Assembly (NCBI GenBank): GCA_947475445.1
Contig: CANJLC010000001.1
Location: 310,001 to 374,000 of the forward strand
Reading direction: 5' to 3'
Source: Alphaproteobacteria bacterium
GTDB lineage: Bacteria > Pseudomonadota > Alphaproteobacteria > Micropepsales > Micropepsaceae
DNA length: 64,000 nucleotides
Under the pieces are notes generated by a model, which did not search any database, was not told where the DNA came from, and saw only the letters and a program-made list of their open reading frames with translations. Of this stretch, positions 1-64,000 are shown in pieces. Positions within the stretch are counted from its first letter, which is position 1. Each line of letters starts with the position of its first letter. The translations under genes were made by a program, and so were the position numbers.

Positions 1-90
1 GGATTCGCGGGGCCCGGCGCGTCACTGCGTCATTTCCAGTTCCGCAGCCGAATGTGGCAATAGTCTTTGGCTTATCAAAGGGTGGATGAC

Positions 91-660
91 GTGGCAGCTA
101 CGACTCATGACGCGGGCACGCGACGCGACTTTCTTTATGTGGCGTCCGGTGCAATGGGCGCCGTCGGCGTCGCCATGGTGGCCTGGCCCCTCATCGACCA
201 GATGAACCCGTCCGCCGCCGCCCTGGCGCTGGCCTCCACCGAAATTGACATCGCGGCGATCCAGCCCGGCCAGCAGATTGTTTTCAAATGGCGCGGCCAG
301 CCGCTTTTCGTGCGCCGCCGCACGCCGGCGGAAATCGCCTCCGCCAATGCGGTGGATGTCAGCACGCTGCCCGATCCCCTGGCGCGCAATGCCGGCAAGT
401 CCGCCAGCGCGCCCGCCACCGATGCCGACCGCGTCGTCAAGCCGGAATGGCTGGTGCTGGTTGGCGTCTGCACCCATCTGGGCTGCACTCCCACTGTTTC
501 CACGCCCGCCATGCCGGAAGGCGATTTCGGCGGCTGGCTCTGCCATTGCCATGGTTCGATGTACGACACGTCGGGCCGCATCAGGAAAGGGCCGGCGCCG
601 CAGAACCTCGCCGTGCCGCCCTACGCGTTCCTGTCTGACACCCGCATCAAAGTCGGTTGA
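91..660 (+). CDS. petA: Ubiquinol-cytochrome c reductase Rieske iron-sulfur subunit
   Basis: This is the Rieske 2Fe-2S subunit of the cytochrome bc1 complex. It carries electrons from ubiquinol to cytochrome c1 on the periplasmic face. Both cluster-binding boxes are visible: CTHLGC and CHCHGSMYD. An N-terminal RRDF twin-arginine-like motif leads into one membrane anchor, as in alphaproteobacterial Rieske proteins. I chose the GTG at 91, giving [14 protein letters not shown], because family members start close to this motif and a purine-rich AAAGGG lies upstream. A TTG at 67 in the same frame is the alternative start. It is the first gene of petABC and ends 11 nt before petB. Confidence 0.95.
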
Positions 661-671
661 GGAGAACAAAA

Positions 672-1928
672 ATGTCAGGCCCTTCAACCTACAATCCCAA
701 ATCCGGTTTCGAGAAGTGGATCGACGCGCGCCTGCCGCTGCCGCGCCTGATGCACGACACGATGCAGACCTTCCCCACGCCGCGTAACCTGAATATCTGG
801 TACACCTTCGGCGGCATCCTGACTTTCTGCCTTATGGTGCAGATCGTCACCGGCATCGTGCTGGCGATGCATTATGTCGCCAATGCCGGCCTGGCCTTCG
901 ACTCCGTCGAAAAGATCATGCGCGATGTCAATTACGGCTGGCTGATGCGATTCGTGCATGCCAACGGCGCCTCCATGTTCTTCCTTGCCGTCTACATCCA
1001 CATGTTCCGCGGCCTCTATTACGGCTCCTACAAGGCGCCGCGTGAAATGATCTGGATCCTGGGCGTGCTGATCTACCTGCTGATGATGGCCACGGCCTTC
1101 TTCGGCTATGTGCTGCCCTGGGGCCAGATGTCCTTCTGGGGCGCCACCGTCATCACCAACCTGTTCAGCGCCATTCCCGTGGTCGGCGGCCATATCGCCA
1201 CCTGGCTGTGGGGCGACTTCGCGGTTGGCGACGCCACCCTGAACCGCTTCTTCTCGCTGCACTATCTGCTGCCCTTCATCATCGCCGGCGTTGTCGGCCT
1301 GCATATCTGGGCGCTGCATGTGCCGGGCAACAACAATCCCCTGGGGATCGACGTGAACAGCCCGCAGGACACGGTGCCCTTCCACCCCTATTACACGGTC
1401 AAGGACGCCTTCTATCTCTGCCTGTTCGTGATCCTGTTCGCCGGCTTCGTGTTCTACGCGCCGGACTTCTTCGGCAACCCGGACAATTACCAGCCCGCCA
1501 ATCCGCTGGTGACGCCGCCGGACATCGTGCCCGAATGGTACCTGCTGCCCTTCTACGCCATGCTGCGCTCCGTCCCGGACAAGCTGATGGGCGTGATCGT
1601 GATGGGCGGCGCCATCGTCACCCTGTTCCTGATCCCCTGGCTGGACACCAGCCCGGTGCGTTCCTGCCGCTTCCGTCCCCTGATGAAGCAGTTCTTCTGG
1701 GGCCTGGTCGTGGTCTGCGTGGTGCTGGGATATTGCGGCGCGCAGAGCGTGGATGCCGTCAAGTTCGGCATTCCCATGGTCTGGGTGGCGCGTATCGCCT
1801 CGCTCTACTATTACGGCTTCTTCTGGGTGATCATGCCGCTGGTCGGCTGGTTCGAAACGCCCAAGCCGCTTCCCGCCTCCATCGCCCAATCCGTGCTCGG
1901 CGATTCCGCCGCAGCCGCTGCCGAGTGA
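672..1928 (+). CDS. petB: Cytochrome b of the bc1 complex
   Basis: Cytochrome b is the membrane core of complex III and holds the two b hemes and the Qo and Qi quinone sites. The 418-aa protein is strongly hydrophobic. It shows [19 protein letters not shown] near Qo, the PEWY motif ([16 protein letters not shown]), and paired histidines such as HYLLPF and GLHIWALH. The ATG at 672 follows GGAGAAC at 661-667, so the longer in-frame opening from 657 is not needed. It is co-transcribed with petA (11 nt gap) and petC (8 nt gap). Confidence 0.97.
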
Positions 1929-1936
1929 GAACAACG

Positions 1937-2737
1937 ATGCGCATAGCTCTTCCTCTCGCTCTGGGTGTGACTCTGGGCCTGCTCGCTTCGGTTCCGGCCT
2001 TCGCCGCCGACACCAAGCGCCTGGCCCCCAAGGATGTGGAATTCGAGTTCGAAGGTCCCTTCGGTACCTATGACCGCGGCGCCCTGCAGCGCGGCTTCCA
2101 GGTCTACAAGGAAGTCTGCTCCGCCTGCCACGGCCTGGACCACGTCGCCTTCCACAATATGTCGGAAGAAGGTGGCCCCGGCTTCTCCGAAGCCCAGGCC
2201 AAGGCCATCGCCTCTGGCTACCGCATCCCGGCCGAGCCCAACGACAAGGGCGAGATCATGGACGACAAGGGCACCCGCCTGACCCGTGCGGGCATCATGG
2301 CGGACTATTTCCCGTCGCCCTTCCCGAACGAGCAGGCCGCCCGCGCCAGCAATGGCGGCGCGCTGCCGCCCGACCTGTCCATGATCGTCAAGGCCCGCGA
2401 AGGCGAAGCCCAATATGTCTATTCGATCCTGACGGGCTTCCACATGACGCCGCCCGGCGGCTTCAAGGTGACGGAAGGCAAATACTACAACCCCTATTTC
2501 GAAGGCTGGAACATCTCCATGCCGCCGCCGCTGACCGACAAGGGCGTGACCTATTCCGACGGTACGGCCGCCACCATCGACCAGCAGGCCCATGACGTGA
2601 CGACCTTCCTGGCCTGGGCCGCCGATCCGCACATGGAAGACCGCAAGCGCATGGGCTTCGGCGTGCTGGCCTTCCTGGTGGTGCTCTCCGGCATCCTGTT
2701 CGCCGCTTACCGCAAGGTCTGGAAAGACGCCCACTGA
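1937..2737 (+). CDS. petC: Cytochrome c1
   Basis: Cytochrome c1 accepts electrons from the Rieske protein and passes them to a soluble or membrane-bound cytochrome c. The 266-aa product starts with a Sec signal peptide ending near AFAADT. It carries one CSACH heme c site about 55 residues in. A C-terminal hydrophobic anchor (FGVLAFLVVLSGILFAAY) is followed by positive residues. The reading frame is open far upstream inside petB, but the ATG at 1937 after GAGTGAGAAC gives the correct signal peptide. It is the last gene of petABC. Confidence 0.96.
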   Translation: MRIALPLALGVTLGLLASVPAFAADTKRLAPKDVEFEFEGPFGTYDRGALQRGFQVYKEVCSACHGLDHVAFHNMSEEGGPGFSEAQAKAIASGYRIPAEPNDKGEIMDDKGTRLTRAGIMADYFPSPFPNEQAARASNGGALPPDLSMIVKAREGEAQYVYSILTGFHMTPPGGFKVTEGKYYNPYFEGWNISMPPPLTDKGVTYSDGTAATIDQQAHDVTTFLAWAADPHMEDRKRMGFGVLAFLVVLSGILFAAYRKVWKDAH

Positions 2738-2749
2738 CATGGACCTGTC

Positions 2750-2769
2750 ATTCCCGCAAAAGCGGGAAT
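2750..2769. repeat. Short REP-like palindrome
   Basis: ATTCCCGC and GCGGGAAT form a perfect 8-bp stem around an AAAA loop, 12 nt after petC. Palindromes of this form are common between genes in Proteobacteria. No T-run follows, so it is probably an mRNA 3'-end stabiliser or a REP-type repeat rather than a terminator. Confidence 0.5.
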
Positions 2770-2800
2770 CCAGTTCTTTCTTGCCGCTTTGAACATGCTA

Positions 2801-2834
2801 AAAGGGCGCTCTCCTTCCGGAAAGCGCCCTTTTT
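2801..2834 (+). terminator. Intrinsic terminator after petABC, abutting mtnP
   Basis: AAAGGGCGCT (2801-2810) pairs perfectly with AGCGCCCTTT (2823-2832), and the U-tract runs to 2834. It should end the petABC transcript. The mtnP ATG begins at 2836, so the hairpin occupies the place where a ribosome-binding site would lie. Confidence 0.85.
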
Positions 2835-2835
2835 C

Positions 2836-3711
2836 ATGAGCAAAACGGTCCTCGGCATCCTTGGCGGTTCCGGCGTTTACGAAATACCCGGCCTGGAAAA
2901 CGCCAAATGGCAGGACGTCAAAAGTCCCTGGGGCCAGCCCTCCGACCAGCTGCTCACCGGCACCTTCCATGGCGTGGACATGGTGTTCCTGCCGCGCCAT
3001 GGCCGCGGCCATAACCAGACCCCGACCAGCATCAATTACCGCGCCAATATTGACGCCCTCAAGCGCGTCGGCGTCACCGATGTGATCTCGGTGTCAGCCT
3101 GCGGTTCGCTGAAAGAGGAATTGCCGCCCGGCACCTTCGTGATGGCCGACCAGTTCATCGACCGCACCTTCGCCCGCGAAAAAAGCTTCTTCGGGCCCGG
3201 CTTTGTCGCCCATGTTCCCATGGCCCATCCGGTCTGTCCGCATTTGTCCGGCGCCCTGACGCTGGCGGCACGCGAGCAGAAGATCGACCACAGCGAAGGC
3301 GGCACCTATATCTGCATGGAAGGGCCGCAATTCTCCACCCGCGCCGAAAGCTTTCTCTACCGCAGCTGGGATTGCAGCGTGATCGGCATGACGGCGATGC
3401 CCGAAGCCAAGCTCGCCCGCGAAGCGGAACTGCCCTACGCCATCGTGGCGATGGTGACCGACTATGACTGCTGGCATGACGATCACGAGCATGTGACGGT
3501 CGAAGCCGTGATCAAGATCATGCAGGGCAATGCCGCCAACGCGCGCAAGCTCATCATGGCGGTGGCGGACAAGCTGGGGCCCGAGCGCCAGCCTTGCCCG
3601 CTGGGTGTGGAAACCATGCTCGACATGGCGCTGATTACCGCGCCCGACAAGCGCGATCCCGCGCTGGTTGCCAAGCTGGACGCCGTGGCGGGGCGGGTGC
3701 TGAACAAATGA
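2836..3711 (+). CDS. mtnP: S-methyl-5'-thioadenosine phosphorylase
   Basis: This 291-aa enzyme splits 5'-methylthioadenosine with phosphate into adenine and methylthioribose-1-phosphate. It starts with the family signature [14 protein letters not shown]. It continues with RHGRGH, the [12 protein letters not shown] segment and [12 protein letters not shown], all typical of the MTAP branch of purine nucleoside phosphorylases. The start is fixed by homology, yet no Shine-Dalgarno sequence precedes it because a terminator hairpin ends 2 nt upstream. The stop overlaps the ATG of the next gene. Both downstream products have partners here: adenine goes to apt and the sugar phosphate to mtnA. Confidence 0.96.
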
Positions 3712-4001
3712 AAACCAACGCAGACTGCATCGGCAAATCCGTTCTGGTCGGCCTTCGCCATCTGGATGGGCAGGGCAAGCAAGCCTCATTCGAGGATTTT
3801 TTCGGCGTGGTGGAAAGCTCCGACGACGAAGCGGGTGTCGTGCTGAAAAGGCCGCGCGACGGCGCGACCCATATCATGCCGCACATCGATTTGGCGGAAT
3901 TCCCGCCCACCCATCAATCCTACGGCATCGTTTCCGAGGACGAAAAAGTAAATCCCGATTACGTCGTGTTCTTCGACCTTCATCCGCCCGACAAGAAGTG
4001 A
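3708..4001 (+). CDS. Conserved-looking small protein of the MTA salvage operon
   Basis: I do not recognise this 97-aa acidic, soluble protein. It has no signal peptide or membrane segment. Its sequence alternates hydrophobic and polar residues, for example [16 protein letters not shown] and [10 protein letters not shown], which suggests a small beta-rich fold. The ATG overlaps the mtnP stop in an ATGA arrangement, and it ends 8 nt before the apt start. Translational coupling on both sides argues that it is real and works with nucleoside salvage. No function is assigned. Confidence 0.75.
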
Positions 4002-4009
4002 GGCCTGCC

Positions 4010-4537
4010 ATGGATTTCAAAAGCGCCATTCGCACCATTCCGGACTATCCCAAGAAAGGGATCATGTTCCGCGACATCACCACCCTGCTGGGCAACCCGC
4101 GCGCTTTCCGCGCCGCGGTGGACGCGCTGGTGCAGCCTTTTGCGGGCCTGAAGATCGACAAGGTGGCCGGGCTGGAAGCGCGCGGCTTTATCTTAGGGGG
4201 AGCCGTGGCGCACCAGCTTTGCGTGGGTTTCATTCCCGTGCGCAAGAAAGGCAAGCTGCCCCACACCGTGATCGGTGAGGACTATGTCCTGGAATATGGC
4301 ACCGACCGGGTCGAGATTCATGCCGACGCGGTGGAAAAAGGCGAGAGGGTTTTGCTGATCGACGACCTGATCGCCACCGGCGGCACGGCCATGGCCGGCA
4401 TCAGGCTGCTGGAGCGGGCAGGGGCAAAAATTGTGGGCTGCTCCTTCGTGATCGACCTGCCGGAGTTGGGCGGCGCACAAAAGCTGACGGCCATTGGCAT
4501 GAATGTCAGTTCGCTCGTCGCATTTGAGGGCCACTAA
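4010..4537 (+). CDS. apt: Adenine phosphoribosyltransferase
   Basis: Apt joins adenine to PRPP to make AMP and so recycles the adenine released by MtnP. The 175-aa protein shows [32 protein letters not shown] and the PRPP-binding loop [14 protein letters not shown]. The ATG at 4010 follows GTGAGGCCTGCC, so the GTG at 3998 is not required. The stop codon directly touches the TTG start of the GST gene. Confidence 0.96.
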
Positions 4538-5131
4538 TTGAAGCTGTATGGCAATCCTGCTTCGCCTTTCGCCCGCAAGGCGCTGGTGGTCGCCCATGTG
4601 CTGGGCATCAAGCTGGAGGTGATTGACCTCACCCCCCCTTACGGCACGGCGGAGTTCCGCCGCATCAATCCGCTGGGAAAAATACCGGCGCTGATCCTGG
4701 GCGATGGTTCCGCCATCTTCGATTCGCGTGTCATTTGCGAATATCTCAACCGCTATGGCGGCGGCAAATTCTTTCCCGGCAACAGCCTTTTGGGCAACAA
4801 CAAGGGTCAATGGAAGGCCCTGACGCTGCAGGCGCTGGCGGACGGACTGTGCGACGCGGCTGTCGGCCGCGTGGTGGAAGGCCGCCAGCCCAATCCCAAC
4901 CCGGCCCATATTGACCGCCACACGGCGGCGATGGAGGCGGCGCTGGATGCGCTGGAGCGGGTGAAATTCTCGGAAAGCCCCACCATCGGCGAAATCGCCG
5001 CCGGCGTGGCGCTGGGCTATGTCGATTTTCGCTTCAAGGACCTTGATTGGCGCGCCACCCGCCCCAAATTGTCTGCTTGGTACGGGAAATTCTCCCAATA
5101 CCCCGCGATGCAGGCGACGCAGCCGAAATGA
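4538..5131 (+). CDS. Glutathione S-transferase family protein
   Basis: This 197-aa protein has an N-terminal thioredoxin-like GST domain ([17 protein letters not shown] with the usual Ser, then [27 protein letters not shown]). An all-helical C-terminal half follows. The start is TTG, placed right after the apt stop with GAGGG about 9 nt upstream. Its end overlaps the mtnA ATG. The substrate is unknown. Its place in the operon suggests it acts on, or protects against, a sulfur or aldehyde intermediate of methylthioadenosine salvage, but that is inference. Confidence 0.88.
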
Positions 5132-6207
5132 AGATCAAGGGTCAGCATTATCGTTCCGTCTGGCCCATCGGCGATGACGCCTTCGGCATCATCGACCAGA
5201 CAAGGCTGCCGCATGAATTCGTGACCCTCACTTTGCGCTCGCCGCAAGACGCGGCCCACGCCATTACTTCGATGCAGACGCGCGGTGCGCCGCTGATCGG
5301 CGCGGTGGGCGCCTATGGCCTGGCGCTGGCGATGCGTGCCGATCCATCCGACGAAAACCTCACCCGCATTCATGACATGTTGGCTGAGACCCGTCCTACC
5401 GCCATCAATTTGCGCTGGGCCCTGGGCCGCATGCGGGACGCGCTGCTAAAGCGTCCGCATACGGATCGTTCTGCCCTGGCCTGGAAGGAGGCCGCCGCCA
5501 TCGCCGATGAAGACGTGGCGATGAGCAAAGCCATTGGCGAACATGGTCTGACGATCATCCGGGATCTCGCGGCCAGGAAAAAGCGCAAGCTCAACATCCT
5601 CACCCATTGCAATGCCGGCTGGCTGGCGACGGTGGATTACGGCACCGCGCTGGCGCCCATCTACCTGGCGCATGACGCCGGCATCGACCTGCATGTCTGG
5701 GTCGACGAAACCCGCCCCCGCAACCAGGGCGCCTCGCTCACGGCGTTTGAACTGGGCAGCCACGGCGTCGCCCACACCATCCTGGCCGACAATGCCGGCG
5801 GCCATTACATGCAGGCAGGCGAAGTGGACATGGTGATCGTGGGCACCGACCGCGTCACCGCCAATGGCGATGTCGCCAACAAGATCGGCACTTATCTCAA
5901 GGCGCTGGCGGCGAAGGACAACAATGTTCCCTTCTATGTGGCGCTGCCCAGTTCCACCATCGACTGGACGCTGGCCGACGGCCGCGACATTCCCATCGAG
6001 GAACGCTCGGCGGACGAAATCCTGAAAATGACCGGCCGGCTGCCGGGCGGCGGCGTCGCCACGGTGGAAATCGCCGCCCCCGGTTCCCCTGCCGCCAATC
6101 CCGGCTTCGACGTGACGCCCGCCCGGCTGGTTACGGGCTTTATCACCGAACGCGGCACTTGCGCCGCTACGCCCGAGGGCTTATCGAGCCTTTTCCCCAA
6201 AGCTTGA
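5128..6207 (+). CDS. mtnA: Methylthioribose-1-phosphate isomerase
   Basis: MtnA converts the aldose methylthioribose-1-phosphate into the ketose methylthioribulose-1-phosphate. The 359-aa protein has [13 protein letters not shown] from residue 52, a Cys in HCNAG at residue 161, and an Asp in [18 protein letters not shown] at residue 241. These match the catalytic Cys and Asp of the family. The ATG at 5128 overlaps the GST stop as ATGA. In the usual pathway mtnB would act next; here a fused aldolase-dehydrogenase follows after 9 nt. Confidence 0.95.
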
Positions 6208-6216
6208 GAGACGTCC

Positions 6217-8274
6217 ATGCAATCGCTCTGGAACAAGGCTGAAGCCGAAAAATTCGTCACCGATTACGCCCCCAGGGGCGTGAACGAAGATTTGGCGGTG
6301 CGCACCTACACCACGCGCCTGCTGGGCGGCGATCCGCGCATGGTGCTGCATGGCGGCGGCAACACCTCCGTCAAGACCATCATGAAGGACATGCTGGGCG
6401 AAGATGTCGAGGTGATCTGCATCAAGGGCTCCGGCTGGGACATGGGTTCCATCGAACCGGCGGGTCTTCCCGCGGTGCGCCTCGAACCCCTGCGCAAGCT
6501 GCGCAAGCTGGACAAGCTGTCCGACGAGGACATGGTCAATTTCCAGCGCATCAACCTGCTCGACTCGTCTTCGCCCAATCCATCTGTGGAAACCCTGCTG
6601 CACGCCTTCCTGCCGCACAAATTCATCGACCATGTCCATTCCACGGCGGTGCTGGCCCTGACCGACCAGCCCGACAACAAGGCGCTGGTCCACGAAGTCT
6701 ATGGCGACCGTGTCGCCTATGTGCCCTACACCATTCCCGGCTTTGCCCTGGCGAAATCCGTGGCCGAAGTGTTCGACAGGAATCCGAATGTCGAAGGGCT
6801 GGTGCTTTTGCAGCACGGCATCTTCACCGTGGGCGATACCGCCGAGCAGGCCTACAGCCGCATGATCGAATTCGTCACCCTGGCGGAAGAACGCTTGACC
6901 CGCCAGCGCAAGACCATCGCGGCCGCCAAGCTGCCGGCGAAGATCGCGTCTCTTCCCGACATTGCCCCGATCCTGCGCGGCGCAGTGGCGCTGGAAAAAA
7001 ATGCCCTGGCCGGCACCGCCAAGCGCCAGATCCTGGATTTCCGCACCAACCCCGCCATCCTGGCCTATGTGAATGGCGCGGAGCTTTCGCGCTACAGCCA
7101 GGTCGGCGTGGTGACGCCGGACCACACCATTCGCACCAAGAACTGGCCCATGGTGGTGCCGGCGCCTGATGCCGACAGGCTCAGCGAATGGGCCGGCGAA
7201 GTGCGCGCCGCGGTGGACGCTTTTGTTGCCCGCTATCACAAATATTTTGCCGACAACAATGCCAAAAGCCCGGTCAAGAAAACCGAGCTGGATCCCCTGC
7301 CGCGCGTCATCCTGGTGCCGGGCGTGGGCATGTTCGGCATCGGCGCCTCGGCCAAGGATGCCGCCATCGCCGCCGACATTGCCGAAAACGCCATCGCCGT
7401 CATCACTGACGCCGAAGCCATCGGCGAATACCGTTCGATCAGCGAATTCGACATGTTCGAAGTGGAATATTGGTCGCTGGAACAGGCCAAGCTGGGCAAG
7501 TCCAATGAAAAGTCGCTGGCCCGCCAGGTGGCGGTGATCACCGGCGGCGCCTCCGGCATCGGCTTTGCCACCGCCAAGGCCATGGCCAAGGAAGGTGCGG
7601 AAATCGCCATCCTCGATCTGGACGCCGACGCCGCCAAGGCCGCGGCCAGGAAGATCGGCGGCAAGGCGCTGGGCATCGGCTGCGACGTCACCGATCCGGC
7701 CAGCGTCCGGTCGGCCTTCGACCAGGTGGTGAGCAAGTTCGGCGGCGTCGATATCGCCGTGTCGAACGCCGGCGCCGCCTGGCAGGGCACCATCGGCAAG
7801 GTGGACGACGCCACCCTGCGCAAAAGCTTTGAACTGAATTTCTGGGCCCATCAATCCGTGGCGCAGAACGCAGTGCGCATCATGCAGGCCCAGGGCACCT
7901 TTGGGTGCCTGCTGTTCAACACCTCCAAGCAGGCGGTCAATCCGGGCAAGGATTTCGGCCCTTATGGCTTGCCCAAGGCGGCGACCCTGTTCTTGGTCAA
8001 GCAATATGCACTGGACCATGGCAAGGACGGCATCCGCTCCAACGCCGTCAACGCCGACCGCATTCGCACCGGCCTGCTCACGGATGACATGGTGGCAGCC
8101 CGCTCCAAGGCGCGCGGCCTTTCCGAGACGGATTACATGAGCGGCAACCTGCTCAAGCGCGAAGTCACCGCCGAAGATGTGGCGGAAGCCTTCGTCTATC
8201 TCGCCAACGCTTCAAAAACGACCGCAGCCGTCATTACCGTGGACGGCGGCAATATCGAAGCATCGCTGCGCTGA
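6217..8274 (+). CDS. Bifunctional class II aldolase / short-chain dehydrogenase
   Basis: This 685-aa fusion has two catalytic parts. Residues 1-400 are a class II (metal-dependent) aldolase with GGGNTS at 46-51, the HxH metal ligands at 139-141 and a further His in QHGIF at 200. Residues 430-685 are an SDR with TGGASGIG at 442-449, SNAG, and the triad Ser570, Tyr583, Lys587. The layout matches the RhaD-type rhamnulose-1-phosphate aldolase/alcohol dehydrogenase family. Lying 9 nt after mtnA with SD GAGAGAC, it more likely cleaves methylthioribulose-1-phosphate or 5-deoxyribulose-1-phosphate to DHAP plus an aldehyde, which the SDR would reduce or oxidise. The family call is firm; the substrate is inference. 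Confidence 0.9.
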   Translation: MQSLWNKAEAEKFVTDYAPRGVNEDLAVRTYTTRLLGGDPRMVLHGGGNTSVKTIMKDMLGEDVEVICIKGSGWDMGSIEPAGLPAVRLEPLRKLRKLDKLSDEDMVNFQRINLLDSSSPNPSVETLLHAFLPHKFIDHVHSTAVLALTDQPDNKALVHEVYGDRVAYVPYTIPGFALAKSVAEVFDRNPNVEGLVLLQHGIFTVGDTAEQAYSRMIEFVTLAEERLTRQRKTIAAAKLPAKIASLPDIAPILRGAVALEKNALAGTAKRQILDFRTNPAILAYVNGAELSRYSQVGVVTPDHTIRTKNWPMVVPAPDADRLSEWAGEVRAAVDAFVARYHKYFADNNAKSPVKKTELDPLPRVILVPGVGMFGIGASAKDAAIAADIAENAIAVITDAEAIGEYRSISEFDMFEVEYWSLEQAKLGKSNEKSLARQVAVITGGASGIGFATAKAMAKEGAEIAILDLDADAAKAAARKIGGKALGIGCDVTDPASVRSAFDQVVSKFGGVDIAVSNAGAAWQGTIGKVDDATLRKSFELNFWAHQSVAQNAVRIMQAQGTFGCLLFNTSKQAVNPGKDFGPYGLPKAATLFLVKQYALDHGKDGIRSNAVNADRIRTGLLTDDMVAARSKARGLSETDYMSGNLLKREVTAEDVAEAFVYLANASKTTAAVITVDGGNIEASLR

Positions 8275-9372
8275 TTACGTATTGAACCGGAAATGCAGCA
8301 CGTCGCCATCGGCGACGACATACTCCTTGCCCTCCAGCCGGAACTTGCCCTGCTCGCGCGCGCCGGCTTCGCCCTTGCCCGCCACATAATCGGCAAAGGC
8401 AATGGTTTCGGCACGGATGAAGCCATGCTCGAAATCGGTATGGATGGCGCCGGCTGCCTGGGGCGCGCGGCTGCCCTTGGTCACGGTCCAGGCGCGGGTT
8501 TCCTTGGGGCCGACCGTGAAGAAGGTCAGCAGTCCCAAAAGCTCATAGCCGGTGCGGATCATGCGGTTCAGGCCCGGTTCTTCCAGCCCGATGGAATCCA
8601 GGAAATCCTTGCGCTCTTCATTGGGAAGCTGCGCGATCTCTTCTTCCACCTTGCAGGAAATCACCACGGCGCGGGCGCCTTCCGCCTTGGCCTTGGCTTC
8701 GACCTTGGCGGAGTATTCATTGCCGGTGGCTGCAGCGCCTTCCTCGACATTGCAGACATAGAGGACAGGCTTCGCCGTCATCAGGCCCAGCTGGCTATAG
8801 GGGCCGCGTTCTTCCGCCGCCAATTGCGCCTGGCGGGCCGGCTTGCCTTCGCGCAACAGCACAACCGCCTTCATCATCAGGGCAAGCTGCTCCTTGGCTT
8901 CTTTCTCGCCCGAGTTGGCCTTCTTTTCCAGGGGTTTTATGCGTTTTTCCAGGCTCTCCAGATCGGCCAGCATCAGCTCGGTTTCCACCACTTCCGCGTC
9001 GCCGATGGGATCGATCCGGCCCTCGACATGGGTGATGTCGTCATCCTGGAAACAGCGCAGCACATGCGCCAGGGCGTCCACTTCGCGGATGGTGGCCAGG
9101 AACTGGTTGCCCAGCCCTTCGCCCTTGGAGGCGCCGCGCACCAGCCCGGCAATGTCCACGAAGGTAATGCGGGTGGGAATGATTTCCTGCGATCCCGCGA
9201 TCTTGCAAAGCACATCCAGCCGCGGATCCGGCACCGCCACATCGCCGACATTGGGCTCGATGGTGCAGAAAGGATAATTGGCCGCCTGCGCCGCCGCCGT
9301 TTGCGTCAACGCATTGAACAATGTGGACTTGCCGACATTGGGCAGGCCAACGATACCGCATTTGAAACCCAT
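8275..9372 (-). CDS. ychF: Redox-regulated ATPase YchF (ribosome-associated)
   Basis: YchF is an Obg-related P-loop ATPase that binds ribosomes. The 365-aa protein begins MGFKCGIVGLPNVGKSTLFNALT and has DIAGLVRGAS as its G3 region. NVEE replaces the usual NKxD, the NxxE form linked to ATP rather than GTP use. A coiled-coil insertion (residues 130-170) and a C-terminal TGS domain follow. It overlaps pth by one base and converges with the aldolase-SDR gene with no gap between the stops. Confidence 0.96.
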   Translation of the reverse strand: MGFKCGIVGLPNVGKSTLFNALTQTAAAQAANYPFCTIEPNVGDVAVPDPRLDVLCKIAGSQEIIPTRITFVDIAGLVRGASKGEGLGNQFLATIREVDALAHVLRCFQDDDITHVEGRIDPIGDAEVVETELMLADLESLEKRIKPLEKKANSGEKEAKEQLALMMKAVVLLREGKPARQAQLAAEERGPYSQLGLMTAKPVLYVCNVEEGAAATGNEYSAKVEAKAKAEGARAVVISCKVEEEIAQLPNEERKDFLDSIGLEEPGLNRMIRTGYELLGLLTFFTVGPKETRAWTVTKGSRAPQAAGAIHTDFEHGFIRAETIAFADYVAGKGEAGAREQGKFRLEGKEYVVADGDVLHFRFNT

Positions 9373-9989
9373 TATAATTCGTCTTTCTTTTTGTCTTTGG
9401 CTTTTTCGGGCTTGGGCGGCGTGAGGATCAGCGCCACCTTGTTCATGAAACCCTTGTCGTCATCCTTGGCCAGCAGCGGGGCGGCTTCCATCATCGCGTC
9501 CAGCATGGGCTTGAACCAGTCCAGGTCCGCGTTGGAAAAATTCTGCAGCACATGGCCGGTGACTTTGTGCTTTTCCCCGGGATGGCCGATGCCGATGCGC
9601 ACCCGGCGGTAATCGGGCCCCAGCGTGGCGGTGATGGAGCGCAGCCCATTCTGCCCGGCATCGCCGCCGCCCTTTTTCACTTTCAGCTTTCCGGCGGCCA
9701 GGTCTATCTCGTCATGCGCCACCACCAGCGATTCCAGCGGCAGCTTGAAGAAGCGCAGCGCCGGTCCCACGCTGTTGCCGCTGTCATTCATGTAGGTTTG
9801 CGGCTTGAGCAAATAGGTCTTGCGCCCCGCCAGCTCGCCTTCCGACAGCAGGCCCTCGAACTTGGCGCGCCACGGGCCGAAGCGGTACTCGGCATGAATC
9901 GCGTCGGCCAGGATGAAACCGGCATTGTGGCGGTTGAGCGCGTACTGCGCCCCCGGATTGCCAAGGCCTGCGATGAGCAGAGCTTCCAT
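9372..9989 (-). CDS. pth: Peptidyl-tRNA hydrolase
   Basis: Pth releases peptides from drop-off peptidyl-tRNAs. The 205-aa protein has the family start LLIAGLGNPGAQYALNRHNAGF with the catalytic His, then KPQTYMNDSGNSV, VAHDEIDL and GGGDAGQNGLRSI. A lysine-rich C-terminal tail (EKAKDKKKDEL) may help tRNA binding. It sits between rplY and ychF on the same strand, an order common in Alphaproteobacteria. Confidence 0.96.
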   Translation of the reverse strand: MEALLIAGLGNPGAQYALNRHNAGFILADAIHAEYRFGPWRAKFEGLLSEGELAGRKTYLLKPQTYMNDSGNSVGPALRFFKLPLESLVVAHDEIDLAAGKLKVKKGGGDAGQNGLRSITATLGPDYRRVRIGIGHPGEKHKVTGHVLQNFSNADLDWFKPMLDAMMEAAPLLAKDDDKGFMNKVALILTPPKPEKAKDKKKDEL

Positions 9990-10016
9990 CGAAGGCTCGC
10001 GCCTCCGCGCGCGTGA

Positions 10017-10757
10017 TTACTTCTTGGCCGGTGCGGGCTTGGCGCCGGCGGCAGCCGGAGCAGCCTTGCCACCAGCGGCAGGGGCGGCACCACCAGCGGC
10101 GGGCGCAGCGGCAGCAGCATCGGCGGCGGGCGCAGCTTCCACGACCGGCGCGGCGGCGGCAGCAGCAGCAGCCTTCTGCTCTTCGATCACGCTGGTCGGC
10201 GCGACGATGGAGCAGACGGTGTTGTCACGGCCCTTGACCAGGACCTTCACGCCCTTGGGCAGGTCCAGGTCGGTGATGTGCACGGTCTCGTTGATGTCGA
10301 GCGCGGCAACGTCCACGATAATGGCGCTGGGAATATTGTCGGCCGGGCAGATCACGTTCAGTTCGTGGCGCACGATGTTGAGCACGCCGCCCTTCTTCAG
10401 GCCGGGGGATGCTTCCTGGCCCTTGAAGTGCACCGGAATTTCCAGGCGCACGGACGAGCCTTCGGTCAGGCGCATGAAATCCACATGCACGGGACGGTCG
10501 CTGACCGGGTCCAGCTGCAGCTGGCGGGGAATGACGCGGGTCTTCTTGCCGGCGATGTCCAGCATGAAGAGGGTGGTGAGGAAGGAGCCGGCCTCGACAT
10601 GGCGCTCCAGGGTGCGGAAATCGACATTGACGGTCTCGGGTTCGCCCTTGCCGCCATAGACGATGCCGGGGATCTGGCCTTTGAGGCGCGCCTGATAGGC
10701 CGGGCCCTTGCCCTTGCCCTCACGCACTTCTGCCTTAAGTTCTTGAACTTGCGCCAT
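10017..10757 (-). CDS. rplY: 50S ribosomal protein L25 (Ctc form)
   Basis: L25 binds 5S rRNA. This 246-aa protein is the long Ctc type: an L25 domain (residues 1-95, from MAQVQELKAEVREGKGKGPAYQ) plus the TL5 C-terminal domain. A low-complexity Ala/Pro/Gly tail of about 55 residues ends in KPAPAKK. The ATG at 10757 follows AGGATCAGGAAA, so the longer open frame to 10841 is not the start. It lies 27 nt upstream of pth on the same strand and is probably co-transcribed. Confidence 0.95.
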   Translation of the reverse strand: MAQVQELKAEVREGKGKGPAYQARLKGQIPGIVYGGKGEPETVNVDFRTLERHVEAGSFLTTLFMLDIAGKKTRVIPRQLQLDPVSDRPVHVDFMRLTEGSSVRLEIPVHFKGQEASPGLKKGGVLNIVRHELNVICPADNIPSAIIVDVAALDINETVHITDLDLPKGVKVLVKGRDNTVCSIVAPTSVIEEQKAAAAAAAAPVVEAAPAADAAAAAPAAGGAAPAAGGKAAPAAAGAKPAPAKK

Positions 10758-10888
10758 TTTCCTGATCCTTAACCCGCGCCGGAAACCCCTTTGGGGGCCC
10801 GGAAAGGCGAGGCTTTTAGCGGATGGCCTCGCCAAAGACAACAGGCGCGCCAGCCTGCTAGCCTGCCGTCAAAAGGGGAGTGGTTTTT

Positions 10889-11287
10889 ATGCAAAATCCG
10901 TATGTGGCGATCCTGGCGGCGGCCTTCGCCGCCTTTGTGTTCGGGTCGGTCTGGTACATGGCGCTGGGCAAGCAATATCAGCTGGCGCTGGGCCTCAATC
11001 CGGAGGACTGCAAGGGCAAGAAAATGCCCCTCACGCCCATGGCGGTCTGCTTCATGGCCGAACTGCTCATGGCCCTGGTTTTCAGCATCCTCCTGAACGC
11101 GCTTGGCGTGATGGGCTGGTTTAACGGCGCTGTCACCGGCGCCTTCATGGCCATCGGCTTCATCATCCCCGCCACCATCACCAACAACATCTTCCCCGGG
11201 CGCAAGCCGATGCTGAGCCTGATTGACGGCGTGCACTGGCTTGGCGTGGCGGCGATCGAAGGCGCGGTGCTGGCAGCTTTGCGCTAG
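10889..11287 (+). CDS. DUF1761 family membrane protein
   Basis: This 132-aa integral membrane protein has about four hydrophobic helices and opens with MQNPYVAILAAAFAAFVFGSVWYMALG. The FxxGxxWY pattern and the length fit DUF1761. No reaction is known for the family. The ATG at 10889 has AAGGGGAG 8 nt upstream. It is divergent from rplY and converges on prs, with a hairpin repeat between. Confidence 0.8.
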   Translation: MQNPYVAILAAAFAAFVFGSVWYMALGKQYQLALGLNPEDCKGKKMPLTPMAVCFMAELLMALVFSILLNALGVMGWFNGAVTGAFMAIGFIIPATITNNIFPGRKPMLSLIDGVHWLGVAAIEGAVLAALR

Positions 11288-11297
11288 GAGCGTCGGC

Positions 11298-11345
11298 CCG
11301 GAAAAGTGTGGGTGGCTAGCGACAGCGTAGCGCCACGGTTTTCCG
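11298..11345 (+). repeat. Hairpin repeat copy 1 (AAGTGTG/CGGTTTT loop family)
   Basis: CGGAAAA (11299-11305) pairs with TTTTCCG (11339-11345), and CGGCC/GGCCG may extend the stem outward. Next to the stem lie AAAGTGTG and ACGGTTTT, the loop sequence shared with the copies near 12420, 24793 and 25880. This copy has an enlarged inner part with its own GTGGC/GCCAC stem. It lies between the convergent DUF1761 gene and prs and may also work as a terminator. Confidence 0.65.
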
Positions 11346-11365
11346 CCGGCCGCGCGACCCATCAA

Positions 11366-12325
11366 TCAGTCGAACAGGCTCGACACCGACGCTTCGTTGT
11401 TGATGCGCCGCATCGCCTCGCCCAGCAGCGGGGCGATGGAGATGGTGCGGATATTGGGGCAGGAGCGCACATCGTCTGTGACGGCGATGGAATCCGTCAC
11501 CACCATGGATTTGAGCTTGGACGCCTTGATGCGCGCCACCGCGCCGCCCGACAGCACGCCGTGCGTGGCATAGGCATAGACTTCCGTGGCGCCGTTCTTC
11601 AGCAGCGCGTCGGCGGCGTTGCAGATGGTGCCGCCGGAATCGACGATATCGTCGATCAGCACGCAGGCGCGGCCCTCGACATCGCCGATGATGTTCATCA
11701 CCTCGGATTCACCGGCGCGTTCGCGGCGCTTGTCCACGATGGCCAGGTCCGTACCCAGCCGCCGCGCCAAGGCGCGGGCGCGCACCACGCCGCCGACATC
11801 GGGCGACACCACCATGGGCGGCGGGCCGCCGATATACTCATTGATGTCTTTGACGATCACCGGCTGGGCGACGAGATTGTCGGTGGGAATGTCGAAAAAG
11901 CCCTGGATCTGGCCGGCATGCAGGTCAACCGTCAGCACGCGGTTGGCGCCCGCTTCGGTGATCATGTTGGCCACCAGCTTGGCCGAGATCGGCGTGCGCG
12001 GTCCCACTTTGCGGTCCTGGCGGGCATAGCCGAAATAGGGGATCACGGCGGTGATGCGGCGGGCCGAGGCGCGGCGCAGCGCGTCAATCATGATGAGCAA
12101 CTCCATCAGATTGTCGTTGGCCGGATAGGAGGTGGACTGGATCACGAACATGTCCTCGCCGCGGACATTTTCCTGGATTTCGACAAACACTTCCATGTCG
12201 GCGAAACGGCGCACCTGCGCCTTGACCGGCTCGGTCTTGAGATATTGGCCGATGGCGTCAGCCAGAGGGCGGTTGGAGTTGCCCGTGATCAGGCGCATGC
12301 CTCGCGAACCGTTTTGATCCGTCAT
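11366..12325 (-). CDS. prs: Ribose-phosphate pyrophosphokinase
   Basis: Prs makes PRPP, the sugar donor for purine, pyrimidine, histidine and tryptophan synthesis and for Apt in this window. Visible motifs are [15 protein letters not shown], the flexible-loop region [33 protein letters not shown] and the PRPP loop [15 protein letters not shown] start at ATG 12325 (MTDQNGSRG). Family members usually begin at the equivalent of MRLITGN, so ATG 12298, with GCGAGGC just upstream, is equally possible. Confidence 0.95.
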
Positions 12326-12419
12326 GCCAGCGCGCCCTTCATGAAGATTTGATGTCGCGCTTTTAGCTGTCCGGGCGGGTGGCCGCAACGGACACTTCGC
12401 CGCCTGTTACCTTTTTACT

Positions 12420-12474
12420 ATGGTCGCACAGCCGAACGCCAAACCGCCTACACTTTGGCTGGCTGTTGCTCCGT
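12420..12474 (-). repeat. Hairpin repeat copy 2, at the 3' end of pgeF
   Basis: On the minus strand the element has stems ACAGCC/GGCTGT and GCCAAA/TTTGGC around a loop with AAGTGTAGGCGGTTT. Its outer parts (ACGGAGCA... and ...GTGCGACCAT) match the copy at 24793-24848, while both stems differ by paired changes. It supplies the last codons and stop of pgeF and lies between pgeF and prs. Confidence 0.65.
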
Positions 12475-13230
12475 AAGCACAATGGCCGAGATTTCCCGGC
12501 CATAATCGGCCTCGCCGCGATGGGTGGTGCGCCGGAAGGAGAAAAAGCCATGCTCCGGGGGGTAGGTGCAAAGCCCCATTTTGGTGAGCGCGCCGATCCC
12601 GGCGCGGGCCAGGCGCTGGGCGGCATAGCCTTCCAGGTCGAACCGGAAGGCGCTGCCGCTGGCCAAAAAGAAGGCATCATTTTCCCCGGCGGCTTCGACA
12701 AAACGGGCGCGGAATTCGGCGCCCACTTCGTAATTGGCCTGGCTGATACAGGGGCCGATGGCGGCGGCGATATTCGGGCGGCTGGCCCCCAAACCCTCCA
12801 TGGCCGCGATGGTGGCTTCCAGCACGCCGTCCAGCGCGCCTTTCCAGCCGGCATGGGCGGCGCCGATCACGCCGGCCCGGGGGTCGGCGAACAGCACGGG
12901 AGCGCAGTCGGCGGTCTGGATGCCCAGCATCAGGCCGGGAGTGGCGGTGACCATCCCGTCGCCTTGGGCATGGCAGGCGCCACCGGGACCAATGACATGG
13001 ACAAGGGGGCTGTGGATCTGGGCCAGGGTGACCAGCGTGCTGCCCGGCGCCAATGCCGCCACCACGCGGGCGCGATTTTCTGCAACTTTTGCAGGATCGT
13101 CCTTGCTGCCGGGGCCGCAATTGAGGCTGGCATAAATCCCTTCCGACACGCCGCCCCGATTGCCGAAAAAGCCGTGCGCGATGCCTTTCAGTCCGCAAAG
13201 GCTGTCGGCACGGTGAATCTCAAGACCCAT
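12448..13230 (-). CDS. pgeF: Peptidoglycan editing factor PgeF (YfiH, laccase-domain)
   Basis: PgeF-family proteins (DUF152/YfiH) are small multicopper-fold hydrolases. In E. coli the member removes wrongly incorporated amino acids from peptidoglycan precursors. The 260-aa protein has HGFFGNRGGVSEGIYASLN, QIHSPLVH, QTADCAPVLFADP and GAAHAGWKGAL, which hold the conserved metal-site His and Cys. Its last codons lie in a hairpin repeat. It starts 1 nt after the midA stop and is probably in one operon with midA and lgt. Confidence 0.92.
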   Translation of the reverse strand: MGLEIHRADSLCGLKGIAHGFFGNRGGVSEGIYASLNCGPGSKDDPAKVAENRARVVAALAPGSTLVTLAQIHSPLVHVIGPGGACHAQGDGMVTATPGLMLGIQTADCAPVLFADPRAGVIGAAHAGWKGALDGVLEATIAAMEGLGASRPNIAAAIGPCISQANYEVGAEFRARFVEAAGENDAFFLASGSAFRFDLEGYAAQRLARAGIGALTKMGLCTYPPEHGFFSFRRTTHRGEADYGREISAIVLTEQQPAKV

Positions 13231-13231
13231 C

Positions 13232-14311
13232 TCAAAATCCTGGCGGCTTTTCGGCTGAGGGCGGCAACAAGGCCAGCGCCTTGAACAGGTTTCCCATTTG
13301 CTGCGGCCCGATCAAGCGTTCAATGGCCGCAAAAAGACCTTGCGCCGCGTCGGGATTGGATTTCATCAATTGTTCGGCCCGCCCGGTGATGCCCAGATCG
13401 GCGAGGAATTCACCTTGCGCCCGCGGGCCGTAAACCCGCGCCCCGCCATGCTGGGCCGCTGCCGCCAGCGCGGCAAAATCCACATGCGCGGAAAGATCGT
13501 CCTCGCCGGGCGCGGCCAGCAGGTCGGCGAAGCTGTGCCCGCCCACCGCCTGAAGCGTCTCGCCATATCCGGCTTCTTCGCCATAGCCGTAATCCAGAAA
13601 AAGCGCGCCGCCGCCTTTTTCCGCAATGACCCGCGCAATGGCCTCTGTCAGCGCCGTGGCGGAGGCCGAGACTTCGTATACGCCGCCGTCCGGCGCCGCG
13701 GCGCGCGACGCGGCGATCGCCGCAGACGGCGTCGGTGCGGGCGCCAGGGCAAAATCCAGCGCGCCGGCTTTTTCCACCACCATGCGCTCGCACCAGCCGC
13801 GCGCCGTCTTGACATATTGGCGGATGGGCAAGGCGTCGAAAAACTCATTGGCCAGCAGCAGCAGCGGCAGATCGGTCAGGCTGTCGTCGAAATGCGTCAC
13901 CCAGCGAATCCGGGCGCCGCAGTCCTTCAGTTTTTCCGCCTGGGCCTTTTGCAGCACCGGGCTGGCTTCCACCATCACCACGTCCAGCCCCAGCAGGAAT
14001 TCCGGCGCCACCCTGGCGGCGCGCAGGGCATCGGCCATCAGCGTGCCGCGCCCCGGCCCCAGCTCCACCAGCCGCTTGTTTTTCGGCTGGCCCTGGTCGT
14101 GCCACACCTGCACGCACCACAGCCCCAGCATCTCGCCGAACATCTGGCTGATTTCCGGCGCGGTGATGAAATCACCCGCCACGCCGAAAGGATCGCGGGT
14201 GGCGTAATAGCCGCCTTCCGCGTCATGCAGCGCCAGGGTCATGAACTGCGCCACCGAGATCGGGCCTTGCGCCGCGATCAGTGAAGCGATGCGCTCGCGC
14301 AGCGCGCTCAT
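13232..14311 (-). CDS. Class I SAM-dependent methyltransferase, MidA/NDUFAF7 family
   Basis: This 359-aa protein matches COG1565. The mitochondrial member NDUFAF7 dimethylates an arginine on a complex I subunit during assembly. Visible features are the N-terminal YYATRDPFGVAGDFITAPEISQMFGE signature, a SAM-binding GPGRGTLMADALR, and LLANEFFDALPIRQYV. It overlaps lgt by 4 nt (ATGA). The bacterial substrate is not certain, though complex I is the expected target in an alphaproteobacterium. Confidence 0.9.
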   Translation of the reverse strand: MSALRERIASLIAAQGPISVAQFMTLALHDAEGGYYATRDPFGVAGDFITAPEISQMFGEMLGLWCVQVWHDQGQPKNKRLVELGPGRGTLMADALRAARVAPEFLLGLDVVMVEASPVLQKAQAEKLKDCGARIRWVTHFDDSLTDLPLLLLANEFFDALPIRQYVKTARGWCERMVVEKAGALDFALAPAPTPSAAIAASRAAAPDGGVYEVSASATALTEAIARVIAEKGGGALFLDYGYGEEAGYGETLQAVGGHSFADLLAAPGEDDLSAHVDFAALAAAAQHGGARVYGPRAQGEFLADLGITGRAEQLMKSNPDAAQGLFAAIERLIGPQQMGNLFKALALLPPSAEKPPGF

Positions 14312-15174
14312 GCGCGCTTGCGCGAGGCGATCACGAACAGCGCGCCCGCCACCAGCCAGATGGGAATGGAAAGCGCCATGCCCATGCTGACCGGGCCCAG
14401 GAAGGGCGCATCGGGTTCACGGAAAAATTCGCAGATGAACCGGAACAACCCATAGCCGGCAAAGAAGACGGCCGTGATCAGGCCCGGCCTGCGATGCAGT
14501 CCCAGCAACAGGCAGACCTGCAGGATGATGAACAGCAGCAAGCCTTCTGTCGCCGCTTCATACAATTGGCTGGGATGGCGCGGGAAAGGCCCGCCGCGCG
14601 GGAACACCATCGCCCAGGGCGCGTCGCTGACGCGGCCCCACAATTCGCCATTGATGAAATTGGCGAGGCGGCCAAAGAACAGTCCCACGGGCGTCACCAG
14701 CGCCACCAAGTCGGCGACCGGCAGCAAGGCCAGCTTGTAGCGGCGGCAGAACAGCCAGATCGCCGCGATCACGCCGAACAGGCCGCCATGGAAGGACATG
14801 CCGCCTTCCCAGGCGGCGATGATCTTCAGCGGATTGGTGAGGAAGGCCATGGGCAGGCCGCGGCAGAAATCGGCATCCGGCGAAACGCTGCACAGGATGG
14901 TGCCATAAATCAGGTCCCAGCCCAGCCGCCCGCCAATGATGACGCCGAAAGTCATCCACACCACCAGGTCGCCGATCTGGTCCTCGGTGGCCGGGGGCTT
15001 GGCGTTGAAAGGAGGTGCGGCCCACAGGCGCTTGCGGCGCAGCAGCAGCACGATCCCCCACCAGCCCAGCAGCAGGCCGGCAATATAGGCCAGCGCATAC
15101 CAGCGGATCGCCAGCGGCCCCAGATGCACCAGCACCGGGTCAATATGGGGATAGGGCAGGGAGGCCAGGATCAT
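14308..15174 (-). CDS. lgt: Prolipoprotein diacylglyceryl transferase
   Basis: Lgt moves diacylglycerol from phosphatidylglycerol to the lipobox Cys of prolipoproteins in the inner membrane. The 288-aa protein has about seven hydrophobic helices, FHGGLFGV, the signature GRLANFINGELWGRVSD and HPSQLYEAATEG. It is the first gene of the lgt-midA-pgeF run. The phosphatidylglycerol donor depends on pgsA, also in this window, and lipobox proteins are encoded nearby (43719-44012). Confidence 0.96.
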   Translation of the reverse strand: MILASLPYPHIDPVLVHLGPLAIRWYALAYIAGLLLGWWGIVLLLRRKRLWAAPPFNAKPPATEDQIGDLVVWMTFGVIIGGRLGWDLIYGTILCSVSPDADFCRGLPMAFLTNPLKIIAAWEGGMSFHGGLFGVIAAIWLFCRRYKLALLPVADLVALVTPVGLFFGRLANFINGELWGRVSDAPWAMVFPRGGPFPRHPSQLYEAATEGLLLFIILQVCLLLGLHRRPGLITAVFFAGYGLFRFICEFFREPDAPFLGPVSMGMALSIPIWLVAGALFVIASRKRA

Positions 15175-15250
15175 CGTGGGCCAAACTCGCGTTGCTTCGC
15201 AGCTTGTGTCAAGGGACGGGCTTGTTCATAAAAGGCCCACGGAGATCCCC

Positions 15251-15502
15251 ATGGCGCAGACCGATAATCCCTTCCTTGACGGCCTGGCAAAGGCCTTTAC
15301 CGACGCCGCGGGCATGGCCCAGGGTGTTCGGGCGGAAATCGACACCTTCATGAAGCAGCGGCTGGAGCGGCTGGTGGCGGACATGGACTTCGTCCCCCGG
15401 GAAGAGTTCGAGGCGGTCAAGGCGATGGCCGCCAAGGCCCGGGCCGAAAACGAGGCCCTGGCCGCCCGGATTGCGGCGCTGGAATCGCCCCCGAAAAGCT
15501 AA
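15251..15502 (+). CDS. ubiK: UbiK/YqiC-type accessory factor (BMFP domain)
   Basis: This 83-aa helical protein matches the BMFP/UbiK family, which aids aerobic ubiquinone synthesis and can interact with membranes. It shows an amphipathic segment (FLDGLAKAFTDAAGMAQGVR) and a C-terminal coiled coil (EEFEAVKAMAAKARAENEALAARIAALE). The ATG at 15251 follows GGAGATCCCC. It is divergent from lgt. Confidence 0.82.
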   Translation: MAQTDNPFLDGLAKAFTDAAGMAQGVRAEIDTFMKQRLERLVADMDFVPREEFEAVKAMAAKARAENEALAARIAALESPPKS

Positions 15503-15615
15503 GCCTCAGAACGGACTCACAAATCGAGTCTGTGGGCGAATCTGGGTGTTAAATTCCCGCCATTCGCAAAGCTGTGGAATCTTTTCCGGGAGACGGGAGA
15601 GGGAGTCTGGGACTC
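15482..15615. promoter_or_regulatory. Cluster of GANTC (CcrM methylation) sites
   Basis: GANTC sites start at 15482, 15514, 15526, 15538, 15577, 15603 and 15611. The last six lie in 102 nt of non-coding DNA before ybjN-proC. Three are spaced exactly 12 nt apart. GACTC/GAGTC pairs also form small inverted repeats (15514-15530 and 15603-15615). Composition alone would give about one site per 300 nt. Such clusters can make promoter activity depend on the cell-cycle methylation state in Alphaproteobacteria. Confidence 0.55.
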
Positions 15616-15682
15616 TTGTGCCGCCACAAAATCTTGTGCCAGTTTGGATCGCAACTGCTTCGTTTTGATTTGCGAGAGTTTG

Positions 15683-16186
15683 ATGCCTTCGATTCAGCTG
15701 GATGAATTCGCATCCGCCCCCCATCCCATCGACATGCTGGAACGCACGGTCGAGGATAATGGCTGGGCGTTCGAACGCGCCGGCCGCGACGAGCTGAACC
15801 TGTCCGTGGCGGGCAAGTGGAGCGATCATCATTTCAGCTTCACCTGGCGCGACGACCTCAAATCGCTGCATCTGTCGTCCACCTTCGACATGCGCATCAC
15901 CGAAGGCACCCATCGCCAGAATGTCGCCGACCTGCTGATGTATGTGAATGCGCGGCTGTGGATCGGGCATTTCGACCTGTGGCACGAGGACGGCACCATT
16001 GTTTTCCGTCATGCCATGATTTTTCCCGGCGCCGAGGCCAGCCCCGCCCAGTGCGAGGCGCTGCTCAATCTCGCGCTGGAAGCCTGCGAGCATTATTATC
16101 CGGCATTCCAGTTCGTGCTGTGGGGCGGCAAGAGCGCAAAGGATGCCGTCGACGCCGCCGTGCTGGAGTGCGCGGGGCGCGCGTGA
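15683..16186 (+). CDS. YbjN domain-containing protein
   Basis: This 167-aa soluble protein fits the YbjN family (PF10722), which folds like type III secretion chaperones. The alphaproteobacterial members have no settled role. Family-like segments are HPIDMLERTVEDNGWAFER, DELNLSVAGKW, LHLSSTFDMRI and MYVNARLWIGHFDLW. The ATG at 15683 was chosen over an upstream GAT-rich extension because the domain begins here. It overlaps the proC GTG by 3 nt, an arrangement that suggests coupling. Confidence 0.85.
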   Translation: MPSIQLDEFASAPHPIDMLERTVEDNGWAFERAGRDELNLSVAGKWSDHHFSFTWRDDLKSLHLSSTFDMRITEGTHRQNVADLLMYVNARLWIGHFDLWHEDGTIVFRHAMIFPGAEASPAQCEALLNLALEACEHYYPAFQFVLWGGKSAKDAVDAAVLECAGRA

Positions 16187-16971
16187 CAATTCTTCTGATC
16201 GGTGCGGGCCGGATGGGCGGCGCCCTTTTGAAGGGCTGGATCGCCCAGGGCCTTGGTCCCGTCACGGTGGTTGAACCCAAGCCCGGCACGGGGCTCAAGT
16301 CCCTCGCCAAAGCCAAAAAGATCAAGCTGCTGGACGCGCTGCCGCCGGGGAAATTCGCTGCCTGCCTGGTGGCGATCAAGCCGCAGGTGCTGAAAAGCGA
16401 TGCGCCGCGCCTGGCCGCCATCGCCAAAAGCGCCGTGATGATTTCGATCGCGGCAGGCACCGATACCAAATTGCTGTTCAAGGCGTGGGGCAACAAGGCG
16501 CGCATCATCCGCGCCATGCCCAACACGCCCGGCGCAATCGGGCAGGGCATCACCGGTCTTTATGCTGCCAAGACTGCCAGGCCCGCCGACAGGAAGCTGG
16601 CGGACAAATTGCTGTCAGCGCTGGGTGAAACCGTCTGGGTGCACAAGGAAGATTTGATCGACAGCGTCACGGCGGTTTCGGGTTCAGGCCCTGCCTATCT
16701 CTTCCTGATGGCCGAAGCGCTCACCGCAGCGGGCATCGCCGAAGGCCTGCCGCCGGCGCTGGCGGAAAAACTGGCGCGGGCCACCGTGTCGGGATCGGGT
16801 GCGCTTTTGGCCGCCGACAAATCACCGGCCTCCGCCTTGCGCGAAGCCGTCACCAGCCCCGGCGGCACCACCGCGGCGGCGCTGGCCGTGCTGATGGCCA
16901 AGGATGGCTTGCCGGCGCTGATGAAACGTGCCGTGCGCGCGGCGCGCCAGCGGGCAGAAGAACTGCGTTAA
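16183..16971 (+). CDS. proC: Pyrroline-5-carboxylate reductase
   Basis: ProC reduces pyrroline-5-carboxylate to proline with NAD(P)H. The 262-aa protein opens TILLIGAGRMGGALLKGW (Rossmann motif). It has KPQVL, RIIRAMPNTPGAIGQGITGLYA and the C-terminal signature TAVSGSGPAYLFLMAEALT...SPGGTTAAAL. The GTG at 16183 overlaps the ybjN stop; the open frame continues far upstream only as a shadow of ybjN. Confidence 0.95.
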   Translation: MTILLIGAGRMGGALLKGWIAQGLGPVTVVEPKPGTGLKSLAKAKKIKLLDALPPGKFAACLVAIKPQVLKSDAPRLAAIAKSAVMISIAAGTDTKLLFKAWGNKARIIRAMPNTPGAIGQGITGLYAAKTARPADRKLADKLLSALGETVWVHKEDLIDSVTAVSGSGPAYLFLMAEALTAAGIAEGLPPALAEKLARATVSGSGALLAADKSPASALREAVTSPGGTTAAALAVLMAKDGLPALMKRAVRAARQRAEELR

Positions 16972-16988
16972 TCCAATCCATTACCACC

Positions 16989-17055
16989 ATGGCCGGGCTT
17001 GACCCGGCCATCCATCTTTGTCGGAACAAGTTGGATGGGCGGATCAAGTCCGCCC
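16989..17055. repeat. Inverted pair of REP-like hairpins
   Basis: Hairpin one is ATGGCCGGG/CCCGGCCAT with loop CTTGA (16989-17011). Hairpin two is GGGCGGA/TCCGCCC with loop TCAAG (17037-17055). The loops are reverse complements, and CCATCCA (17008-17014) pairs with TGGATGG (17032-17038). The unit therefore looks like two REPs in opposite orientation. It lies between the convergent proC and histidine kinase genes. Confidence 0.7.
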
Positions 17056-17068
17056 AGGGTGATATAAT

Positions 17069-18394
17069 TTAAACAGGCAGCCGGATCGTCGCCTTCAGCC
17101 CGCCCAGCGCAGATTTTCCCAGCACAATATCGCCGCCATGGGCCCGGGCGATGTCGCGGGCGATGGACAGGCCAAGCCCCGAACCGCCTTTTTGCAAATT
17201 GCGGCCTTCATCCAGCCGGTGAAAAGGACGGAAGGCTTCTTCCCGACGGTCTTCTGGAATGCCGGGCCCGTCATCCTCGACCACGATTTCGGCAAAGCGC
17301 GCATCGCGCGACAATCCCACCACAACCCTGCGGCCATGCTTGAGGCCATTGTCCACCAAATTGGTCAGGCAGCGGCGCAAGGCGGCGCGCTTGACGCTGA
17401 GGTGCAGCTGTTCGGGCGCAATCACCTCGACGTCGCGGTTCTGCTTCGCCTTGGTGGAGGCCGCCGCGGTATCGCGCACCAGCTCCGCCAGGTCTGCCTC
17501 TTCGGCTTCCTCGCCGCCTTCGCCGCGGGCAAAGGCCAGGTAATCATCGAGCATATGCTCCATCTCGGCGATGTCGGCGCGCAAATCGGCCATGTCGGGG
17601 CTGTCGGGCATCATCGCCAGCGCCAGCTTCATGCGGGTGAGCGGCGTCTTGATGTCATGGCTGACGCCCGCCAGCATTTCGGTGCGCTGGCTGACATGGC
17701 GCTCGATGCGTTCGCGCATGGTGATAAAAGCCTGAGCGGCGCGGCGTACCTCGATGGCGCCATAGGGCTTGAAGTCCGGCACGGAACGGCCCTTGCCGAA
17801 ACTTTCGGCGGCCCGCGCCAGCCTTTCGATGGGGCGCACCTGGTTGCGCAGGAAAAGAATGGCAATGCCCAGCAGGATCAGCGCCGATCCCATCATCCAA
17901 AGAATGAAAATGCCCGGCCCGGACACCGTGACCCGGTCGCGCGGCGCCACCACTTCCAGCACGCCATCCTTGGTTTCCACCTTGATGTCGAAATCCTGGC
18001 CAATCCGGCCGGTGGTGAAATGCCGGTCCTTGGCGACGCGGCTGCCGATGATATCGGCCAGCGCCACGTCGATCGTATTGGTGGAAGGCCTGGCCGGTGG
18101 CACCAATCGCATCCCGTCATGGAAGGTAATACGATATTGCAGCTGGCGCGCCGACAATGCGCGCAGGCCGTCACGTTCCAGCGCCGGCGAGGAATCCTCC
18201 AGCGCCACCAGCAGGGCGACATCGGCGGCGACATCGCGCGCCAGCCGCCGCGTGGTGCTGTCCAGGTCGCGCTCGAAAAAGACATAGGTGACCACGCCCT
18301 GCAGCAGCACCATCGGCGCCACGATGATGATCAGCGAGCGGCCGAACAGGCCGCGCGGCAAAAAGCGTTTGACGAATTGCGAGGGCTTACCCAC
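17069..18394 (-). CDS. EnvZ-like sensor histidine kinase
   Basis: This 441-aa membrane kinase partners the OmpR-like regulator upstream. It has TM1 near residues 18-38 (SLIIIVAPMVLLQGVVTYVFF), a periplasmic loop of about 110 residues, TM2 (IFILWMMGSALILLGIAILFL) and a HAMP linker. The HisKA box GVSHDIKTPLTRMK carries the phospho-His. An ATPase domain follows with NLVDNGLKHG, DDGPGIP and GGSGLGLSIARDI. I use the GTG at 18394, overlapping the regulator stop by 8 nt; an ATG at 18421 is an alternative. The signal is unknown. Confidence 0.9.
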   Translation of the reverse strand: MGKPSQFVKRFLPRGLFGRSLIIIVAPMVLLQGVVTYVFFERDLDSTTRRLARDVAADVALLVALEDSSPALERDGLRALSARQLQYRITFHDGMRLVPPARPSTNTIDVALADIIGSRVAKDRHFTTGRIGQDFDIKVETKDGVLEVVAPRDRVTVSGPGIFILWMMGSALILLGIAILFLRNQVRPIERLARAAESFGKGRSVPDFKPYGAIEVRRAAQAFITMRERIERHVSQRTEMLAGVSHDIKTPLTRMKLALAMMPDSPDMADLRADIAEMEHMLDDYLAFARGEGGEEAEEADLAELVRDTAAASTKAKQNRDVEVIAPEQLHLSVKRAALRRCLTNLVDNGLKHGRRVVVGLSRDARFAEIVVEDDGPGIPEDRREEAFRPFHRLDEGRNLQKGGSGLGLSIARDIARAHGGDIVLGKSALGGLKATIRLPV

Positions 18395-19085
18395 GATCTG
18401 GCACCAGCACATAGCCGACACCGCGCACCGTCTGCAGGTAGAGCGGCAGCTTGGGGTCTTCCTCGATCTTGCGGCGCAGGCGCGTCACCTGCACGTCAAT
18501 CGAGCGTTCCAGCGCCACGCCCAGCCTTGTGCAAAGATCGCTGCGGGAAAAAGGATGGCCGGCGTTGGCGGCGAAAAGCTGCAGCAGGGCCGCTTCCGCG
18601 CTGGTCAGCTTGACCGGCTTTCCCGACTTGGTCAGGCGCGCGCCTTCGGAATCGTAAATCGCCGCCCCCATTTTCACCTTGCCGCTGGCCGCCTTGGCCA
18701 CGGGGGCTGCACGGCGCAGCAGGGCGGAAGCGCGCAGCAGCAATTCGCGCGGCTCGAAGGGCTTGGGCAGGTAATCGTCCACGCCGATCTCCAGCCCGGC
18801 GATGCGGTCGGAAGGCTCGCCCCGCGCCGTCAGCATCAGGATGGGAACCTGGGAGCCGGCCCGCACGGAACGGGCCAAATCGAGGCCGGATTCGCCGGGC
18901 ATCATCACATCCAGGATCAGCAGGTCGAAGGCCATGCTTTTCATCAGGGCGCGCGCCTCGGCGGCATCCTGGGCGGCGCTGACGCGAAAGCCGTTGCCGG
19001 ACAGATAGCGGGTGAGCAGGGCGCGCAGCCTCTCATCGTCATCCACGACCAGCAAATGGGGATCGGAGGGTTTCGGGGCGGTCAT
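18387..19085 (-). CDS. OmpR-like response regulator
   Basis: This 232-aa regulator has a receiver domain (LLVVDDDERLRALL, phospho-Asp in LLILDVMMPGESG, then LTARGE and LPKPFEPREL). An OmpR/PhoB winged helix follows, with LTSAEAALLQLFAANAGHPFSR, DVQVTRLRRKIEEDP and VRGVGYVLV. ATG 19085 gives the normal family start. It is divergent from ilvE and lies directly before its kinase. Confidence 0.93.
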   Translation of the reverse strand: MTAPKPSDPHLLVVDDDERLRALLTRYLSGNGFRVSAAQDAAEARALMKSMAFDLLILDVMMPGESGLDLARSVRAGSQVPILMLTARGEPSDRIAGLEIGVDDYLPKPFEPRELLLRASALLRRAAPVAKAASGKVKMGAAIYDSEGARLTKSGKPVKLTSAEAALLQLFAANAGHPFSRSDLCTRLGVALERSIDVQVTRLRRKIEEDPKLPLYLQTVRGVGYVLVPDRG

Positions 19086-19247
19086 GGCAGCTATACCGTT
19101 TGTCTCGCCACAAAAGGCCCCTTGGGTCTTGCGGTTTTCGCGTCCGCCATGCTGCAATGGCTGCAACTTCCTACAAGTGAGGGGCGCGGGCAAGACCCGC
19201 CTTAAAAGCCCCGGAAACCGGGTGGGAGCACAGGAAACGAGAGTGCC

Positions 19248-20138
19248 ATGGCAGACGTGATCCCATTCGACCAGCGCGACGGCAGCCTTTGGTATGACGG
19301 CAAGCTGGTGCCCTGGGGTTCAGCCCAGACCCATGTCCTGACCCATGGCCTGCATTATGGCTCCTGCGTGTTTGAAGGACAGCGCATCTATAATGGCCGC
19401 ATCTACAAGCTGAAGGAACATACCGAGCGGCTGTTCAAGTCGGCCGAACTGCTGGGCATGAAAATTCCTTTCACCCCGGACGAAATCAACCAGGCCTGCA
19501 TCGAAGCCGCTGCCGTCCAGGGCATCAAGGATGGCTATCTGCGGCCCGTCGCGTTTCGCGGCAGCGAGATGATGGCCATCAGCGCGCAAAGCACCAGGAT
19601 CCATGTCGCCATCGCCTGCTGGCCCTGGCCGTCCTATTTCAGCCCGGCAGAAAAGCTCAAGGGCATCCGGCTGGATATCGCGCGCTACAAGCGCCCCTCG
19701 CCGGAAACCGAGCCGGTGCATGCCAAGGCGGCCGGCCTCTACATGATCTGCACGGTCTGCAAGCACGAGGCCGAAGCCAAGGGCTATGCCGACGCCATGT
19801 TCCTGGATTATCGCGGCTATGTCGCCGAAGCGACCGGCGCCAATGTCTTCTTCGTCAAGGATGGCGCCATCCACACGCCCATCGCCGACTGTTTCCTCAA
19901 CGGCCTGACCCGCCAGTCGGTGATCGCCATCGCCAAGGCGCGCGGCGTCGCCGTGATCGAGCGGCACATCAAGCCGGAAGAAATGTCCGATTTCACCGAA
20001 TGTTTCCTGACGGGCTCTGCGGCGGAAGTGACGCCGGTGAGCGAGATCGGGCCGTACCGCTTCACGCCCGGCAAGCTGACCGAGACATTGATGAACGCCT
20101 ATGCCGACGAAGTGCGCGGCGTCACCGTCAACGCCTAA
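19248..20138 (+). CDS. ilvE: Branched-chain amino acid aminotransferase
   Basis: IlvE transfers the amino group between glutamate and the 2-keto acids of Leu, Ile and Val, using PLP. The 296-aa protein has HGLHYGSCVFEGQRIYNG, the PLP lysine in VHAKAAGLY, EATGANVFFVKDG and FLTGSAAEVTPVSEIG. SD CGAGAG precedes the ATG. It ends in a 4-nt convergent overlap with the EamA gene. A fold-type IV D-amino acid aminotransferase is less likely because EGQRIY and the length fit BCAT. Confidence 0.93.
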   Translation: MADVIPFDQRDGSLWYDGKLVPWGSAQTHVLTHGLHYGSCVFEGQRIYNGRIYKLKEHTERLFKSAELLGMKIPFTPDEINQACIEAAAVQGIKDGYLRPVAFRGSEMMAISAQSTRIHVAIACWPWPSYFSPAEKLKGIRLDIARYKRPSPETEPVHAKAAGLYMICTVCKHEAEAKGYADAMFLDYRGYVAEATGANVFFVKDGAIHTPIADCFLNGLTRQSVIAIAKARGVAVIERHIKPEEMSDFTECFLTGSAAEVTPVSEIGPYRFTPGKLTETLMNAYADEVRGVTVNA

Positions 20139-21022
20139 TCTGACCAGACAATAAGAATAGCGCCCGCCACCAGCAGGGCGATGCCGGCAGCTTCATGCAG
20201 GCTTGTTTTCTGCTTGAAGACAAAGCGGCTGACGCCTTGCGCCAGCAGCACTTCGACCAGCGCCAAAGTGCGCACATGCGCGGCGGTGGCCAAAGCAAAA
20301 GCCAGGAACCACATCTGTGAACCGGCGGCGCCGGCAAATCCTGCCAGCAGCGATGGCCGCCACAAGGCGATGGTGGCGCTGAGCGTGCGGCGCTGGAACA
20401 GCAGCATCCAGGCCAGCAGCAGGAAGGTCTGCAGCGCCAGGCCGACCGCCAGCGAGAAGGTTGCGGGCAGGACAAAGCCCGGCGCAGGCAGCGCCAGGAT
20501 GGCGCCGCGATAGCCGATGGCGGAAAGCGCGAACAGCGCTGCCGAGGAAATCCCCAGCAAGGCGGGCTTCAATCCACCCACCAGCGCATCGGGCTTGATG
20601 GAAATCAGCGCCACGCCGGTCATGGCAATGAAGATGGCCAGGGCGCTCATGCCGCTCAGCGCGTCGCCCAGGAAGGCCAGTCCCAGCAGCGCCACCAGCA
20701 AGGGTTCGGTCTTGAGATAGGCCACGGTGACGACAAAGGAACGCTGCTCCATGGTCAGCAGCATCAGGGCCGTGGCGGCGATCTGCGTCACGGCGCCGAC
20801 GCTGATCCACAGCGCGAAAGTGCCATTGAGCGGCGGCAGCTTTTCGCCAGTCACTCCCAGCACGGCGGCCAGGAACAGCAGCGCGAAGGGAAAGCCGAAC
20901 AGGAAGCGCACCAGCGTGGCGCCCAGTGCGCCAAGCCTTGGGGTCAATTCGCGCTGCATGGCGTTGCGGGCGGTTTGTCCCACCGCGCCCAGCAGGGTGA
21001 AAACCACCCACAGACTGTTCAT
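20135..21022 (-). CDS. EamA/DMT-family transporter
   Basis: This 295-aa protein has about ten hydrophobic helices in two halves, as in drug/metabolite transporters of the EamA type. Helices such as GATLVRFLFGFPFALLFLAAVLG and ALAIFIAMTGVALISIKPDA are clear. Such proteins usually export small metabolites or amino acids. Nothing in the sequence tells the substrate. It shares its last 4 nt with ilvE on the other strand. Confidence 0.85.
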   Translation of the reverse strand: MNSLWVVFTLLGAVGQTARNAMQRELTPRLGALGATLVRFLFGFPFALLFLAAVLGVTGEKLPPLNGTFALWISVGAVTQIAATALMLLTMEQRSFVVTVAYLKTEPLLVALLGLAFLGDALSGMSALAIFIAMTGVALISIKPDALVGGLKPALLGISSAALFALSAIGYRGAILALPAPGFVLPATFSLAVGLALQTFLLLAWMLLFQRRTLSATIALWRPSLLAGFAGAAGSQMWFLAFALATAAHVRTLALVEVLLAQGVSRFVFKQKTSLHEAAGIALLVAGAILIVWSD

Positions 21023-21031
21023 GGCGTCGGC

Positions 21032-21643
21032 CTATTGCGGGGGCGTGGGGCCGGGGCGGATATGGCGCATCCCGTTCCGGAAATACACCACGCCGGTATA
21101 GACCGTCAGCACCGCCGCCACCCACAGCATCACATAGGCGATTGTGGCGTAGGTGAGGGCTGGAATGCCCGGCGCAAAGGTATCGGCCAGCGGCGTCAGG
21201 ATGATGCCGCCGATCGCCACCATCTGCACCGCGGTCTTGAATTTGGCGATGGCGGTGACGGGAACGCTGACCCGCGTCCCGGCCAAATATTCGCGCAGGC
21301 CCGACACCAGGATTTCACGCGAGAGAATGATCAGCGCCGGCACCAGCCGCAGCAGGCTGACCGTGCCGGTCACCGGCCTGGCGAAGGTGCCCTCCGCCAC
21401 CAGCAGCATCAGCGCCACGCCCACCAGCACCTTGTCGGCGATGGGATCGAGCATGCGGCCGAAATCCGAACCTGCTTTCAGCTTGCGCGCCGCGAAACCG
21501 TCCAGCCAGTCCGACAATCCGGCAATGGCGAACACCAGGAACGCCACGATGCGCGCCATGTCGCCGGGCATGACAAAGGCCACCGCGAAAATGGGGACCA
21601 GGGCAATGCGCAGGATGGTAATGGCGTTGGGCAGGGCGAACAT
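21032..21643 (-). CDS. pgsA: CDP-diacylglycerol-glycerol-3-phosphate 3-phosphatidyltransferase
   Basis: PgsA makes phosphatidylglycerophosphate, the committed step to phosphatidylglycerol. The 203-aa membrane protein begins MFALPNAITILRIALVP. It carries the full CDP-alcohol phosphotransferase motif across SDWLDGFAARKL and SDFGRMLDPIADK. It ends 9 nt before the EamA gene, which follows it on the same strand. Confidence 0.95.
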   Translation of the reverse strand: MFALPNAITILRIALVPIFAVAFVMPGDMARIVAFLVFAIAGLSDWLDGFAARKLKAGSDFGRMLDPIADKVLVGVALMLLVAEGTFARPVTGTVSLLRLVPALIILSREILVSGLREYLAGTRVSVPVTAIAKFKTAVQMVAIGGIILTPLADTFAPGIPALTYATIAYVMLWVAAVLTVYTGVVYFRNGMRHIRPGPTPPQ

Positions 21644-21662
21644 GGACCCACTCTAGGAGCCC

Positions 21663-21772
21663 GCCGACAAACCGTCACGCTTTTTGTCGGCTTTTCCTGC
21701 CGCTCGCTCAAACTCGCGGCGTTCGGCACTCAAATCGATCCTCAGGATCGATTTGACCGGCAAATGCCGGTC
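21663..21772. repeat. Three successive hairpins between uvrC and pgsA
   Basis: GCCGACAAA/TTTGTCGGC (21663-21671 with 21683-21691) is followed by TTTT on the plus strand. CAAATCGATCC/GGATCGATTTG (21731-21741 with 21745-21755) has a 3-nt loop. GACCGGCA/TGCCGGTC (21755-21762 with 21765-21772) follows directly. The flanking genes are both on the minus strand, so these are not a simple end-of-gene terminator for a plus-strand gene. They may be repeat remnants or mRNA-stability structures. Confidence 0.6.
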
Positions 21773-21777
21773 GTGCC

Positions 21778-23646
21778 TCACCCACCAGGGTGAAAGAAAT
21801 CGAAGATTTTCTTCGCCAATGTTCCCGAAACGCCGGTCACCGACTGCAGGTCGGTGAGGCTGGCGGCGGCCACGGCCCGGGCCGAGCCGAAATGCTGCAG
21901 CAAGGCGCGCTTGCGGCCCGCCCCCACGCCCGCCACTTCGTCCAGCGGATTGGCCCCGATGGCGGCGCTGCGCTTCTTGCGATGGCTGCCAATGGCGAAG
22001 CGGTGGGCTTCGTCCCGCAGCCGCTGCAGGTAGTAAAGGGTGGGGCTTTTGGGATCGAGGCGAAACGGCTCCCTGCCGGGGAGATAGAAATGCTCGCGTC
22101 CCGCATCGCGGTCCGGGCCCTTGGAAATTCCCACCAGCGCCACGTCTTCCACGCCCAGATCGGCAAAGACCTGGACCGCGACCGAGAGCTGACCCGGCCC
22201 GCCGTCAATCAGCACCAGATCGGGGCGCTGCCATTTGCTGTTCTCGGGCGGCTCTGCCTCTTCCGCCATCATGCGCGCGAAGCGGCGACTGAGAACCTCT
22301 CGCATCATGGCGTAATCGTCGCCGGGCGTAAGCTCCGCCGACTTGATGTTGAATTTGCGGTACTGGTTTTTCTCGAAGCCTTCGGGCCCGGCGACGATGA
22401 AGGCGCCCACGGCATGGGCCCCCTGGATATGCGAGTTATCATAGACCTCGATGCGGCGGGGCGGCGCATCCAGGCTGAAGGCTTCCGCCACGCCTTCCAG
22501 CAGCTGCGCCTGGGCGCTGTTCTCGGCCATGCGGCGGCCTAGCTGCTCGCGCGCATTGGTGAGCGCGCGCTCCATGATCTGCTGTTTTTCGCCGCGCTGG
22601 GGTTTGGAGATTTCCACCTTGAAGCCGGCACGCGACGACAGGGCCTCTGCCAGCAGCGCGGCATCGGGCACATCCTCGGACAGCAGGACAAGCCTCGGCG
22701 CGGGCCGCGTGTCGTAGAATTGGCCGACAAAGGATTCCAGCATCTCCGGCATTTCCATGTCGAAGGGCAGCTTGGGGAAATAGGGCCGGTTGCCCCAATT
22801 CTGCCCGGCGCGGAAAAAGAACACCTGGATGCAGACCTGGGCGCCTTCGCTATAGGCGGCGAACAAATCGGCTTCCTCAAAGGTAGACGGATTGACGCCC
22901 TGGCTGGCCTGGATCTGGCTCATCGCCTTGACCCGGTCACGCAGCCGCGCCGCCGCCTCGAAATCCAGCGCCTCGGACGCCCTGGTCATTTCCGCCACCA
23001 GCCGGTCCTGCACGGCGCGGCTTTTGCCATGCAGGAAATCTTCCGTCTCCACCACCAGTTCGCGATAGGCCGCTTCATCCACGCGCCCCACACAGGGCGC
23101 GCTGCAGCGCTTGATCTGGAACAGCAGGCAGGGGCGGGTGCGCGCCGCGAACACCGAATCCGAACAGGAGCGCAGCAGGAAGGCCCGCTGCAGGGTGTTG
23201 AGGGTGCGCGTCACGGCGCCGGCGCTGGCAAAGGGGCCGAAATAGCTGCCCTTCGCCGTCCTGGCGCCGCGATGTTTCAGCAGCTGCGGGAAGGGATGGT
23301 CCTCGCGCAGCAGGATGTTGGGAAAGCTCTTGTCGTCGCGGTAGGAGACGTTGTAGCGCGGCTTGAGCTGCTTGATGAGATTGCTCTCCAGCAGCAGGGC
23401 TTCGCTTTCCGACGCGGTGGTGACGAACAGCATCTCAGCCGTCTCAAGGATCATGCGGGTGATGCGCTCATTATGCGCGCCGCGCAGGGCGTAGGACGAC
23501 ACCCGCTTCTTCAGGCTCTTGGCCTTGCCGACATAGAGCACGTCGCCCGCCGCATTGATCATGCGGTAGACGCCCGGCGCGTCCGGCAGGGTCTTGAGAT
23601 AGGACTTGATGCGGTCTGCGCCCTTCAGCGGGCGGTCGGGATCCAT
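21778..23646 (-). CDS. uvrC: Excinuclease ABC subunit C
   Basis: UvrC makes the two cuts in nucleotide excision repair once UvrA and UvrB have marked a lesion. The 622-aa protein has an N-terminal GIY-YIG nuclease ([26 protein letters not shown]). A Cys-containing region ([17 protein letters not shown]), a UVR motif near residue 215 and an RNase H-like nuclease ([30 protein letters not shown]) follow. A helix-hairpin-helix tail completes it. uvrB is also in this window, at 31538; uvrA is not. Confidence 0.97.
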
Positions 23647-23658
23647 GCGCCCTATATA

Positions 23659-24051
23659 TTAGCGCGTACGTTCAATTTCTACGCCCACGCTCTCGGCGCC
23701 GGACAAGGCGTGCAACTTTTCCACCCGCACCCGGGCGGTCTTGACGCGGGCATCCTCGAAACAGGCCGCGGCGATGCGTTCGGCCAGGGTTTCGGCCAGC
23801 CGGACATGGCCTTCTGCGATAATGGCCCGGATGCGCTGCTCGATCACATGGTAATCGACCACATTCTCCAGCATGTCCTGGATATCGGCGCTGTCATCGG
23901 TGGCCAGGTCCACATTGATGCGCACCGGCTGCATCCTGCCCTCTTCGTGGCGGTAGACGCCGATATGGGCCAGCAGTTCCAGGTTGCGGATAAAAACATG
24001 CCGCAAGCCGCGAGCGGCATTGGCCATCAAAGGCGATTGGGGCTTGCTCAT
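23659..24051 (-). CDS. folB: Dihydroneopterin aldolase
   Basis: FolB turns 7,8-dihydroneopterin into 6-hydroxymethyl-dihydropterin plus glycolaldehyde in folate synthesis. The 130-aa protein fits in length and shows IRNLELLAHIGVYRHEEGRMQPVRINVDL, VVDYHVIEQRI and the ETLAERIA segment. The ATG at 24051 overlaps the stop of the upstream SDR gene by 4 nt, so the two are translationally coupled. That supports a pterin role for the SDR. Confidence 0.9.
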   Translation of the reverse strand: MSKPQSPLMANAARGLRHVFIRNLELLAHIGVYRHEEGRMQPVRINVDLATDDSADIQDMLENVVDYHVIEQRIRAIIAEGHVRLAETLAERIAAACFEDARVKTARVRVEKLHALSGAESVGVEIERTR

Positions 24052-24794
24052 TCCGTCACCCGCACATCGGGGGTCTGCCAGATCAGATGCTGGCCGCCAT
24101 CCACCGCGATCATCTGGCCGGTCACGGCCTGCGCCTCCAGCAGATAGCGGATCGCGGCGCAGACATCGGCGGGTTCGGCGCCATGCTTGAGAATGGTGGC
24201 GTCGCGCTGGCGGGCGAAATCCTCTTCCGACTGGCGAGCGTTGCGGATCGTGGGGCCGGGGCCCACCGCGTTGACGCGGATATTGGGGCCCAGCGCCTGC
24301 GCCAGGGTGGTGGTGAGCCAATAAAGCCCGGCCTTGGACAGGCTGTAGGACAGAAATTGCGGCGTGGGTTTGAGCACGCGCTGGTCGACGATGTTGATGA
24401 TGCTCCCCTTGGCATTGGCGGGAAGCTGCCTGGCGAATTGCTGTGACAGAACCAGCGGCGCGCGCAAATTGGTTTCCATATGCGCGTCCCAGCTGGCGCG
24501 GCTGGCGCTTTGCCAATCGTCATTCTCAAACAGGGATGCGGAATTGATCAGCGCGGTGAGCGGGCCTATTTCCTGCGTGCGCCCTATCAGCGCTGCGGTT
24601 TCTTCTTCCCGCGAAAGATCGACCTTCAGGGTGACGACCTTGACGCCTTTGCCGCGCGCCTCGGCGGCGGTCTTTTCCGCGTCTTGTGCCGAGCCATGGT
24701 AATGCAGGGCGATGTTCCAGCCCGCCTGTGCCAGATCCAGGACGATGGCTCGACCCAGCCGCTTTGCCGCGCCGGTGACGAGAACATTTTTCAT
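24048..24794 (-). CDS. SDR family oxidoreductase, pteridine-reductase-like (FolM/PTR1 type)
   Basis: This 248-aa SDR begins MKNVLVTGAAKRLGRAIV. TGxxxRxG in place of TGxxxGxG is the mark of pteridine reductases and FolM, where the Arg contacts the NADPH phosphate. The active-site region is SYSLSKAGL (Tyr and Lys), preceded by INIVDQRVLKPTPQF, and the end GQMIAVDGGQHL is SDR-typical. It is coupled to folB by a 4-nt overlap. Reduction of dihydromonapterin or dihydrofolate is likely, but a general SDR role cannot be excluded. Confidence 0.82.
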   Translation of the reverse strand: MKNVLVTGAAKRLGRAIVLDLAQAGWNIALHYHGSAQDAEKTAAEARGKGVKVVTLKVDLSREEETAALIGRTQEIGPLTALINSASLFENDDWQSASRASWDAHMETNLRAPLVLSQQFARQLPANAKGSIINIVDQRVLKPTPQFLSYSLSKAGLYWLTTTLAQALGPNIRVNAVGPGPTIRNARQSEEDFARQRDATILKHGAEPADVCAAIRYLLEAQAVTGQMIAVDGGQHLIWQTPDVRVTE

Positions 24795-24848
24795 GGTCGC
24801 ACACCCGGACGGCGAACCGCTTCGCACTTCGCCTGGGTGATGCTCCGT
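24793..24848 (-). repeat. Hairpin repeat copy 3, before the pteridine-reductase-like gene
   Basis: On the minus strand the stems CACCC/GGGTG and GGCGAA/TTCGCC enclose a loop with GAAGTGCGAAGCGGTTC. The flanks ACGGAGCA and GTGCGACCAT match the copy at 12420-12474. The element fills the space between the trpS stop and the SDR start codon, so it would form the 5' leader of the SDR-folB message. Confidence 0.7.
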
Positions 24849-24849
24849 T

Positions 24850-25872
24850 TCAAGAAATAAATCCTACGCGTTTTTTCACTTCGTCCATCACCGGCGTGGC
24901 GATGGCGCGTGCCTTCTGGGCTCCCGATTTCAGGATGCGGTCAATCTCGCCCGGATCGGCCAGGAGGCGGCGCATTTCCTTGGCCATCGGCTCCAGCTTC
25001 GCCACGGTCAGCTCCGCAAATTTGCCCTTGAAGCCGGAAAATTGCTGGCCGGAAAACTCGGCGATGGTCGCCTCCAGCGTTTGGTCCGAAAGCGCGGCAT
25101 AGATGCTGAGAAGATTTTCCGCTTCTGGCCGTCCCGCCAATTCGTCCTTGGAAGACGGCAAAGGCAAGGGATCGGTCTTGGCGCGCCGGATCTTGTCGGC
25201 AATTGTCTCCGCCGTGTCGGTCAGGTTGATGCGGCTGGCGTCGCTTTCGTCCGACTTGGACATTTTCTTGGTGCCGTCGCGAAGGCTCATCACCCGCGTT
25301 GCCGTGCCCATGATCACCGGCTCGGGCTGGGGGAAGAAGTCGGGTACCCCGAAATCATTGTTGAACTTCTGGGCGATGTCGCGCGCCAGTTCCAGGTGCT
25401 GCTTCTGGTCCTCGCCCACCGGCACATGGGTGGCGCGATAGACCAATATGTCGGCGGCCATCAGCACGGGATAGGTATAGAGCCCCACGCTGGCGCGTTC
25501 CTTGTGCTTGCCCGATTTTTCCTTGAACTGGGTCATGCGGTCCATCCAGCCCAATCGCGCCACGCAATTGAACACCCAGGACAGCTCGGCATGTTCGGGC
25601 ACCTGGCCCTGGTTGAAGATGGGCGTGCGGTTCACATCCACCCCGCCGGCGATATAGGCGGCGGCGACTTCGCGGGTGGCGCGGGCCAGTTCCTCGGGCT
25701 TGCCGTAACCGGCCTCGGCGGTGATGGCGTGCATGTCCACCACGCAGAACAGGCAGGGCATCTGCTCCTGCATCTTCACCCAGTTCTTCAGGGCGCCCAG
25801 GTAATTGCCCAGGTGCAGCGTATTGGTCGGCTGCATGCCGGAAAGGACCAGGGGTTTGTGGGGCGTTGTCAT
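24850..25872 (-). CDS. trpS: Tryptophanyl-tRNA synthetase
   Basis: TrpS charges tRNA-Trp. The 340-aa class I synthetase has the HIGH-like [44 protein letters not shown], and the KMSKS loop in [16 protein letters not shown]. It is preceded by a hairpin repeat 8 nt upstream and followed by another at its stop. It is downstream of glnD on the same strand. Confidence 0.97.
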
Positions 25873-25879
25873 GGCCTAA

Positions 25880-25922
25880 GCATTTTCCGGAAAAGTGTGC
25901 AGCGGTTTTCCGCAGAAAATGC
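25880..25922 (+). repeat. Hairpin repeat copy 4, upstream of trpS
   Basis: Two nested stems are visible: GCATTTTC/GAAAATGC (25880-25887 with 25915-25922) and CGGAAAA/TTTTCCG (25888-25894 with 25906-25912). The loop GTGTGCAGCGG is the best example of the AAGTGTG...GCGGTTTT core shared by all four copies. It lies in the 98-nt gap between glnD and trpS. Confidence 0.75.
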
Positions 25923-25970
25923 GGAATTAAAAGACAGGTTATGCCCCGCGAAGCCGCAGCCATCAAGGAT

Positions 25971-28745
25971 TTAGAGCGGGACCGCTTCCGGCCGCCCGGC
26001 CAGCGCCTTGTTCAGGCGCGTTTCGATGGCCGCCAGGCGCTCGGGGTGGGTGATCTTGTGGCCGAAACCGTCGCGCACATAGAAAACGTCCACGGCGCGC
26101 TCGCCATAGGTCGCCACCATGGAGGTGGAAATGGACAGTCCGGATTCAAACAGCGCCTGGGTCACGTCATACAGCAGGCCGGGCCGGTCCAGGCATTCCA
26201 CCTCGACCACGGTGGCGATGCGGCTGGCCTCGTTGTCGAACAGCACCTTGGGCGTGATCTTGAAGGCGCTGGCCTTGCTGCGCAGCGGCTTCCTCGCCAT
26301 CAATTCGCGCCGCGGCCAGATTTCGCCGCGCAACGTCTTGCCGATGGTCTGGCGCAGGCGCGTCAGCCTTTCCGCGTCGCCAAAGGCGTTGCCGTCGGCA
26401 TCCTGCACCGAGAAGACGTCGAGCGCGAAGCCGTCGGTGGTGGTGAAGACCTTGGCGTCCACGATGGAGCCACCCGACATGGCGATGGCGCCGGCGAAGT
26501 GCGAGAACAGGCCGGCATGGTCCGGGGTGTAAAGCATCACCTCGGTGGCGGCGCGGAAGACGTTGGTTTCTGCGCTCAGGCACAAAAGCTCGCCCGATGC
26601 GTCGGCCTTGGCGATGGCGCGGGCATGGCGTTCCTGCTCGTCGGTTTCAAAGGCCAGCCAGTAATTGTCATAGTGGCGGTTGAGGGCGCGCTCGCGCTGC
26701 TCCGGCGTGAAGTCGGCAAGGCGAGCCTCCAGCGCCGCCTTGGCCGCGGCCACCCGCGTGCTGCGCCCGGGCAGCTGGTCGCCGCCGGTCATCATGTGTT
26801 CGGCGGCGTAATAGAGTTCGCGCAGCAGCTGGCCTTTCCAGCCATTGAAGACGCCAGGCCCCACGGCCTTGATGTCGGCCACGGTGAGCACAAGGATCAG
26901 GCGCAGCATTTCGGGTGACTGCACCAGCTTGACGAAATCGCGCACTGTCTGGGGATCGGAAACGTCGCGGCGCTGGGCGATGTCGCTCATCACCAGGTGG
27001 TTCTTCACCAGCCAGGCCACCGCCTGGGTGTCGGACGCCGACAAGCCAAGGCGCGGGCACAGGCTCTTGGCGATCTCGGCGCCCACATCGCTGTGATCGC
27101 CCGGCAATCCCTTGGCCATGTCATGCAGCAGCACGGCGCAATAGAGCACGGCGCGCGACTGGACGCGCTTGACCACTTCGGTGGATACGGGGCTGTCTTC
27201 CTTGAACGCGCCGCGCTCGATGGCGGCGACATTGCCCACGGCGCGGATCAGATGCTCGTCCACCGTGTAATGGTGGTACATGTTGAACTGCATCAGGCCC
27301 ACGGCGTGGCCGAATTCCGGGATGAAGCGCCCCAGCACGCCGGCCTCGTTCATCAGGCGCAGCGCCCGCTCGGGGTCCTGGCGCGAAGTGAGCATCCCCA
27401 GGAAGGCGCTGTTGGCTTCGGGATTGGCGCGCAGCTTGTCGTTGATGAGATCGAGCGAGCGGGTGATGGTGCGCAGCGCATCGGGATGGATGTCCACCTG
27501 CTTGGCGTCGGCGATCTGGAAGATGCGCAGGATATTCACGGGATCCTGCTTGAAAATTGCGGGATCGGCGGTCAGCCGGCCATTCTCGACATAGAATTCA
27601 TCGCCGGTGGCGCGCTGCCTCAGGAAACCCGGCAGGATGCGGGTGAGGGAAGGGCGCTGTTTTTTGTGCTGCACTTCCAGCGCAGCGCAGAAAATGCGGG
27701 TGAGGTCGCCCACATCCTTGGCGGTGAGGAAGTAGGCGCGCATGAAGGCCTCCACGGCGCGGCGCGGCTTTTCCGGATCGCTGTAGCCCAGGGACGCGGC
27801 CAGCGCCGGCTGGACATCGAACGACAGGCGTTCCTCGGCGCGGCCCACCAGGTAATGCAGATGCACGCGCACATTCCACAAAAAGGCTTCCGCCTTCTGG
27901 AAGGTCTTGTACTCTTCTTTCGTGAACACGCCATGCTCGACCAGATCGGCGGCGTCTTCCACGTGATAAAGATATTTGCCGATCCAGTAGAGCGTCTGCA
28001 GGTCGCGCAGGCCCCCCTTGCCTTCCTTGATGTTGGGCTCGACCAGGTAACGGCTCTGGCCCTGGCGGTCATGGCGGTGATTGCGTTCCGCCAGCTTGGC
28101 TTCCACGAAATCCATGCCGCTGCCCGTGGCGATCTCGCTCCAGAATTTCTTGCGCAATTCGTCATACAAGGCGTGGTCGCCCCACAGATAGCGCGACTCC
28201 AATATGGCGGTGCGGATGGTGATGTCCTGCTTGGCCAGGCGCACGCATTCCGCCAGCGACCGGGTGGCGTGGCCGACTTTCAGTCCCAAATCCCACAGCA
28301 TGTAGAGGATGAATTCGATGACGCTTTCGCCCCAGGCGGTCTGCTTGAAGGGGCGCACGAACAGCAGGTCCACGTCGGAACCGGGCGCCAGCTCGCCGCG
28401 GCCATAGCCGCCGGTGGCGACCACGGTGATGCGTTCGGCGGCGGTGGGGTTCTGGGCGTAATAGACATGCTTAGTGGCGAAGTCATAGATCACCCGGATG
28501 GTCTCATCCTGCAGCGCCGACAGGGTCTGGGATGCTGCCAGCCCGTGCAGGCCCTGCGTCTCCACCGCCGTCCTGACCTTGGCGCGGGCCTCCAGGAAGG
28601 CCGTCTTGATCAGGACCAAACCCTCCTTGCGCAAGGTTCCGCTGTCCGGGGTGGCCTGCGCCATGGCAGTCAGGGCCACGCGCAGCGCGCCAGCGTCAAG
28701 CACGGCGCTGACCGGCAGGTTGGGAAGGGGTTTTTCCAGGCCCAT
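25971..28745 (-). CDS. glnD: Bifunctional uridylyltransferase/uridylyl-removing enzyme
   Basis: GlnD senses glutamine and adds or removes UMP on PII proteins, so it sets the nitrogen response. The 924-aa protein has the nucleotidyltransferase motif ATGGYGRGELAPGSDVDLLF, a GlnE/GlnD linker and an HD domain (AVLLHDMAKGLPGDHSDVG). Two C-terminal ACT domains begin near VMLYTPDHAGLFSHFAGAIA and VECLDRPGLLYDVTQAL. I start at ATG 28745 (MGLEKPLPNLPV); an open extension to 28850 lacks family likeness. Confidence 0.96.
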   Translation of the reverse strand: MGLEKPLPNLPVSAVLDAGALRVALTAMAQATPDSGTLRKEGLVLIKTAFLEARAKVRTAVETQGLHGLAASQTLSALQDETIRVIYDFATKHVYYAQNPTAAERITVVATGGYGRGELAPGSDVDLLFVRPFKQTAWGESVIEFILYMLWDLGLKVGHATRSLAECVRLAKQDITIRTAILESRYLWGDHALYDELRKKFWSEIATGSGMDFVEAKLAERNHRHDRQGQSRYLVEPNIKEGKGGLRDLQTLYWIGKYLYHVEDAADLVEHGVFTKEEYKTFQKAEAFLWNVRVHLHYLVGRAEERLSFDVQPALAASLGYSDPEKPRRAVEAFMRAYFLTAKDVGDLTRIFCAALEVQHKKQRPSLTRILPGFLRQRATGDEFYVENGRLTADPAIFKQDPVNILRIFQIADAKQVDIHPDALRTITRSLDLINDKLRANPEANSAFLGMLTSRQDPERALRLMNEAGVLGRFIPEFGHAVGLMQFNMYHHYTVDEHLIRAVGNVAAIERGAFKEDSPVSTEVVKRVQSRAVLYCAVLLHDMAKGLPGDHSDVGAEIAKSLCPRLGLSASDTQAVAWLVKNHLVMSDIAQRRDVSDPQTVRDFVKLVQSPEMLRLILVLTVADIKAVGPGVFNGWKGQLLRELYYAAEHMMTGGDQLPGRSTRVAAAKAALEARLADFTPEQRERALNRHYDNYWLAFETDEQERHARAIAKADASGELLCLSAETNVFRAATEVMLYTPDHAGLFSHFAGAIAMSGGSIVDAKVFTTTDGFALDVFSVQDADGNAFGDAERLTRLRQTIGKTLRGEIWPRRELMARKPLRSKASAFKITPKVLFDNEASRIATVVEVECLDRPGLLYDVTQALFESGLSISTSMVATYGERAVDVFYVRDGFGHKITHPERLAAIETRLNKALAGRPEAVPL

Positions 28746-28864
28746 TGGGGGCTCGCAATGTTGCGGCGCGATATTGTCAGCCACAGCACCGAAAGGCCAG
28801 CACCACACGGGAACCGCATGGCGGATCCGCCCGTTCTGGGCTTGGGGCAAGAGGAGACAGGAAC

Positions 28865-29311
28865 ATGCGCATTTCCGTGGCCGCCATAGTGGTTTCCGTC
28901 GCCGCCGGGTCGCTGATGGCGCTTCCCGCGCTGGCGGTCCAGGACCAGCCCGTCAGCGTCAACGGCGTGGAGTCGGTCTGCACCGGCGTCGGCAGCGCCA
29001 AGGACAATCCCGCCTGGAGTTCCTATCCCGTCAAGCTGACCTTCTCGAACATGGCGGGCGAAAATGAAGCCGCCGTGCATGTCGCCATTGTCCAGGGCGG
29101 CAAGACGGTGATGGAAACCGATTGCGATGCGCCCTGGCTTTTGATCAAGGCGGCGCCCGCCTCTTACGAAGTGCATGCCAGCCTGGCCGGCAGCACGCGC
29201 ACCGCCAGCGCCAGTTTCTCCACCAGCGGCAATGGTGGCCAGAAGGAAGTGAATGTCGCTTTTCCGACGGCCAGCGGCGGGCCGGTCCCGAACTCGCTCC
29301 CGGCCCGGTAA
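28865..29311 (+). CDS. Predicted secreted protein of unknown function
   Basis: This 148-aa protein has a clear Sec signal peptide (MRISVAAIVVSVAAGSLMALPALA|V). The mature domain is beta-rich, with one Cys near the start and one in ETDCDAPW. ASYEVHASLAGSTRTASASFST resembles Ig-like or carboxypeptidase-regulatory beta sandwiches, but I cannot name a family. SD GAGGAGAC precedes the ATG. It is divergent from glnD. Confidence 0.7.
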   Translation: MRISVAAIVVSVAAGSLMALPALAVQDQPVSVNGVESVCTGVGSAKDNPAWSSYPVKLTFSNMAGENEAAVHVAIVQGGKTVMETDCDAPWLLIKAAPASYEVHASLAGSTRTASASFSTSGNGGQKEVNVAFPTASGGPVPNSLPAR

Positions 29312-29326
29312 TTATTCATAGAGACA

Positions 29327-29360
29327 AGAAAAAGGCCGGTGCAGTTTCCTGCACCGGCCT
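29327..29360 (-). terminator. Intrinsic terminator of the cold-shock gene
   Basis: AGGCCGGTGCAG (29333-29344) pairs with CTGCACCGGCCT (29349-29360) over a 4-nt loop. Read on the minus strand the stem is followed by TTTTTCTTG, a good U-tract, 25 nt after the csp stop. On the plus strand the same stem may weakly end the 28865-29311 gene. Confidence 0.85.
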
Positions 29361-29384
29361 GATTACTGGAACCAAAATTCTGTC

Positions 29385-29588
29385 TTAGACAGCCTTGAGG
29401 TTCGCGGCCTTGGCGCCACGGGCGTCAGGCACCACGTCAAACGAGACCTTCTGGCCTTCGTTCAAGGTTCGCATGCCGGCAGCTTCGACAGCAGTGGCGT
29501 GCACAAACACGTCCTTGCCGCCGCCTTCCGGCGCGATAAAACCAAAGCCCTTGGAGGTGTTGAAAAACTTCACGGTTCCGATCGTCAT
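29385..29588 (-). CDS. CspA-family cold-shock protein
   Basis: This 67-aa single cold-shock domain binds single-stranded nucleic acid as an RNA chaperone. RNP1 is KGFGFI and RNP2 is VFVH, within [36 protein letters not shown] 29588 gives the normal start MTIGTVKFF; the upstream in-frame opening from 29606 is unlikely. About 170 nt of leader separates it from a plausible promoter, and long leaders are usual in this family. Confidence 0.94.
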
Positions 29589-29759
29589 AGTAACGTTCCT
29601 GCTCAAGATTCCGCCCGGCGGAATGCCGGTCGGCGGAGAATGGCGTCGGTCGCAGGGAAGGAAGGTAACTGTCTCGTCCAGGCGCGCAGCTTAAGGCGGG
29701 CAGGGATTCTCTTACAGGTGCGCTTCGTCTGTGACGGGACGTAATTCCTCGTACCCGCG

Positions 29760-29789
29760 ACAATACGCGCAAATACCCCCAAAATGCAA
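29760..29789 (-). promoter_or_regulatory. Candidate sigma-70 promoter for the cold-shock gene
   Basis: On the minus strand TTGCAT (29784-29789) and TATTGT (29760-29765) are separated by 18 nt. That fits a housekeeping promoter, about 170 nt before the csp start codon. No transcript evidence is available. Confidence 0.35.
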
Positions 29790-29829
29790 GATGACTTGGA
29801 ACAAGTGGCTTTCGCAGATGCGAAAAACG

Positions 29830-30081
29830 CTAGCGCGGAACGGCCTTTTTGCGCGGCTTGGCGGCGGCCTTAACTGTCTTGGCGGGCGCCAGGGCGGCAA
29901 GCCGGGCTTTTTCCACGCGGGCTTCTTCTTCAACGGCAAGCCGCTGGGCGCGCAGCTTTATGGTGCGCGCATCGAAGGCGGCATTTTCCTTGGCGATCTC
30001 CGCCTTGATCTGCTTGTTGCGCGATTCCGAAGCCTGGAAACGGCTTTCAGCATTGCGACGCGCATCGGGATTGTCAGCCAT
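29830..30081 (-). CDS. Small basic coiled-coil protein, unknown
   Basis: This 83-aa protein is highly charged. Residues 8-60 (RNAESRFQASESRNKQIKAEIAKENAAFDARTIKLRAQRLAVEEEARVEKARLAA would be one long helix) suggest a coiled coil, and the tail KPRKKAVPR is strongly basic. The ATG at 30081 was preferred to the longer frame to 30123. It resembles the small Lys/Arg/Ala-rich proteins often found near cold-shock genes in Alphaproteobacteria. No function is assigned. Confidence 0.6.
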   Translation of the reverse strand: MADNPDARRNAESRFQASESRNKQIKAEIAKENAAFDARTIKLRAQRLAVEEEARVEKARLAALAPAKTVKAAAKPRKKAVPR

Positions 30082-30236
30082 GTGGGATGCTTTCTTTGGC
30101 CCGCGGAAAGCGCAGGCGCACAAGCAACGTGCGCCTTAAACCGCCAAATTACAAGGCCAGACGAAAAAGCCCAATGGAATCCAGTACCTTGCGGGCGGCT
30201 GTCGTGCAGCCCGGCGAGGGTGGCGCAGCATTCCTG

Positions 30237-30285
30237 ACCTGCGCAGCCTATTTCCGCAGGACGGCTGGATCTTCCTTGCCCGCCC
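30237..30285 (-). repeat. Duplicated 3' end of the 75-aa gene (downstream copy)
   Basis: These 49 nt match 30358-30405 except for one extra C. On the minus strand they again encode AGKEDPAVLRK and a stop. The copy is not linked to a full reading frame, so it is a remnant of a gene end. It lies 120 nt away from the functional copy. Confidence 0.8.
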
Positions 30286-30292
30286 CGGCTAG

Positions 30293-30317
30293 GCGGCATA
30301 GCGCCAGCGTATGCCGC
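30293..30317. repeat. Hairpin between the two copies of the duplicated gene end
   Basis: GCGGCATA (30293-30300) pairs perfectly with TATGCCGC (30310-30317) around the loop GCGCCAGCG. It occupies the short spacer between the duplicated 3' ends and could serve as the terminator of the 75-aa gene. Confidence 0.55.
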
Positions 30318-30357
30318 GCGTTAAGCCGCCGCGATAGCGGATGGCACTGACGTCGTT

Positions 30358-30405
30358 ACCTGCGCAGCTATTTCCGCAGGACGGCTGGATCTTCCTTGCC
30401 CGCCC
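30358..30405 (-). repeat. Duplicated 3' end of the 75-aa gene (in-gene copy)
   Basis: This is the copy inside the 75-aa gene. It covers the last 11-12 codons, the stop codon and about 10 nt beyond. The match to 30237-30285 is complete apart from one inserted base. The match extends past the stop, so the repeat arose at DNA level and not by selection on the peptide. Confidence 0.8.
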
Positions 30406-30595
30406 ACACTTTGCCATCCTTGGCAAAGCCGCCGGAGCGCGGATGGATCACGTCCACCGGCTCGGTGTCGGGATGCTCGTGCAGCTGGATTTTGACAGCC
30501 CGGCGCGCGACATGATGCGCGTGTTTCTTGTCGGCCTTCTCGCTGGGAACATCGTGATTGGGAAGAATAGGCGTTCTGCGATGGGAGTGCGTCAT
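30368..30595 (-). CDS. Small His/Lys-rich protein, unknown
   Basis: I do not recognise this 75-aa hydrophilic protein. It is rich in His, Lys, Arg and Pro (MTHSHRRTPILPNHDVPSEK and KKHAHHVARRAVKIQLHEHP). It has no signal peptide or membrane segment. The ATG at 30595 was chosen because the 26 residues before it are low in coding character. Its last 11 codons are repeated downstream at 30237-30285. Confidence 0.55.
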   Translation of the reverse strand: MTHSHRRTPILPNHDVPSEKADKKHAHHVARRAVKIQLHEHPDTEPVDVIHPRSGGFAKDGKVWAGKEDPAVLRK

Positions 30596-30745
30596 GGGCA
30601 AAATCTTAGGAGCCTTATTGTTCCCGTCAATTGGAATATTTTCGCTTTTGCGGCCGTAAAGTAAGGAACCCATTTACCGTTCCGGCAAGCTGCGGATATA
30701 ATCCGCGCCGCCGCGGCAGCCCTTCGCGCCATTTCGGATAATCCC

Positions 30746-31087
30746 ATGAAAATATCGATGACCTACAATCCCGCTTGCGGGACAGCGCGCAATGTCCTGG
30801 CGCTGTTGCGCGAGCGTGGCATCGAGCCAACGATCATCGAATATCTGAGAACGCCGCTAACGAGAGATGAAATCGCGGCGCTGGTAAAGCAGATGGGCGT
30901 TCCCGTGCGCGATGTGGTCCGCGCCAAGGAAGCGCTCTATTCCGAATTGAAACTGGAAAGCGCCGGCGACGACCAGCTTCTGGATGCGATGGCGAAGCAT
31001 CCGGTCCTGCTCAATCGGCCAATTGTCACGACACCGAAGGGTGTCAAATTGTGCAGGCCCAGTGAGACGGTCGAAGAATTGCTATAA
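30746..31087 (+). CDS. arsC: Arsenate reductase (glutaredoxin-dependent ArsC type)
   Basis: ArsC reduces arsenate to arsenite using glutathione and glutaredoxin. The 113-aa protein has NPACGTARNVLALLRERGIEP with the active-site Cys, YLRTPLTRDEIAALV, and the arginine-bearing LLNRPIVTTPKGVKLCRP. All of these are typical of the ArsC/Spx superfamily. No arsB, acr3 or arsR is next to it. Use in arsenate resistance is likely, but a YfgD-like role is also possible. Confidence 0.88.
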   Translation: MKISMTYNPACGTARNVLALLRERGIEPTIIEYLRTPLTRDEIAALVKQMGVPVRDVVRAKEALYSELKLESAGDDQLLDAMAKHPVLLNRPIVTTPKGVKLCRPSETVEELL

Positions 31088-31088
31088 C

Positions 31089-31541
31089 TCAAGTCTCGAC
31101 CGTTATGACGGCCATCTCTCCCAGCGGCTCCGCCGCCTCGACAATCTCGCCCACTTTCGCACCTAGCACAGCCGCGGCCAGCGGTGCACGGAAGCTGATC
31201 AGCCCTTTGGAGGCATCGGCTTCGTCCACGCCGACAATGCGGAAGGTCTGGGTCCGATCTTTGCGCTTGATGGTGACGGTGGAGCCGAAGCCCACCGTCC
31301 CGTCAGGGGAAGGCGGCGCCACCTCGGCGGTGGATTTGCGGGCCGTCCAGTAGCGCAGATCCCGGGCCAGGGTTTCGCGCAGCAGAACATTGGGTTCAGA
31401 AGACATCGCCGCATCGATGCGCGCGATATGGCCGTCAATCTGCGCCATGCCCTCGGGTGTCACCGGATTGGGACCGTCTTCGACCATCTTTTCAGGTGGC
31501 GGAGCGCTCTCGGCAGTCTCGTTGGTAAAGGCTTTGCTCAC
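31089..31541 (-). CDS. GreA/GreB-family transcription factor
   Basis: This 150-aa protein has a short variable N-terminal region, then a helical part and the FKBP-like GreA/GreB C-terminal domain ([53 protein letters not shown]). Full Gre factors rescue backtracked RNA polymerase through an acidic coiled-coil tip. The helical part here is short, so it may be a Gre-like factor with another role. It overlaps uvrB by 4 nt. Confidence 0.85.
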
Positions 31542-33931
31542 CGCGCGCGGCTGCCAAACGTCTTGGGCACATTGGGCCTGCCTGCCCGTTTCATGCGCGT
31601 GCGGCCGCTGGCGGGCTTGGACGGGCGGGTGTCATCGGACAACGTGATCTCCGCATCAAAGGCGGCGCGTTCCACATCCGACTGCCGCGCGAAGGGATCA
31701 TCCGAAATGGTCAGGGCCGCGCTTTGCAGTCGCTTGAGTTCGTCGCGCAGCCGGGCTGCCGTCTCGAATTCCAGGTCGGCGGCAGCGGCGCGCATCTTCT
31801 TTTCGATGTCGGCGATGATCGCCTTGATATTGTGGCCGACAAATTCGCGGCTGCCGTCTGCCGCCTGCAGCATGCCGGTATCCACCGTGACATGGTCCTT
31901 TTCATACATGGAGCCCATGATGTCGGAGATATTCTTCTTGATGCTGAGCGGCGTGATGCCGTGTTCCTTGTTGTATGCCTCCTGCTTGGTGCGGCGGCGG
32001 CTGGTTTCGGCCATGGCGCGCTGCATCGAGCCGGTGATCTTGTCGGCATACAGCACCACCTTGCCGTCCACATTGCGGGCGGCGCGGCCGATGGTCTGCA
32101 CCAGGCTGGTTTCGCTGCGCAAAAAGCCTTCCTTGTCGGCGTCCAGGATCGCCACCAGGGCGCATTCGGGAATGTCGAGCCCTTCGCGCAGAAGGTTGAT
32201 GCCGATCAGCACGTCGAACGCGCCCAGCCGCAAATCGCGGATGATCTCGATGCGTTCCAGCGTTTCCACGTCGCTGTGCATGTAGCGCACCCGGATGCCC
32301 TGCTCATGCATGTATTCGGTGAGGTCTTCGGCCATCTTCTTGGTGAGGGTGGTGACCAGGGTGCGATAGCCCTTGGCCGCCACCTCGCGGCATTCGGCGA
32401 TCAAATCATCCACCTGCGTTTCCACGGGCCGTATTTCAACGGGCGGATCAATCAGCCCGGTGGGCCGGATCACCTGTTCGGCAAAGATGCCGCCGGTGCG
32501 CTCCATCTCCCACGGCCCCGGCGTGGCCGAGACAAACACCGATTGCGGCCGCATCGCGTCCCATTCCTCGAATTTGAGGGGGCGGTTGTCGATGCAGCTG
32601 GGCAGCCGAAAGCCATATTCCGACAAAGTGAATTTGCGCCGATAGTCGCCCTTGTACATGGCGCCGATCTGCGGCACCGAGACATGGCTTTCATCGGCGA
32701 ACACCAGTGCATTGTCGGGCAGATATTCAAACAGGGTGGGCGGCGGCTCGCCCGGCTGGCGGCCGGTCAGCCAGCGCGAGTAATTCTCGATGCCGGCGCA
32801 GCTGCCGGTGGCCTCGATCATCTCCAGGTCGAAAGTGGTGCGCTGCTCCAGCCTTTGGGCTTCCAGCAATTTTCCGTTGGCGCGGAAATCCGCCAGCCGC
32901 GTGATCAGCTCCGCCTTGATGCCCTTCATCGCCTGCTGCAGCGTGGGTCGCGGTGTCACATAATGCGAATTGGCATAGACCTTGATGCCGTCCAGCTGCC
33001 CCGCCTTGTGGCCGGTCAGGGGGTCAAATTCGGTGATGCTGTCCACCACATCGCCGAACAGCTCCACCCGCCAGGCGCGATCTTCATAATGGGCCGGGAA
33101 AATATCAATCGTGTCGCCGCGCACCCGGAAGGCCCCGCGGGTGAAATTGTCGTCGTTGCGGCGATATTGCAGCGCCACCAGGGCCTGGATCGCGGCGTTA
33201 CGGTCGATCTTGTCGCCGCGCGCGATGCTCACCGCCGTGCCGGAGTAAGTCTCCACCGAGCCGATGCCATAGATGCAGGAGACGGAGGCCACGATGATCA
33301 CGTCATCGCGCTCCAGGATCGCCCGCGTCGCGCTGTGGCGCATGCGGTCAATCTCCTCATTCACCGAGGAGTCTTTTTCGATATAGGTATCGCTGCGCGG
33401 GATATAGGCTTCGGGCTGGTAGTAATCGTAATAGGAAACGAAATACTCCACCGCGTTTTCGGGGAAGAACTGCTTGAACTCGCTGTAAAGCTGCGCCGCC
33501 AGCGTCTTGTTGGGCGCCAGGATCAGGGCCGGGCGCTGGGTGATGTCGATGATCTGCGCCATGGTGAAGGTCTTGCCCGAGCCGGTGACGCCCAGCAGCA
33601 CCTGGTCGCGCTCATTGGCTTTGATGCCCTTGACCAGTTCGGCGATGGCGGTGGGCTGGTCGCCGGCGGGCTGATACTCGCTGACCAGCCTGAATTTCTT
33701 GCCGCCCTCGGACTTTTGCGGCCGGGACGGGCGGTGGGGCACGAAATTGGCCACCATGCCTTCGCTCAGGCCCTCCAGGGGCGTGGCGGTATAGGCCGGG
33801 TCGATCTGCGGATCGGCCGCAATGGGGCCCGCCGCGGCGATGGCGTCATGGAACCTGGCCGCGTTTTCGTTTCCCTTTTTGGAGCGGGCCATTTTGGGCG
33901 CGCGCGGGATCATGCCGTTATTGTGGGCCAT
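31538..33931 (-). CDS. uvrB: Excinuclease ABC subunit B
   Basis: UvrB is the damage-verifying helicase-like core of nucleotide excision repair. It shows the Walker [11 protein letters not shown], the beta-hairpin region [27 protein letters not shown], the helicase motifs [16 protein letters not shown] and QTIGRAARN, and a C-terminal UVR motif. The product is about 797 aa. Roughly 100 residues precede the usual start (near [15 protein letters not shown]) and are rich in Ala, Pro and Lys. The exact ATG (33931, 33913 or 33892) is uncertain. It is coupled to the Gre-family gene. Confidence 0.95.
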
Positions 33932-34025
33932 GGAGGTAATATAGGGGTGGTGGGGATTTTGTGGAGGGGCTTTGCCAGCTTTCCCATGTGATTTATGAAT
34001 GGAACCTGGTTTCGAAAGGCCGGCC

Positions 34026-34574
34026 ATGCACCAACGCAACAATTTTGAAAAAACCCTGGAATGGCTGCTGTTCAAGTCACGCTGGCTGCTGGCGCCTTTC
34101 TACCTGGGGCTGGTGGTCTCGCTGCTGCTGCTGCTGGCGGCTTTTGTGGGAGAGCTGGGCCATATCGGGCCCCAGATTCTTGACCCCCTTCATGCCGACC
34201 CGGAGCAGGTGATCCTGGCGGTGCTGTCGCTGATCGACCTGTCCCTGGCGGGCAATCTGGTGGTGATCGTGATTTTCTCCGGCTATGAGAATTTCGTCTC
34301 CAAGATCAACACCGAAAACAGCGAGGACCGCCCCAGCTGGATGGGAACGCTCGATTTCTCCGGCCTGAAGATGAAGCTGATCGGCTCCATCGTGGCGATC
34401 TCGGCCATCTCGCTGCTGCGCGCTTTCATGACCCTGACCGAACCCGAAGTGCCGCTGGACGAAGCGCGCCTCAAATGGATGCTGATGCTGCACCTGACCT
34501 TTGTCGGCTCTGGCCTGCTGTTCGCCTGCATGGACTGGATTGGAAATCGTGCTGAAAAACCAAAAGAACACTAG
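34026..34574 (+). CDS. UPF0114 (YqhA) family membrane protein
   Basis: This 182-aa protein has four hydrophobic helices and the YqhA-family pattern. Examples are [48 protein letters not shown] and [22 protein letters not shown]. Its function is not known; some relatives are proposed channels or ion-flux proteins. The ATG at 34026 has AAAGG upstream. The coding end [11 protein letters not shown] is repeated 106 nt downstream. Confidence 0.88.
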
Positions 34575-34576
34575 CG
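34537..34576 (+). repeat. 3' end of yqhA, repeated downstream (copy A)
   Basis: This is the native gene end encoding [11 protein letters not shown] and a stop. It matches copy B (34643-34682) at about three quarters of its bases. Nearly all differences are at third codon positions. Confidence 0.7.
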
Positions 34577-34577
34577 T

Positions 34578-34626
34578 CGCCCGCTATGCGGGCGTTCGGC
34601 CGGCAACACCTCCGGCCGGAGGTTTT
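34578..34626 (+). terminator. Two hairpins after yqhA, probable terminator
   Basis: CGCCCGC/GCGGGCG with loop TAT (34578-34594) lies just after the yqhA stop. ACCTCC/GGAGGT with loop GGCC (34608-34623) follows and leads into TTT. The second fits an intrinsic terminator with a short U-tract. Both lie in the spacer between the duplicated yqhA ends. Confidence 0.55.
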
Positions 34627-34642
34627 GCTGATCGGGCCTCAC

Positions 34643-34682
34643 GGATCGGCAATCGCGCCGAGAAACCCAAAGGGCATTAGCG
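34643..34682 (+). repeat. Remnant of a yqhA 3' end (copy B)
   Basis: The sequence encodes [11 protein letters not shown] and a TAG stop, with seven synonymous codon differences and one replacement (Glu to Gly) against copy A. No yqhA-like frame precedes it. Its AAAGGG is the best ribosome-binding site for the GTG start at 34683, 2 nt after the remnant ends. Confidence 0.7.
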
Positions 34683-36857
34683 GTGCTGCAACAACTTCTC
34701 GCGCGGGCGGTGCCGCTGCACCAAACCGGACGATTGGCCGAGGCCGAACCGCTTTATCGCGACATCCTCAAGCTGGCGCCGGGCGCCTATCCTGCCCTGC
34801 ACCTGCTGGGCCTGCTCAAGCTGCAACAGGGTCTGGTGCCCGAAGCCCTGTCGCTGATGGAGCAGGCGCTGAAGGTGCAGCCGGGCTCGGCCGAAACACT
34901 GGTAAATTACGCCATCGCACTATCGACCATCGGCCGCCACAAGGATGCGCTCGGCGCACTGGACCGCGTCATTGCCGCCCAGCCGGGCAATGCCGGGGCC
35001 TGGGCCAATCGCGGCGGCGTGAAAAGCAAATTGGGCCGGCCGGCGGACGCATTGGCCGATCTGGACAGGGCGCTTGCCCTGGAGCCGCGAAATGCCATGA
35101 CGCAGAACAATCGTGGGCTCGTGCTGCACGATCTTGGCCGTTATGACGAAGCGCTGGCGGCCTATGACGCCATGCTGGCGCTCATGCCGGCCTATGCCGA
35201 AGGCCGCAACAATCGCGGCCTCACCCTGCAGAAGCTGGGGCGTCAGCAGGAGGCCATTGCCGAATTCGACCGGGTGATCCAGGAGCAGCCGGGATATGCC
35301 GGCGCCCTGGTCAATCGCGCCGGCGCCCTGTGGGCGATGGAGCGTCTGGACGAAGCGATGGCCAGTTACGCGCGCGCGCTGGACCTGGAACCGGCCAATC
35401 GCCAGGCCCTGGCAAGCCGCTCCAATCTTCTCTGGACAAGGCTGCAGGCCCTGGCGCCCGCCATCGCCGATCTGGAAAAGCTGGTCGCTGTGGCGCCGGA
35501 TCATCCTTATGCCCTGGGCGATCTTTTGCACCTGAAAATGCAAGCCGGCGACTGGCGGAATTTTGAAAGCGACAAGGCGCGGCTGGACCAGGCGGTGCGC
35601 GCGGGCAAGCCCGCCGCCATTCCGTATGTCTATCAGGGCCTTTGCGACAATCCTGCGGATCTGCTGGCCTGCGCCGCCAATTACGCCAGGGCGGAATATC
35701 CTGAACGCGCCTCCCCGCAATCAATCCGTACACAGAATAATAAACCGCGCATCGGCTATCTGTGCGGCGAATTTCGCGCCCAGGCCACCATGTACCTGGC
35801 GGCGGGCCTGTTCGAGGCGCATGACCGGTCACGTTTTGAAATCATCGCTTTCGACAATGGCCGCGACGACGGCACGCCCACCCGCCAGCGCGTGGTGGCG
35901 GCGTTCGACAAATTCATCTCCATTGCCGGCCTGTCGGACCAGGACGCCGCCGCCCGAATTGCGGGCGAGGGCATTGATATCCTTGTCAATCTGAATGGCT
36001 GGTTCGGCCGCATGCGCATGGGCGTGTTCGCGCACCGGCCTGCGCCCATCCAGGTCAATTATCTGGGCTTTCCCGGCACGCTGGGCGCGAGCTACATCGA
36101 CTACATCCTGGCCGACGCCGTGGTGATCGGGCCGGGCGAGGACCAATTTTACTCTGAAAAAGTGGTGCGCCTGCCGCACAGCTACCAGATCAATGACGAC
36201 AAGCGTCCTGTGCCCGCCGCTACCAGCCGCGCCGCGCACGGCTTGGCCGAAGATGCGTTCGTCTTTTGCCAGTTCAATTATGGCTACAAGATCATGCCGG
36301 ACATTTTCGCCTGCTGGATGCGCATCTTGAAGGCCACGGAAAATTCCGTTCTGTGGCTGCTGGCGGGCGATCCCTTGCTGGCGGAAAATCTGCAGAAGGA
36401 AGCTGCCAGGCACGGCGTTGATCCGGGCCGGCTGGTTTTTGCGCCACCGCTGGAACTGCAGGCGCACATGGCGCGGCTGGCCTTGAGCGACCTGTTCCTG
36501 GATTCGCTGCCCTACAACGCCCACACCACCGCCAGTGACGCCCTCTGGATGGGCCTGCCGCTTCTCACCTGCAAAGGCAGGACCTTTGCGGGGCGCGTCG
36601 CCGCCAGCCTGCTGGAAGCTGTGGGCCTGCCAGAACTGGTCACTCAGAATATGGAAGAATACGAAAACCGCGCCATCGCGCTGGCGAAGGACCCGCAATT
36701 GCTGAAGCGCTATCGGGAGCGGCTGAGGGACAATCGCAGCAGCGCGCCCTTGTTCGATACCGGGCGCACCACCCGCGCCATCGAACAGGCCTATGAGGGC
36801 ATGTTGCGCAGATGGCAAAACGGCGAAGCCCGTGAAGGCTTCGCCGTTCCGTCCTAG
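34683..36857 (+). CDS. TPR-containing O-GlcNAc transferase-like glycosyltransferase (SPINDLY/GT41)
   Basis: This 724-aa protein has about eight TPR repeats in residues 1-290 (for example YALDLEPANRQALASRSN-like units). A GT41 catalytic region spans residues 350-710. Family motifs are IGYLCGEFRAQATMYLAAGLFE, QVNYLGFPGTLGASYIDYILAD, FCQFNYGYKIMPDIFACWMRIL and DSLPYNAHTTASDALWMGLPLLT. Such enzymes add O-linked GlcNAc or fucose to proteins; bacterial targets are often flagellin or adhesins, or unknown. The GTG start has AAAGGG 8 nt upstream. No neighbour reveals the acceptor. Confidence 0.92.
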   Translation: MLQQLLARAVPLHQTGRLAEAEPLYRDILKLAPGAYPALHLLGLLKLQQGLVPEALSLMEQALKVQPGSAETLVNYAIALSTIGRHKDALGALDRVIAAQPGNAGAWANRGGVKSKLGRPADALADLDRALALEPRNAMTQNNRGLVLHDLGRYDEALAAYDAMLALMPAYAEGRNNRGLTLQKLGRQQEAIAEFDRVIQEQPGYAGALVNRAGALWAMERLDEAMASYARALDLEPANRQALASRSNLLWTRLQALAPAIADLEKLVAVAPDHPYALGDLLHLKMQAGDWRNFESDKARLDQAVRAGKPAAIPYVYQGLCDNPADLLACAANYARAEYPERASPQSIRTQNNKPRIGYLCGEFRAQATMYLAAGLFEAHDRSRFEIIAFDNGRDDGTPTRQRVVAAFDKFISIAGLSDQDAAARIAGEGIDILVNLNGWFGRMRMGVFAHRPAPIQVNYLGFPGTLGASYIDYILADAVVIGPGEDQFYSEKVVRLPHSYQINDDKRPVPAATSRAAHGLAEDAFVFCQFNYGYKIMPDIFACWMRILKATENSVLWLLAGDPLLAENLQKEAARHGVDPGRLVFAPPLELQAHMARLALSDLFLDSLPYNAHTTASDALWMGLPLLTCKGRTFAGRVAASLLEAVGLPELVTQNMEEYENRAIALAKDPQLLKRYRERLRDNRSSAPLFDTGRTTRAIEQAYEGMLRRWQNGEAREGFAVPS

Positions 36858-36870
36858 AAGATGGCGTCAG

Positions 36871-37494
36871 TTACCAGACGTTGCCGAGATTCTTGCGCAG
36901 GCCCTGGGACTGGGCGCCGGCAGGGGTGGCGTTGAAGTCCTTGTCCGGGCTGATGACGGTGCCGTTGAAGGTCAGGCCGGCATAAGCGCCCGAGCCCGAG
37001 GTCCACACCACGATGTCGCCGCCGCGCGAGGTGGTCGCGCCTTCGGCGCCCGAGGACAGGTTGACAACCGTGATGCCGGCGCCGGCGCCGAGCTTGAAAT
37101 TGCCCTTTTCGATGCCGTCCAGCGCGGCCTGGCTGTTGATGATGAACACCAGTTCAGCCTGTTGCAGGCCGGCCTGGAGGCCGAAGGAAGCCGAGCCCAT
37201 GTCGTAGAATTTCGGCTCGCTCCAGGTCCTGCCGGTGCGGCGCAGCAGCACGCCCTGGCCGCCTTCGGCGCCGAAAATGAAGCCGCCCTTGATCAGCTTG
37301 GGGACGATGTAGACGGCGCGGGCATTCTGCAGCATCGACTTGGCGGTGGCGAAAGCCGGGTCGCTGCGCAGGTGATTGATGGTGGCGTTGGCATTGGTGA
37401 GCACTTCGCTCTTGGTCGCGGCCTGGGCGGGCGAGGCGAAAATCAGGGCCGTCAGGGCCGCGGCAGCGGCCAGCTTGGGGAAAAGGTGCGACAT
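36871..37494 (-). CDS. SYLF-domain lipid-binding protein, secreted
   Basis: This 207-aa protein has a signal peptide (MSHLFPKLAAAAALTALIFASPAQA) and a SYLF/Ysc84 domain. Segments include AVYIVPKLIKGGFIFGAEGGQGVLLRR, FYDMGSASFGLQAGLQQAELVFIINS and GAGAGITVVNLSSG. SYLF domains bind phosphoinositides in eukaryotes; in bacteria they are periplasmic with no settled task. SD AAAGGA precedes ATG 37494. It faces the GT41 gene tail to tail. Confidence 0.9.
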   Translation of the reverse strand: MSHLFPKLAAAAALTALIFASPAQAATKSEVLTNANATINHLRSDPAFATAKSMLQNARAVYIVPKLIKGGFIFGAEGGQGVLLRRTGRTWSEPKFYDMGSASFGLQAGLQQAELVFIINSQAALDGIEKGNFKLGAGAGITVVNLSSGAEGATTSRGGDIVVWTSGSGAYAGLTFNGTVISPDKDFNATPAGAQSQGLRKNLGNVW

Positions 37495-37621
37495 ATGGGA
37501 ATCCTTTGAAATTGGGGGATGACGGGGACAACGGCCCGGCCACCCAAAGGTTCCCTTGTATATCGTCGCATGCCGGCGCTCAAACCATGGTCCACCAGGC
37601 TTTGCTGGTGGCCGCGCCAGC

Positions 37622-38791
37622 TCAGCCCGCTTCGATGACTTGCGGCCGCTGCAGGGCCGGGCCGTCTTCCACCTTTTCGCCAAAACCGCTGGTGAAGTCC
37701 TGGAAAATGATCGACAGCTCCTCGGCGTCAATTGCCGCCTTGGTGCCCGGCGGGAAGCGATAGCGCCAGAAGCTGACGATATGGGAAATTGCGCCCATTT
37801 TCTCGCCCAGCTCCAGGAACATGTAGGGCGCCGACAGCAGGAAGTCGCGGAAGGTCTTGGGCGCCTGGTGCGCCACCAGCTCCTTGAAGGAATGGTCATA
37901 GACGCCCAGCACCTTGTCCACATGCTGGCCATTGTCGCGCACCATCTCGATGATGCTGCGCGTGGCGGCGGTCAGGAAGGCGCGCTGTTCCGGGCTGACG
38001 GCACCGTGCGGACGGATGGTCTTGATTTCGCGCAGCACCCGCATCACGTCGGGCCAGAAATTGTTCATCGACCATTTGTAATAGAGAAAGCCGCGCCAGC
38101 TGAATACGCCTTCACGGAAGTCGTTGCCGGTCAGGCCCAGCGTCATGCGCAGGGGCTCCAGCTTTTCGTCGACCTGGCTTGAGAGCAGGGCGGTGACCAT
38201 GCGGTTGGTGCCGCCGTCATTGTTGGCGCCGCTGGCCAGCTGGATCAGCTTGGACAATTCGGCGACGGTAAATTCATGCATGCGATTCTGGTCGCCGGCC
38301 GAGATTTCGAAATAGCAGGGCGCCACGTCAATCTGGTTGTTGCGCAGATGCTCGCGCAGCAGGAAGGGATCGAGCGAGGGGATGGAATTCATCAGGCGCA
38401 GGACGGTGAGGTCGCGCTCGAGGTTTTCCGCATTGTAGTTGCCGGCCGAGCGCAGGCTGTCGACAAAGCCGCGCTGCTCGACGAACAGCGAGCGCCCGCC
38501 GGCGCGCAAATCATTGAGGTCGAAAGGAATGATGATCTTGGTGGCAACCGAGCGCACCGAGTTGAACATGTAGGTCTCATCCGAGCGCATGCGGTGCTTG
38601 AGGATGAAAGCGGTGTTGATGATGGGCGATTTGAACATCGGCCGGGCCGCGTGTTCAGGGTCATCTTTGTTGACGCGGGCAATCTGGCCCAGATTGAGCA
38701 CGCGGCTTAAGGAGGCGCCGCCCAGGGCGTGCAGGAATCGGACGGAACGGTCTGCGGACAATGGCGCACCAAATTTGAACAGAAACAGCAA
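37622..38791 (-). CDS. Uncharacterised 389-aa soluble protein
   Basis: I do not recognise a family. The protein is soluble and mostly helical, with no signal peptide or Walker motif. Features include LILKHRMRSDETYMFNS-like text near residue 62, MHEFTVAELSKLIQLASG, NNDGGTNRMVTALLSSQVDEKL, and a C-terminal HIVSFWRYRFPPGTKAAIDAEELSIIFQDFTSGF. The start is TTG 38791 with GGAAC about 7 nt upstream. The intact frame of nearly 1.2 kb, with the upstream gene close and divergent, shows it is a real gene. Confidence 0.75.
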   Translation of the reverse strand: MLFLFKFGAPLSADRSVRFLHALGGASLSRVLNLGQIARVNKDDPEHAARPMFKSPIINTAFILKHRMRSDETYMFNSVRSVATKIIIPFDLNDLRAGGRSLFVEQRGFVDSLRSAGNYNAENLERDLTVLRLMNSIPSLDPFLLREHLRNNQIDVAPCYFEISAGDQNRMHEFTVAELSKLIQLASGANNDGGTNRMVTALLSSQVDEKLEPLRMTLGLTGNDFREGVFSWRGFLYYKWSMNNFWPDVMRVLREIKTIRPHGAVSPEQRAFLTAATRSIIEMVRDNGQHVDKVLGVYDHSFKELVAHQAPKTFRDFLLSAPYMFLELGEKMGAISHIVSFWRYRFPPGTKAAIDAEELSIIFQDFTSGFGEKVEDGPALQRPQVIEAG

Positions 38792-38859
38792 TCAAGTTCC
38801 ATTCTGTACGACATAAGGTGAAAATTGCCTTACCGGCCCGGCCGCCTTACCCTGCTTGC

Positions 38860-39306
38860 ATGTGGCAAGACCTCCCTTCAGGCCCCGCGGGCCAAAATGA
38901 CAGCGAAAGATTGCTGGTTTTGCTCAGCTATGGCCTGCTCCTGATCGCTCCCATGGCGGGCGGCCTGCCCGGCGTCATTGGGGTGATCATCGCCCATGTG
39001 CGGCTGCGTCATGTCCTGGGCAGCATCCATGAAAGCCATTACCGCAACCAGATCCGCGTGTTCTGGACCTTGTTGCTCTTTGCCATGGTCATGATCCTGG
39101 TGTTGACCTACGGCATGGGCTTCTCCTTTTTTGCCTTGATGTGGCCCTTCTCGCCGGGCTGGCCTTTCTGGCCGGGCGCCATGCTGGGACTGAGCTGGGC
39201 AATGTTTCTGCCGCTCGCGGCCCTGTTCTCGCTGGCTTTGGGCCTGTGGTATTTCTGGCGGCTGCTGCTTGGCTTTGTGCGGGCCCTGGATGACAAGCCC
39301 TTCTGA
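38860..39306 (+). CDS. DUF4870/Tic20-like membrane protein
   Basis: This 148-aa protein begins with a short soluble part, then SERLLVLLSYGLLLIAPMAGGLPGVIGVIIAHVRLRHVLGSI. Three to four hydrophobic helices follow in all. The layout resembles the DUF4870 (Tic20-like) family, but this is a loose match. I use ATG 38860; a GTG at 38818 is possible. It ends 1 nt before the MBL hydrolase start, so both belong to one operon. Confidence 0.7.
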   Translation: MWQDLPSGPAGQNDSERLLVLLSYGLLLIAPMAGGLPGVIGVIIAHVRLRHVLGSIHESHYRNQIRVFWTLLLFAMVMILVLTYGMGFSFFALMWPFSPGWPFWPGAMLGLSWAMFLPLAALFSLALGLWYFWRLLLGFVRALDDKPF

Positions 39307-39307
39307 C

Positions 39308-40177
39308 ATGCGGTTCGATCTTTCGCTGGAGCCGCATTATGGCGCGGAGGAGCGCTTGTCGAAGCGCGTTTCGCGCCTGCTGGCGCGCAACCCCAGCGCC
39401 TTCACCTTTCGCGGCACCGGCGTCTATATCATCGGCGAGGGCAACGAGGTGGCGGTGGTTGATCCCGGCCCCAATCTTTCCGAGCATGTCGATTGCCTGA
39501 AGCGGGCCATCGGCAGCCGCAAAGTCAGTCATATTCTCATCACCCATACCCACCGCGATCATTCTCCCGCAGCGGAGCCCCTGAAAGCGTGGAGCGGCGC
39601 CAAAACCTATGGCTATGGTCCCTTTGTCAGGGATGACAGCGGGGTTGGCGATGAAAGCCACGACAAAAGTTTTGTGCCCGATGTCGCGGTGACGGACGGC
39701 ATGGTGATGCAGGGCCAGGGCTTTACCATCGAATGCGTCTTCACCCCCGGCCATACCGCAAACCATATGTGTTACGCGCTGCCCGAAGAAAAGGCGCTGT
39801 TTACCGGCGATCATGTGATGGGCTGGTCGACCAGCCTGGTGGCGCCGCCCGACGGCAATATGGGCGATTACATGCGCAGCCTGGAAAAGCTGATCGCGCG
39901 CGATGACGCCATTCTTTACCCCACGCATGGCTCGCCCATAGTGCAGCCCTGCCCATTCCTGCGGGCGCTGCTCACCCATCGCCGGATGCGCGAGGCCCAG
40001 CTCGCCAACTGCATCGCCATGGGTGATGACACGTTGCCCTCCATGGTGGCGCGGCTGTATGCCGGCCTGCAGCCTGTGCTGGCCGGCGCCGCCAGCCTGA
40101 CAGTGCAGGCCCATCTGGAGCACATGATCGAGGATGGCCGCATCGCGCGCGATGGCGCGCGCTATCGTGTTCTTTAG
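39308..40177 (+). CDS. MBL-fold metallo-hydrolase (LACTB2-like)
   Basis: This 289-aa protein has the metallo-beta-lactamase motif LITHTHRDHSPAAEPL, then FTPGHTANHMCY, LFTGDHVMGWSTSLV and a final metal-ligand His in YPTHGSPI. A C-terminal helical segment (RALLTHRRMREAQL) is typical of the LACTB2/glyoxalase-II-like branch. Members act as thioesterases, nucleases or hydrolases, and the substrate here is open. ATG 39308 follows the DUF4870-like stop at once. Its 3' end overlaps the DUF1499 gene by 4 nt. Confidence 0.88.
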   Translation: MRFDLSLEPHYGAEERLSKRVSRLLARNPSAFTFRGTGVYIIGEGNEVAVVDPGPNLSEHVDCLKRAIGSRKVSHILITHTHRDHSPAAEPLKAWSGAKTYGYGPFVRDDSGVGDESHDKSFVPDVAVTDGMVMQGQGFTIECVFTPGHTANHMCYALPEEKALFTGDHVMGWSTSLVAPPDGNMGDYMRSLEKLIARDDAILYPTHGSPIVQPCPFLRALLTHRRMREAQLANCIAMGDDTLPSMVARLYAGLQPVLAGAASLTVQAHLEHMIEDGRIARDGARYRVL

Positions 40178-40944
40178 AGCGCTTCGAGATAGTGCTTCAG
40201 CCGCGCGATATTGCTGCCATAATCGCGCGTTCCCATCCGGCTTTGCGAACGCACATCCAGCCGCGCCCCGATGGCGCCGGCAGGCTGGACGCGGATGACG
40301 ATGTCGGCGGGCTGGCCGAACCAGAAGGATGTATCGGTGGCTTCGATGCGGCCATCCTTCTCGCTGAAATCCACGATGGTCCAGCCCATGCGCTTGGCGG
40401 CTTCGAAAGCGTGCCAGAACATCTGCGCCGGCGTGGTCTGAAGCCGCGCCCTTTTGGAGGACGGCATGGTGATGTCGGTATAGTAAGTGTGCAGCATATA
40501 GTCTGCGGTATTGGTCTCGCCGCGAAAGCGGATCTGCCGCTGGCCATCATAAGCCACCGCATTCATGCCCGGTTGGCGCAATTTCGCCAGGGCGACAAAT
40601 TGCGGCGGATCTTCCGGATCGGTGCTGGCGTCATGGATCGCCGGTGACGTCATCCCCTGGTAGAAAGTGTGCAGGGGCGTCCACAGCAGCGCCAGGCTTC
40701 CGACCAGCGCGATCATGCCGGGGCGCTTGCCGTCACCCTTGTTGCGTTTCAGGGCGCTGAACAGCCAGGCCAGCGAAGCAGCCAGCGCCACCAGGCCCAG
40801 CCAGACCGACGCCGTCATGACGGTCAATCCGCTGGCGAAGGGCATCAGGCCAAGCCGGACGCCGCCAACCGCGCACAGGGCCGCCAGGCCCGCCAGGGAC
40901 AGGATGGCAGCTGCGAACTGGGCGGCAAGGCGTTGAGATCGCAT
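40174..40944 (-). CDS. DUF1499 family membrane-anchored protein
   Basis: This 256-aa protein has three N-terminal hydrophobic helices in its first 100 residues. A DUF1499 domain follows, visible in MFWHAFEAAKRMGWTIVDFSEKDGRIEATDTSFWFGQPADIVIRV and RLDVRSQSRMGTRDYGSNIARLKHYLEAL. The family has no known reaction. ATG 40944 was chosen over the longer frame to 41040 because the membrane region begins there. Confidence 0.87.
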   Translation of the reverse strand: MRSQRLAAQFAAAILSLAGLAALCAVGGVRLGLMPFASGLTVMTASVWLGLVALAASLAWLFSALKRNKGDGKRPGMIALVGSLALLWTPLHTFYQGMTSPAIHDASTDPEDPPQFVALAKLRQPGMNAVAYDGQRQIRFRGETNTADYMLHTYYTDITMPSSKRARLQTTPAQMFWHAFEAAKRMGWTIVDFSEKDGRIEATDTSFWFGQPADIVIRVQPAGAIGARLDVRSQSRMGTRDYGSNIARLKHYLEAL

Positions 40945-41151
40945 GGGGGAAAACCGTGGCTTACTTGCCAAACCTAAAATCCGCGAAACGCTCGCGCAAT
41001 CCGTTTTGGGGATTGGCGGTATGCGGTATTTCGTCAACAAACACCATCTGCATACCAGTCCTTACGAATTTGCCCGGCTCGAATAGCATAAAATCTGGCG
41101 CGGCGGGGGCAAAAGGCTCAAAGTCCCGCCCGTTTTACAGAAGGTCACGCC

Positions 41152-42531
41152 ATGCCGCTTTCCAATGCCCAGAACCGGGACATGCAGTCCCTGCTGCATG
41201 GCTTTTCCAATCTCAAGGTGCTGGACAGGGATGGCCCCCTGATCATGGAGCGGGGCAAGGGCGTCTTTGTTTATGACAGCGAGGGCCGCGAATATCTCGA
41301 AGCCATGTCGGGCCTGTGGTCCACGGCGCTGGGCTGGGGCGAGAATGAACTGGCCGAGGTCGCCGCCGAACAGATGCGCAAGCTTTCCTATGGCCATCTC
41401 TTCGCCGGCAAGAGTCATGAGCCGGGCGTGGCGCTGGCGGAAAAGCTGAAAGAGATTTCGCCCTTTCCCGTCGGCAAGGTTTTTTTCGGCTGCTCTGGTT
41501 CGGAAGCCAATGACACCCAGATCAAGTTCGCCTGGTATGCCGCCAATGCCCGCGGCACGCCGAAGAAGAAAAAAGTCATTTCCCGCATGATGGCCTATCA
41601 CGGCGTCACCCTGGCGGCGACCTCGCTCACCGGCATCCCCACCAATCACAAAAGCTTCGACATGCCCCTGGATTTCGCGCGGCATGCCGAATGCCCGCAT
41701 TATTATCGCGGCGCGGAAGCCGGCGAGAGCGAGCTGCAATATTCGGCGCGGCTGGCGGCCAATCTGGATGCGCTGATCCAGAAGGAAGACCCGGACACCA
41801 TCGCCGCCATGATCATCGAGCCCGTGATGGGCGCGGGCGGCGCAATCCTGCCGCCGGACGGCTATTTCGACGAATTGACCAAGGTACTGGCGAAATATGG
41901 CATCCCGTTGATCGATGACGAAGTCATTACCGGTTTTGGCCGCACCGGCGAATGGTTCGGCTGCGGCAAATACGGCTTTGAGCCGGACAGCATGTCCATC
42001 GCCAAGGCGATGTCATCGGCCTATTTGCCCATTTCGGCGGTGATGCTCTCGCCGGAACTGACGGAAATCATTGACAAGGAATCGCGCCGCATCGGCGTGC
42101 TGGGCCATGGCCTGACCTATGGCGGCCATCCCGTGACCGCGGCGGTGGCGCTCAAGACCATCGAGATTTACCAGAAGCGCGATGTGGTGGGGCATGTGCG
42201 CCATGTCGAGCCGGTCTTCCTCAAGCGGCTGGCGCAGCTGGAAAACCATCCCATGGTGGGCGAGGCCAGGGGGGTCGGGCTGGTGGCGGGTATCGAATTG
42301 GTGGCGAACAAGGCCAGCAAGCAATCTTTTGATCCTGCCAGGCTCGTCGCCTTGACCCTGTGCGGTTTTGGCGAAGGAGAGGGGCTCATCATCCGGGCGC
42401 TGCCCTCCGACCGCATCGCGCTGTGCCCGCCGCTGGTCATCAGCGAGGCGGAGATCAATGAATTGTTCGACCGGCTGGAACGGGCCTTGGCCAAGCTGCT
42501 CGACTGGGCGACGCGCGAAAAGCTTATTTAG
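41152..42531 (+). CDS. Class III (omega) aminotransferase
   Basis: This 459-aa PLP enzyme belongs to the class III aminotransferases. It has LEAMSGLWSTALGWGENELAEVA, GCSGSEANDTQIKFAWYAAN, IDDEVITGFGRTGEWFGCGKY and the PLP-lysine segment SMSIAKAMSSAYLPISAV. The WSTALGWGENELAEVA start and overall length fit the beta-alanine/amine:pyruvate or putrescine-pyruvate group. Together with the ODC-like decarboxylase at 51844, a polyamine role is possible but unproved. SD AGAAGG lies 7 nt upstream. Confidence 0.9.
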   Translation: MPLSNAQNRDMQSLLHGFSNLKVLDRDGPLIMERGKGVFVYDSEGREYLEAMSGLWSTALGWGENELAEVAAEQMRKLSYGHLFAGKSHEPGVALAEKLKEISPFPVGKVFFGCSGSEANDTQIKFAWYAANARGTPKKKKVISRMMAYHGVTLAATSLTGIPTNHKSFDMPLDFARHAECPHYYRGAEAGESELQYSARLAANLDALIQKEDPDTIAAMIIEPVMGAGGAILPPDGYFDELTKVLAKYGIPLIDDEVITGFGRTGEWFGCGKYGFEPDSMSIAKAMSSAYLPISAVMLSPELTEIIDKESRRIGVLGHGLTYGGHPVTAAVALKTIEIYQKRDVVGHVRHVEPVFLKRLAQLENHPMVGEARGVGLVAGIELVANKASKQSFDPARLVALTLCGFGEGEGLIIRALPSDRIALCPPLVISEAEINELFDRLERALAKLLDWATREKLI

Positions 42532-42743
42532 GAAGCACGCAGCATCTGCTCACGCATGGACGGCGCATCGGACGGGCGCGCGTAAATCAGGCGTCCCCCG
42601 TTCCACACTTCCAGCCTTTTGGCGTTGTGCGTTTTCATCGCATGGGCCAGCACCTTGGCGCGGGCGTCGTCGGCGCAGTCGGCCGCGAATTTGTAGGTCA
42701 GTGCGCCTTGCACATCCAGGTAGCAGATTTCATAAGCGGGCAT
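42528..42743 (-). CDS. Small conserved-type protein, unknown
   Basis: This 71-aa soluble protein (MPAYEICYLDVQGALTYKFAADCADDARAKVLAHAMK) has an alternating beta-alpha-beta pattern. It ends MREQMLRAS. ATG 42743 has GGAGG 6 nt upstream, which fixes the start. It overlaps the aminotransferase gene tail to tail by 4 nt. Its function is unknown. Confidence 0.68.
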   Translation of the reverse strand: MPAYEICYLDVQGALTYKFAADCADDARAKVLAHAMKTHNAKRLEVWNGGRLIYARPSDAPSMREQMLRAS

Positions 42744-42922
42744 TGTTGCCTCCAATGTGTCGTGTCCTACCCCGCATATTTCCTTTTTCTGCGACTGTGA
42801 TGCGAAAGTCGAGTGACAACCGCGGTCATCAAGATCACGAAGTTTGCCAAATCATCCCGGGGATCAAAACCTTCCGTCATGCGTTCCTCTGGAAGGCCCG
42901 TTTTTCAAATCCTGGAGGTTCC

Positions 42923-43558
42923 ATGTCCGCCCTATGCAAGCTTGCGCCACTGCCCTGGGACGAGAAGGCGCTGGAGCCCGTGATTTCGGCCCGCACCATC
43001 GAATTTCACTATCACAAGCATCACCAGGGCTATGTGGACACGCTCAACAAGCTGGTGGAAGGCGGAAAGTTTGCCGGCATGACGCTGGAGGAAATCATCC
43101 ACGAAACCGCGGATGCGGCTGCGGATGCGGAAAAGAAAATCTTCAACAACGCCGCGCAGGTGTGGAATCACGATTTCTACTGGCGCAGCCTGGGTCCGCA
43201 AAAAACCGTGCCGCAGGGAAAGCTGGCCAGCGCCATCGCGCGCGATTTTGGTGATACCGCGGGCCTGATCGCGGCGCTGGCGGAAGCCGGCAAGAGCCAG
43301 TTCGGCTCCGGCTGGGCCTGGCTGATCTCAATCGGCGGAAAATTGCAGATTGAAAAAACCGCCAATGCGCAGACGCCCATGGCGCAGGGCATCAATTGCC
43401 TGCTGACCGTGGATGTGTGGGAGCATGCCTATTATCTGGACTATCAGAATGCGCGGCCCAAATATCTGGAAGAAGTGCTGGGCAAGATCCTCAATTGGGA
43501 CTTTGCCGCGGAGAACCTGGAAAAGGAAAGCCAGGCGGTCCTGGCCGCCGCGCAATAG
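42923..43558 (+). CDS. sodB: Iron/manganese superoxide dismutase
   Basis: SodB turns superoxide into hydrogen peroxide and oxygen in the cytoplasm. The 211-aa protein has the metal ligands in EFHYHKHHQGYV, FNNAAQVWNHDFYWRSLGP and VDVWEHAYYLDYQNARP. AAQVWNHDFYW favours iron over manganese. The frame is open upstream, but ATG 42923 with TGGAGG before it gives the standard start. A short Ala-Asp repeat (ETADAAADAEKK) lies in the hinge region. Confidence 0.95.
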   Translation: MSALCKLAPLPWDEKALEPVISARTIEFHYHKHHQGYVDTLNKLVEGGKFAGMTLEEIIHETADAAADAEKKIFNNAAQVWNHDFYWRSLGPQKTVPQGKLASAIARDFGDTAGLIAALAEAGKSQFGSGWAWLISIGGKLQIEKTANAQTPMAQGINCLLTVDVWEHAYYLDYQNARPKYLEEVLGKILNWDFAAENLEKESQAVLAAAQ

Positions 43559-43561
43559 CCG

Positions 43562-43660
43562 CTAGCGTCGGCGCAGCAGCAGGGCCACCAGCCGCGTCAG
43601 CCAGTTGCGCGAGGCGGGGGCGGACAGGATCGGCGCGTTGGAAACAAGGTGACCCAGCAT
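43562..43660 (-). CDS. Possible 32-aa small protein downstream of a CtrA-type box
   Basis: The frame encodes MLGHLVSNAPILSAPASRNWLTRLVALLLRRR. It starts at an ATG with GGGAG 7 nt upstream. The C-terminal LTRLVALLLRRR could be a short membrane-associating helix. A perfect TTAA-N7-TTAA box lies 48-62 nt upstream. It is tail to tail with sodB, 3 nt apart. Length alone makes chance possible, so confidence is low. Confidence 0.35.
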   Translation of the reverse strand: MLGHLVSNAPILSAPASRNWLTRLVALLLRRR

Positions 43661-43707
43661 GGCGACACTCCCATAGACCGTACACGGACCAAGCTGCGCC
43701 TTGCTGG

Positions 43708-43722
43708 TTAACGTCGCGTTAA
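43708..43722 (-). promoter_or_regulatory. CtrA-type binding box
   Basis: TTAA-CGTCGCG-TTAA is a perfect match to the TTAA-N7-TTAA target of the cell-cycle regulator CtrA. It overlaps the stop codon of the lipoprotein gene (43719-44012) and lies just upstream of the 32-aa frame on the minus strand. Confidence 0.5.
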
Positions 43723-44012
43723 GGCGATCGGGGCACGCCCATGGGTCCGCCGCCGGGACTTTGCGGCATCGCCATCTGGCGGCAGGTGCCGAAGCCCGCG
43801 CCCCAGCCGCTGCGATAGGCCTGGTTGGCGCGATACGCCTCTTCATCGCGGGTGGGGCCGGACTCGCGGGGGTTGGCCCCGTTCAGGCTGGCCGAGGCGC
43901 AGCCATCCGAATAGCCGGCGCGATAATCGGGCGAATTGCGCAGCGCCCGGTCGGCGGCGCTGGAGCAGGCCGCCAGCGGCAGCAACAGGCAGAGCAGCAT
44001 CAGCTTGCGCAT
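43719..44012 (-). CDS. Small lipoprotein, unknown
   Basis: This 97-aa protein has a type II signal peptide with the lipobox LAAC (MRKLMLLCLLLPLAAC). The mature part is short and polar, with two Cys (DGCASAS and FGTCRQM) and several Tyr/Gly in DYRAGYSDG and RSGWGAGFG. It ends in a Gly/Pro tail. It should be lipidated by Lgt and anchored to a membrane. No function can be assigned. Confidence 0.75.
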   Translation of the reverse strand: MRKLMLLCLLLPLAACSSAADRALRNSPDYRAGYSDGCASASLNGANPRESGPTRDEEAYRANQAYRSGWGAGFGTCRQMAMPQSPGGGPMGVPRSP

Positions 44013-44095
44013 GGCGGTGTCCGGATTTGTGACAATTTCATTTTACCCCGGATTAAGACCGATTGATGCAAAATGCACGCAATAAAGGGGTCGAG

Positions 44096-44620
44096 ATGGA
44101 ACTGGACAGTCTTTCCGAGGTGCGCATCCTGCTGGTCGCCAGCAAGGGCTCGTCCACCCAAATCCTGCGCACCGTCTTTGCCATCGCCGGCATCACCAAG
44201 CTCGTCATGGTGGATGAACCGCGCCGGGCCATCGAGATGCTTTGCATCGAGAATTTCCACGCGGTTTTCGTGGAAGGGGCGATGGAGCAGGACGGCATGC
44301 CCTTCGCCCTGGCGGCGCGGCGCCTGCCGGCGCTGCTCAACCCCATGATTCCGATTTTCGCCGTGTTTCCGGAAGCCCGCAAACGCGATGTCGAAACCGC
44401 CCGCGATTTGGGCGTCAATGACGTGATTTGCCGCCCGGTCAGCCCCAAGACCGTGATGACCAAGCTTCGCGCCGCTCTGGCGGCGCCGCGGCCCTTTATC
44501 GCTGCGCCCAGCTTTTTCGGCCCGGACCGCCGGTCCGCCTCGCGGGTCGCGCCAGTGCCCGGCGCGGAACGCCGCGCACGCGCCGCCCGCAAGACCAAGG
44601 TCACGGTCGCCCTGGTCTGA
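44096..44620 (+). CDS. Degenerate receiver-domain protein (pseudo-receiver)
   Basis: This 174-aa protein has a receiver fold over residues 8-135 but lacks every catalytic residue. The acidic pair is Ala15-Ser16 (ILLVAS), the phospho-Asp is Glu60 (AVFVEGAMEQDG), the Thr site is Phe91 and the Lys is Arg113 (CRPVSP). The C-terminal tail has FFGPDRR, a motif found in stand-alone alphaproteobacterial regulators, and ends in a basic stretch. It cannot be phosphorylated normally and may act as a fixed-state adaptor. ATG 44096 has AAAGGGG upstream; ATG 44066 is possible. Confidence 0.8.
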   Translation: MELDSLSEVRILLVASKGSSTQILRTVFAIAGITKLVMVDEPRRAIEMLCIENFHAVFVEGAMEQDGMPFALAARRLPALLNPMIPIFAVFPEARKRDVETARDLGVNDVICRPVSPKTVMTKLRAALAAPRPFIAAPSFFGPDRRSASRVAPVPGAERRARAARKTKVTVALV

Positions 44621-44662
44621 GCGGCAGCGTTTTTCGCGGCCCCTTCATTCACAATCCCATAG

Positions 44663-44935
44663 TCAGCTGCGGCTTTGCGCGCGGGCCTTGATGCTGGCGG
44701 CGATGTCGGCCCGCATTTGTTCCAGGCGGACGCCGTCAATCGAAAGAAGGGGGCCGCCGGCACATGCTTCCTGGCCTACACAGGCACTGCCCGGACGCGA
44801 GAGACCAGTAACGGTCCAGGCCTTTCCAATGGCAGGAAGCTCTATGCCGGCGCCGGGTCTTCCCAGGCCCAGGTCAGGCTCATGTGGCGTCAAGAGAGAC
44901 ACCAGCCCAACCCAGAACACAGCCCGGAAAATCAT
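44663..44935 (-). CDS. Small membrane-anchored protein, unknown (DUF5330-like layout)
   Basis: This 90-aa protein starts with one hydrophobic helix (MIFRAVFWVGLVSLLTP) followed by HEPDLGLGRPG. Two Cys in GSACVGQEACAGG precede a C-terminal helix (MRADIAASIKARAQ). The helix-then-CxxxxxC layout resembles small alphaproteobacterial proteins such as DUF5330. That match is by appearance only. AAGG lies 8 nt before the ATG. Confidence 0.6.
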   Translation of the reverse strand: MIFRAVFWVGLVSLLTPHEPDLGLGRPGAGIELPAIGKAWTVTGLSRPGSACVGQEACAGGPLLSIDGVRLEQMRADIAASIKARAQSRS

Positions 44936-45261
44936 CTGAACGCCTTCTTGCTACGACGCGAGAAGGATGTACCGGGATCTTTTTCCGCGGCCTGAAGCCT
45001 TTCGATAAACTTGCAACTAACCGCCCCTGCCCATGGCGCTTCCTCACCATGAGGGAAACGCTGCCTTGCGCCGAACGCTCCGCTTCGATTCAAATTCGCC
45101 GCGCGATTGAATCTCTATTGCCTAAAATTGCAGGCAATTTGCCGGGCAGGCGGGATTCATCTGGATTTTTGATGATAACGGAAATTTACCCTGCACCGCC
45201 GGCGGAACATTTGGCTGCGCGCCAACGGGCCTGTTGCAATAGGTTTCCCGGAACGGGGTGT
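44936..45261. other. 326-nt intergenic stretch with inverted repeats and GANTC sites
   Basis: No convincing gene is visible. GATTCAA (45087-45093) and TTGAATC (45107-45113) form an inverted repeat whose arms are both GANTC sites. ATTGCCT/AGGCAAT (45117-45123 with 45132-45138) forms a hairpin right after it. A third GANTC site lies at 45154. The stretch may hold the promoter of the 44663-44935 gene and the 3' end of the kinase message. Confidence 0.5.
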
Positions 45262-46809
45262 TCAGGCGGCGGGAACTGTGATGACGGCCGTGAGGCCTTC
45301 GCCCGAAATGCTTTCGATCGCCAGGGTGCCGCCATGCAGCTCGGCAAAGGCCTTGACCAGGGTGAGGCCCAGCCCCGCGCCCTTGGCGTGATCGGCGACG
45401 CGGCCGGCATGCTCGAAGGGTTGCAGGATGCGGTTCAAGTCGGATTCCGCCACGCCTGGGCCATTGTCGGAGATGCTCAGGCGCACAAAGCCGCCGTCGG
45501 AAAACGCGCTCAAATCTATGCGGCCGCCCTTCTGGGTGAAGGTCACCGCATTGTCGATCAGCGCATTGAGCATGCTGGTCAGCACGCTTTCATCCGCCAT
45601 CGCCATCAACCCCACCGGGCAGGCGTCGGCATTGATGACGATATCCTTGACGCTGGCCCGGGCGACGAAATTCTCGCGCGCCAGCCACAGCAGGCCGCCC
45701 GCATCCACCGGCATTTTCTGCAGGTCATAGCGGCCCGCCGAGATCTTGGTGAGGTCCATGATCTGGTTGAGCATGTTGAACAAATTGGTGCCGCCCTGGT
45801 GGATCAGGCCAGCATATTCGCGGATCTGCTCCGGCCCCAGATTGTCGGCCAGCGTCGTCATCAGGTCGGAAAAGCCAAGGATGGCGTTCAACGGCGTCTT
45901 GAGTTCGTGACTCATGGTCCGCAGCAGCATGGTCTTGGCGTTGTTGGCCTGGGCAGACGCCTGGTCGAGCCGCTTGGTGAGGTCGGAGAGGTAGCCGGTC
46001 TGGCGCGCGGCTTCGTTCTTGGTGTGCTCCAGCGCGTGCTGCGCCTGGGCCAGGGCATCCTCGGCGCGGGTCTTTTCGGTGATGTCGGTGAAGACAACGG
46101 CGCGGCCGCCATCGGGCGTGGCGCAGTCGCGCACCAGGAACGCAGCGCCGGAGGCGGTCTGCAGCGTATCGGCGGAATTCTTCTGGCGGTGGTTGCGCAA
46201 GCGGCGCGCGATCCATTCATCGGCCGGGCAATCGAATACGAGCCGGCCACTTTGCACGATGTCGCGGATGATGACTTCAAAGGTCTTGCCGCGCAGCGCC
46301 ACCAGCGGCTTGCCGGCAAGAAGTGCATATTGCTCGTTGCCGGTGACGAACTGGTCCCTGGAATCATAGAAGGCGAAGGCATCGGCGGAAAGCCGGATCG
46401 CTTCTTCCAGCCGCGCCAGCTGGTGCCGCTCATGCGTGACATCGTTCCACAGCAGGATGGCGCCGCCATGCCCGTCGCGGCGGGCCTTGATCTCCACAAT
46501 GCGGCCATCGGCCAGCGCCACATCCAGTGGCGCCCAGGCGCCCGGCGCCAGCTGCCCCATGCGCAGGTCGATGAAAGCCTCAATGCCATCCTTGAGCTGG
46601 GACGGCGCGATCCCCGGCAGTTCCAGCCGGATGATGTCTTCGTAAGACAGGCCGGTCAGTTGTTCACGCGGCGGCAAGCCGCGAATGAAGTGGTTGAGGT
46701 GGGCGTTGGCGAACGTCAGGCGGCCCGCGGTGTCGAACATGGTGATGGCGATGCGCAGGGCATGCAGCGAATCGAGCAGCTGGGCAGGCCCAACCGTTTC
46801 GCATGTCAT
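45262..46809 (-). CDS. Cytoplasmic PAS-domain sensor histidine kinase
   Basis: This 515-aa kinase has no membrane helix. It holds two PAS-like domains (residues 8-125, ALRIAITMFDTAGRLTFAN, and 130-250, AIRLSADAFAFYDSRDQFVTGN) and a coiled-coil linker. HisKA reads TMSHELKTPLNAILGFSDLM. The HATPase shows ALIDNAVTFTQKGG, DNGPGV and KGAGLGLTLVKAFAELHGG. TPLNAILGFS is the PleC/DivJ class of histidine box. ATG 46809 is used; TTG 46830 is possible. It is divergent from a second such kinase. Confidence 0.9.
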   Translation of the reverse strand: MTCETVGPAQLLDSLHALRIAITMFDTAGRLTFANAHLNHFIRGLPPREQLTGLSYEDIIRLELPGIAPSQLKDGIEAFIDLRMGQLAPGAWAPLDVALADGRIVEIKARRDGHGGAILLWNDVTHERHQLARLEEAIRLSADAFAFYDSRDQFVTGNEQYALLAGKPLVALRGKTFEVIIRDIVQSGRLVFDCPADEWIARRLRNHRQKNSADTLQTASGAAFLVRDCATPDGGRAVVFTDITEKTRAEDALAQAQHALEHTKNEAARQTGYLSDLTKRLDQASAQANNAKTMLLRTMSHELKTPLNAILGFSDLMTTLADNLGPEQIREYAGLIHQGGTNLFNMLNQIMDLTKISAGRYDLQKMPVDAGGLLWLARENFVARASVKDIVINADACPVGLMAMADESVLTSMLNALIDNAVTFTQKGGRIDLSAFSDGGFVRLSISDNGPGVAESDLNRILQPFEHAGRVADHAKGAGLGLTLVKAFAELHGGTLAIESISGEGLTAVITVPAA

Positions 46810-47036
46810 CCCTGCCTGCAAATGCTGCAAGTTTCACCCGCCCGCCGTGTAGGGGGCAGTTTGCCTGCCGCCCAGTTGCGGAATGGTTAGAGAAGCAGGG
46901 GCGAATCGGGCTCTGATGGCCTTCGCGGGCCGCAAAGCTTGTGGATAGCCTAACGCAGGCCCGCCGCGTTCAAGTTTCGTTAAAGTTTGGGTGGCGAAAC
47001 TCGCTGCTCCAGTCATTTGCGGGATTTCAAAGCTTA

Positions 47037-48743
<1,707 letters not shown>

Positions 48744-48760
48744 TCGTCTAAAAGCCTTGC

Positions 48761-49099
48761 ATGACCACAACGCCGCGTCTCAAGGCCGGGATTTTCGTGC
48801 GCGCGCTGATAAGGCGCGCGGAAGCCGCCGGGGCATCGGCCTTCATCGTCCGCAAAGGCAATGAAGAGGCCGGGGCCATCATCCTCAAGCTCTCCAAGCT
48901 GGACGGCAATTGCCTGGTGCTGAACCAGGCGCGCGACGGCAAGGGCGAACTGGTCTGGGCCAGGCCTCTGGGCGAATGGGGCGAGGAACCGCGCGCCCAT
49001 CAGTGGTTCGAAAAGCAGATCAAGTTCGATCCCGATTTGTGGATTTTGGAAATTGAAGACCGCGAAGGCCGGGCCTTCGTCGATGAAAAAATCGTCTAG
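48761..49099 (+). CDS. DUF1491 family protein
   Basis: This 112-aa protein fits DUF1491, a small family found in Alphaproteobacteria. Visible segments are LKAGIFVRALIRRAEAAGASAFIVRKGNEEAGAIILKL, WARPLGEWGE and a C-terminal DPDLWILEIEDREGRAFVDE. It is soluble, and no reaction is known. It begins 17 nt after the DivJ-like kinase and ends 8 nt before the next gene. Confidence 0.88.
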   Translation: MTTTPRLKAGIFVRALIRRAEAAGASAFIVRKGNEEAGAIILKLSKLDGNCLVLNQARDGKGELVWARPLGEWGEEPRAHQWFEKQIKFDPDLWILEIEDREGRAFVDEKIV

Positions 49100-49107
49100 G
49101 AAACGCC

Positions 49108-49605
49108 ATGAACCAGCAATCGCTCACCATGCTCATGGCCGTGCTGGTCATCCTGCCGCTGCTCTATTTCCGCTTCCGCAAGATGCTGAAGCCCCGGCGG
49201 CTGAAGCTGCGCACTCTGTGGGTGCGGCCCGTCATCATGATCGTGGCGGCCTGCGCCCTGCTGGTGTCCGCGCCACCGCAAATTGCGGACGCATCCTGGT
49301 TTGCGGCCGCCGCTTTTGCCGGCCTGCTGGGCGGCTGGTACTGGGGCACGCTGACCAGGCTGCATTTGCATCCTGAAGACGGCACGCTGATGTCCACCGG
49401 CTCCCAGGCCGGCATGATCGTGCTGGTGCTGCTGCTGGTTTTCCGCATGGGCATGCGCGCCGTGGTCAATCTGGAAGCCGAATCGCTGCATTGGAATACG
49501 GCGCTGCTGACCGATGTTGTGATCGTTTTCAGCGCCCTGCTGTTTTCGGTGCAAGGGCTCGAGATTTTCCTGCGGGCCCGCCGCATGATGAAAGCGCGGG
49601 CCTGA
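49108..49605 (+). CDS. CcdC/DUF1453-like membrane protein
   Basis: This 165-aa protein has about five hydrophobic helices and a short basic loop after the first (YFRFRKMLKPRRLKLRTLWVRP). This pattern recalls the CcdC/DUF1453 family, named from a Bacillus gene near cytochrome c biogenesis genes. AGGAAAC precedes the ATG. It is probably in one operon with the DUF1491 gene. Confidence 0.75.
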   Translation: MNQQSLTMLMAVLVILPLLYFRFRKMLKPRRLKLRTLWVRPVIMIVAACALLVSAPPQIADASWFAAAAFAGLLGGWYWGTLTRLHLHPEDGTLMSTGSQAGMIVLVLLLVFRMGMRAVVNLEAESLHWNTALLTDVVIVFSALLFSVQGLEIFLRARRMMKARA

Positions 49606-49647
49606 TTTGGGTTGCCCGATGCGGCCGCGGCTGCTAACCCGTGCCGC

Positions 49648-51209
<1,562 letters not shown>

Positions 51210-51213
<4 letters not shown>

Positions 51214-51761
51214 GCGGCGTGGCTCCAGCGGCGCAATTCGCGCGCGGCTTCCACGGAGGAAATCGCGTCAAAGGCGTCCAGCCGTCCATAACAGGCGGCA
51301 ATATCGCCGCGCGGCTGGGACAGCAGCGCCAGGCTGGAAAAGACGGCGCGGTTCAGGCCCATCGCCTTGCAGGCCACCGCCAGGGCATGGCCGCTTTCAT
51401 CTTCCAGTATTTCACAGGCAAGGTTTTCGGGAATGCCCAGGGCGCGGGCGAAGCGCGGAACGACGCTGTCACCATTGCGGGCGGCATCCACCAAGGCGCG
51501 GTCCTGGGCTTCGCGCGGCAGTATGCGCGCCGACAATTCCGGATCGGAGTATAAGCGCACCCGCAAACGGGCGCGGGTATCGTCATCCACTTCGCGCGCG
51601 GCGCGCGACAGCAGCGCTTCGCAAGTCGCCCGCATATCCGTGGGGCAATCCTGCGGCCAGTCGGTGAGAAGGCCGGCAACTTCCTCGGCCAGGGCGGCGC
51701 GCATGGCGGGGCCCTGGTTGGCGAGTTCAAGCAGGTTTATCAGGCGCTGTGTTCCGGTCAT
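51210..51761 (-). CDS. DUF2336 domain-containing protein
   Basis: This 183-aa helical protein fits DUF2336, an alphaproteobacterial family related to HEAT-like helical bundles and of no known reaction. Segments are ALLSRAAREVDDDTRARLRVRLYSDPELSARIL and RNGDSVVPRFARALGIPENLACEILEDESGHALAVACKAMGLNRAVFSSLALL. Its start lies 72 nt from a perfect CtrA-type box, so cell-cycle control is plausible. Confidence 0.83.
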
Positions 51762-51832
51762 GGCGCCAGCATGGCGCGGGCGGCTTAACGATTCGTTTGC
51801 GGTGATTTTGCAGGGCTTCCGGGCGGCGATGC

Positions 51833-51847
51833 TTAACGGCGAGTTAA
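51833..51847 (-). promoter_or_regulatory. CtrA-type binding box upstream of the DUF2336 gene
   Basis: TTAA-CGGCGAG-TTAA is a perfect TTAA-N7-TTAA match. It covers the stop codon of the decarboxylase gene and lies 72-86 nt before the DUF2336 ATG on the minus strand, a normal promoter distance. Another TTAAC lies at 51785-51789. Confidence 0.55.
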
Positions 51848-53013
51848 TCGCCGATCATTGCCCAGGCATCGGGATAATAGCCGTTGAAGCTGGAACGCGA
51901 CGAAACGGTGTATGCGCCCATGGCGTCGAACAGCACGAAATCGCCATTGGCGATGCTGTCGGGCAGCAAGGCGGGGCGCGGCAGAACATCGGCGCTGTCG
52001 CAGGTGGGACCATAGACGCGGAAGGGGCGTTTCTCGCCGGTCAGTGTCTTGGCCTTGCCCTTGGCGTCCAGCGTGATGCCGGTGGCGGGATAGTCCTCGT
52101 CGAAACCGGCAAAGCGCTGCTCGTCGAAGCTGCCATAGATTCCGTCATTGATGTAAAGCCGGTCGCCGCGGCGCATCACCACCTGCGTCACCAGGGAAAT
52201 GCCCTGCGCCACCAGGGCGCGGCCCGGTTCGCACATTACCGGCAGACTGGGGCGCTCCATGTTGCTGAGCGCTTCCTTGATCATGTCGAAATACCAGTGA
52301 TAGGGCGGCGCTTCCTGTCCGGCATACGAAGTGGGGAATCCGCCGCCGATATCCAGCGCGGCAATCTCGACGCCCGCCATGGTGATGGTGCGCTGGGCGA
52401 TTTCGATCGCCTGGGCATAGGAAAATGGCGACAGGCATTGCGAGCCGACATGGAAGGTGAGGCAGGGCGCGGCGCCGGAGGCCTTGACCTTGTGCAACAG
52501 CTTGGCGGCTTCTTCCGGGCGGCAGCCATATTTGCTGGACATTTCCAGCAGCGCGCCGCCCAGCGACGCCACCAGGCGCACAAAGATGCGTAGCTTTTTG
52601 GGATTGCCGGTTTCGGCCAACAGCTTGGCCAGCTCGGCTTCGCTGTCCACCACGTAATCCGTCACGCCATGCTGTTCGAACGCCGCCTTGGCCTGTCCGG
52701 GAAGGCGCACCGGCGCCATGAAGTGGCAGATGGCGTCCGGATAAAGCGATTTGACGATTTCGATCTCGCCCAGCGAGGCGGTGTCGAAATGGCGGATGCC
52801 CGATTTCCACAATTGCTCGATGGCGACGGGATGGGGATTGGCTTTCAGCGCATACAGCACATCGCCGGGAAAATCCGTCAGAAAGGTCTTGGCCGCCGCG
52901 GCGAATTTTTCCGGCTGGACCAGGTAAAGCGGCTCGCTGGGCTTCAGGCTTTCAATCGCCTTGAGGGCGGAAGCAAAGCGCGGCATGGCATCGATGCGGA
53001 CGGTCGCGTTCAT
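51844..53013 (-). CDS. Fold-type III PLP decarboxylase (ornithine/lysine decarboxylase-like)
   Basis: This 389-aa enzyme has the alanine-racemase-like barrel. It shows the PLP lysine in VLYALKANPHP, FHVGSQCLSPFSY, LDIGGGFPTSY, CEPGRALVAQG and the C-terminal substrate motif YGPTCDSADVLPRPALLP. These match eukaryote-type ornithine decarboxylases, which make putrescine. Some bacterial members take lysine or both. ATG 53013 gives MNATVRID. Its last codons hold a CtrA-type box. Confidence 0.9.
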   Translation of the reverse strand: MNATVRIDAMPRFASALKAIESLKPSEPLYLVQPEKFAAAAKTFLTDFPGDVLYALKANPHPVAIEQLWKSGIRHFDTASLGEIEIVKSLYPDAICHFMAPVRLPGQAKAAFEQHGVTDYVVDSEAELAKLLAETGNPKKLRIFVRLVASLGGALLEMSSKYGCRPEEAAKLLHKVKASGAAPCLTFHVGSQCLSPFSYAQAIEIAQRTITMAGVEIAALDIGGGFPTSYAGQEAPPYHWYFDMIKEALSNMERPSLPVMCEPGRALVAQGISLVTQVVMRRGDRLYINDGIYGSFDEQRFAGFDEDYPATGITLDAKGKAKTLTGEKRPFRVYGPTCDSADVLPRPALLPDSIANGDFVLFDAMGAYTVSSRSSFNGYYPDAWAMIGD

Positions 53014-53053
53014 GTCCGTTCTTTGGGGCAAGCGGGCCGTCAAGGCAAGAAAG

Positions 53054-53083
53054 AAAAAGGCGGCCTTCGCGAGCCGCCTTTTT
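53054..53083 (-). terminator. Bidirectional intrinsic terminator
   Basis: AAAAAGGCGGC (53054-53064) pairs with GCCGCCTTTTT (53073-53083) over an 8-nt loop. T-runs flank the stem on both strands. It lies 16 nt after the Spy-like gene stop on the minus strand and separates that gene from the decarboxylase. Confidence 0.85.
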
Positions 53084-53099
53084 CACAGTTCCGTGACGA

Positions 53100-53750
53100 T
53101 CAGTGAAGCGGCGGCCCGTCTGGTCCGCCGGGCATGCCATGCCCGCCCGGGCCTTGCATCGGGCCCTGCTGGCCGCCGCGGTGCATAAAGGCGGCCCGGT
53201 GCATCATGCCGCCACGGCCGCCGCGCCCGGTTTGATCCAGGGTGCTTTTCTGGGCCTGCGACAGGGAATTGTAGAATGCATCCAGAGCAGGACGTTCCGC
53301 CTGGATATCGGTGAGGCGCTGCTTGAGCCTGTCCTCCTGCCGCGCCATGCGCTCGGCGGGGCTGGGCCTCTGGTCAAGGTTCTGGGCGGCCGGACGCTGG
53401 GCGCACTGGCCGGCACGGCGCTTTGCGATGTCGAGCTTGACGTTCTTCCAGCGCTGGAAAGAGGCTTGCTGCGCCGAGGTCAGTTCAAGCTTGGTTTCGA
53501 GAAAGGCCAGCTGCGCCGTCTGGCGGGCGACGCCATCCTTGCACATCTGCTGCATGCGGGCTGCCATGTCGCCCGGCGCACCGCCGCGCATCATGCCGCG
53601 CTGCTGGCCGGGACCATTCTGCTGCGCCATCATCAAGGGCTTGCGGGCATCGGAGCCGGGCTGGGCATTGGCGCTGGAAATGACAAAGGCTGTCGCCGCT
53701 GCGCCGCACAGCGCCAGCGATGCCAGCACGGGAATAAGGGCTTTTCGCAT
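53100..53750 (-). CDS. Spy/CpxP-like periplasmic protein (LTxxQ)
   Basis: This 216-aa protein has a signal peptide (MRKALIPVLASLALCGAAATAFVISSANA). The helical body has an LTxxQ motif (LTSAQQASFQRW) and a second helix LTDIQAERPALDAFYNSLSQAQKSTLDQ. Both ends of the mature protein are rich in Met, Gly and His (MMHRAAFMHRGGQ). Spy-like proteins are periplasmic chaperones induced by envelope or metal stress. The Met/His content suggests metal contact. ATG 53750 was chosen for the signal peptide. Confidence 0.83.
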   Translation of the reverse strand: MRKALIPVLASLALCGAAATAFVISSANAQPGSDARKPLMMAQQNGPGQQRGMMRGGAPGDMAARMQQMCKDGVARQTAQLAFLETKLELTSAQQASFQRWKNVKLDIAKRRAGQCAQRPAAQNLDQRPSPAERMARQEDRLKQRLTDIQAERPALDAFYNSLSQAQKSTLDQTGRGGRGGMMHRAAFMHRGGQQGPMQGPGGHGMPGGPDGPPLH

Positions 53751-53883
53751 GGGAAATGACTCCATCTGGGAAATGTGACGCCAGTCTTGGCAGGTGCTAC
53801 CTGAACCGGACATGAATGTCCGGCTTTTCATCATTGCGATGCTGTAATGCACTGTAGGATTTTGGCCCACAAATGGGACAAAG

Positions 53884-54393
53884 TCAGCGCGAGGCGCGCA
53901 GCTCGCGGATGGTTTTTTTGCCGTCGCTGCTGGGCTGGTAGACGTTGGTCATCTCGCCCAGGGCCCGTGCGAAATCCTCCAGCTTGAAGGTGTCGGGCAC
54001 GACCCAGGCATCGAAACCCACCCGGTGCTGGTAGTTGATCTGGTCGAACAGGAAATCGCCCACAGCGCGGATTTCGCCCGTGAAGCCCAGCCTGGTACGC
54101 AGCATGCGGGCCCAGGAAAAAGCGCGGCCGTCGCGGAAGACGGGAAATTCCAGAGCCACCAGCGACAGGCGATTGATGTCGCCGCCCAGCTTTTCCGGGG
54201 ACTCGCTGGCTTTCAGCAGCACGCCGATGGGCGTGTTGCGCGCCAGCAGCGCATCGCGATCCTTCTGGAAACGCTCCAGGGACACCAGCACGGCTCCATC
54301 CGGCAGGGCGGCATCGTCAGCCACCGGCGCATAGCTATCGGCAATGAAAGCGCCCCCCTCTTCCTTATCAATAACTTTGATCAGCTTGCTCAC
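53884..54393 (-). CDS. DUF934 family protein of the sulfite reductase operon
   Basis: This 169-aa protein fits DUF934, which nearly always follows a sulfite reductase gene in Alphaproteobacteria. Segments are GVLLKASESPEKLGGDINRLSLVALEFPVFRDGRAFSWARMLRTRLGFTGEIRAVGDFLFDQI and YQPSSDGKKTIRELR. The conserved role in sulfate assimilation is inferred from context; no reaction is known. It overlaps cysI by 4 nt. Confidence 0.9.
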   Translation of the reverse strand: MSKLIKVIDKEEGGAFIADSYAPVADDAALPDGAVLVSLERFQKDRDALLARNTPIGVLLKASESPEKLGGDINRLSLVALEFPVFRDGRAFSWARMLRTRLGFTGEIRAVGDFLFDQINYQHRVGFDAWVVPDTFKLEDFARALGEMTNVYQPSSDGKKTIRELRASR

Positions 54394-56036
54394 CCCGGGA
54401 CCTTTTCGTAAGCGGCGGCCTTGAACTTCTCCATGCCGATGCGGCGATAGGTGTCCAGGAAGCGCTCGTCCTTCTGGCGTTCATCCAGATAGACATTCAC
54501 AACCCGCTCAACGGCGTCGGCGATTTCATGTTCGCCAAAGCCCGGCCCCATGATGTCGCCGATACTGGCGTCTTCGGCGCCCGATCCGCCCAATTGCAGC
54601 TGGTAGAATTCCACGCCTTTCTTGTCCACGCCCAGGATGCCGATATGGCCGGCATGGTGGTGGCCGCAGGCATTGATGCAGCCGGAAATCTTGATCTTGA
54701 GTTCGCCGATTTCGTGCTGGCGGTCGAGATTTTCGAACTTCTGCGCAATGGACTGGGCGATGGGAATGGAGCGGGCATTGGCCAGGTCGCAATAATCCAG
54801 GCCCGGGCAGGCGATGATGTCTGTGATCAACCCGGCATTGGGCGTGGCCAGCCCCAGCGTCTTCAGCCGGGCATGGATTTTCGGCAAGTCGCGCTGCTTG
54901 ACGTGCGGCAGCACCAGATTCTGTTCATGGGTGACGCGGATTTCGCCCACGCTGAATTCGTCCATCAAGTCGGCAATGGCGTCCATCTGGTCGGCCGAGG
55001 CGTCGCCCGGCACATCGCCGATCCCCTTCAGGGTGATGGTGGCGATGGCATAGCCGGGCGCGCGATGGGCATGGATATTGGTCTTCACCCAGTTGGTGAA
55101 AGCCGCGTCTCCCTTCGGCATTTCGTTGGGAAGCTTTTCGAAGGCGGGCGGGGCGAAATAGGCGGCGATGCGGTCCAGTTCGGCTTGCGGCAATTGCAGC
55201 GAACCGCTTTTCTTGATTTCCTGGAATTCGATATCCACGCGGCGGCGCATTTCTTCCGCGCCGATGGCATTGATCAGGATCTTGATGCGCTGCTTGTGGA
55301 TGTTGTCGCGGCGGCTGTCCTGGTTGTAGACGCGCAACACGGCTTCGAGATAGGCGAGGATATCCTCGCGCTCCACGAATTCGCTCATCACCTGGGCAAT
55401 ATAGGGAATGCGGCCCATGCCGCCGCCCGCCATCACCTTGTAGCCGACCCGGCCCTGCGCATTTCGGACAATGTCCACCGCCATGTCATGGAATTGCAGC
55501 GCGGCGCGGTCGGCAGGCGTGGCGCCGACGGCGATCTTGAATTTGCGCGCCAGGAAGACGAATTCGGGATGCAGGCTGGACCATTGCCGGATGATCTCGG
55601 CCAGGGGGCGGGGGTCCTCGATCTCGTCGGCCACCGCGCCGGCGAACTGGTCGGCGGTGACATTGCGGATGCAATTGCCGCTGGTCTGGATGGCATGCAT
55701 CTCGACGCTGGCCAGGTCGGCCAGGATGTCGGGCACATCCACCAGCTTGGGCCAGTTATACTGGATGTTCTGGCGGGTGGTGAAATGGCCATAGCCCTTG
55801 TCATATTTGCGTGCGATATGGGCCAGCATGCGCATCTGTTTCGAAGACAGGGTGCCGTAGGGCACGGCGACGCGCAGCATGTAGGCGTGCAGCTGCAGGT
55901 AAAGACCGTTCATCAGGCGCAGCGGCTTGAACTGGTCTTCCGTCAGTTCGCCCGACAGGCGGCGCAGCACCTGGCCGCGAAACTGCTCGGTGCGTTCCGC
56001 CACGAATTTCGCGTCGAATTCGTCGTACCTATACAT
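54390..56036 (-). CDS. cysI: Assimilatory sulfite (nitrite) reductase hemoprotein
   Basis: This 548-aa siroheme enzyme should reduce sulfite to sulfide. It has two ferredoxin-like repeats and the siroheme motif HFTTRQNIQYNW. The 4Fe-4S Cys pairs lie in IACPGLDYCDLANA and SGCINACGHHHAGHIGILG. The SD-preceded ATG 56036 gives MYRYDEFDAKFVAER. It is flanked by DUF2849 (8-nt overlap) and DUF934 (4-nt overlap). This set is typical for sulfite rather than nitrite reduction. Confidence 0.92.
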   Translation of the reverse strand: MYRYDEFDAKFVAERTEQFRGQVLRRLSGELTEDQFKPLRLMNGLYLQLHAYMLRVAVPYGTLSSKQMRMLAHIARKYDKGYGHFTTRQNIQYNWPKLVDVPDILADLASVEMHAIQTSGNCIRNVTADQFAGAVADEIEDPRPLAEIIRQWSSLHPEFVFLARKFKIAVGATPADRAALQFHDMAVDIVRNAQGRVGYKVMAGGGMGRIPYIAQVMSEFVEREDILAYLEAVLRVYNQDSRRDNIHKQRIKILINAIGAEEMRRRVDIEFQEIKKSGSLQLPQAELDRIAAYFAPPAFEKLPNEMPKGDAAFTNWVKTNIHAHRAPGYAIATITLKGIGDVPGDASADQMDAIADLMDEFSVGEIRVTHEQNLVLPHVKQRDLPKIHARLKTLGLATPNAGLITDIIACPGLDYCDLANARSIPIAQSIAQKFENLDRQHEIGELKIKISGCINACGHHHAGHIGILGVDKKGVEFYQLQLGGSGAEDASIGDIMGPGFGEHEIADAVERVVNVYLDERQKDERFLDTYRRIGMEKFKAAAYEKVPG

Positions 56037-56343
56037 GCGAGGCCTGCTTGCCCAGATCGGTGCGCACACTGGGGCCGGCGGCACGTACGATTTCGCGTTC
56101 CTTCACCGGACGAATCTTCCCATCTTCGGTCCGCACTTCGAACAGATAGGGCGCGACCACCTTGTTGCCAGTGACGAAAGCCTTGGCCGCCGCCAGCGCC
56201 GCTTCGGCGGCGGCGGGGTCGGCGAGAATTTCCCCGTCCGCAAAATCCAGGGTCCAGCCGCCGGATTTCCAATAAACGACATCGCCCTGCCGAAGGCAGT
56301 TGGCAGTGAGCACTTGGGGTCCGGAAGCGGGTGGGTGCGCCAT
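56029..56343 (-). CDS. DUF2849 family protein of the sulfite reductase operon
   Basis: This 104-aa protein fits DUF2849, seen before cysI in many Alphaproteobacteria. Segments are LTANCLRQGDVVYWKSGGWTLDFADGEILAD and PYLFEVRTEDGKIRPVKEREIVRAAGPSVRTDL. No reaction is known. It is the first gene of the DUF2849-cysI-DUF934 operon. A palindrome lies 70 nt upstream. Confidence 0.88.
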   Translation of the reverse strand: MAHPPASGPQVLTANCLRQGDVVYWKSGGWTLDFADGEILADPAAAEAALAAAKAFVTGNKVVAPYLFEVRTEDGKIRPVKEREIVRAAGPSVRTDLGKQASHV

Positions 56344-56412
56344 GGGGGCGTAGTCCCATGTTGCGGCGGCGAAATCAAGACTTTAACAGGCATGTTATGT
56401 AGTATTGTCAGA

Positions 56413-56433
56413 AGTACAAGAATATTCTGTACT
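56413..56433 (-). promoter_or_regulatory. Operator-like palindrome before the sulfite reductase operon
   Basis: AGTAC (56413-56417), one A, the perfect palindrome AGAATATTCT (56419-56428), and GTACT (56429-56433) form an AT-rich inverted repeat in GC-rich DNA. It lies 70-90 nt before the DUF2849 start. That suits binding of a dimeric regulator, possibly of the Rrf2/CysR type, for sulfur control. Confidence 0.5.
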
Positions 56434-56466
56434 AAAGCCGAAGCTGGCTAGCGCGCTGGATTGGTT

Positions 56467-57252
56467 TCAGCTTTGGCGCTGCAAGGCGCTCTCATGCCAG
56501 CGCCGCAGCAGCCAATATTCCACGGCTGAGAGGGAGGCGAAAATCGCCACACCCAGCAAAGCCAGCAGTCCCAGGGCCGCGAACATGGTGGCGATCTGCA
56601 GCCGGTTGCCCGCCTCGATGATGCGCCAGGCAAGGCCGGTTGCGGTGCCGCTCCCAGCCACAAATTCCGCCACCACCGCGCCGATTAGCGCCAGCCCGCC
56701 GGCGATGCGGCAGGCACCCAGCAGATAGGGCAGCGCGGTGGGCATTTGCAGCCGCCACAAGATTTGCCAACGCGAGGCGCCGTAAAGCTGCATCAACTCC
56801 AGCAGATTCCGGTCTGCCGACTTCAGGCCAAGCGTGGTGTTGGAAAGAATGGGAAAGAAGGCCACCAGCGATGCGATCAGCACCAGCGCGGTATTGATAT
56901 GGTCGAAGCCCACCCAGATCAGGATCAAGGGCGCGATTGCCACCACCGGTGTGACCTGCAAGATCACGGCATAGGGATAAAGCGCCCGTTCGACGAGGCG
57001 GCTCTGGCCGAACAAAATCGCCACCGTGACACCTGCGATCAGCGCGGCGAGGAACGCCTGCAGCGTAATGCTGAGAGTGGCCAGCAGAGATGCCATCAGC
57101 GAAGAAAAATTCCCGGTGAAGGCCGCGGCGATGGCGCTGGGCGCAGGCAGGACATAGGGCGGGATCTCTTTCACCGCCACGATCCATTCCCACAAGCCCA
57201 GCAGCGCCGCGCCCAGCAGCAGCGGAAGCACAATGTTGAAAGCGCGCGTCAT
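56467..57252 (-). CDS. ABC transporter permease (taurine/nitrate/pyrimidine import type)
   Basis: This 261-aa permease has six hydrophobic helices and a BPD_transp_1 EAA loop ([46 protein letters not shown]). It belongs to the SsuC/TauC/ThiX group of importers. The start overlaps the ATPase gene by 4 nt. The substrate depends on the binding protein at 57968. Confidence 0.92.
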
Positions 57253-57971
57253 GCCGGCACCATCAGGGCGCGGGCGACCCTGGCCTGAATTTCGCCAAAG
57301 GCGGGTGACATGCGGTCGCGTTTGCCGGATGGCAATCGGATTTCTTCTCTGACGCGGCCCGGGCGCGGGCTCATCACCAGCACCCGGTCCGACAGATAGG
57401 CGCTTTCCACCACGCTATGGGTGACGAAAATCACGGTGATGGCGTCTTCGCGCGCCAAAGCCAGCAAGTCGTCATTCAGGGCAGCGCGGGTGATTTCATC
57501 CAGTGCCGCAAAAGGCTCATCCATCAAAAGCAGCCTGGGTTTTGCCGCCAGCGCCCGCGCGATGGAGACGCGCATTTTCATGCCGCCGGACAATTCGCGC
57601 GGCATGGCGCTTTCAAAGCCTTTCAAGCCCAGCCGCGTGAGCGCGGCGGCGGCGATGGCGTTGCCCTGCGCCCGCGGTACCTTTTTCAAATCCAGCGCCA
57701 GGCGCGCATTGGTCAGTGCATCGGCCCAGGGCATCAGGGTTGGTTCCTGGAACACAAAACCTGTCTCAGGCCGCGCTCCATTCCAGTGAATGTCGCCGCT
57801 GTCCGGCGCGATCAGTCCGGCGATCAGGCGCAGCGCGGTGGATTTGCCGCAGCCGCTGGGGCCCAGCAGGGACACAAATTCACCCGGCGCGATGGCGAAA
57901 GACAGGTCCGATAGCGCCTGCGTTCCATTGCTGAAACGCTTTGCGACACCCGTCAGCGTCACAAGGCTCAT
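57249..57971 (-). CDS. ABC transporter ATP-binding protein
   Basis: This 240-aa ATPase drives the importer. It has Walker [14 protein letters not shown], a Q-loop FQEPTLMPW, the signature [15 protein letters not shown], Walker [17 protein letters not shown] and the H-loop [18 protein letters not shown]. The pattern is that of the nitrate/taurine/ThiZ family. It overlaps the genes on both sides by 4 nt. Confidence 0.94.
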
Positions 57972-58954
57972 TGGAAGTTCTGGAAGGTCTGGCGCATGAA
58001 GCGCAGTTCGAACGCCTTGGTGTAATCCATCCCCTTGGGATAAATGCCCTGCGCAGACATGGTCTGGTAGAATTCGCGCCAGCGTTTGTCCGTCATGGCG
58101 CCGATGCCGAAGGCGGGCGCGTTGCCGGCCTTGATCAATTCATGCTGCTTCATCTTGGCAATCGCCTGGGCGATCAGGGCGTCGGTCATGTCGGGATTGT
58201 CGCGCTTGATCAGCGTATTGCCGGGCTTGGGATCGCCATAAAGATAGTCGTACCAGCCGCGCTTGCTGGCGTCATAGAAAGCCTGAATCGCCTTGGGATT
58301 GGCGTTGATCAGCGTTTGCGGCGCCAGCACCATGTTGGCATAGCCGGGATAGCCATAATCCGAGAGCAGGAAAACCTTGGGCTTGAAATGGGCCTGCTGC
58401 TCGATGGTGAAAGGCTCGCTGGTCAGATAGCCCTCCTGGATGGCGTTGGGGTCCACCAGGAAAGGCGCCAGGTTGTTGGTGTATTTGCGGATCTGGGAAT
58501 CGGTGAAGCCGAACTTGGCCCTGAGCCAGGGCCAGAAGCTGGTGATGGTGGCGGCCGAGATCAGCACCGGCTTGCCTCTCATTTCGCTAAGCGAATTCAT
58601 GTCGCGGCGCGGATGCGTGATCAGCACCTGCGGGTCTTTCTGGAACACCGCCATCACGGCGCGCAGCGGCACTTTCTGCTGCACCAGATTCATCACCACG
58701 AAGGCGTTGGAGCCGATGCCCAAGTCGGCCGCGCCGCCGGCCAGCAATTGCGGCACATTCACATCCGGTCCGCCTTCGCGGATGGTGACGTCCAGGCCGT
58801 ATTTGGCATAGGTGCCGTTGGCGAGGGCTTCATAGAAGCCGCCATGCTCGGCTTGCGCCTTCCAGTCCGTGACAAAGGTAATGTGGGTGCGTGGCGCCTG
58901 GGCAAGCGCCGGCGTGGCAAGGACAAGAAAAAGAGCGGCGAGCAGTTTCCTCAT
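57968..58954 (-). CDS. ABC transporter substrate-binding protein (NMT1/THI5-like)
   Basis: This 328-aa periplasmic protein has a signal peptide ([19 protein letters not shown]). An NMT1/THI5-type fold follows, starting [60 protein letters not shown] and [15 protein letters not shown] follow in order. Relatives bind thiamine pyrimidines, riboflavin, taurine or aromatic sulfonates. The sequence alone does not decide the ligand. It overlaps the penicillin-binding protein gene by 4 nt. Confidence 0.9.
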
Positions 58955-61065
58955 TGCGCTTTTATAGCACAGGATAAGTCGCGCCGGTCACGATCCTCGC
59001 GGCGGGGCGGCGGCTCTTCGTCGCCGCTGCCGAACAGCCAGCCCAGCAGGCCGCCGCTGCGGCGCGGCTGTTCCGACGGTCCCAGCTCGGGCATGGACTG
59101 GGCCTGAATCCGCGCCATGCCGCCGGCCTCGTCGTCGCCGATGCTGCGTGCGGCAACCGGGCCGGACGAGAACCAGCCGCCATCCTCAGGCTCCTGCGGC
59201 GGCGAGCGGTCCAGCGGCCGGGCTGGCAGGCCCTTTTCGGCGGCGCGCATTACCGGTTTCCAGATCTGGATCGGCAGAGTGCCGCCGGTGACGCCGCGCG
59301 TGGGCGTATTGTCGTCATTGCCCATCCATACGCCGGTGACATAGTCCGTCGTAAAGCCGACGAACCAGGCGTCCTGGGAATTCTGGGTGGTGCCGGTCTT
59401 GCCGGCCACTTCGTGCGGCCGCAGCGAGGCGTTGCCGCCGGTGCCGGTGGCGACCACGTTCCACATCATGGCCAGCATGTCGCGGTTCACATCGGGATTG
59501 ATGACGCGCTCGGGCTTGGGTGGCACGCGGCGGTACAGGACCTTGCCATCGGCCTGGTCCACCTCGGTGACGAGATAGGGTTTGACGCGATAGCCGCCAT
59601 TGGCGAAAGCGGCATAGGCGCCGGTCAATTCCATCGGCGTGACTTCGCTGGCGCCCAGCGCCAGGGACGGTGTCGGCGTCAACGGCGAGGTGATGCCCAG
59701 CCGCCGCGCCGCGCTGATCACATTTTCGATGCCCACTTCCTGGGCCAGGTTGACGGCGATGGTATTGACCGAGTGGGCCAGGGCGTCGGCCAGGGTCAGC
59801 GTGCCATAGTCATTGCCGCCGAAATTGGTGGGGCGATAGCCGTTGATGTCCACTGGCTGGTCGTCGCGCAGTTCCCAGGGCGTGATGCCGGCTTCCATGG
59901 CGGCGAGATAGACAAAAGGCTTGAACGCCGAGCCGGGCTGGCGGCGCGCCTGGATGGCGCGGTTGAACACCGATGCGGTGTAATCCACGCCCCCGATCAG
60001 CACCGAAACCGCGCCATCGGGTTTCATCGTCACCACGGCGGCTTCATGGATGCGGTTGCGCTTGCCGGATTTCTCGATCACCTGGGCGGCGGCAATGCGG
60101 GCGGCTTCCTGCAGCTGCGGCTCCAGCGTGGTGTGAACAATAAGGTCGGCTGAAGGCGCCACGCCCTTGATGGTCGCCAGCTCCTTTGCCTGGTCGGCGG
60201 CGGCATCAAGGAAGAAATTGCGCGCATCCTGTCCGGCGCGTTCCGTGATGATGGCGGGATGGGCCTTGGCGTCGGCCGCTTGTTCTTCCGTGATATCGCC
60301 GGTTTCCACCATCGAATTCAGAACGACAGAGGCGCGGGCCTGGGCGCGGGCCAGGTCACGGCGCGGCGAGAACACCGAGGGCGCGCGGGTCAGTGTTGCC
60401 AGCATCGCAGCCTGGGCCAGCGTGAGTTTTCGCGCGGAGACGCCGAAATAGACGCGCGATGCGCCATCCACGCCATAGGCGGCGGAGCCGAGATAAAGAC
60501 GGTTGAGATAAAGTTCGAGAATCTGTTTTTTGCTGAGCGACTGTTCCAGCCCGGCGGAATCAATCAGCTCGGTCAGCTTGCGCGACATGGTGCGCTCTTG
60601 CGCGGTGTAGACGATCTTGGCGGTCTGCTGGCTGATGGTCGAACCGCCAGCCGCGAAATGGCCAGCGCGAAGATCGATCAGAAGCGCGCGCGCCAGGCCC
60701 AGCGGATCGATGCCGTTATGGGAATAGAAGCGCCGGTCTTCCACCGCGATGAAGGCGGCGGGAAGATAGGCGGGCATTTCTTCCAGGTGCAGGCGTTCGC
60801 CGACCGCCGCGCCGCGATGGCCGGCTTCCACACCGTTGGCGTCGAGGAAGGTGAAGCCCAGCGGCCGGTTTACGGCATACAGGTCCACGCCGGGATCCAG
60901 CGGCGCGGCGAACAATCCCAGCACCGAAGGCAACAGAAAAAGCAGGGCGCCGGGGATGGCGAGGCAGGCCATGGCGATGGCGAACGGGCGTGACCAGGGG
61001 CGGCCCCGTTCCAGCCAGATGCGAAACTGTTTCTCGAGGAAAGCCCTGTCGGGCGGCCATTGCAT
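58951..61065 (-). CDS. Class A penicillin-binding protein (PBP1A family)
   Basis: This 704-aa enzyme makes and cross-links peptidoglycan. It has an N-terminal anchor (residues 28-50) and a GT51 transglycosylase with the catalytic Glu in AVEDRRFYSHNGID and GGSTISQQTAK. The transpeptidase has SAFK (PGSAFKPFVYL), HSVN and KTGTT. A disordered Arg/Glu/Pro-rich C-terminal tail of about 80 residues follows. It is followed at once by an ABC importer gene set (4-nt overlap), an unusual partner. Confidence 0.94.
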   Translation of the reverse strand: MQWPPDRAFLEKQFRIWLERGRPWSRPFAIAMACLAIPGALLFLLPSVLGLFAAPLDPGVDLYAVNRPLGFTFLDANGVEAGHRGAAVGERLHLEEMPAYLPAAFIAVEDRRFYSHNGIDPLGLARALLIDLRAGHFAAGGSTISQQTAKIVYTAQERTMSRKLTELIDSAGLEQSLSKKQILELYLNRLYLGSAAYGVDGASRVYFGVSARKLTLAQAAMLATLTRAPSVFSPRRDLARAQARASVVLNSMVETGDITEEQAADAKAHPAIITERAGQDARNFFLDAAADQAKELATIKGVAPSADLIVHTTLEPQLQEAARIAAAQVIEKSGKRNRIHEAAVVTMKPDGAVSVLIGGVDYTASVFNRAIQARRQPGSAFKPFVYLAAMEAGITPWELRDDQPVDINGYRPTNFGGNDYGTLTLADALAHSVNTIAVNLAQEVGIENVISAARRLGITSPLTPTPSLALGASEVTPMELTGAYAAFANGGYRVKPYLVTEVDQADGKVLYRRVPPKPERVINPDVNRDMLAMMWNVVATGTGGNASLRPHEVAGKTGTTQNSQDAWFVGFTTDYVTGVWMGNDDNTPTRGVTGGTLPIQIWKPVMRAAEKGLPARPLDRSPPQEPEDGGWFSSGPVAARSIGDDEAGGMARIQAQSMPELGPSEQPRRSGGLLGWLFGSGDEEPPPRREDRDRRDLSCAIKAQ

Positions 61066-61117
61066 GATGGCGGAGTGGTCCCTGATTTTTGCGGCAGTTT
61101 CAAGGCTGGGGAATATG

Positions 61118-61151
61118 AAAAGCCCGCGTTTCGAATGAAACGCGGGCTTTT
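61118..61151 (-). terminator. Strong hairpin terminator
   Basis: AAAAGCCCGCGTTTC (61118-61132) pairs perfectly over 15 bp with GAAACGCGGGCTTTT (61137-61151). The T-run falls on either strand. On the minus strand it ends the transcript of the 61209-61550 gene and insulates the penicillin-binding protein gene. Confidence 0.85.
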
Positions 61152-61208
61152 CCTTAGGCCGCCTGGAGTCCTATGGGGAGGGGCATACCACGGACTCCAT
61201 GCCCAAGC

Positions 61209-61550
61209 TCAGATCCGGAACTCGCCCAGAAAGGCGCCGGTATAAGGGTTCACTTCCACCAGCACGGTGCGGCCGCGCCGGCTCATGCTCTTCACCACAT
61301 AATGGCCGCGCACGAAGATCGGCATGCCGATGGCGCGATAGTGGTGGAAGCGCAGCGTGTCGTAGATCCGCTCGCGCATCACGATGGGGCGGGGTGCGCG
61401 GTGAAAGGCAAACTCGTGATGTGCCGGCGGGCGGGTGTCCCAGCGGTCATGCCCGCCATTGTTGAAGGGCGCGGCATTGGCCGAGGCCGCACCGACGGTG
61501 GTCAGGACCGCCAAAGAGACTGCCGTCACAATCGTCTTCATGGTATACAT
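61209..61550 (-). CDS. Secreted basic His/Arg-rich protein, unknown
   Basis: This 113-aa protein has a signal peptide (MYTMKTIVTAVSLAVLTTVGAASANA). The mature part is rich in His, Arg and Phe (HHEFAFHRAPRPIVMRERIYD). It ends RTVLVEVNPYTGAFLGEFRI, which resembles the last strand of a PepSY-like domain. GAGGAG stands 6 nt before ATG 61550, so that start is preferred over 61556 and 61541. It is divergent from the PhoP/PhoQ-like operon. Confidence 0.72.
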   Translation of the reverse strand: MYTMKTIVTAVSLAVLTTVGAASANAAPFNNGGHDRWDTRPPAHHEFAFHRAPRPIVMRERIYDTLRFHHYRAIGMPIFVRGHYVVKSMSRRGRTVLVEVNPYTGAFLGEFRI

Positions 61551-61636
61551 GGTCATCTCCTCATTCTGGTGGGGAGCAATTGCTTCCCATGACGCCAACC
61601 CTAGAGGGCGGCGGCTGAACGGGTTCTGGACGCAGC

Positions 61637-61652
61637 GTTCATTCTGGGTTCA
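61637..61652 (+). promoter_or_regulatory. Direct repeat, possible PhoP-like box
   Basis: GTTCA (61637-61641) and GTTCA (61648-61652) are repeated with an 11-nt period, as in PhoP boxes where two monomers bind side by side. A related GTTC starts at 61623. The repeat is 25-40 nt before the first gene of an operon that encodes a PhoP-like regulator, which suggests self-control. Confidence 0.4.
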
Positions 61653-61676
61653 GGTCCAAAAGGCTAGAAAACCGCC

Positions 61677-62129
61677 ATGTACCCGCGCTTTTTCTCCATT
61701 CTCCTGGTCCTGCTCGGCGGTTTTTTCGCCGGGCCCGCGATGGCGCAGCCTTCGCGCGAACCGGGCGTGCTGCCCCTGGACAGCATCCTGCCGGGGATTC
61801 GCCGCAGTCATCCGGGCCAATTCTATGATGCCGACGGCCCCACCCAGGGCGCCGATGGTTCCGAGCACTATCATCTCAAATGGATGACGCCGGACGGGCG
61901 CATCGAATGGCTGGACACCGATGCCCGCACGGGCCGCGTGCTGGGCGCCTCGCCGGGCCGCGATTCCTTCGACGGCCCGCCGCCGGTGCGCGAGTTTGGT
62001 CCGGGGCCGGGCTTTGAACGCCAACGCAATTTCCGCGATAATAATGACGGCGATGATGGCGATCGCGGCGGACCGGGCGGCGAGCGCCGCGGGGGTTTTG
62101 GCCGCCGTGGCCGTGGCCGCGACGACTGA
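61677..62129 (+). CDS. Secreted PepSY-like protein linked to a two-component system
   Basis: This 150-aa protein has a signal peptide (MYPRFFSILLVLLGGFFAGPAMAQ). A short domain contains HYHLKWMTPDGRIEWLDTDARTGRVLG, a PepSY-like strand-turn-strand pattern. A flexible tail rich in Arg, Gly and Asp follows. It ends 8 nt before the response regulator gene. PepSY proteins are often found beside PhoPQ-type systems and may modulate the sensor from the periplasm. Confidence 0.78.
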   Translation: MYPRFFSILLVLLGGFFAGPAMAQPSREPGVLPLDSILPGIRRSHPGQFYDADGPTQGADGSEHYHLKWMTPDGRIEWLDTDARTGRVLGASPGRDSFDGPPPVREFGPGPGFERQRNFRDNNDGDDGDRGGPGGERRGGFGRRGRGRDD

Positions 62130-62137
62130 GGGACACA

Positions 62138-62824
62138 ATGCGCATTCTGCTGGTCGAGGATGACAAGGATCTGCAGCGCCTCCTGAAAAAGGCGCTGGGC
62201 GATGCCGGCTATGTCGTGGATGCCGCCAGCGATGGCGAGGAAGGCCATTTCCTGGGCGACACCGAACCTTATGACGCGGTGGTGCTGGATCTGGGCCTGC
62301 CCAAGATGGACGGCGTGCGCGTGCTGGAGCAATGGCGCAAGGCGGGCAAGAAAATGCCGGTGCTGATCCTGACCGCGCGCGACCGCTGGAGCGACAAGGT
62401 GGCAGGCTTTGACGCCGGCGCCGATGATTATCTCGCCAAACCTTTCTACACCGAGGAATTGCTGGCGCGGCTGCGGGCGCTGATGCGCCGTGCCGCCGGG
62501 TTCGCCACCGCCGATATCGAGATCGGCCCGCTTCGCATCGACACCCGCGCCAGCCGCGTCACGCTGGACGGCAATCCGGTCAAGCTCACCAGCCTGGAAT
62601 ACCGCCTGCTGGCCTATCTCGCCCATCATCGCGGCAAGGTGGTGTCGCGCACCGAACTGGTGGAGCATCTCTATGATCAGGATTTCGACCGCGATTCCAA
62701 CACCATCGAAGTGTTTGTCGGCCGCCTGCGCAAAAAGCTGGACGCGGGCCTGATTCAGACGATACGTGGCCTTGGCTACAGTCTGGAAGATCCTGCCCTT
62801 GGCGACAAACATCTTTCGGCTTAA
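62138..62824 (+). CDS. PhoP-like response regulator
   Basis: This 228-aa regulator has a receiver (MRILLVEDDKDLQRLLKKAL, phospho-Asp in VVLDLGLPKMDG, LTARDRWSDKV, DDYLAKPFYTEELLARLRALMRR). An OmpR-type winged helix follows, with LTSLEYRLLAYLAHHRGKVVSRTELVEHLYD, SNTIEVFVGRLRKKLDAG and IRGLGYSLE. These match PhoP/QseB-type regulators. SD GAGGGACACA precedes the ATG. It overlaps the kinase gene by 26 nt. Confidence 0.93.
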   Translation: MRILLVEDDKDLQRLLKKALGDAGYVVDAASDGEEGHFLGDTEPYDAVVLDLGLPKMDGVRVLEQWRKAGKKMPVLILTARDRWSDKVAGFDAGADDYLAKPFYTEELLARLRALMRRAAGFATADIEIGPLRIDTRASRVTLDGNPVKLTSLEYRLLAYLAHHRGKVVSRTELVEHLYDQDFDRDSNTIEVFVGRLRKKLDAGLIQTIRGLGYSLEDPALGDKHLSA

Positions 62825-64000
62825 CTCACTCGCTGCCCGGCTGATCGCGACGGCCGCGATCTGGACCATGCTGGGCCTGGCGCTGGGCGGCTTTGTCCTG
62901 TCGGGCGCTTTTCGCAGTGCCGCGCTGGACAATTTCGACAGCACCCTGCGCGCCGACATGGACGGGCTGATTGCGGCCGCCGAACCGGGCGAAAATGGCG
63001 GCATCACGCTGCAGGACCGGTTTCTCAATCACCAGTTCGACCGCGTTTATTCCGGGCTTTATTACCAGATCAAGCCCCTGACGCCGGGCGCGCCGGGCGG
63101 GCAGATATCGCGCTCGCTGTTTGATCGCGGCATCGTGCCCACCTCCGAGGAAAAGCGCGGCGCGCTGACCTATGGCACGGCGCAGGGTCCCGAGGAGCAA
63201 AATTTGCGCGTGCTGTCGCAGCGGGTGGAATTTCCCGTCACCGCCACGCCCGCGCAAGGCGACACCGCCGCCTACACATTCCTTGTTGCCGGCGACATGG
63301 CCTCTGTGGATGCGGTCAGCGCCGCCTTCAACAGCACGTTGATCTGGTCCTTTGCCTTGCTGGGGCTGGGCCTGGTGATCGCTGTCTTCCTGCAGGTGCG
63401 TGTCGGCCTGTTGCCGCTGCGGCGATTGAAAGATGCCCTGCACCGTATCCGCGACGGCAAGGCGCAAAGGCTGGAAGGCGAATTCCCCGCCGAGATCGCG
63501 CCGCTGGCGGCAGAGCTCAATTCCCTGATCGAGCACAGCGCCGAGATCGTCATGCGCGCCCGTACCCATGTTTCCAACCTGGCGCATTTTCTCAAGACGC
63601 CGCTCAGCGTGCTGGCCAGCGAATCCGAAGCCGAGGGGGGCGTGCTGGGCGACCAGGTGCGCAAGCAGGTGGATGTCATGCGACGCCAGGTGGATCATTA
63701 TCTCGCCCGCGCCCGCGCTGCCGGCAGTGTCAATGTGCTGGGCAACCGCACGCCGGTTCAGCCGGTGATTGACGACCTGGCGCGGGTGCTGATGCGCATC
63801 CATGCGGGACGCGACATTGTGGTGGATGCGCAATGCCCCGGCGATCTGTATTTCCGCGGCGAGCGCCAGGACCTGGAAGAGATGGCGGGCAACCTGATGG
63901 ACAATGGCTGCAAATGGGCCAGGACCAGGGTGCGGGTGCGCGCCATGGCCGATGGCGCCCAGCTGGTCTTGACCGTCGAGGATGATGGGCCGGGCCTGTC
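62799..64000 (+). CDS. PhoQ-like sensor histidine kinase (3' end beyond window)
   Basis: About 400 codons are visible and the frame is still open at 64000. It has TM1 (LIATAAIWTMLGLALGGFVLSGAF), a periplasmic sensor of about 150 residues, TM2 (STLIWSFALLGLGLVIAVFLQV) and a HAMP-like linker. The histidine box NLAHFLKTPLSVLASES is of the PhoQ type (H-x-LKTPL). The ATPase N box is MAGNLMDNGCKWA, and the DDGPGL G1 box reaches the window end. TTG 62799 has GGAAG 9 nt upstream; ATG 62868 would cut into TM1. Confidence 0.9.
   Translation, partial: MATNIFRLNSLAARLIATAAIWTMLGLALGGFVLSGAFRSAALDNFDSTLRADMDGLIAAAEPGENGGITLQDRFLNHQFDRVYSGLYYQIKPLTPGAPGGQISRSLFDRGIVPTSEEKRGALTYGTAQGPEEQNLRVLSQRVEFPVTATPAQGDTAAYTFLVAGDMASVDAVSAAFNSTLIWSFALLGLGLVIAVFLQVRVGLLPLRRLKDALHRIRDGKAQRLEGEFPAEIAPLAAELNSLIEHSAEIVMRARTHVSNLAHFLKTPLSVLASESEAEGGVLGDQVRKQVDVMRRQVDHYLARARAAGSVNVLGNRTPVQPVIDDLARVLMRIHAGRDIVVDAQCPGDLYFRGERQDLEEMAGNLMDNGCKWARTRVRVRAMADGAQLVLTVEDDGPGL

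Follow-up and report, generated by a model that had tools for sequence, protein, structure and literature searches.

A class II aldolase–short-chain dehydrogenase fusion as the probable replacement for Ald2 in an alphaproteobacterial DHAP shunt

Introduction

Cells that use S-adenosylmethionine form methylthioadenosine and 5'-deoxyadenosine as by-products, both of which are inhibitory. One known route for their removal is the DHAP shunt, in which MtnP or MtnK acts together with MtnA and the aldolase Ald2 in Rhodospirillum rubrum, Rhodopseudomonas palustris and some E. coli, and which is represented by DrdK-DrdI-DrdA in B. thuringiensis. In the accessible part of the report on the R. palustris shunt, the aldehyde-handling enzyme is given only as "a putative alcohol dehydrogenase" (PMC5893883). 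The MTA-isoprenoid shunt, which comprises a RuBisCO-like protein (RLP1) and a cupin methylsulfurylase, consumes the same MtnA product, although by 1,3-isomerisation instead of cleavage, as far as that portion of the same source goes (PMC5893883). Universal methionine salvage includes MtnB, MtnC and MtnD. The closest described relative in domain architecture is RhaEW (YuxG of B. subtilis, Caur_2283 of C. aurantiacus), a rhamnulose-1-phosphate aldolase/lactaldehyde dehydrogenase. The C. aurantiacus enzyme uses NAD+ and shows no activity with NADH, according to the available excerpt of its description (PMC3870299).

Here we analyse a stretch of 64,000 nucleotides (the window) from an alphaproteobacterial genome that is 98.4% complete. 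We propose, with a probability of roughly 0.8, that a run of six genes in the window encodes a DHAP shunt for S-adenosylmethionine by-products, in which an aldolase-dehydrogenase fusion replaces Ald2. In the literature searched, parts of which were accessible only as excerpts, the fusion was not tied to mtnA or methylthioadenosine, and an earlier mention may exist.

Results

All six genes of the run are on the forward strand (Table 1). The earlier note had described the run as mtnP, a 97-aa ORF, apt, a glutathione S-transferase (GST) gene, mtnA and the fusion, joined by overlaps or tiny gaps, and both the coordinates and the profile matches agree with this description. The start of the fusion lies 9 nt from the mtnA stop codon, and MtnA shares 61% identity with that of E. 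coli S88. An alternative GTG start for apt is present at 3998 in the ORF list. No promoter was found in a scan of positions 2650–8450, for which 1.2 would be expected in shuffled sequence. The GST does not reach the cut-off of the NCBIfam model that fits it best, and its presence varies, with several relatives' loci lacking it. The 97-aa ORF has no match in Pfam or NCBIfam, and among the other fetched loci a relative was found in L041 only (E 0.01, 60% over 97 aa). Neither gene is therefore core, and both were dropped as pathway parts on account of this poor conservation.

Table 1. Features of the gene run in the window and the matches that identify them
Feature	Coordinates	Strand	Evidence and remarks
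mtnP, S-methyl-5'-thioadenosine phosphorylase	2836..3711	+	NF006492 504.9 bits, cut-off 437
97-aa ORF, no assigned function, non-core	3708..4001	+	ATGA overlap with mtnP
apt, adenine phosphoribosyltransferase	4010..4537	+	ATG start; NF002634 279 bits, cut-off 170
Glutathione S-transferase family protein	4538..5131	+	GST_N_2, GST_C_2 (Pfam)
mtnA, methylthioribose-1-phosphate isomerase	5128..6207	+	TIGR00512 416.5 bits, cut-off 279; ATGA overlap with GST
Class II aldolase-SDR fusion, 685 aa	6217..8274	+	NF006192 (PRK08324.1-6, bifunctional aldolase/SDR) 1101.7 bits, curated cut-off 639, whole length
Aldolase_II domain of fusion	6313..6888	+	E125, H139/H141, H200
SDR domain of fusion	7525..8271	+	S570, Y583, K587, D467

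The fusion combines an aldolase domain (PF00596, residues 33–224) with a short-chain dehydrogenase (SDR) domain (PF00106, residues 437–621). Proteins of the NF006192 type have so far borne only the name "bifunctional aldolase/short-chain dehydrogenase". The two catalytic sets already recognised from the sequence, HxH with His200 and Ser570 with Tyr583 and Lys587, are retained: an alignment of 12 rows shows no variation at H139, H141, H200, S570, Y583 or K587, and S570 is nearly invariant across 54 rows, with T in L210. An AlphaFold model (mean pLDDT 91.0) and Foldseek confirm two folds, matching the aldolase domain to 3m4r and the SDR to 4dqx (TM-scores by target of 0.93 and 0.91), although these fold matches do not discriminate the substrate.

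The fusion is the sole Aldolase_II protein of the window genome, and therefore no MtnB is present; no match to MtnD (ARD) was found either. The absence of mtnB and mtnD, at first noticed for the run, thus extends to the whole genome. None of 61 genomes, the window's included, has an ARD/MtnD match above the cut-off, with three weak matches. The searches of the window genome also returned no RuBisCO-like protein (RLP) and no match at E 1e-30 to an Ald2/DrdA-type aldolase (FucA-like, about 210 aa).

In a class-wide sample of 385 alphaproteobacterial genomes, the fusion occurs in 71 (about 18%), with Mesorhizobium, Rhizobium and Bradyrhizobium among its members, and is missing from 314. mtnA is present in 67 of the 71 and in 115 of the 314, an odds ratio of 29 in which relatedness is ignored. 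Where positions are listed for both genes (51 genomes), the fusion lies within 4 kb of mtnA in 27, always on the same strand and with mtnA upstream; in the other 24 it is not near mtnA, which counts against the proposed role, as does the additional presence of MtnD in 7 of the 71 fusion genomes. The four fusion genomes without mtnA comprise two that are 81–84% complete (G135, G148) and two of higher completeness (G066, 99%; G320, 93%). More divergent fusions, scoring 400–465 bits, occur in 13 genomes; three of these have mtnA, and two of the three also carry a fusion of the window type.

The mutual exclusion of the fusion and an Ald2-like aldolase is broad and near-complete. An Ald2-like aldolase was found in 50 of 58 sampled mtnA-positive genomes without the fusion and in 2 of 22 with it. 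Counted by family, the figures are 31/38 and 2/12, and both mixed families differ in the expected direction. The position following mtnA is filled by a stand-alone aldolase in four other families (G039, G043, G044, G058), and these aldolases share 33–45% identity with the mtnK-mtnA-linked aldolase of E. coli S88, used here in place of Ald2 of R. rubrum or R. palustris. The fusion itself has no detectable similarity to the S88 aldolase (BLAST E 1.5). In many Alphaproteobacteria the fusion appears to take the place of the stand-alone aldolase normally found.

A similar pattern is seen with RLP inside the window's genus, where 22 fusion genomes lack RLP and 4 have it, whereas all 11 fusion-less genomes have an RLP-type match, a weak one in G026 (Fisher p 1.6e-6). 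However, the genus offers only 3–4 independent contrasts, in which RLP was opposite in 1.4 of 3 on average and showed no difference in 1.6 (non-significant by sign test), and no exclusion is seen at the class level (6/67 versus 9/115). With so few independent events, a general exclusion rule was rejected, and the pattern is retained as side support only.

In Devosia, Mesorhizobium, Rhizobium and Ensifer, a regulator, the fusion, an ABC importer, MtnK and MtnA are found together. The regulator's likeness to MtnR was set aside as weak evidence, as a family member that regulates an lsr locus is 26% identical over 314 aa. In 36 of 80 named loci the stretch holds no mtn gene, which counts against the proposed role; 17 of the 36 end at a contig edge and 4 contain the regulator seen in the MtnK loci, but in 19 the 7 kb to either side is complete. 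Also to be set against the proposed role, the wider fusion family is versatile, since sister proteins are found in AI-2 and other sugar loci.

Discussion

In the proposed pathway, MtnP would convert methylthioadenosine and, by precedent, 5'-deoxyadenosine to adenine and a 5-substituted ribose-1-phosphate, and Apt would recapture the adenine. MtnA would isomerise the sugar product to methylthioribulose-1-phosphate or 5-deoxyribulose-1-phosphate, which the N-terminal half of the fusion is predicted to cleave into DHAP and 2-(methylthio)acetaldehyde or acetaldehyde. By analogy with RhaEW, the SDR half would most likely oxidise the aldehyde with NAD+ to (methylthio)acetate or acetate. The basis of this reading is gene content, co-occurrence, exclusion, synteny and clade; we infer the substrate, redox direction and channelling. 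The shift to the MtnA product as substrate, which the earlier note had only inferred, gains support from four observations: the fusion co-occurs with mtnA, it and Ald2-like aldolases nearly exclude each other, both occupy the position following mtnA, and rhizobial loci combine it with MtnK and MtnA.

The protein could instead be a RhaEW that merely lies beside mtnA, in keeping with the identical domain order, the common catalytic residues and a match of 497.2 bits to the rhamnose model TIGR02632. That score, however, is below the cut-off of 567.75, and fusions adjacent to rhamnose genes group in a clade of their own, set off by a stem of 1.33 changes per column. The window protein falls outside this clade, an outcome that the earlier note had proposed to check with an aldolase tree, and its gene lies outside any rha locus. 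Rhamnose genes were likewise to be sought in the genome, and its single FGGY kinase proved to be GlpK-like. Genome G029 carries both fusion types, the other type adjoining rhaI and a rhaK-like kinase, and co-occurrence with mtnA in 67 of 71 genomes also speaks against a chance neighbour. The score, the clade, the kinase found in the genome and the presence of both types in G029 lead us to reject a RhaEW identity, the least probable of the readings weighed here. Only slightly less improbable is an MtnB-like dehydratase or other methionine-regenerating enzyme in place of an aldolase: MtnB is a member of this superfamily too, and enzymes of the MtnB type can double as aldolases according to the accessible portions of two reports (PMC6079011, PMC8102628), but without ARD/MtnD in the genome the dehydrated product would lack a known next step, and an SDR partner suits an aldehyde product.

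Another ketose-1-phosphate linked to purine salvage, such as ribulose-1-phosphate, could be the true substrate, given Apt in the run and the phosphoribosyltransferase adjoining the fusion in 12 of the 80 named loci, none of the 12 with mtn genes nearby. We consider this improbable in view of the rhizobial loci that hold MtnK and MtnA and the exclusion with Ald2-like aldolases among mtnA-positive genomes. A stronger contender, although still unlikely, retains the aldolase step and has the SDR use NAD(P)H to reduce the aldehyde, giving 2-(methylthio)ethanol or ethanol, as presumed for the putative alcohol dehydrogenase of the published shunts. Carbonyl reduction is common among SDRs, and the R. 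palustris product is 2-(methylthio)ethanol in the part of the source at hand (PMC5893883). Against reduction stand the cofactor use of C. aurantiacus RhaEW and residue D467, which is conserved in both the window-type and the rha-linked fusions. An Asp at this position is a mark of NAD-dependent SDRs. For the alphaproteobacterial family as a whole (71/385), we give about even odds to an oxidative, NAD+-linked, one-polypeptide DHAP shunt that releases no free aldehyde or 2-(methylthio)ethanol, was derived from the aldolase-dehydrogenase stock that also gave RhaEW, with a change of C4 stereochemistry, and was swapped with Ald2 more than once.

If the proposal is true, the fusion would supply an aldehyde-handling enzyme in about 18% of sampled Alphaproteobacteria, and a function could be given to proteins now named "bifunctional aldolase/short-chain dehydrogenase". 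The family would also offer a natural setting in which to test channelling and the way a class II aldolase changes its substrate and stereochemistry.

Among known systems, the run is most like the DHAP shunt, with MtnP and MtnA upstream, an aldolase gene directly after mtnA, and DHAP plus a two-carbon aldehyde as predicted products. It differs in that the aldolase is a different, SDR-fused class II enzyme and not Ald2 or DrdA. The MTA-isoprenoid shunt and universal methionine salvage differ from it in requiring RLP, and MtnB and MtnD, respectively, none of which was found in the window genome. With RhaEW the fusion has in common its two domains and their order, the catalytic residues, as judged on rha-linked relatives and not on YuxG or Caur_2283 themselves, and the expected outcome of DHAP and an oxidised aldehyde. 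Unlike RhaEW, it belongs to another clade and gene context, has no rhamnulokinase-type kinase in its genome, and carries Glu instead of Asp at position 125, one of 45 positions whose conservation differs between the window-type and rha-linked groups. Rhamnulose-1-phosphate, which had been regarded as a chemically parallel substrate, is not parallel at C4 by our own stereochemical derivation, and a shift to the MtnA product therefore implies that the stereochemistry changed along with the substrate, a point that counts against the proposal.

The gene run and its genome

We rate the route through the 685-aa class II aldolase-SDR fusion as probably a new form of the DHAP shunt. The earlier note described the fusion as the last of six genes, and translation of the window bore this out, with all six on the + strand where they had been placed. 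The run contains two ATGA overlaps, the fusion ATG begins 9 nt past the mtnA stop, and mtnP, apt, mtnA and the fusion surpass curated NCBIfam cut-offs in a model search. From the translations, the flanks are presumably petABC-like genes on one side and ychF, pth, rplY and prs on the other, and this flanking order is common to many relatives. The closest named records to the fusion are from MAGs: unclassified alphaproteobacterial ones at 89-90%, and one of Micropepsaceae at 74%.

The window's genome (2.17 Mb, 29 contigs, 98.4% complete) encodes a single Aldolase_II protein, the fusion, and has no match to ARD/MtnD, RuBisCO or RuBisCO-like protein (RLP). MtnB, Ald2 and RLP, the enzymes known to use what MtnA makes, were therefore not found in it, and the absence of mtnB and mtnD first remarked on for the window holds genome-wide. 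Its only FGGY kinase is GlpK-like, and thus no rhamnulokinase of known family was found.

A terminator-like hairpin ends at the mtnP ATG, its T tail stopping one base short, so mtnP may be without an ordinary leader and may be expressed by read-through or as a leaderless gene. Among 13 places looked at, such a hairpin also abuts the ATG in loci L074, L070, L072 and L043; another hairpin intervenes in L067, L065 and L073, and the terminator-like hairpin was not seen in the remaining five.

Features and coordinates in the window and in related loci (L) and genomes (G)
Feature	Sequence	Position	Strand
Six-gene run	Window	2836-8274	+
Aldolase-SDR fusion	Window	6217-8274	+
Hairpin	Window	2750-2769	
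Second, terminator-like hairpin	Window	within 2750-2835	
ATGA overlaps	Window	3708-3711, 5128-5131	
Phosphoribosyltransferase and zinc alcohol dehydrogenase setting	L165	5478-6994	
Transketolase part downstream of mtnK-mtnA	L187	10399-11172	
Transketolase parts downstream of mtnK-mtnA	L224	17581-19517	
Divergent family member, 788.8 bits	G066, C1	213676-215703	
Sister fusion	L225 (Sinorhizobium)	9001-11046	
Unfused aldolase	L226 (S. meliloti)	8001-9251	
Unfused aldolase	L235 (Sagittula)	5674-6867	

Distribution across the class

Among 385 genomes of Alphaproteobacteria, with mtnA called by TIGR00512 (E 1e-40), 71 carry a window-type fusion (69 above the NF006192 cut-off, a broken one in G334 and a fragment in G326) and 182 carry mtnA. 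Both occur in 67 genomes, mtnA without the fusion in 115, neither in 199 and the fusion without mtnA in four (G066, G135, G148, G320), a co-occurrence with a Fisher p of 1.1e-20 when relatedness is ignored. Both positions are listed for 51 of the 67; the fusion lies within 4 kb of mtnA in 27, always downstream of it and in the same orientation, and not within that distance in 24. Divergent fusions scoring 400-465 bits were found in 13 genomes, three of them with mtnA (G050, G229, G321); G229 and G321 carry a window-type fusion as well, and G050 is the one checked for a rhamnose setting. The 1.4-Mb genome G066, 99% complete, has no mtnA match, from which it is possible that the fusion family has other substrates.

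In four genomes that represent four further families (G039, G043, G044, G058), a FucA-like aldolase of 210-217 aa occupies the place after mtnA. These proteins share 33-45% identity with the aldolase encoded with mtnK and mtnA in E. coli S88, presumably the S88 protein called strikingly close to R. rubrum Ald2 (PMC6302742). A profile built from the four (A3; threshold E 1e-30) was run on 80 mtnA-positive genomes, and matched 50 of 58 without the fusion (sampled from the 115) versus 2 of 22 with it (from the 67; G158, G213; Fisher p 1.5e-10). The match is no more than 3 kb from mtnA in 29 of the 50 genomes and at another site in 15; for six no distance is listed. Counted per family, the figures are 31/38 versus 2/12 (p 8.8e-5), and the mixed families f29 and f82 both agree with the exclusion. 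The eight fusion-less genomes without a match comprise three with MtnD (G082, G173, G368), one with an RLP-type match (G266), one with a RuBisCO-family match (G072) and three that are 80-87% complete (G255, G263, G310).

Within the 37 genomes of the window's genus, PF00016 matches all 11 without the fusion (weakly in G026), and an RLP-type match occurs in 4 of 26 with it (G011, G017 and G018 counted from fragments). A tree was made for 36 genomes, 33 of them from the genus, with genes of the locus itself among its data. The fusion state changes four times on it; across three well supported independent contrasts RLP never changes the same way (on average opposite in 1.4, no difference in 1.6), which is not significant. 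At class level this exclusion is absent, with RLP in 6/67 genomes with fusion and mtnA versus 9/115 with mtnA only. The next same-strand gene encodes a Cupin_2 protein in all three RLP loci scanned, and a small conserved ORF, its strand not always clear, adjoins RLP in most of ten loci.

Neighbourhoods of related fusions

Of at least 590 named loci the 80 best were compared, and 44 of these have mtnA, mtnP or mtnK near the fusion (39, 22 and 17, respectively). Devosia locus L187 combines a Sugar-bind (SorC/DeoR-type) regulator with the fusion (NF006192, 1160 bits), past which lie a sugar ABC importer on the opposite strand, MtnK (502.9 bits, cut-off 275), MtnA and a transketolase N-part. This gene set, matched by similarity in Mesorhizobium, Rhizobium, Chelativorans, Nitratireductor and Ensifer adhaerens (L224), resembles an operon for the breakdown of methylthioribose or 5-deoxyribose taken up from outside. 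The regulator shares 32% identity over 304 aa with YjhU, which represses the E. coli DHAP shunt and has been renamed MtnR (PMC12632272); since the regulator of an lsr locus is also similar to YjhU, at a lower 26%, the likeness is at family level and not proof.

No mtn gene was seen in the other 36 named stretches, 17 cut by a contig end and 19 uncut. Twelve mtn-free stretches of the 80 (Reyranella, Enhydrobacter, unclassified) have a phosphoribosyltransferase upstream of the fusion. A zinc alcohol dehydrogenase accompanies the fusion in 11 of the 80, largely phosphoribosyltransferase loci such as L165; a second dehydrogenase next to an aldolase-SDR fusion is odd.

The annotated relatives act on rhamnulose-1-phosphate, and the earlier note had proposed a tree against RhaD-SDR fusions. 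In a tree of 76 of the 140 extracted rows (quick method, LG+G4; L226, L230, L231 and L235 flagged as long branches), the seven rhamnose-neighbour fusions form one clade (SH-aLRT 99), and the window protein falls outside it, in a group of seven mtn-linked rows (SH-aLRT 100) parted from that clade by a stem of 1.33. The setting switches once among labelled rows, and rows without a known neighbour are interspersed with mtn rows. The gene rhaI adjoins the rha-linked fusions of G027, G029, G032 and G050, plasmid copies L227, L228 and L234 have rhamnose genes in their annotation, and G029 carries fusions of both types. Sisters closer than the rhamnose clade have other settings. L225, L232 and L233 form a sister clade, in which L225 adjoins ABC-importer parts, an SDR and a glycerol-3-phosphate-dehydrogenase-like gene. 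The unfused aldolases of L226 and L235 share 45% and 41% identity with the aldolase half, and their position beside lsr (autoinducer-2) genes suggests that they may act on a phosphorylated AI-2 product.

Mechanism and comparison with known systems

The AlphaFold model of the fusion (54-row alignment, mean pLDDT 91.0, pTM 0.89) matches the class II aldolase domain 3m4r and the SDR 4dqx. By analogy with RhaEW, the rhamnulose-1-phosphate aldolase/lactaldehyde dehydrogenase fusion, it would oxidise (methylthio)acetaldehyde or acetaldehyde. By derivation, 5-deoxy-D-ribulose-1-phosphate has the C3/C4 geometry of L-fuculose-1-phosphate, and L-rhamnulose-1-phosphate is opposite at C4, a difference that weighs on this analogy. 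RhaEW of C. aurantiacus yields DHAP and L-lactate, is inactive with NADH and forms neither product without NAD+ (PMC3870299). The SDR half may instead reduce the aldehyde: the R. palustris shunt yields 2-(methylthio)ethanol, ascribed to an unidentified alcohol dehydrogenase (PMC5893883), and the reductive direction is therefore also in play.

No assignment of such fusions to methylthioadenosine salvage was found in the literature searched, including partial texts of PMC10986504, PMC5893883, PMC6302742, PMC3870299, PMC12632272, PMC6079011 and PMC8102628, and an earlier mention is possible. RhaEW orthologues are said always to occur in rha loci (PMC3870299). The window-type group (62 rows) and the rha group (7 rows) share their catalytic residues and differ in conservation at 45 columns; among these, the rha group has Asp at the position of E125 in the window-type fusion.

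Follow-up and report, generated by a model that had tools for sequence, protein, structure and literature searches.

In the gap between a ubiK-like gene and ybjN, the window (the whole 64,000-nucleotide stretch of DNA analysed, G000:C1:310001-374000, from a 2.17-Mb MAG in 29 contigs) carries a dense cluster of GANTC sites. With moderate confidence we regard this cluster as a CcrM-methylated, probably GcrA-read control region of ybjN-proC in Rhizomicrobium, through which ybjN would probably be switched by DNA replication and methylation. Methylation-read promoters are already known; ybjN would be a new target, and the number of sites is unusual. A literature search found no paper naming YbjN together with GANTC.

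Gene context of the cluster

The genes are arranged in the order lgt (-), ubiK-like/BMFP (+), ybjN (+), proC (+) and an EnvZ/OmpR-like pair (-), and the 180-bp gap between the ubiK-like gene and ybjN holds the ybjN promoter region (Table 1). The ybjN and proC genes probably belong to the same operon. Relatives in the genus include Rhizomicrobium electricum DSM 21034 (ybjN locus L240), which assigns the host to Rhizomicrobium or something closely related to it (Micropepsaceae). The ccrM gene, which the original prediction had presupposed, is present in the MAG as one gene (C10, 363-aa ORF, PF01555 E 9.6e-71), as are gcrA, also one gene (G000:C4:59062-59490, E 7.9e-48), and nrdR (G000:C1:134252-134683). 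YbjN-domain proteins are widespread, occurring in 225 of the 289 alphaproteobacterial genomes searched. In the family outgroups the element AAAGCTGTG (window 15568-15576; L253-L260) probably encodes the last residues and the stop of ubiK (K-L-stop); in Rhizomicrobium, whose ubiK terminates earlier, it is retained outside the coding region.

Table 1. Features of the ubiK-ybjN-proC region, in window positions
Feature	Position	Strand	Remarks
ubiK-like gene	15251..15502	+	PF04380 BMFP, Pfam E 8.2e-27; GANTC 15482 within its end
GACTC, GAGTC, GAATC	15514..15542		starts 15514/15526/15538, 12-nt spacing
GAATC	15577..15581		directly 3' of the conserved AAAGCTGTG element
GAGTC-TGG-GACTC inverted repeat	15603..15615		GACTC at 15611-15615 is nearly invariant in the genus
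Predicted -35 TTGTGC	15616..15621	+	abuts GACTC; deduced from alignments
CACAAAATCTTGTG, NrdR-box-like palindrome	15625..15638		12/12 to CACWANATNTWGTG; sole perfect match in the genome
Predicted extended -10 TGCCAGTTT	15637..15645	+	putative; class-wide counterpart TGGCANNCT
Weak second NrdR-like box	15656..15669		offset of exactly 31 bp from the first, downstream; scores 6/12 in the window; includes conserved TGCTTCGTTTTG
ybjN	15683..16186	+	PF10722, 167 aa, Pfam E 2e-31
proC	16183..16971	+	TIGR00112 above cut-off; overlaps the ybjN stop codon

Density of GANTC sites

All seven predicted GANTC sites are present (starts 15482, 15514, 15526, 15538, 15577, 15603 and 15611); only 15482 lies inside the end of the ubiK-like ORF, the other six being intergenic as had been claimed, and an eighth site at 15691 lies within ybjN. 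The inverted repeat at 15603-15615, which had been taken to suggest protein binding, was confirmed as well. At one GANTC per 300 nt by base composition, the original estimate agrees with the number obtained by shuffling (231 per 64 kb). The real density is far lower, with 85 sites observed in the window. Such a shortage is expected of a CcrM genome; for bacteria with CcrM, Gonzalez et al. describe GANTC as depleted in coding DNA and enriched in intergenic DNA (PMC3973325), the pattern also seen here. On the 387-kb contig the density was 1.40/kb overall, 3.18/kb in intergenic and 1.24/kb in coding DNA, a 2.6-fold difference between the last two. Among the 195 intergenic regions on this contig that measure 40 bp or more, the ubiK-ybjN gap ranked first, with 6 GANTC and the runner-up having 5. 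The genome count that had been proposed as a check was made on 827 kb, taken in stretches, and the cluster was the densest 134-bp stretch (7 GANTC, next locus 5). The contig with the ccrM promoter lay outside that sample; this promoter holds 8 GANTC per 134 bp and is as dense as the ybjN cluster or denser.

Second in density in the 827 kb was a cluster at G000:C1:86782-86847 (L089:6782-6847; 5 GANTC in 66 bp), which precedes and enters a small ORF reading like FtsB/DivIC. Three GANTC within 134 bp were also seen near the dnaA region (L103:12891, G000:C6:74891), in a stretch with GATTGTACAGTATACGG.

Conservation of the cluster

Conservation in close relatives, the other point on which the prediction was to stand or fall, was found in the form of an approximately 11- to 13-fold enrichment throughout the genus and one near-invariant site. 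The 185 bp upstream of ybjN contained a mean of 4.24 GANTC in 33 genus/family loci (0.33 expected) and 4.31 in 61 named loci (0.38 expected), where the two sets overlap and the expectation is taken from the rest of the same loci. Every genus locus had at least one GANTC within 200 bp upstream of ybjN, and several members retained a single one. Individual positions turn over and are mostly unconserved, except for one GACTC followed by TTG (GACTCTTG), which was present in 31 of the 33 loci and in 51 of the 61 loci of the larger, overlapping set. The 12-nt spacing of the sites at 15514, 15526 and 15538 is exact, as predicted, but it is common only to the nearest relatives (L003, partly L004). The sites of the genus are mostly GASTC (90/140, against 25% GASTC in the genome background). 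The ybjN region may be taken as a case in which the number of methylation sites, and not their mere presence, is maintained while their positions turn over.

The 60-bp block immediately before ybjN was conserved throughout the family. Family outgroups (62-68% YbjN identity) retain the surrounding block without the GACTC before the -35, and in four of seven a GANTC located about 12 nt further downstream stands in its place. In other Alphaproteobacteria a GANTC was found upstream of the predicted -10 in 14 of 46 ybjN promoters, 3.6-fold over the rest of the regions (p 5e-5, related sequences being treated as independent), and in 22 of 53 when a wider interval was searched.

Predicted core promoter and its similarity to the ccrM promoter

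Alignment across the class revealed a recurrent cTTGCG-...-TtTGGCAcnCTAcat.T.GTGGT upstream of ybjN. Its TTGCG and TGGCANNCT may represent a class-wide -35 and extended -10, with TTGTGC and TGCCAGTTT as the putative Rhizomicrobium counterparts and a start site predicted near 15652. Another assignment, with AAAATC as the -10 and, similarly to ctrA P1, GACTC at -28, was given up because the class alignment shows the pair TTG-N16/18-TGNCANNNT to be conserved; both assignments are putative. A scan of the region with the standard sigma-70 consensus gave no match.

The ccrM promoters of the genus (L001:2240-2365 (-), L340-L360) carry 5-8 GANTC each, and GACTCTTGAC, with GACTC directly before the TTGAC -35, was present in 21 of the 21 retrieved. 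The ybjN promoter has GACTCTTGT, arranged like this GACTC-TTGAC, and the GACTCTTG core also occurs in the ccrM promoter. On the contig of the window GACTCTTG occurs only twice, the other copy (window 41409-41416, reverse) being inside a coding ORF. This common GACTC-TTG core is in our judgment the best single evidence that the site is part of a promoter, and it suggests that ybjN and ccrM may be controlled together. Many GANTC sites and a nearby palindrome, CACaaCATCTTGT(A/G), are further features that the ccrM promoter has in common with that of ybjN; it differs in having a true TTGAC -35 and a GAATCA further downstream. The palindrome near the genus ccrM promoters, CACAACATCTTGT(A/G), is located about 60 bp further upstream than that of ybjN. 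At most loci it runs into the end of the gene before it, so that its conservation there is not independent evidence; the exception is L346/L347, where it appears non-coding.

Proposed control by CcrM and GcrA

Control of ybjN by CcrM and GcrA is plausible in view of the presence of ccrM and gcrA, the genus-wide enrichment with one nearly invariant site and the core shared with ccrM; the 12-nt spacing is unconserved, and the extended GcrA motif YGAKTCK fits only one of the six non-coding window sites (CGAGTCT, 15525-15531) and 10 of 140 sites in the genus. GcrA of Brevundimonas shows no preference for YGAKTCK (PMC7987155). In Caulobacter, conserved promoter GANTCs mark genes that are misregulated without CcrM (PMC3973325), and binding and activity of GcrA at such promoters require a methylated site (PMC3667746).

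Beyond the existence and conservation of the sites, we infer methylation, GcrA action and timing from Caulobacter (PMC3667746, PMC4287350, PMC3973325). CcrM would methylate the GANTC sites of the ybjN promoter, and once the replication fork has passed, these would stay hemimethylated until new CcrM is synthesised. Their methylation state would be read by GcrA together with sigma-70 polymerase, chiefly via the GACTC abutting the predicted -35, and the remaining sites may add to or buffer this effect while being freely replaced in evolution. Promoter activity would then follow replication and methylation, as with ctrA, mipZ and ftsZ in Caulobacter. With the locus about 0.49 Mb from the presumed origin in a complete relative, hemimethylation would occur fairly early in S phase.

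The GcrA/CcrM promoters of Caulobacter (ctrA P1, mipZ, podJ, ftsZ) likewise belong to genomes that have both ccrM and gcrA, and their GANTC sites, which relatives also conserve, lie within or next to the core promoter. However, these sites number 1-2 in contrast to 6-7 in the present cluster, and in ctrA P1 and podJ P2 the site lies near -24 to -29, whereas the near-invariant site of ybjN abuts the predicted -35; the target gene is new, and the extended YGAKTCK is mostly absent. The repABC promoters/origins of Agrobacterium also have promoter GANTC above expectation, some sites being functionally needed (PMC11514494), but these belong to a replication module on secondary replicons and not to a chromosomal operon such as ybjN-proC.

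An NrdR-box-like palindrome beneath the cluster

At depth, the best-conserved feature of the region is not GANTC but the NrdR-box-like CACAAAATCTTGTG element, which is older than the cluster above it. It is quite possible, if still tentative, that this conserved functional element serves NrdR as an operator, to which the GANTC cluster would be a lineage-specific addition. NrdR, the nucleotide-sensing repressor of RNR genes, is predicted to bind 15625-15638 and the weaker box over the promoter, which would link ybjN to dNTP supply. This is compatible with control by CcrM and GcrA, and both can hold together. A de novo motif, CCACaAnATgTtGg, was obtained from 42 ybjN upstream regions of other alphaproteobacterial families. 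On 40 loci set aside for validation it was confirmed, scoring a mean of 10.6 against 3.3 bits, with 72% at p<0.05. The palindrome fits the NrdR core CACWANATNTWG, with at least 10/12 matches in 46% of class loci but in 1% after shuffling and 1% with the reversed pattern. Of 44 spacings compared, 31 bp was the peak for box pairs in class ybjN promoters (13 strong pairs, against 0.05 in shuffles), and across 66 family loci an offset of 31 ranked above all others. To be functional, the 16-bp boxes of NrdR must be separated by 14-17 bp (PMC12051234), which the 31-bp peak matches. The genome also contains the nrdR gene.

NrdR-regulated RNR promoters have the same palindrome CACWANATNTWGTG and a pair spacing of 31-32 bp over the promoter. 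On the other hand, the known targets of NrdR are ribonucleotide reductase genes and the operon here is ybjN-proC, the second box in the window and in the genus is weak, and a similar site could serve another palindrome-binding protein. The nrdJ promoters of the genus contain related boxes without a clear 31-bp pair for comparison, and for this reason we keep the assignment to NrdR tentative. An NrdR-type second input at the ybjN promoter is a possibility that would be new if confirmed. Elsewhere on the contig, in the intergenic stretch G000:C1:204826-205225 before a methylmalonyl-CoA mutase-like gene, 4 GANTC occur with an NrdR-like palindrome having one mismatch (CACCACATCTTGTG), and a palindrome resembling it is present there in G022 and G028.

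A ccrM-like promoter together with a box of the dNTP-repressor type predicts a role for YbjN tied to DNA replication. On a wider and rather doubtful view, ybjN would be a core gene of the alphaproteobacterial replication/methylation programme, with GANTC upstream of the -10 and an NrdR-box pair at 31-32 bp class-wide, and with expression gated by CcrM/GcrA methylation and dNTP supply; Rhizomicrobium would have multiplied the methylation input with a ccrM-like core.

Other explanations of the cluster

Another protein, of the MucR type or the one binding the palindrome, could also block CcrM and keep the cluster undermethylated; the cluster would then be an operator that works as a methylation-sensitive switch without GcrA. 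Caulobacter and Sinorhizobium are known to have hypomethylated GANTC promoters that MucR occludes (PMC5172544), and a strong palindrome no more than 10 bp from the key GACTC as well as the small number of sites fitting YGAKTCK would agree with this; there is, however, no known MucR motif to compare, and we consider it unlikely. Similarly improbable is a cluster without function, in which sites accumulate in non-coding DNA because counter-selection acts in genes. The 2.6-fold intergenic excess and the unconserved positions of most sites could be explained in this way, but 6 sites are present where about 0.6 would be expected at intergenic density, the enrichment is kept genus-wide with GACTCTTG near-invariant, and the shift to GASTC speaks against it as well.

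A cis-regulatory RNA was rejected, given no Rfam match above the gathering score, no consensus pairs by RNAalifold on 64 sequences and an ordinary folding energy of the window region (z 0.25), the hairpins in single outgroups (L253, L257) failing to generalise; likewise rejected was a repeated genomic element, as the block has one copy per genome as exact match.

Very improbable is a chromosomal replication origin using GANTC as E. coli oriC uses GATC, although methylation sites are dense here, GC skew reaches a local minimum in the window, the non-coding block is conserved and CTGTGGAAT resembles a DnaA box. GC skew alone is too weak for placing the origin, and the region has no DnaA-box array. 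In the complete relative G028, the skew of the KOPS-like GGGNAGGG locates the terminus at about 1.36 Mb and the origin at about 3.45-3.5 Mb. ParB maps to 3.53 Mb in this genome and ybjN to 4.006 Mb, and a further GANTC cluster precedes a hemH-like ORF at 3.516 Mb; the distance between ybjN and parB in G029 is 475 kb. With the origin 0.49 Mb from ybjN by KOPS skew and ParB in G028, oriC at ybjN was rejected for the genus. The cluster before the hemH-like ORF (L160:8694-8780, G028:C1 near 3.516 Mb) is AT-rich (GAATCTTAGAATCTAAGATTC) and is likely to be the true oriC of the genus because it lies 15 kb from parB at the KOPS skew switch. Its location away from hemE (2.07 Mb) is unusual for an oriC.
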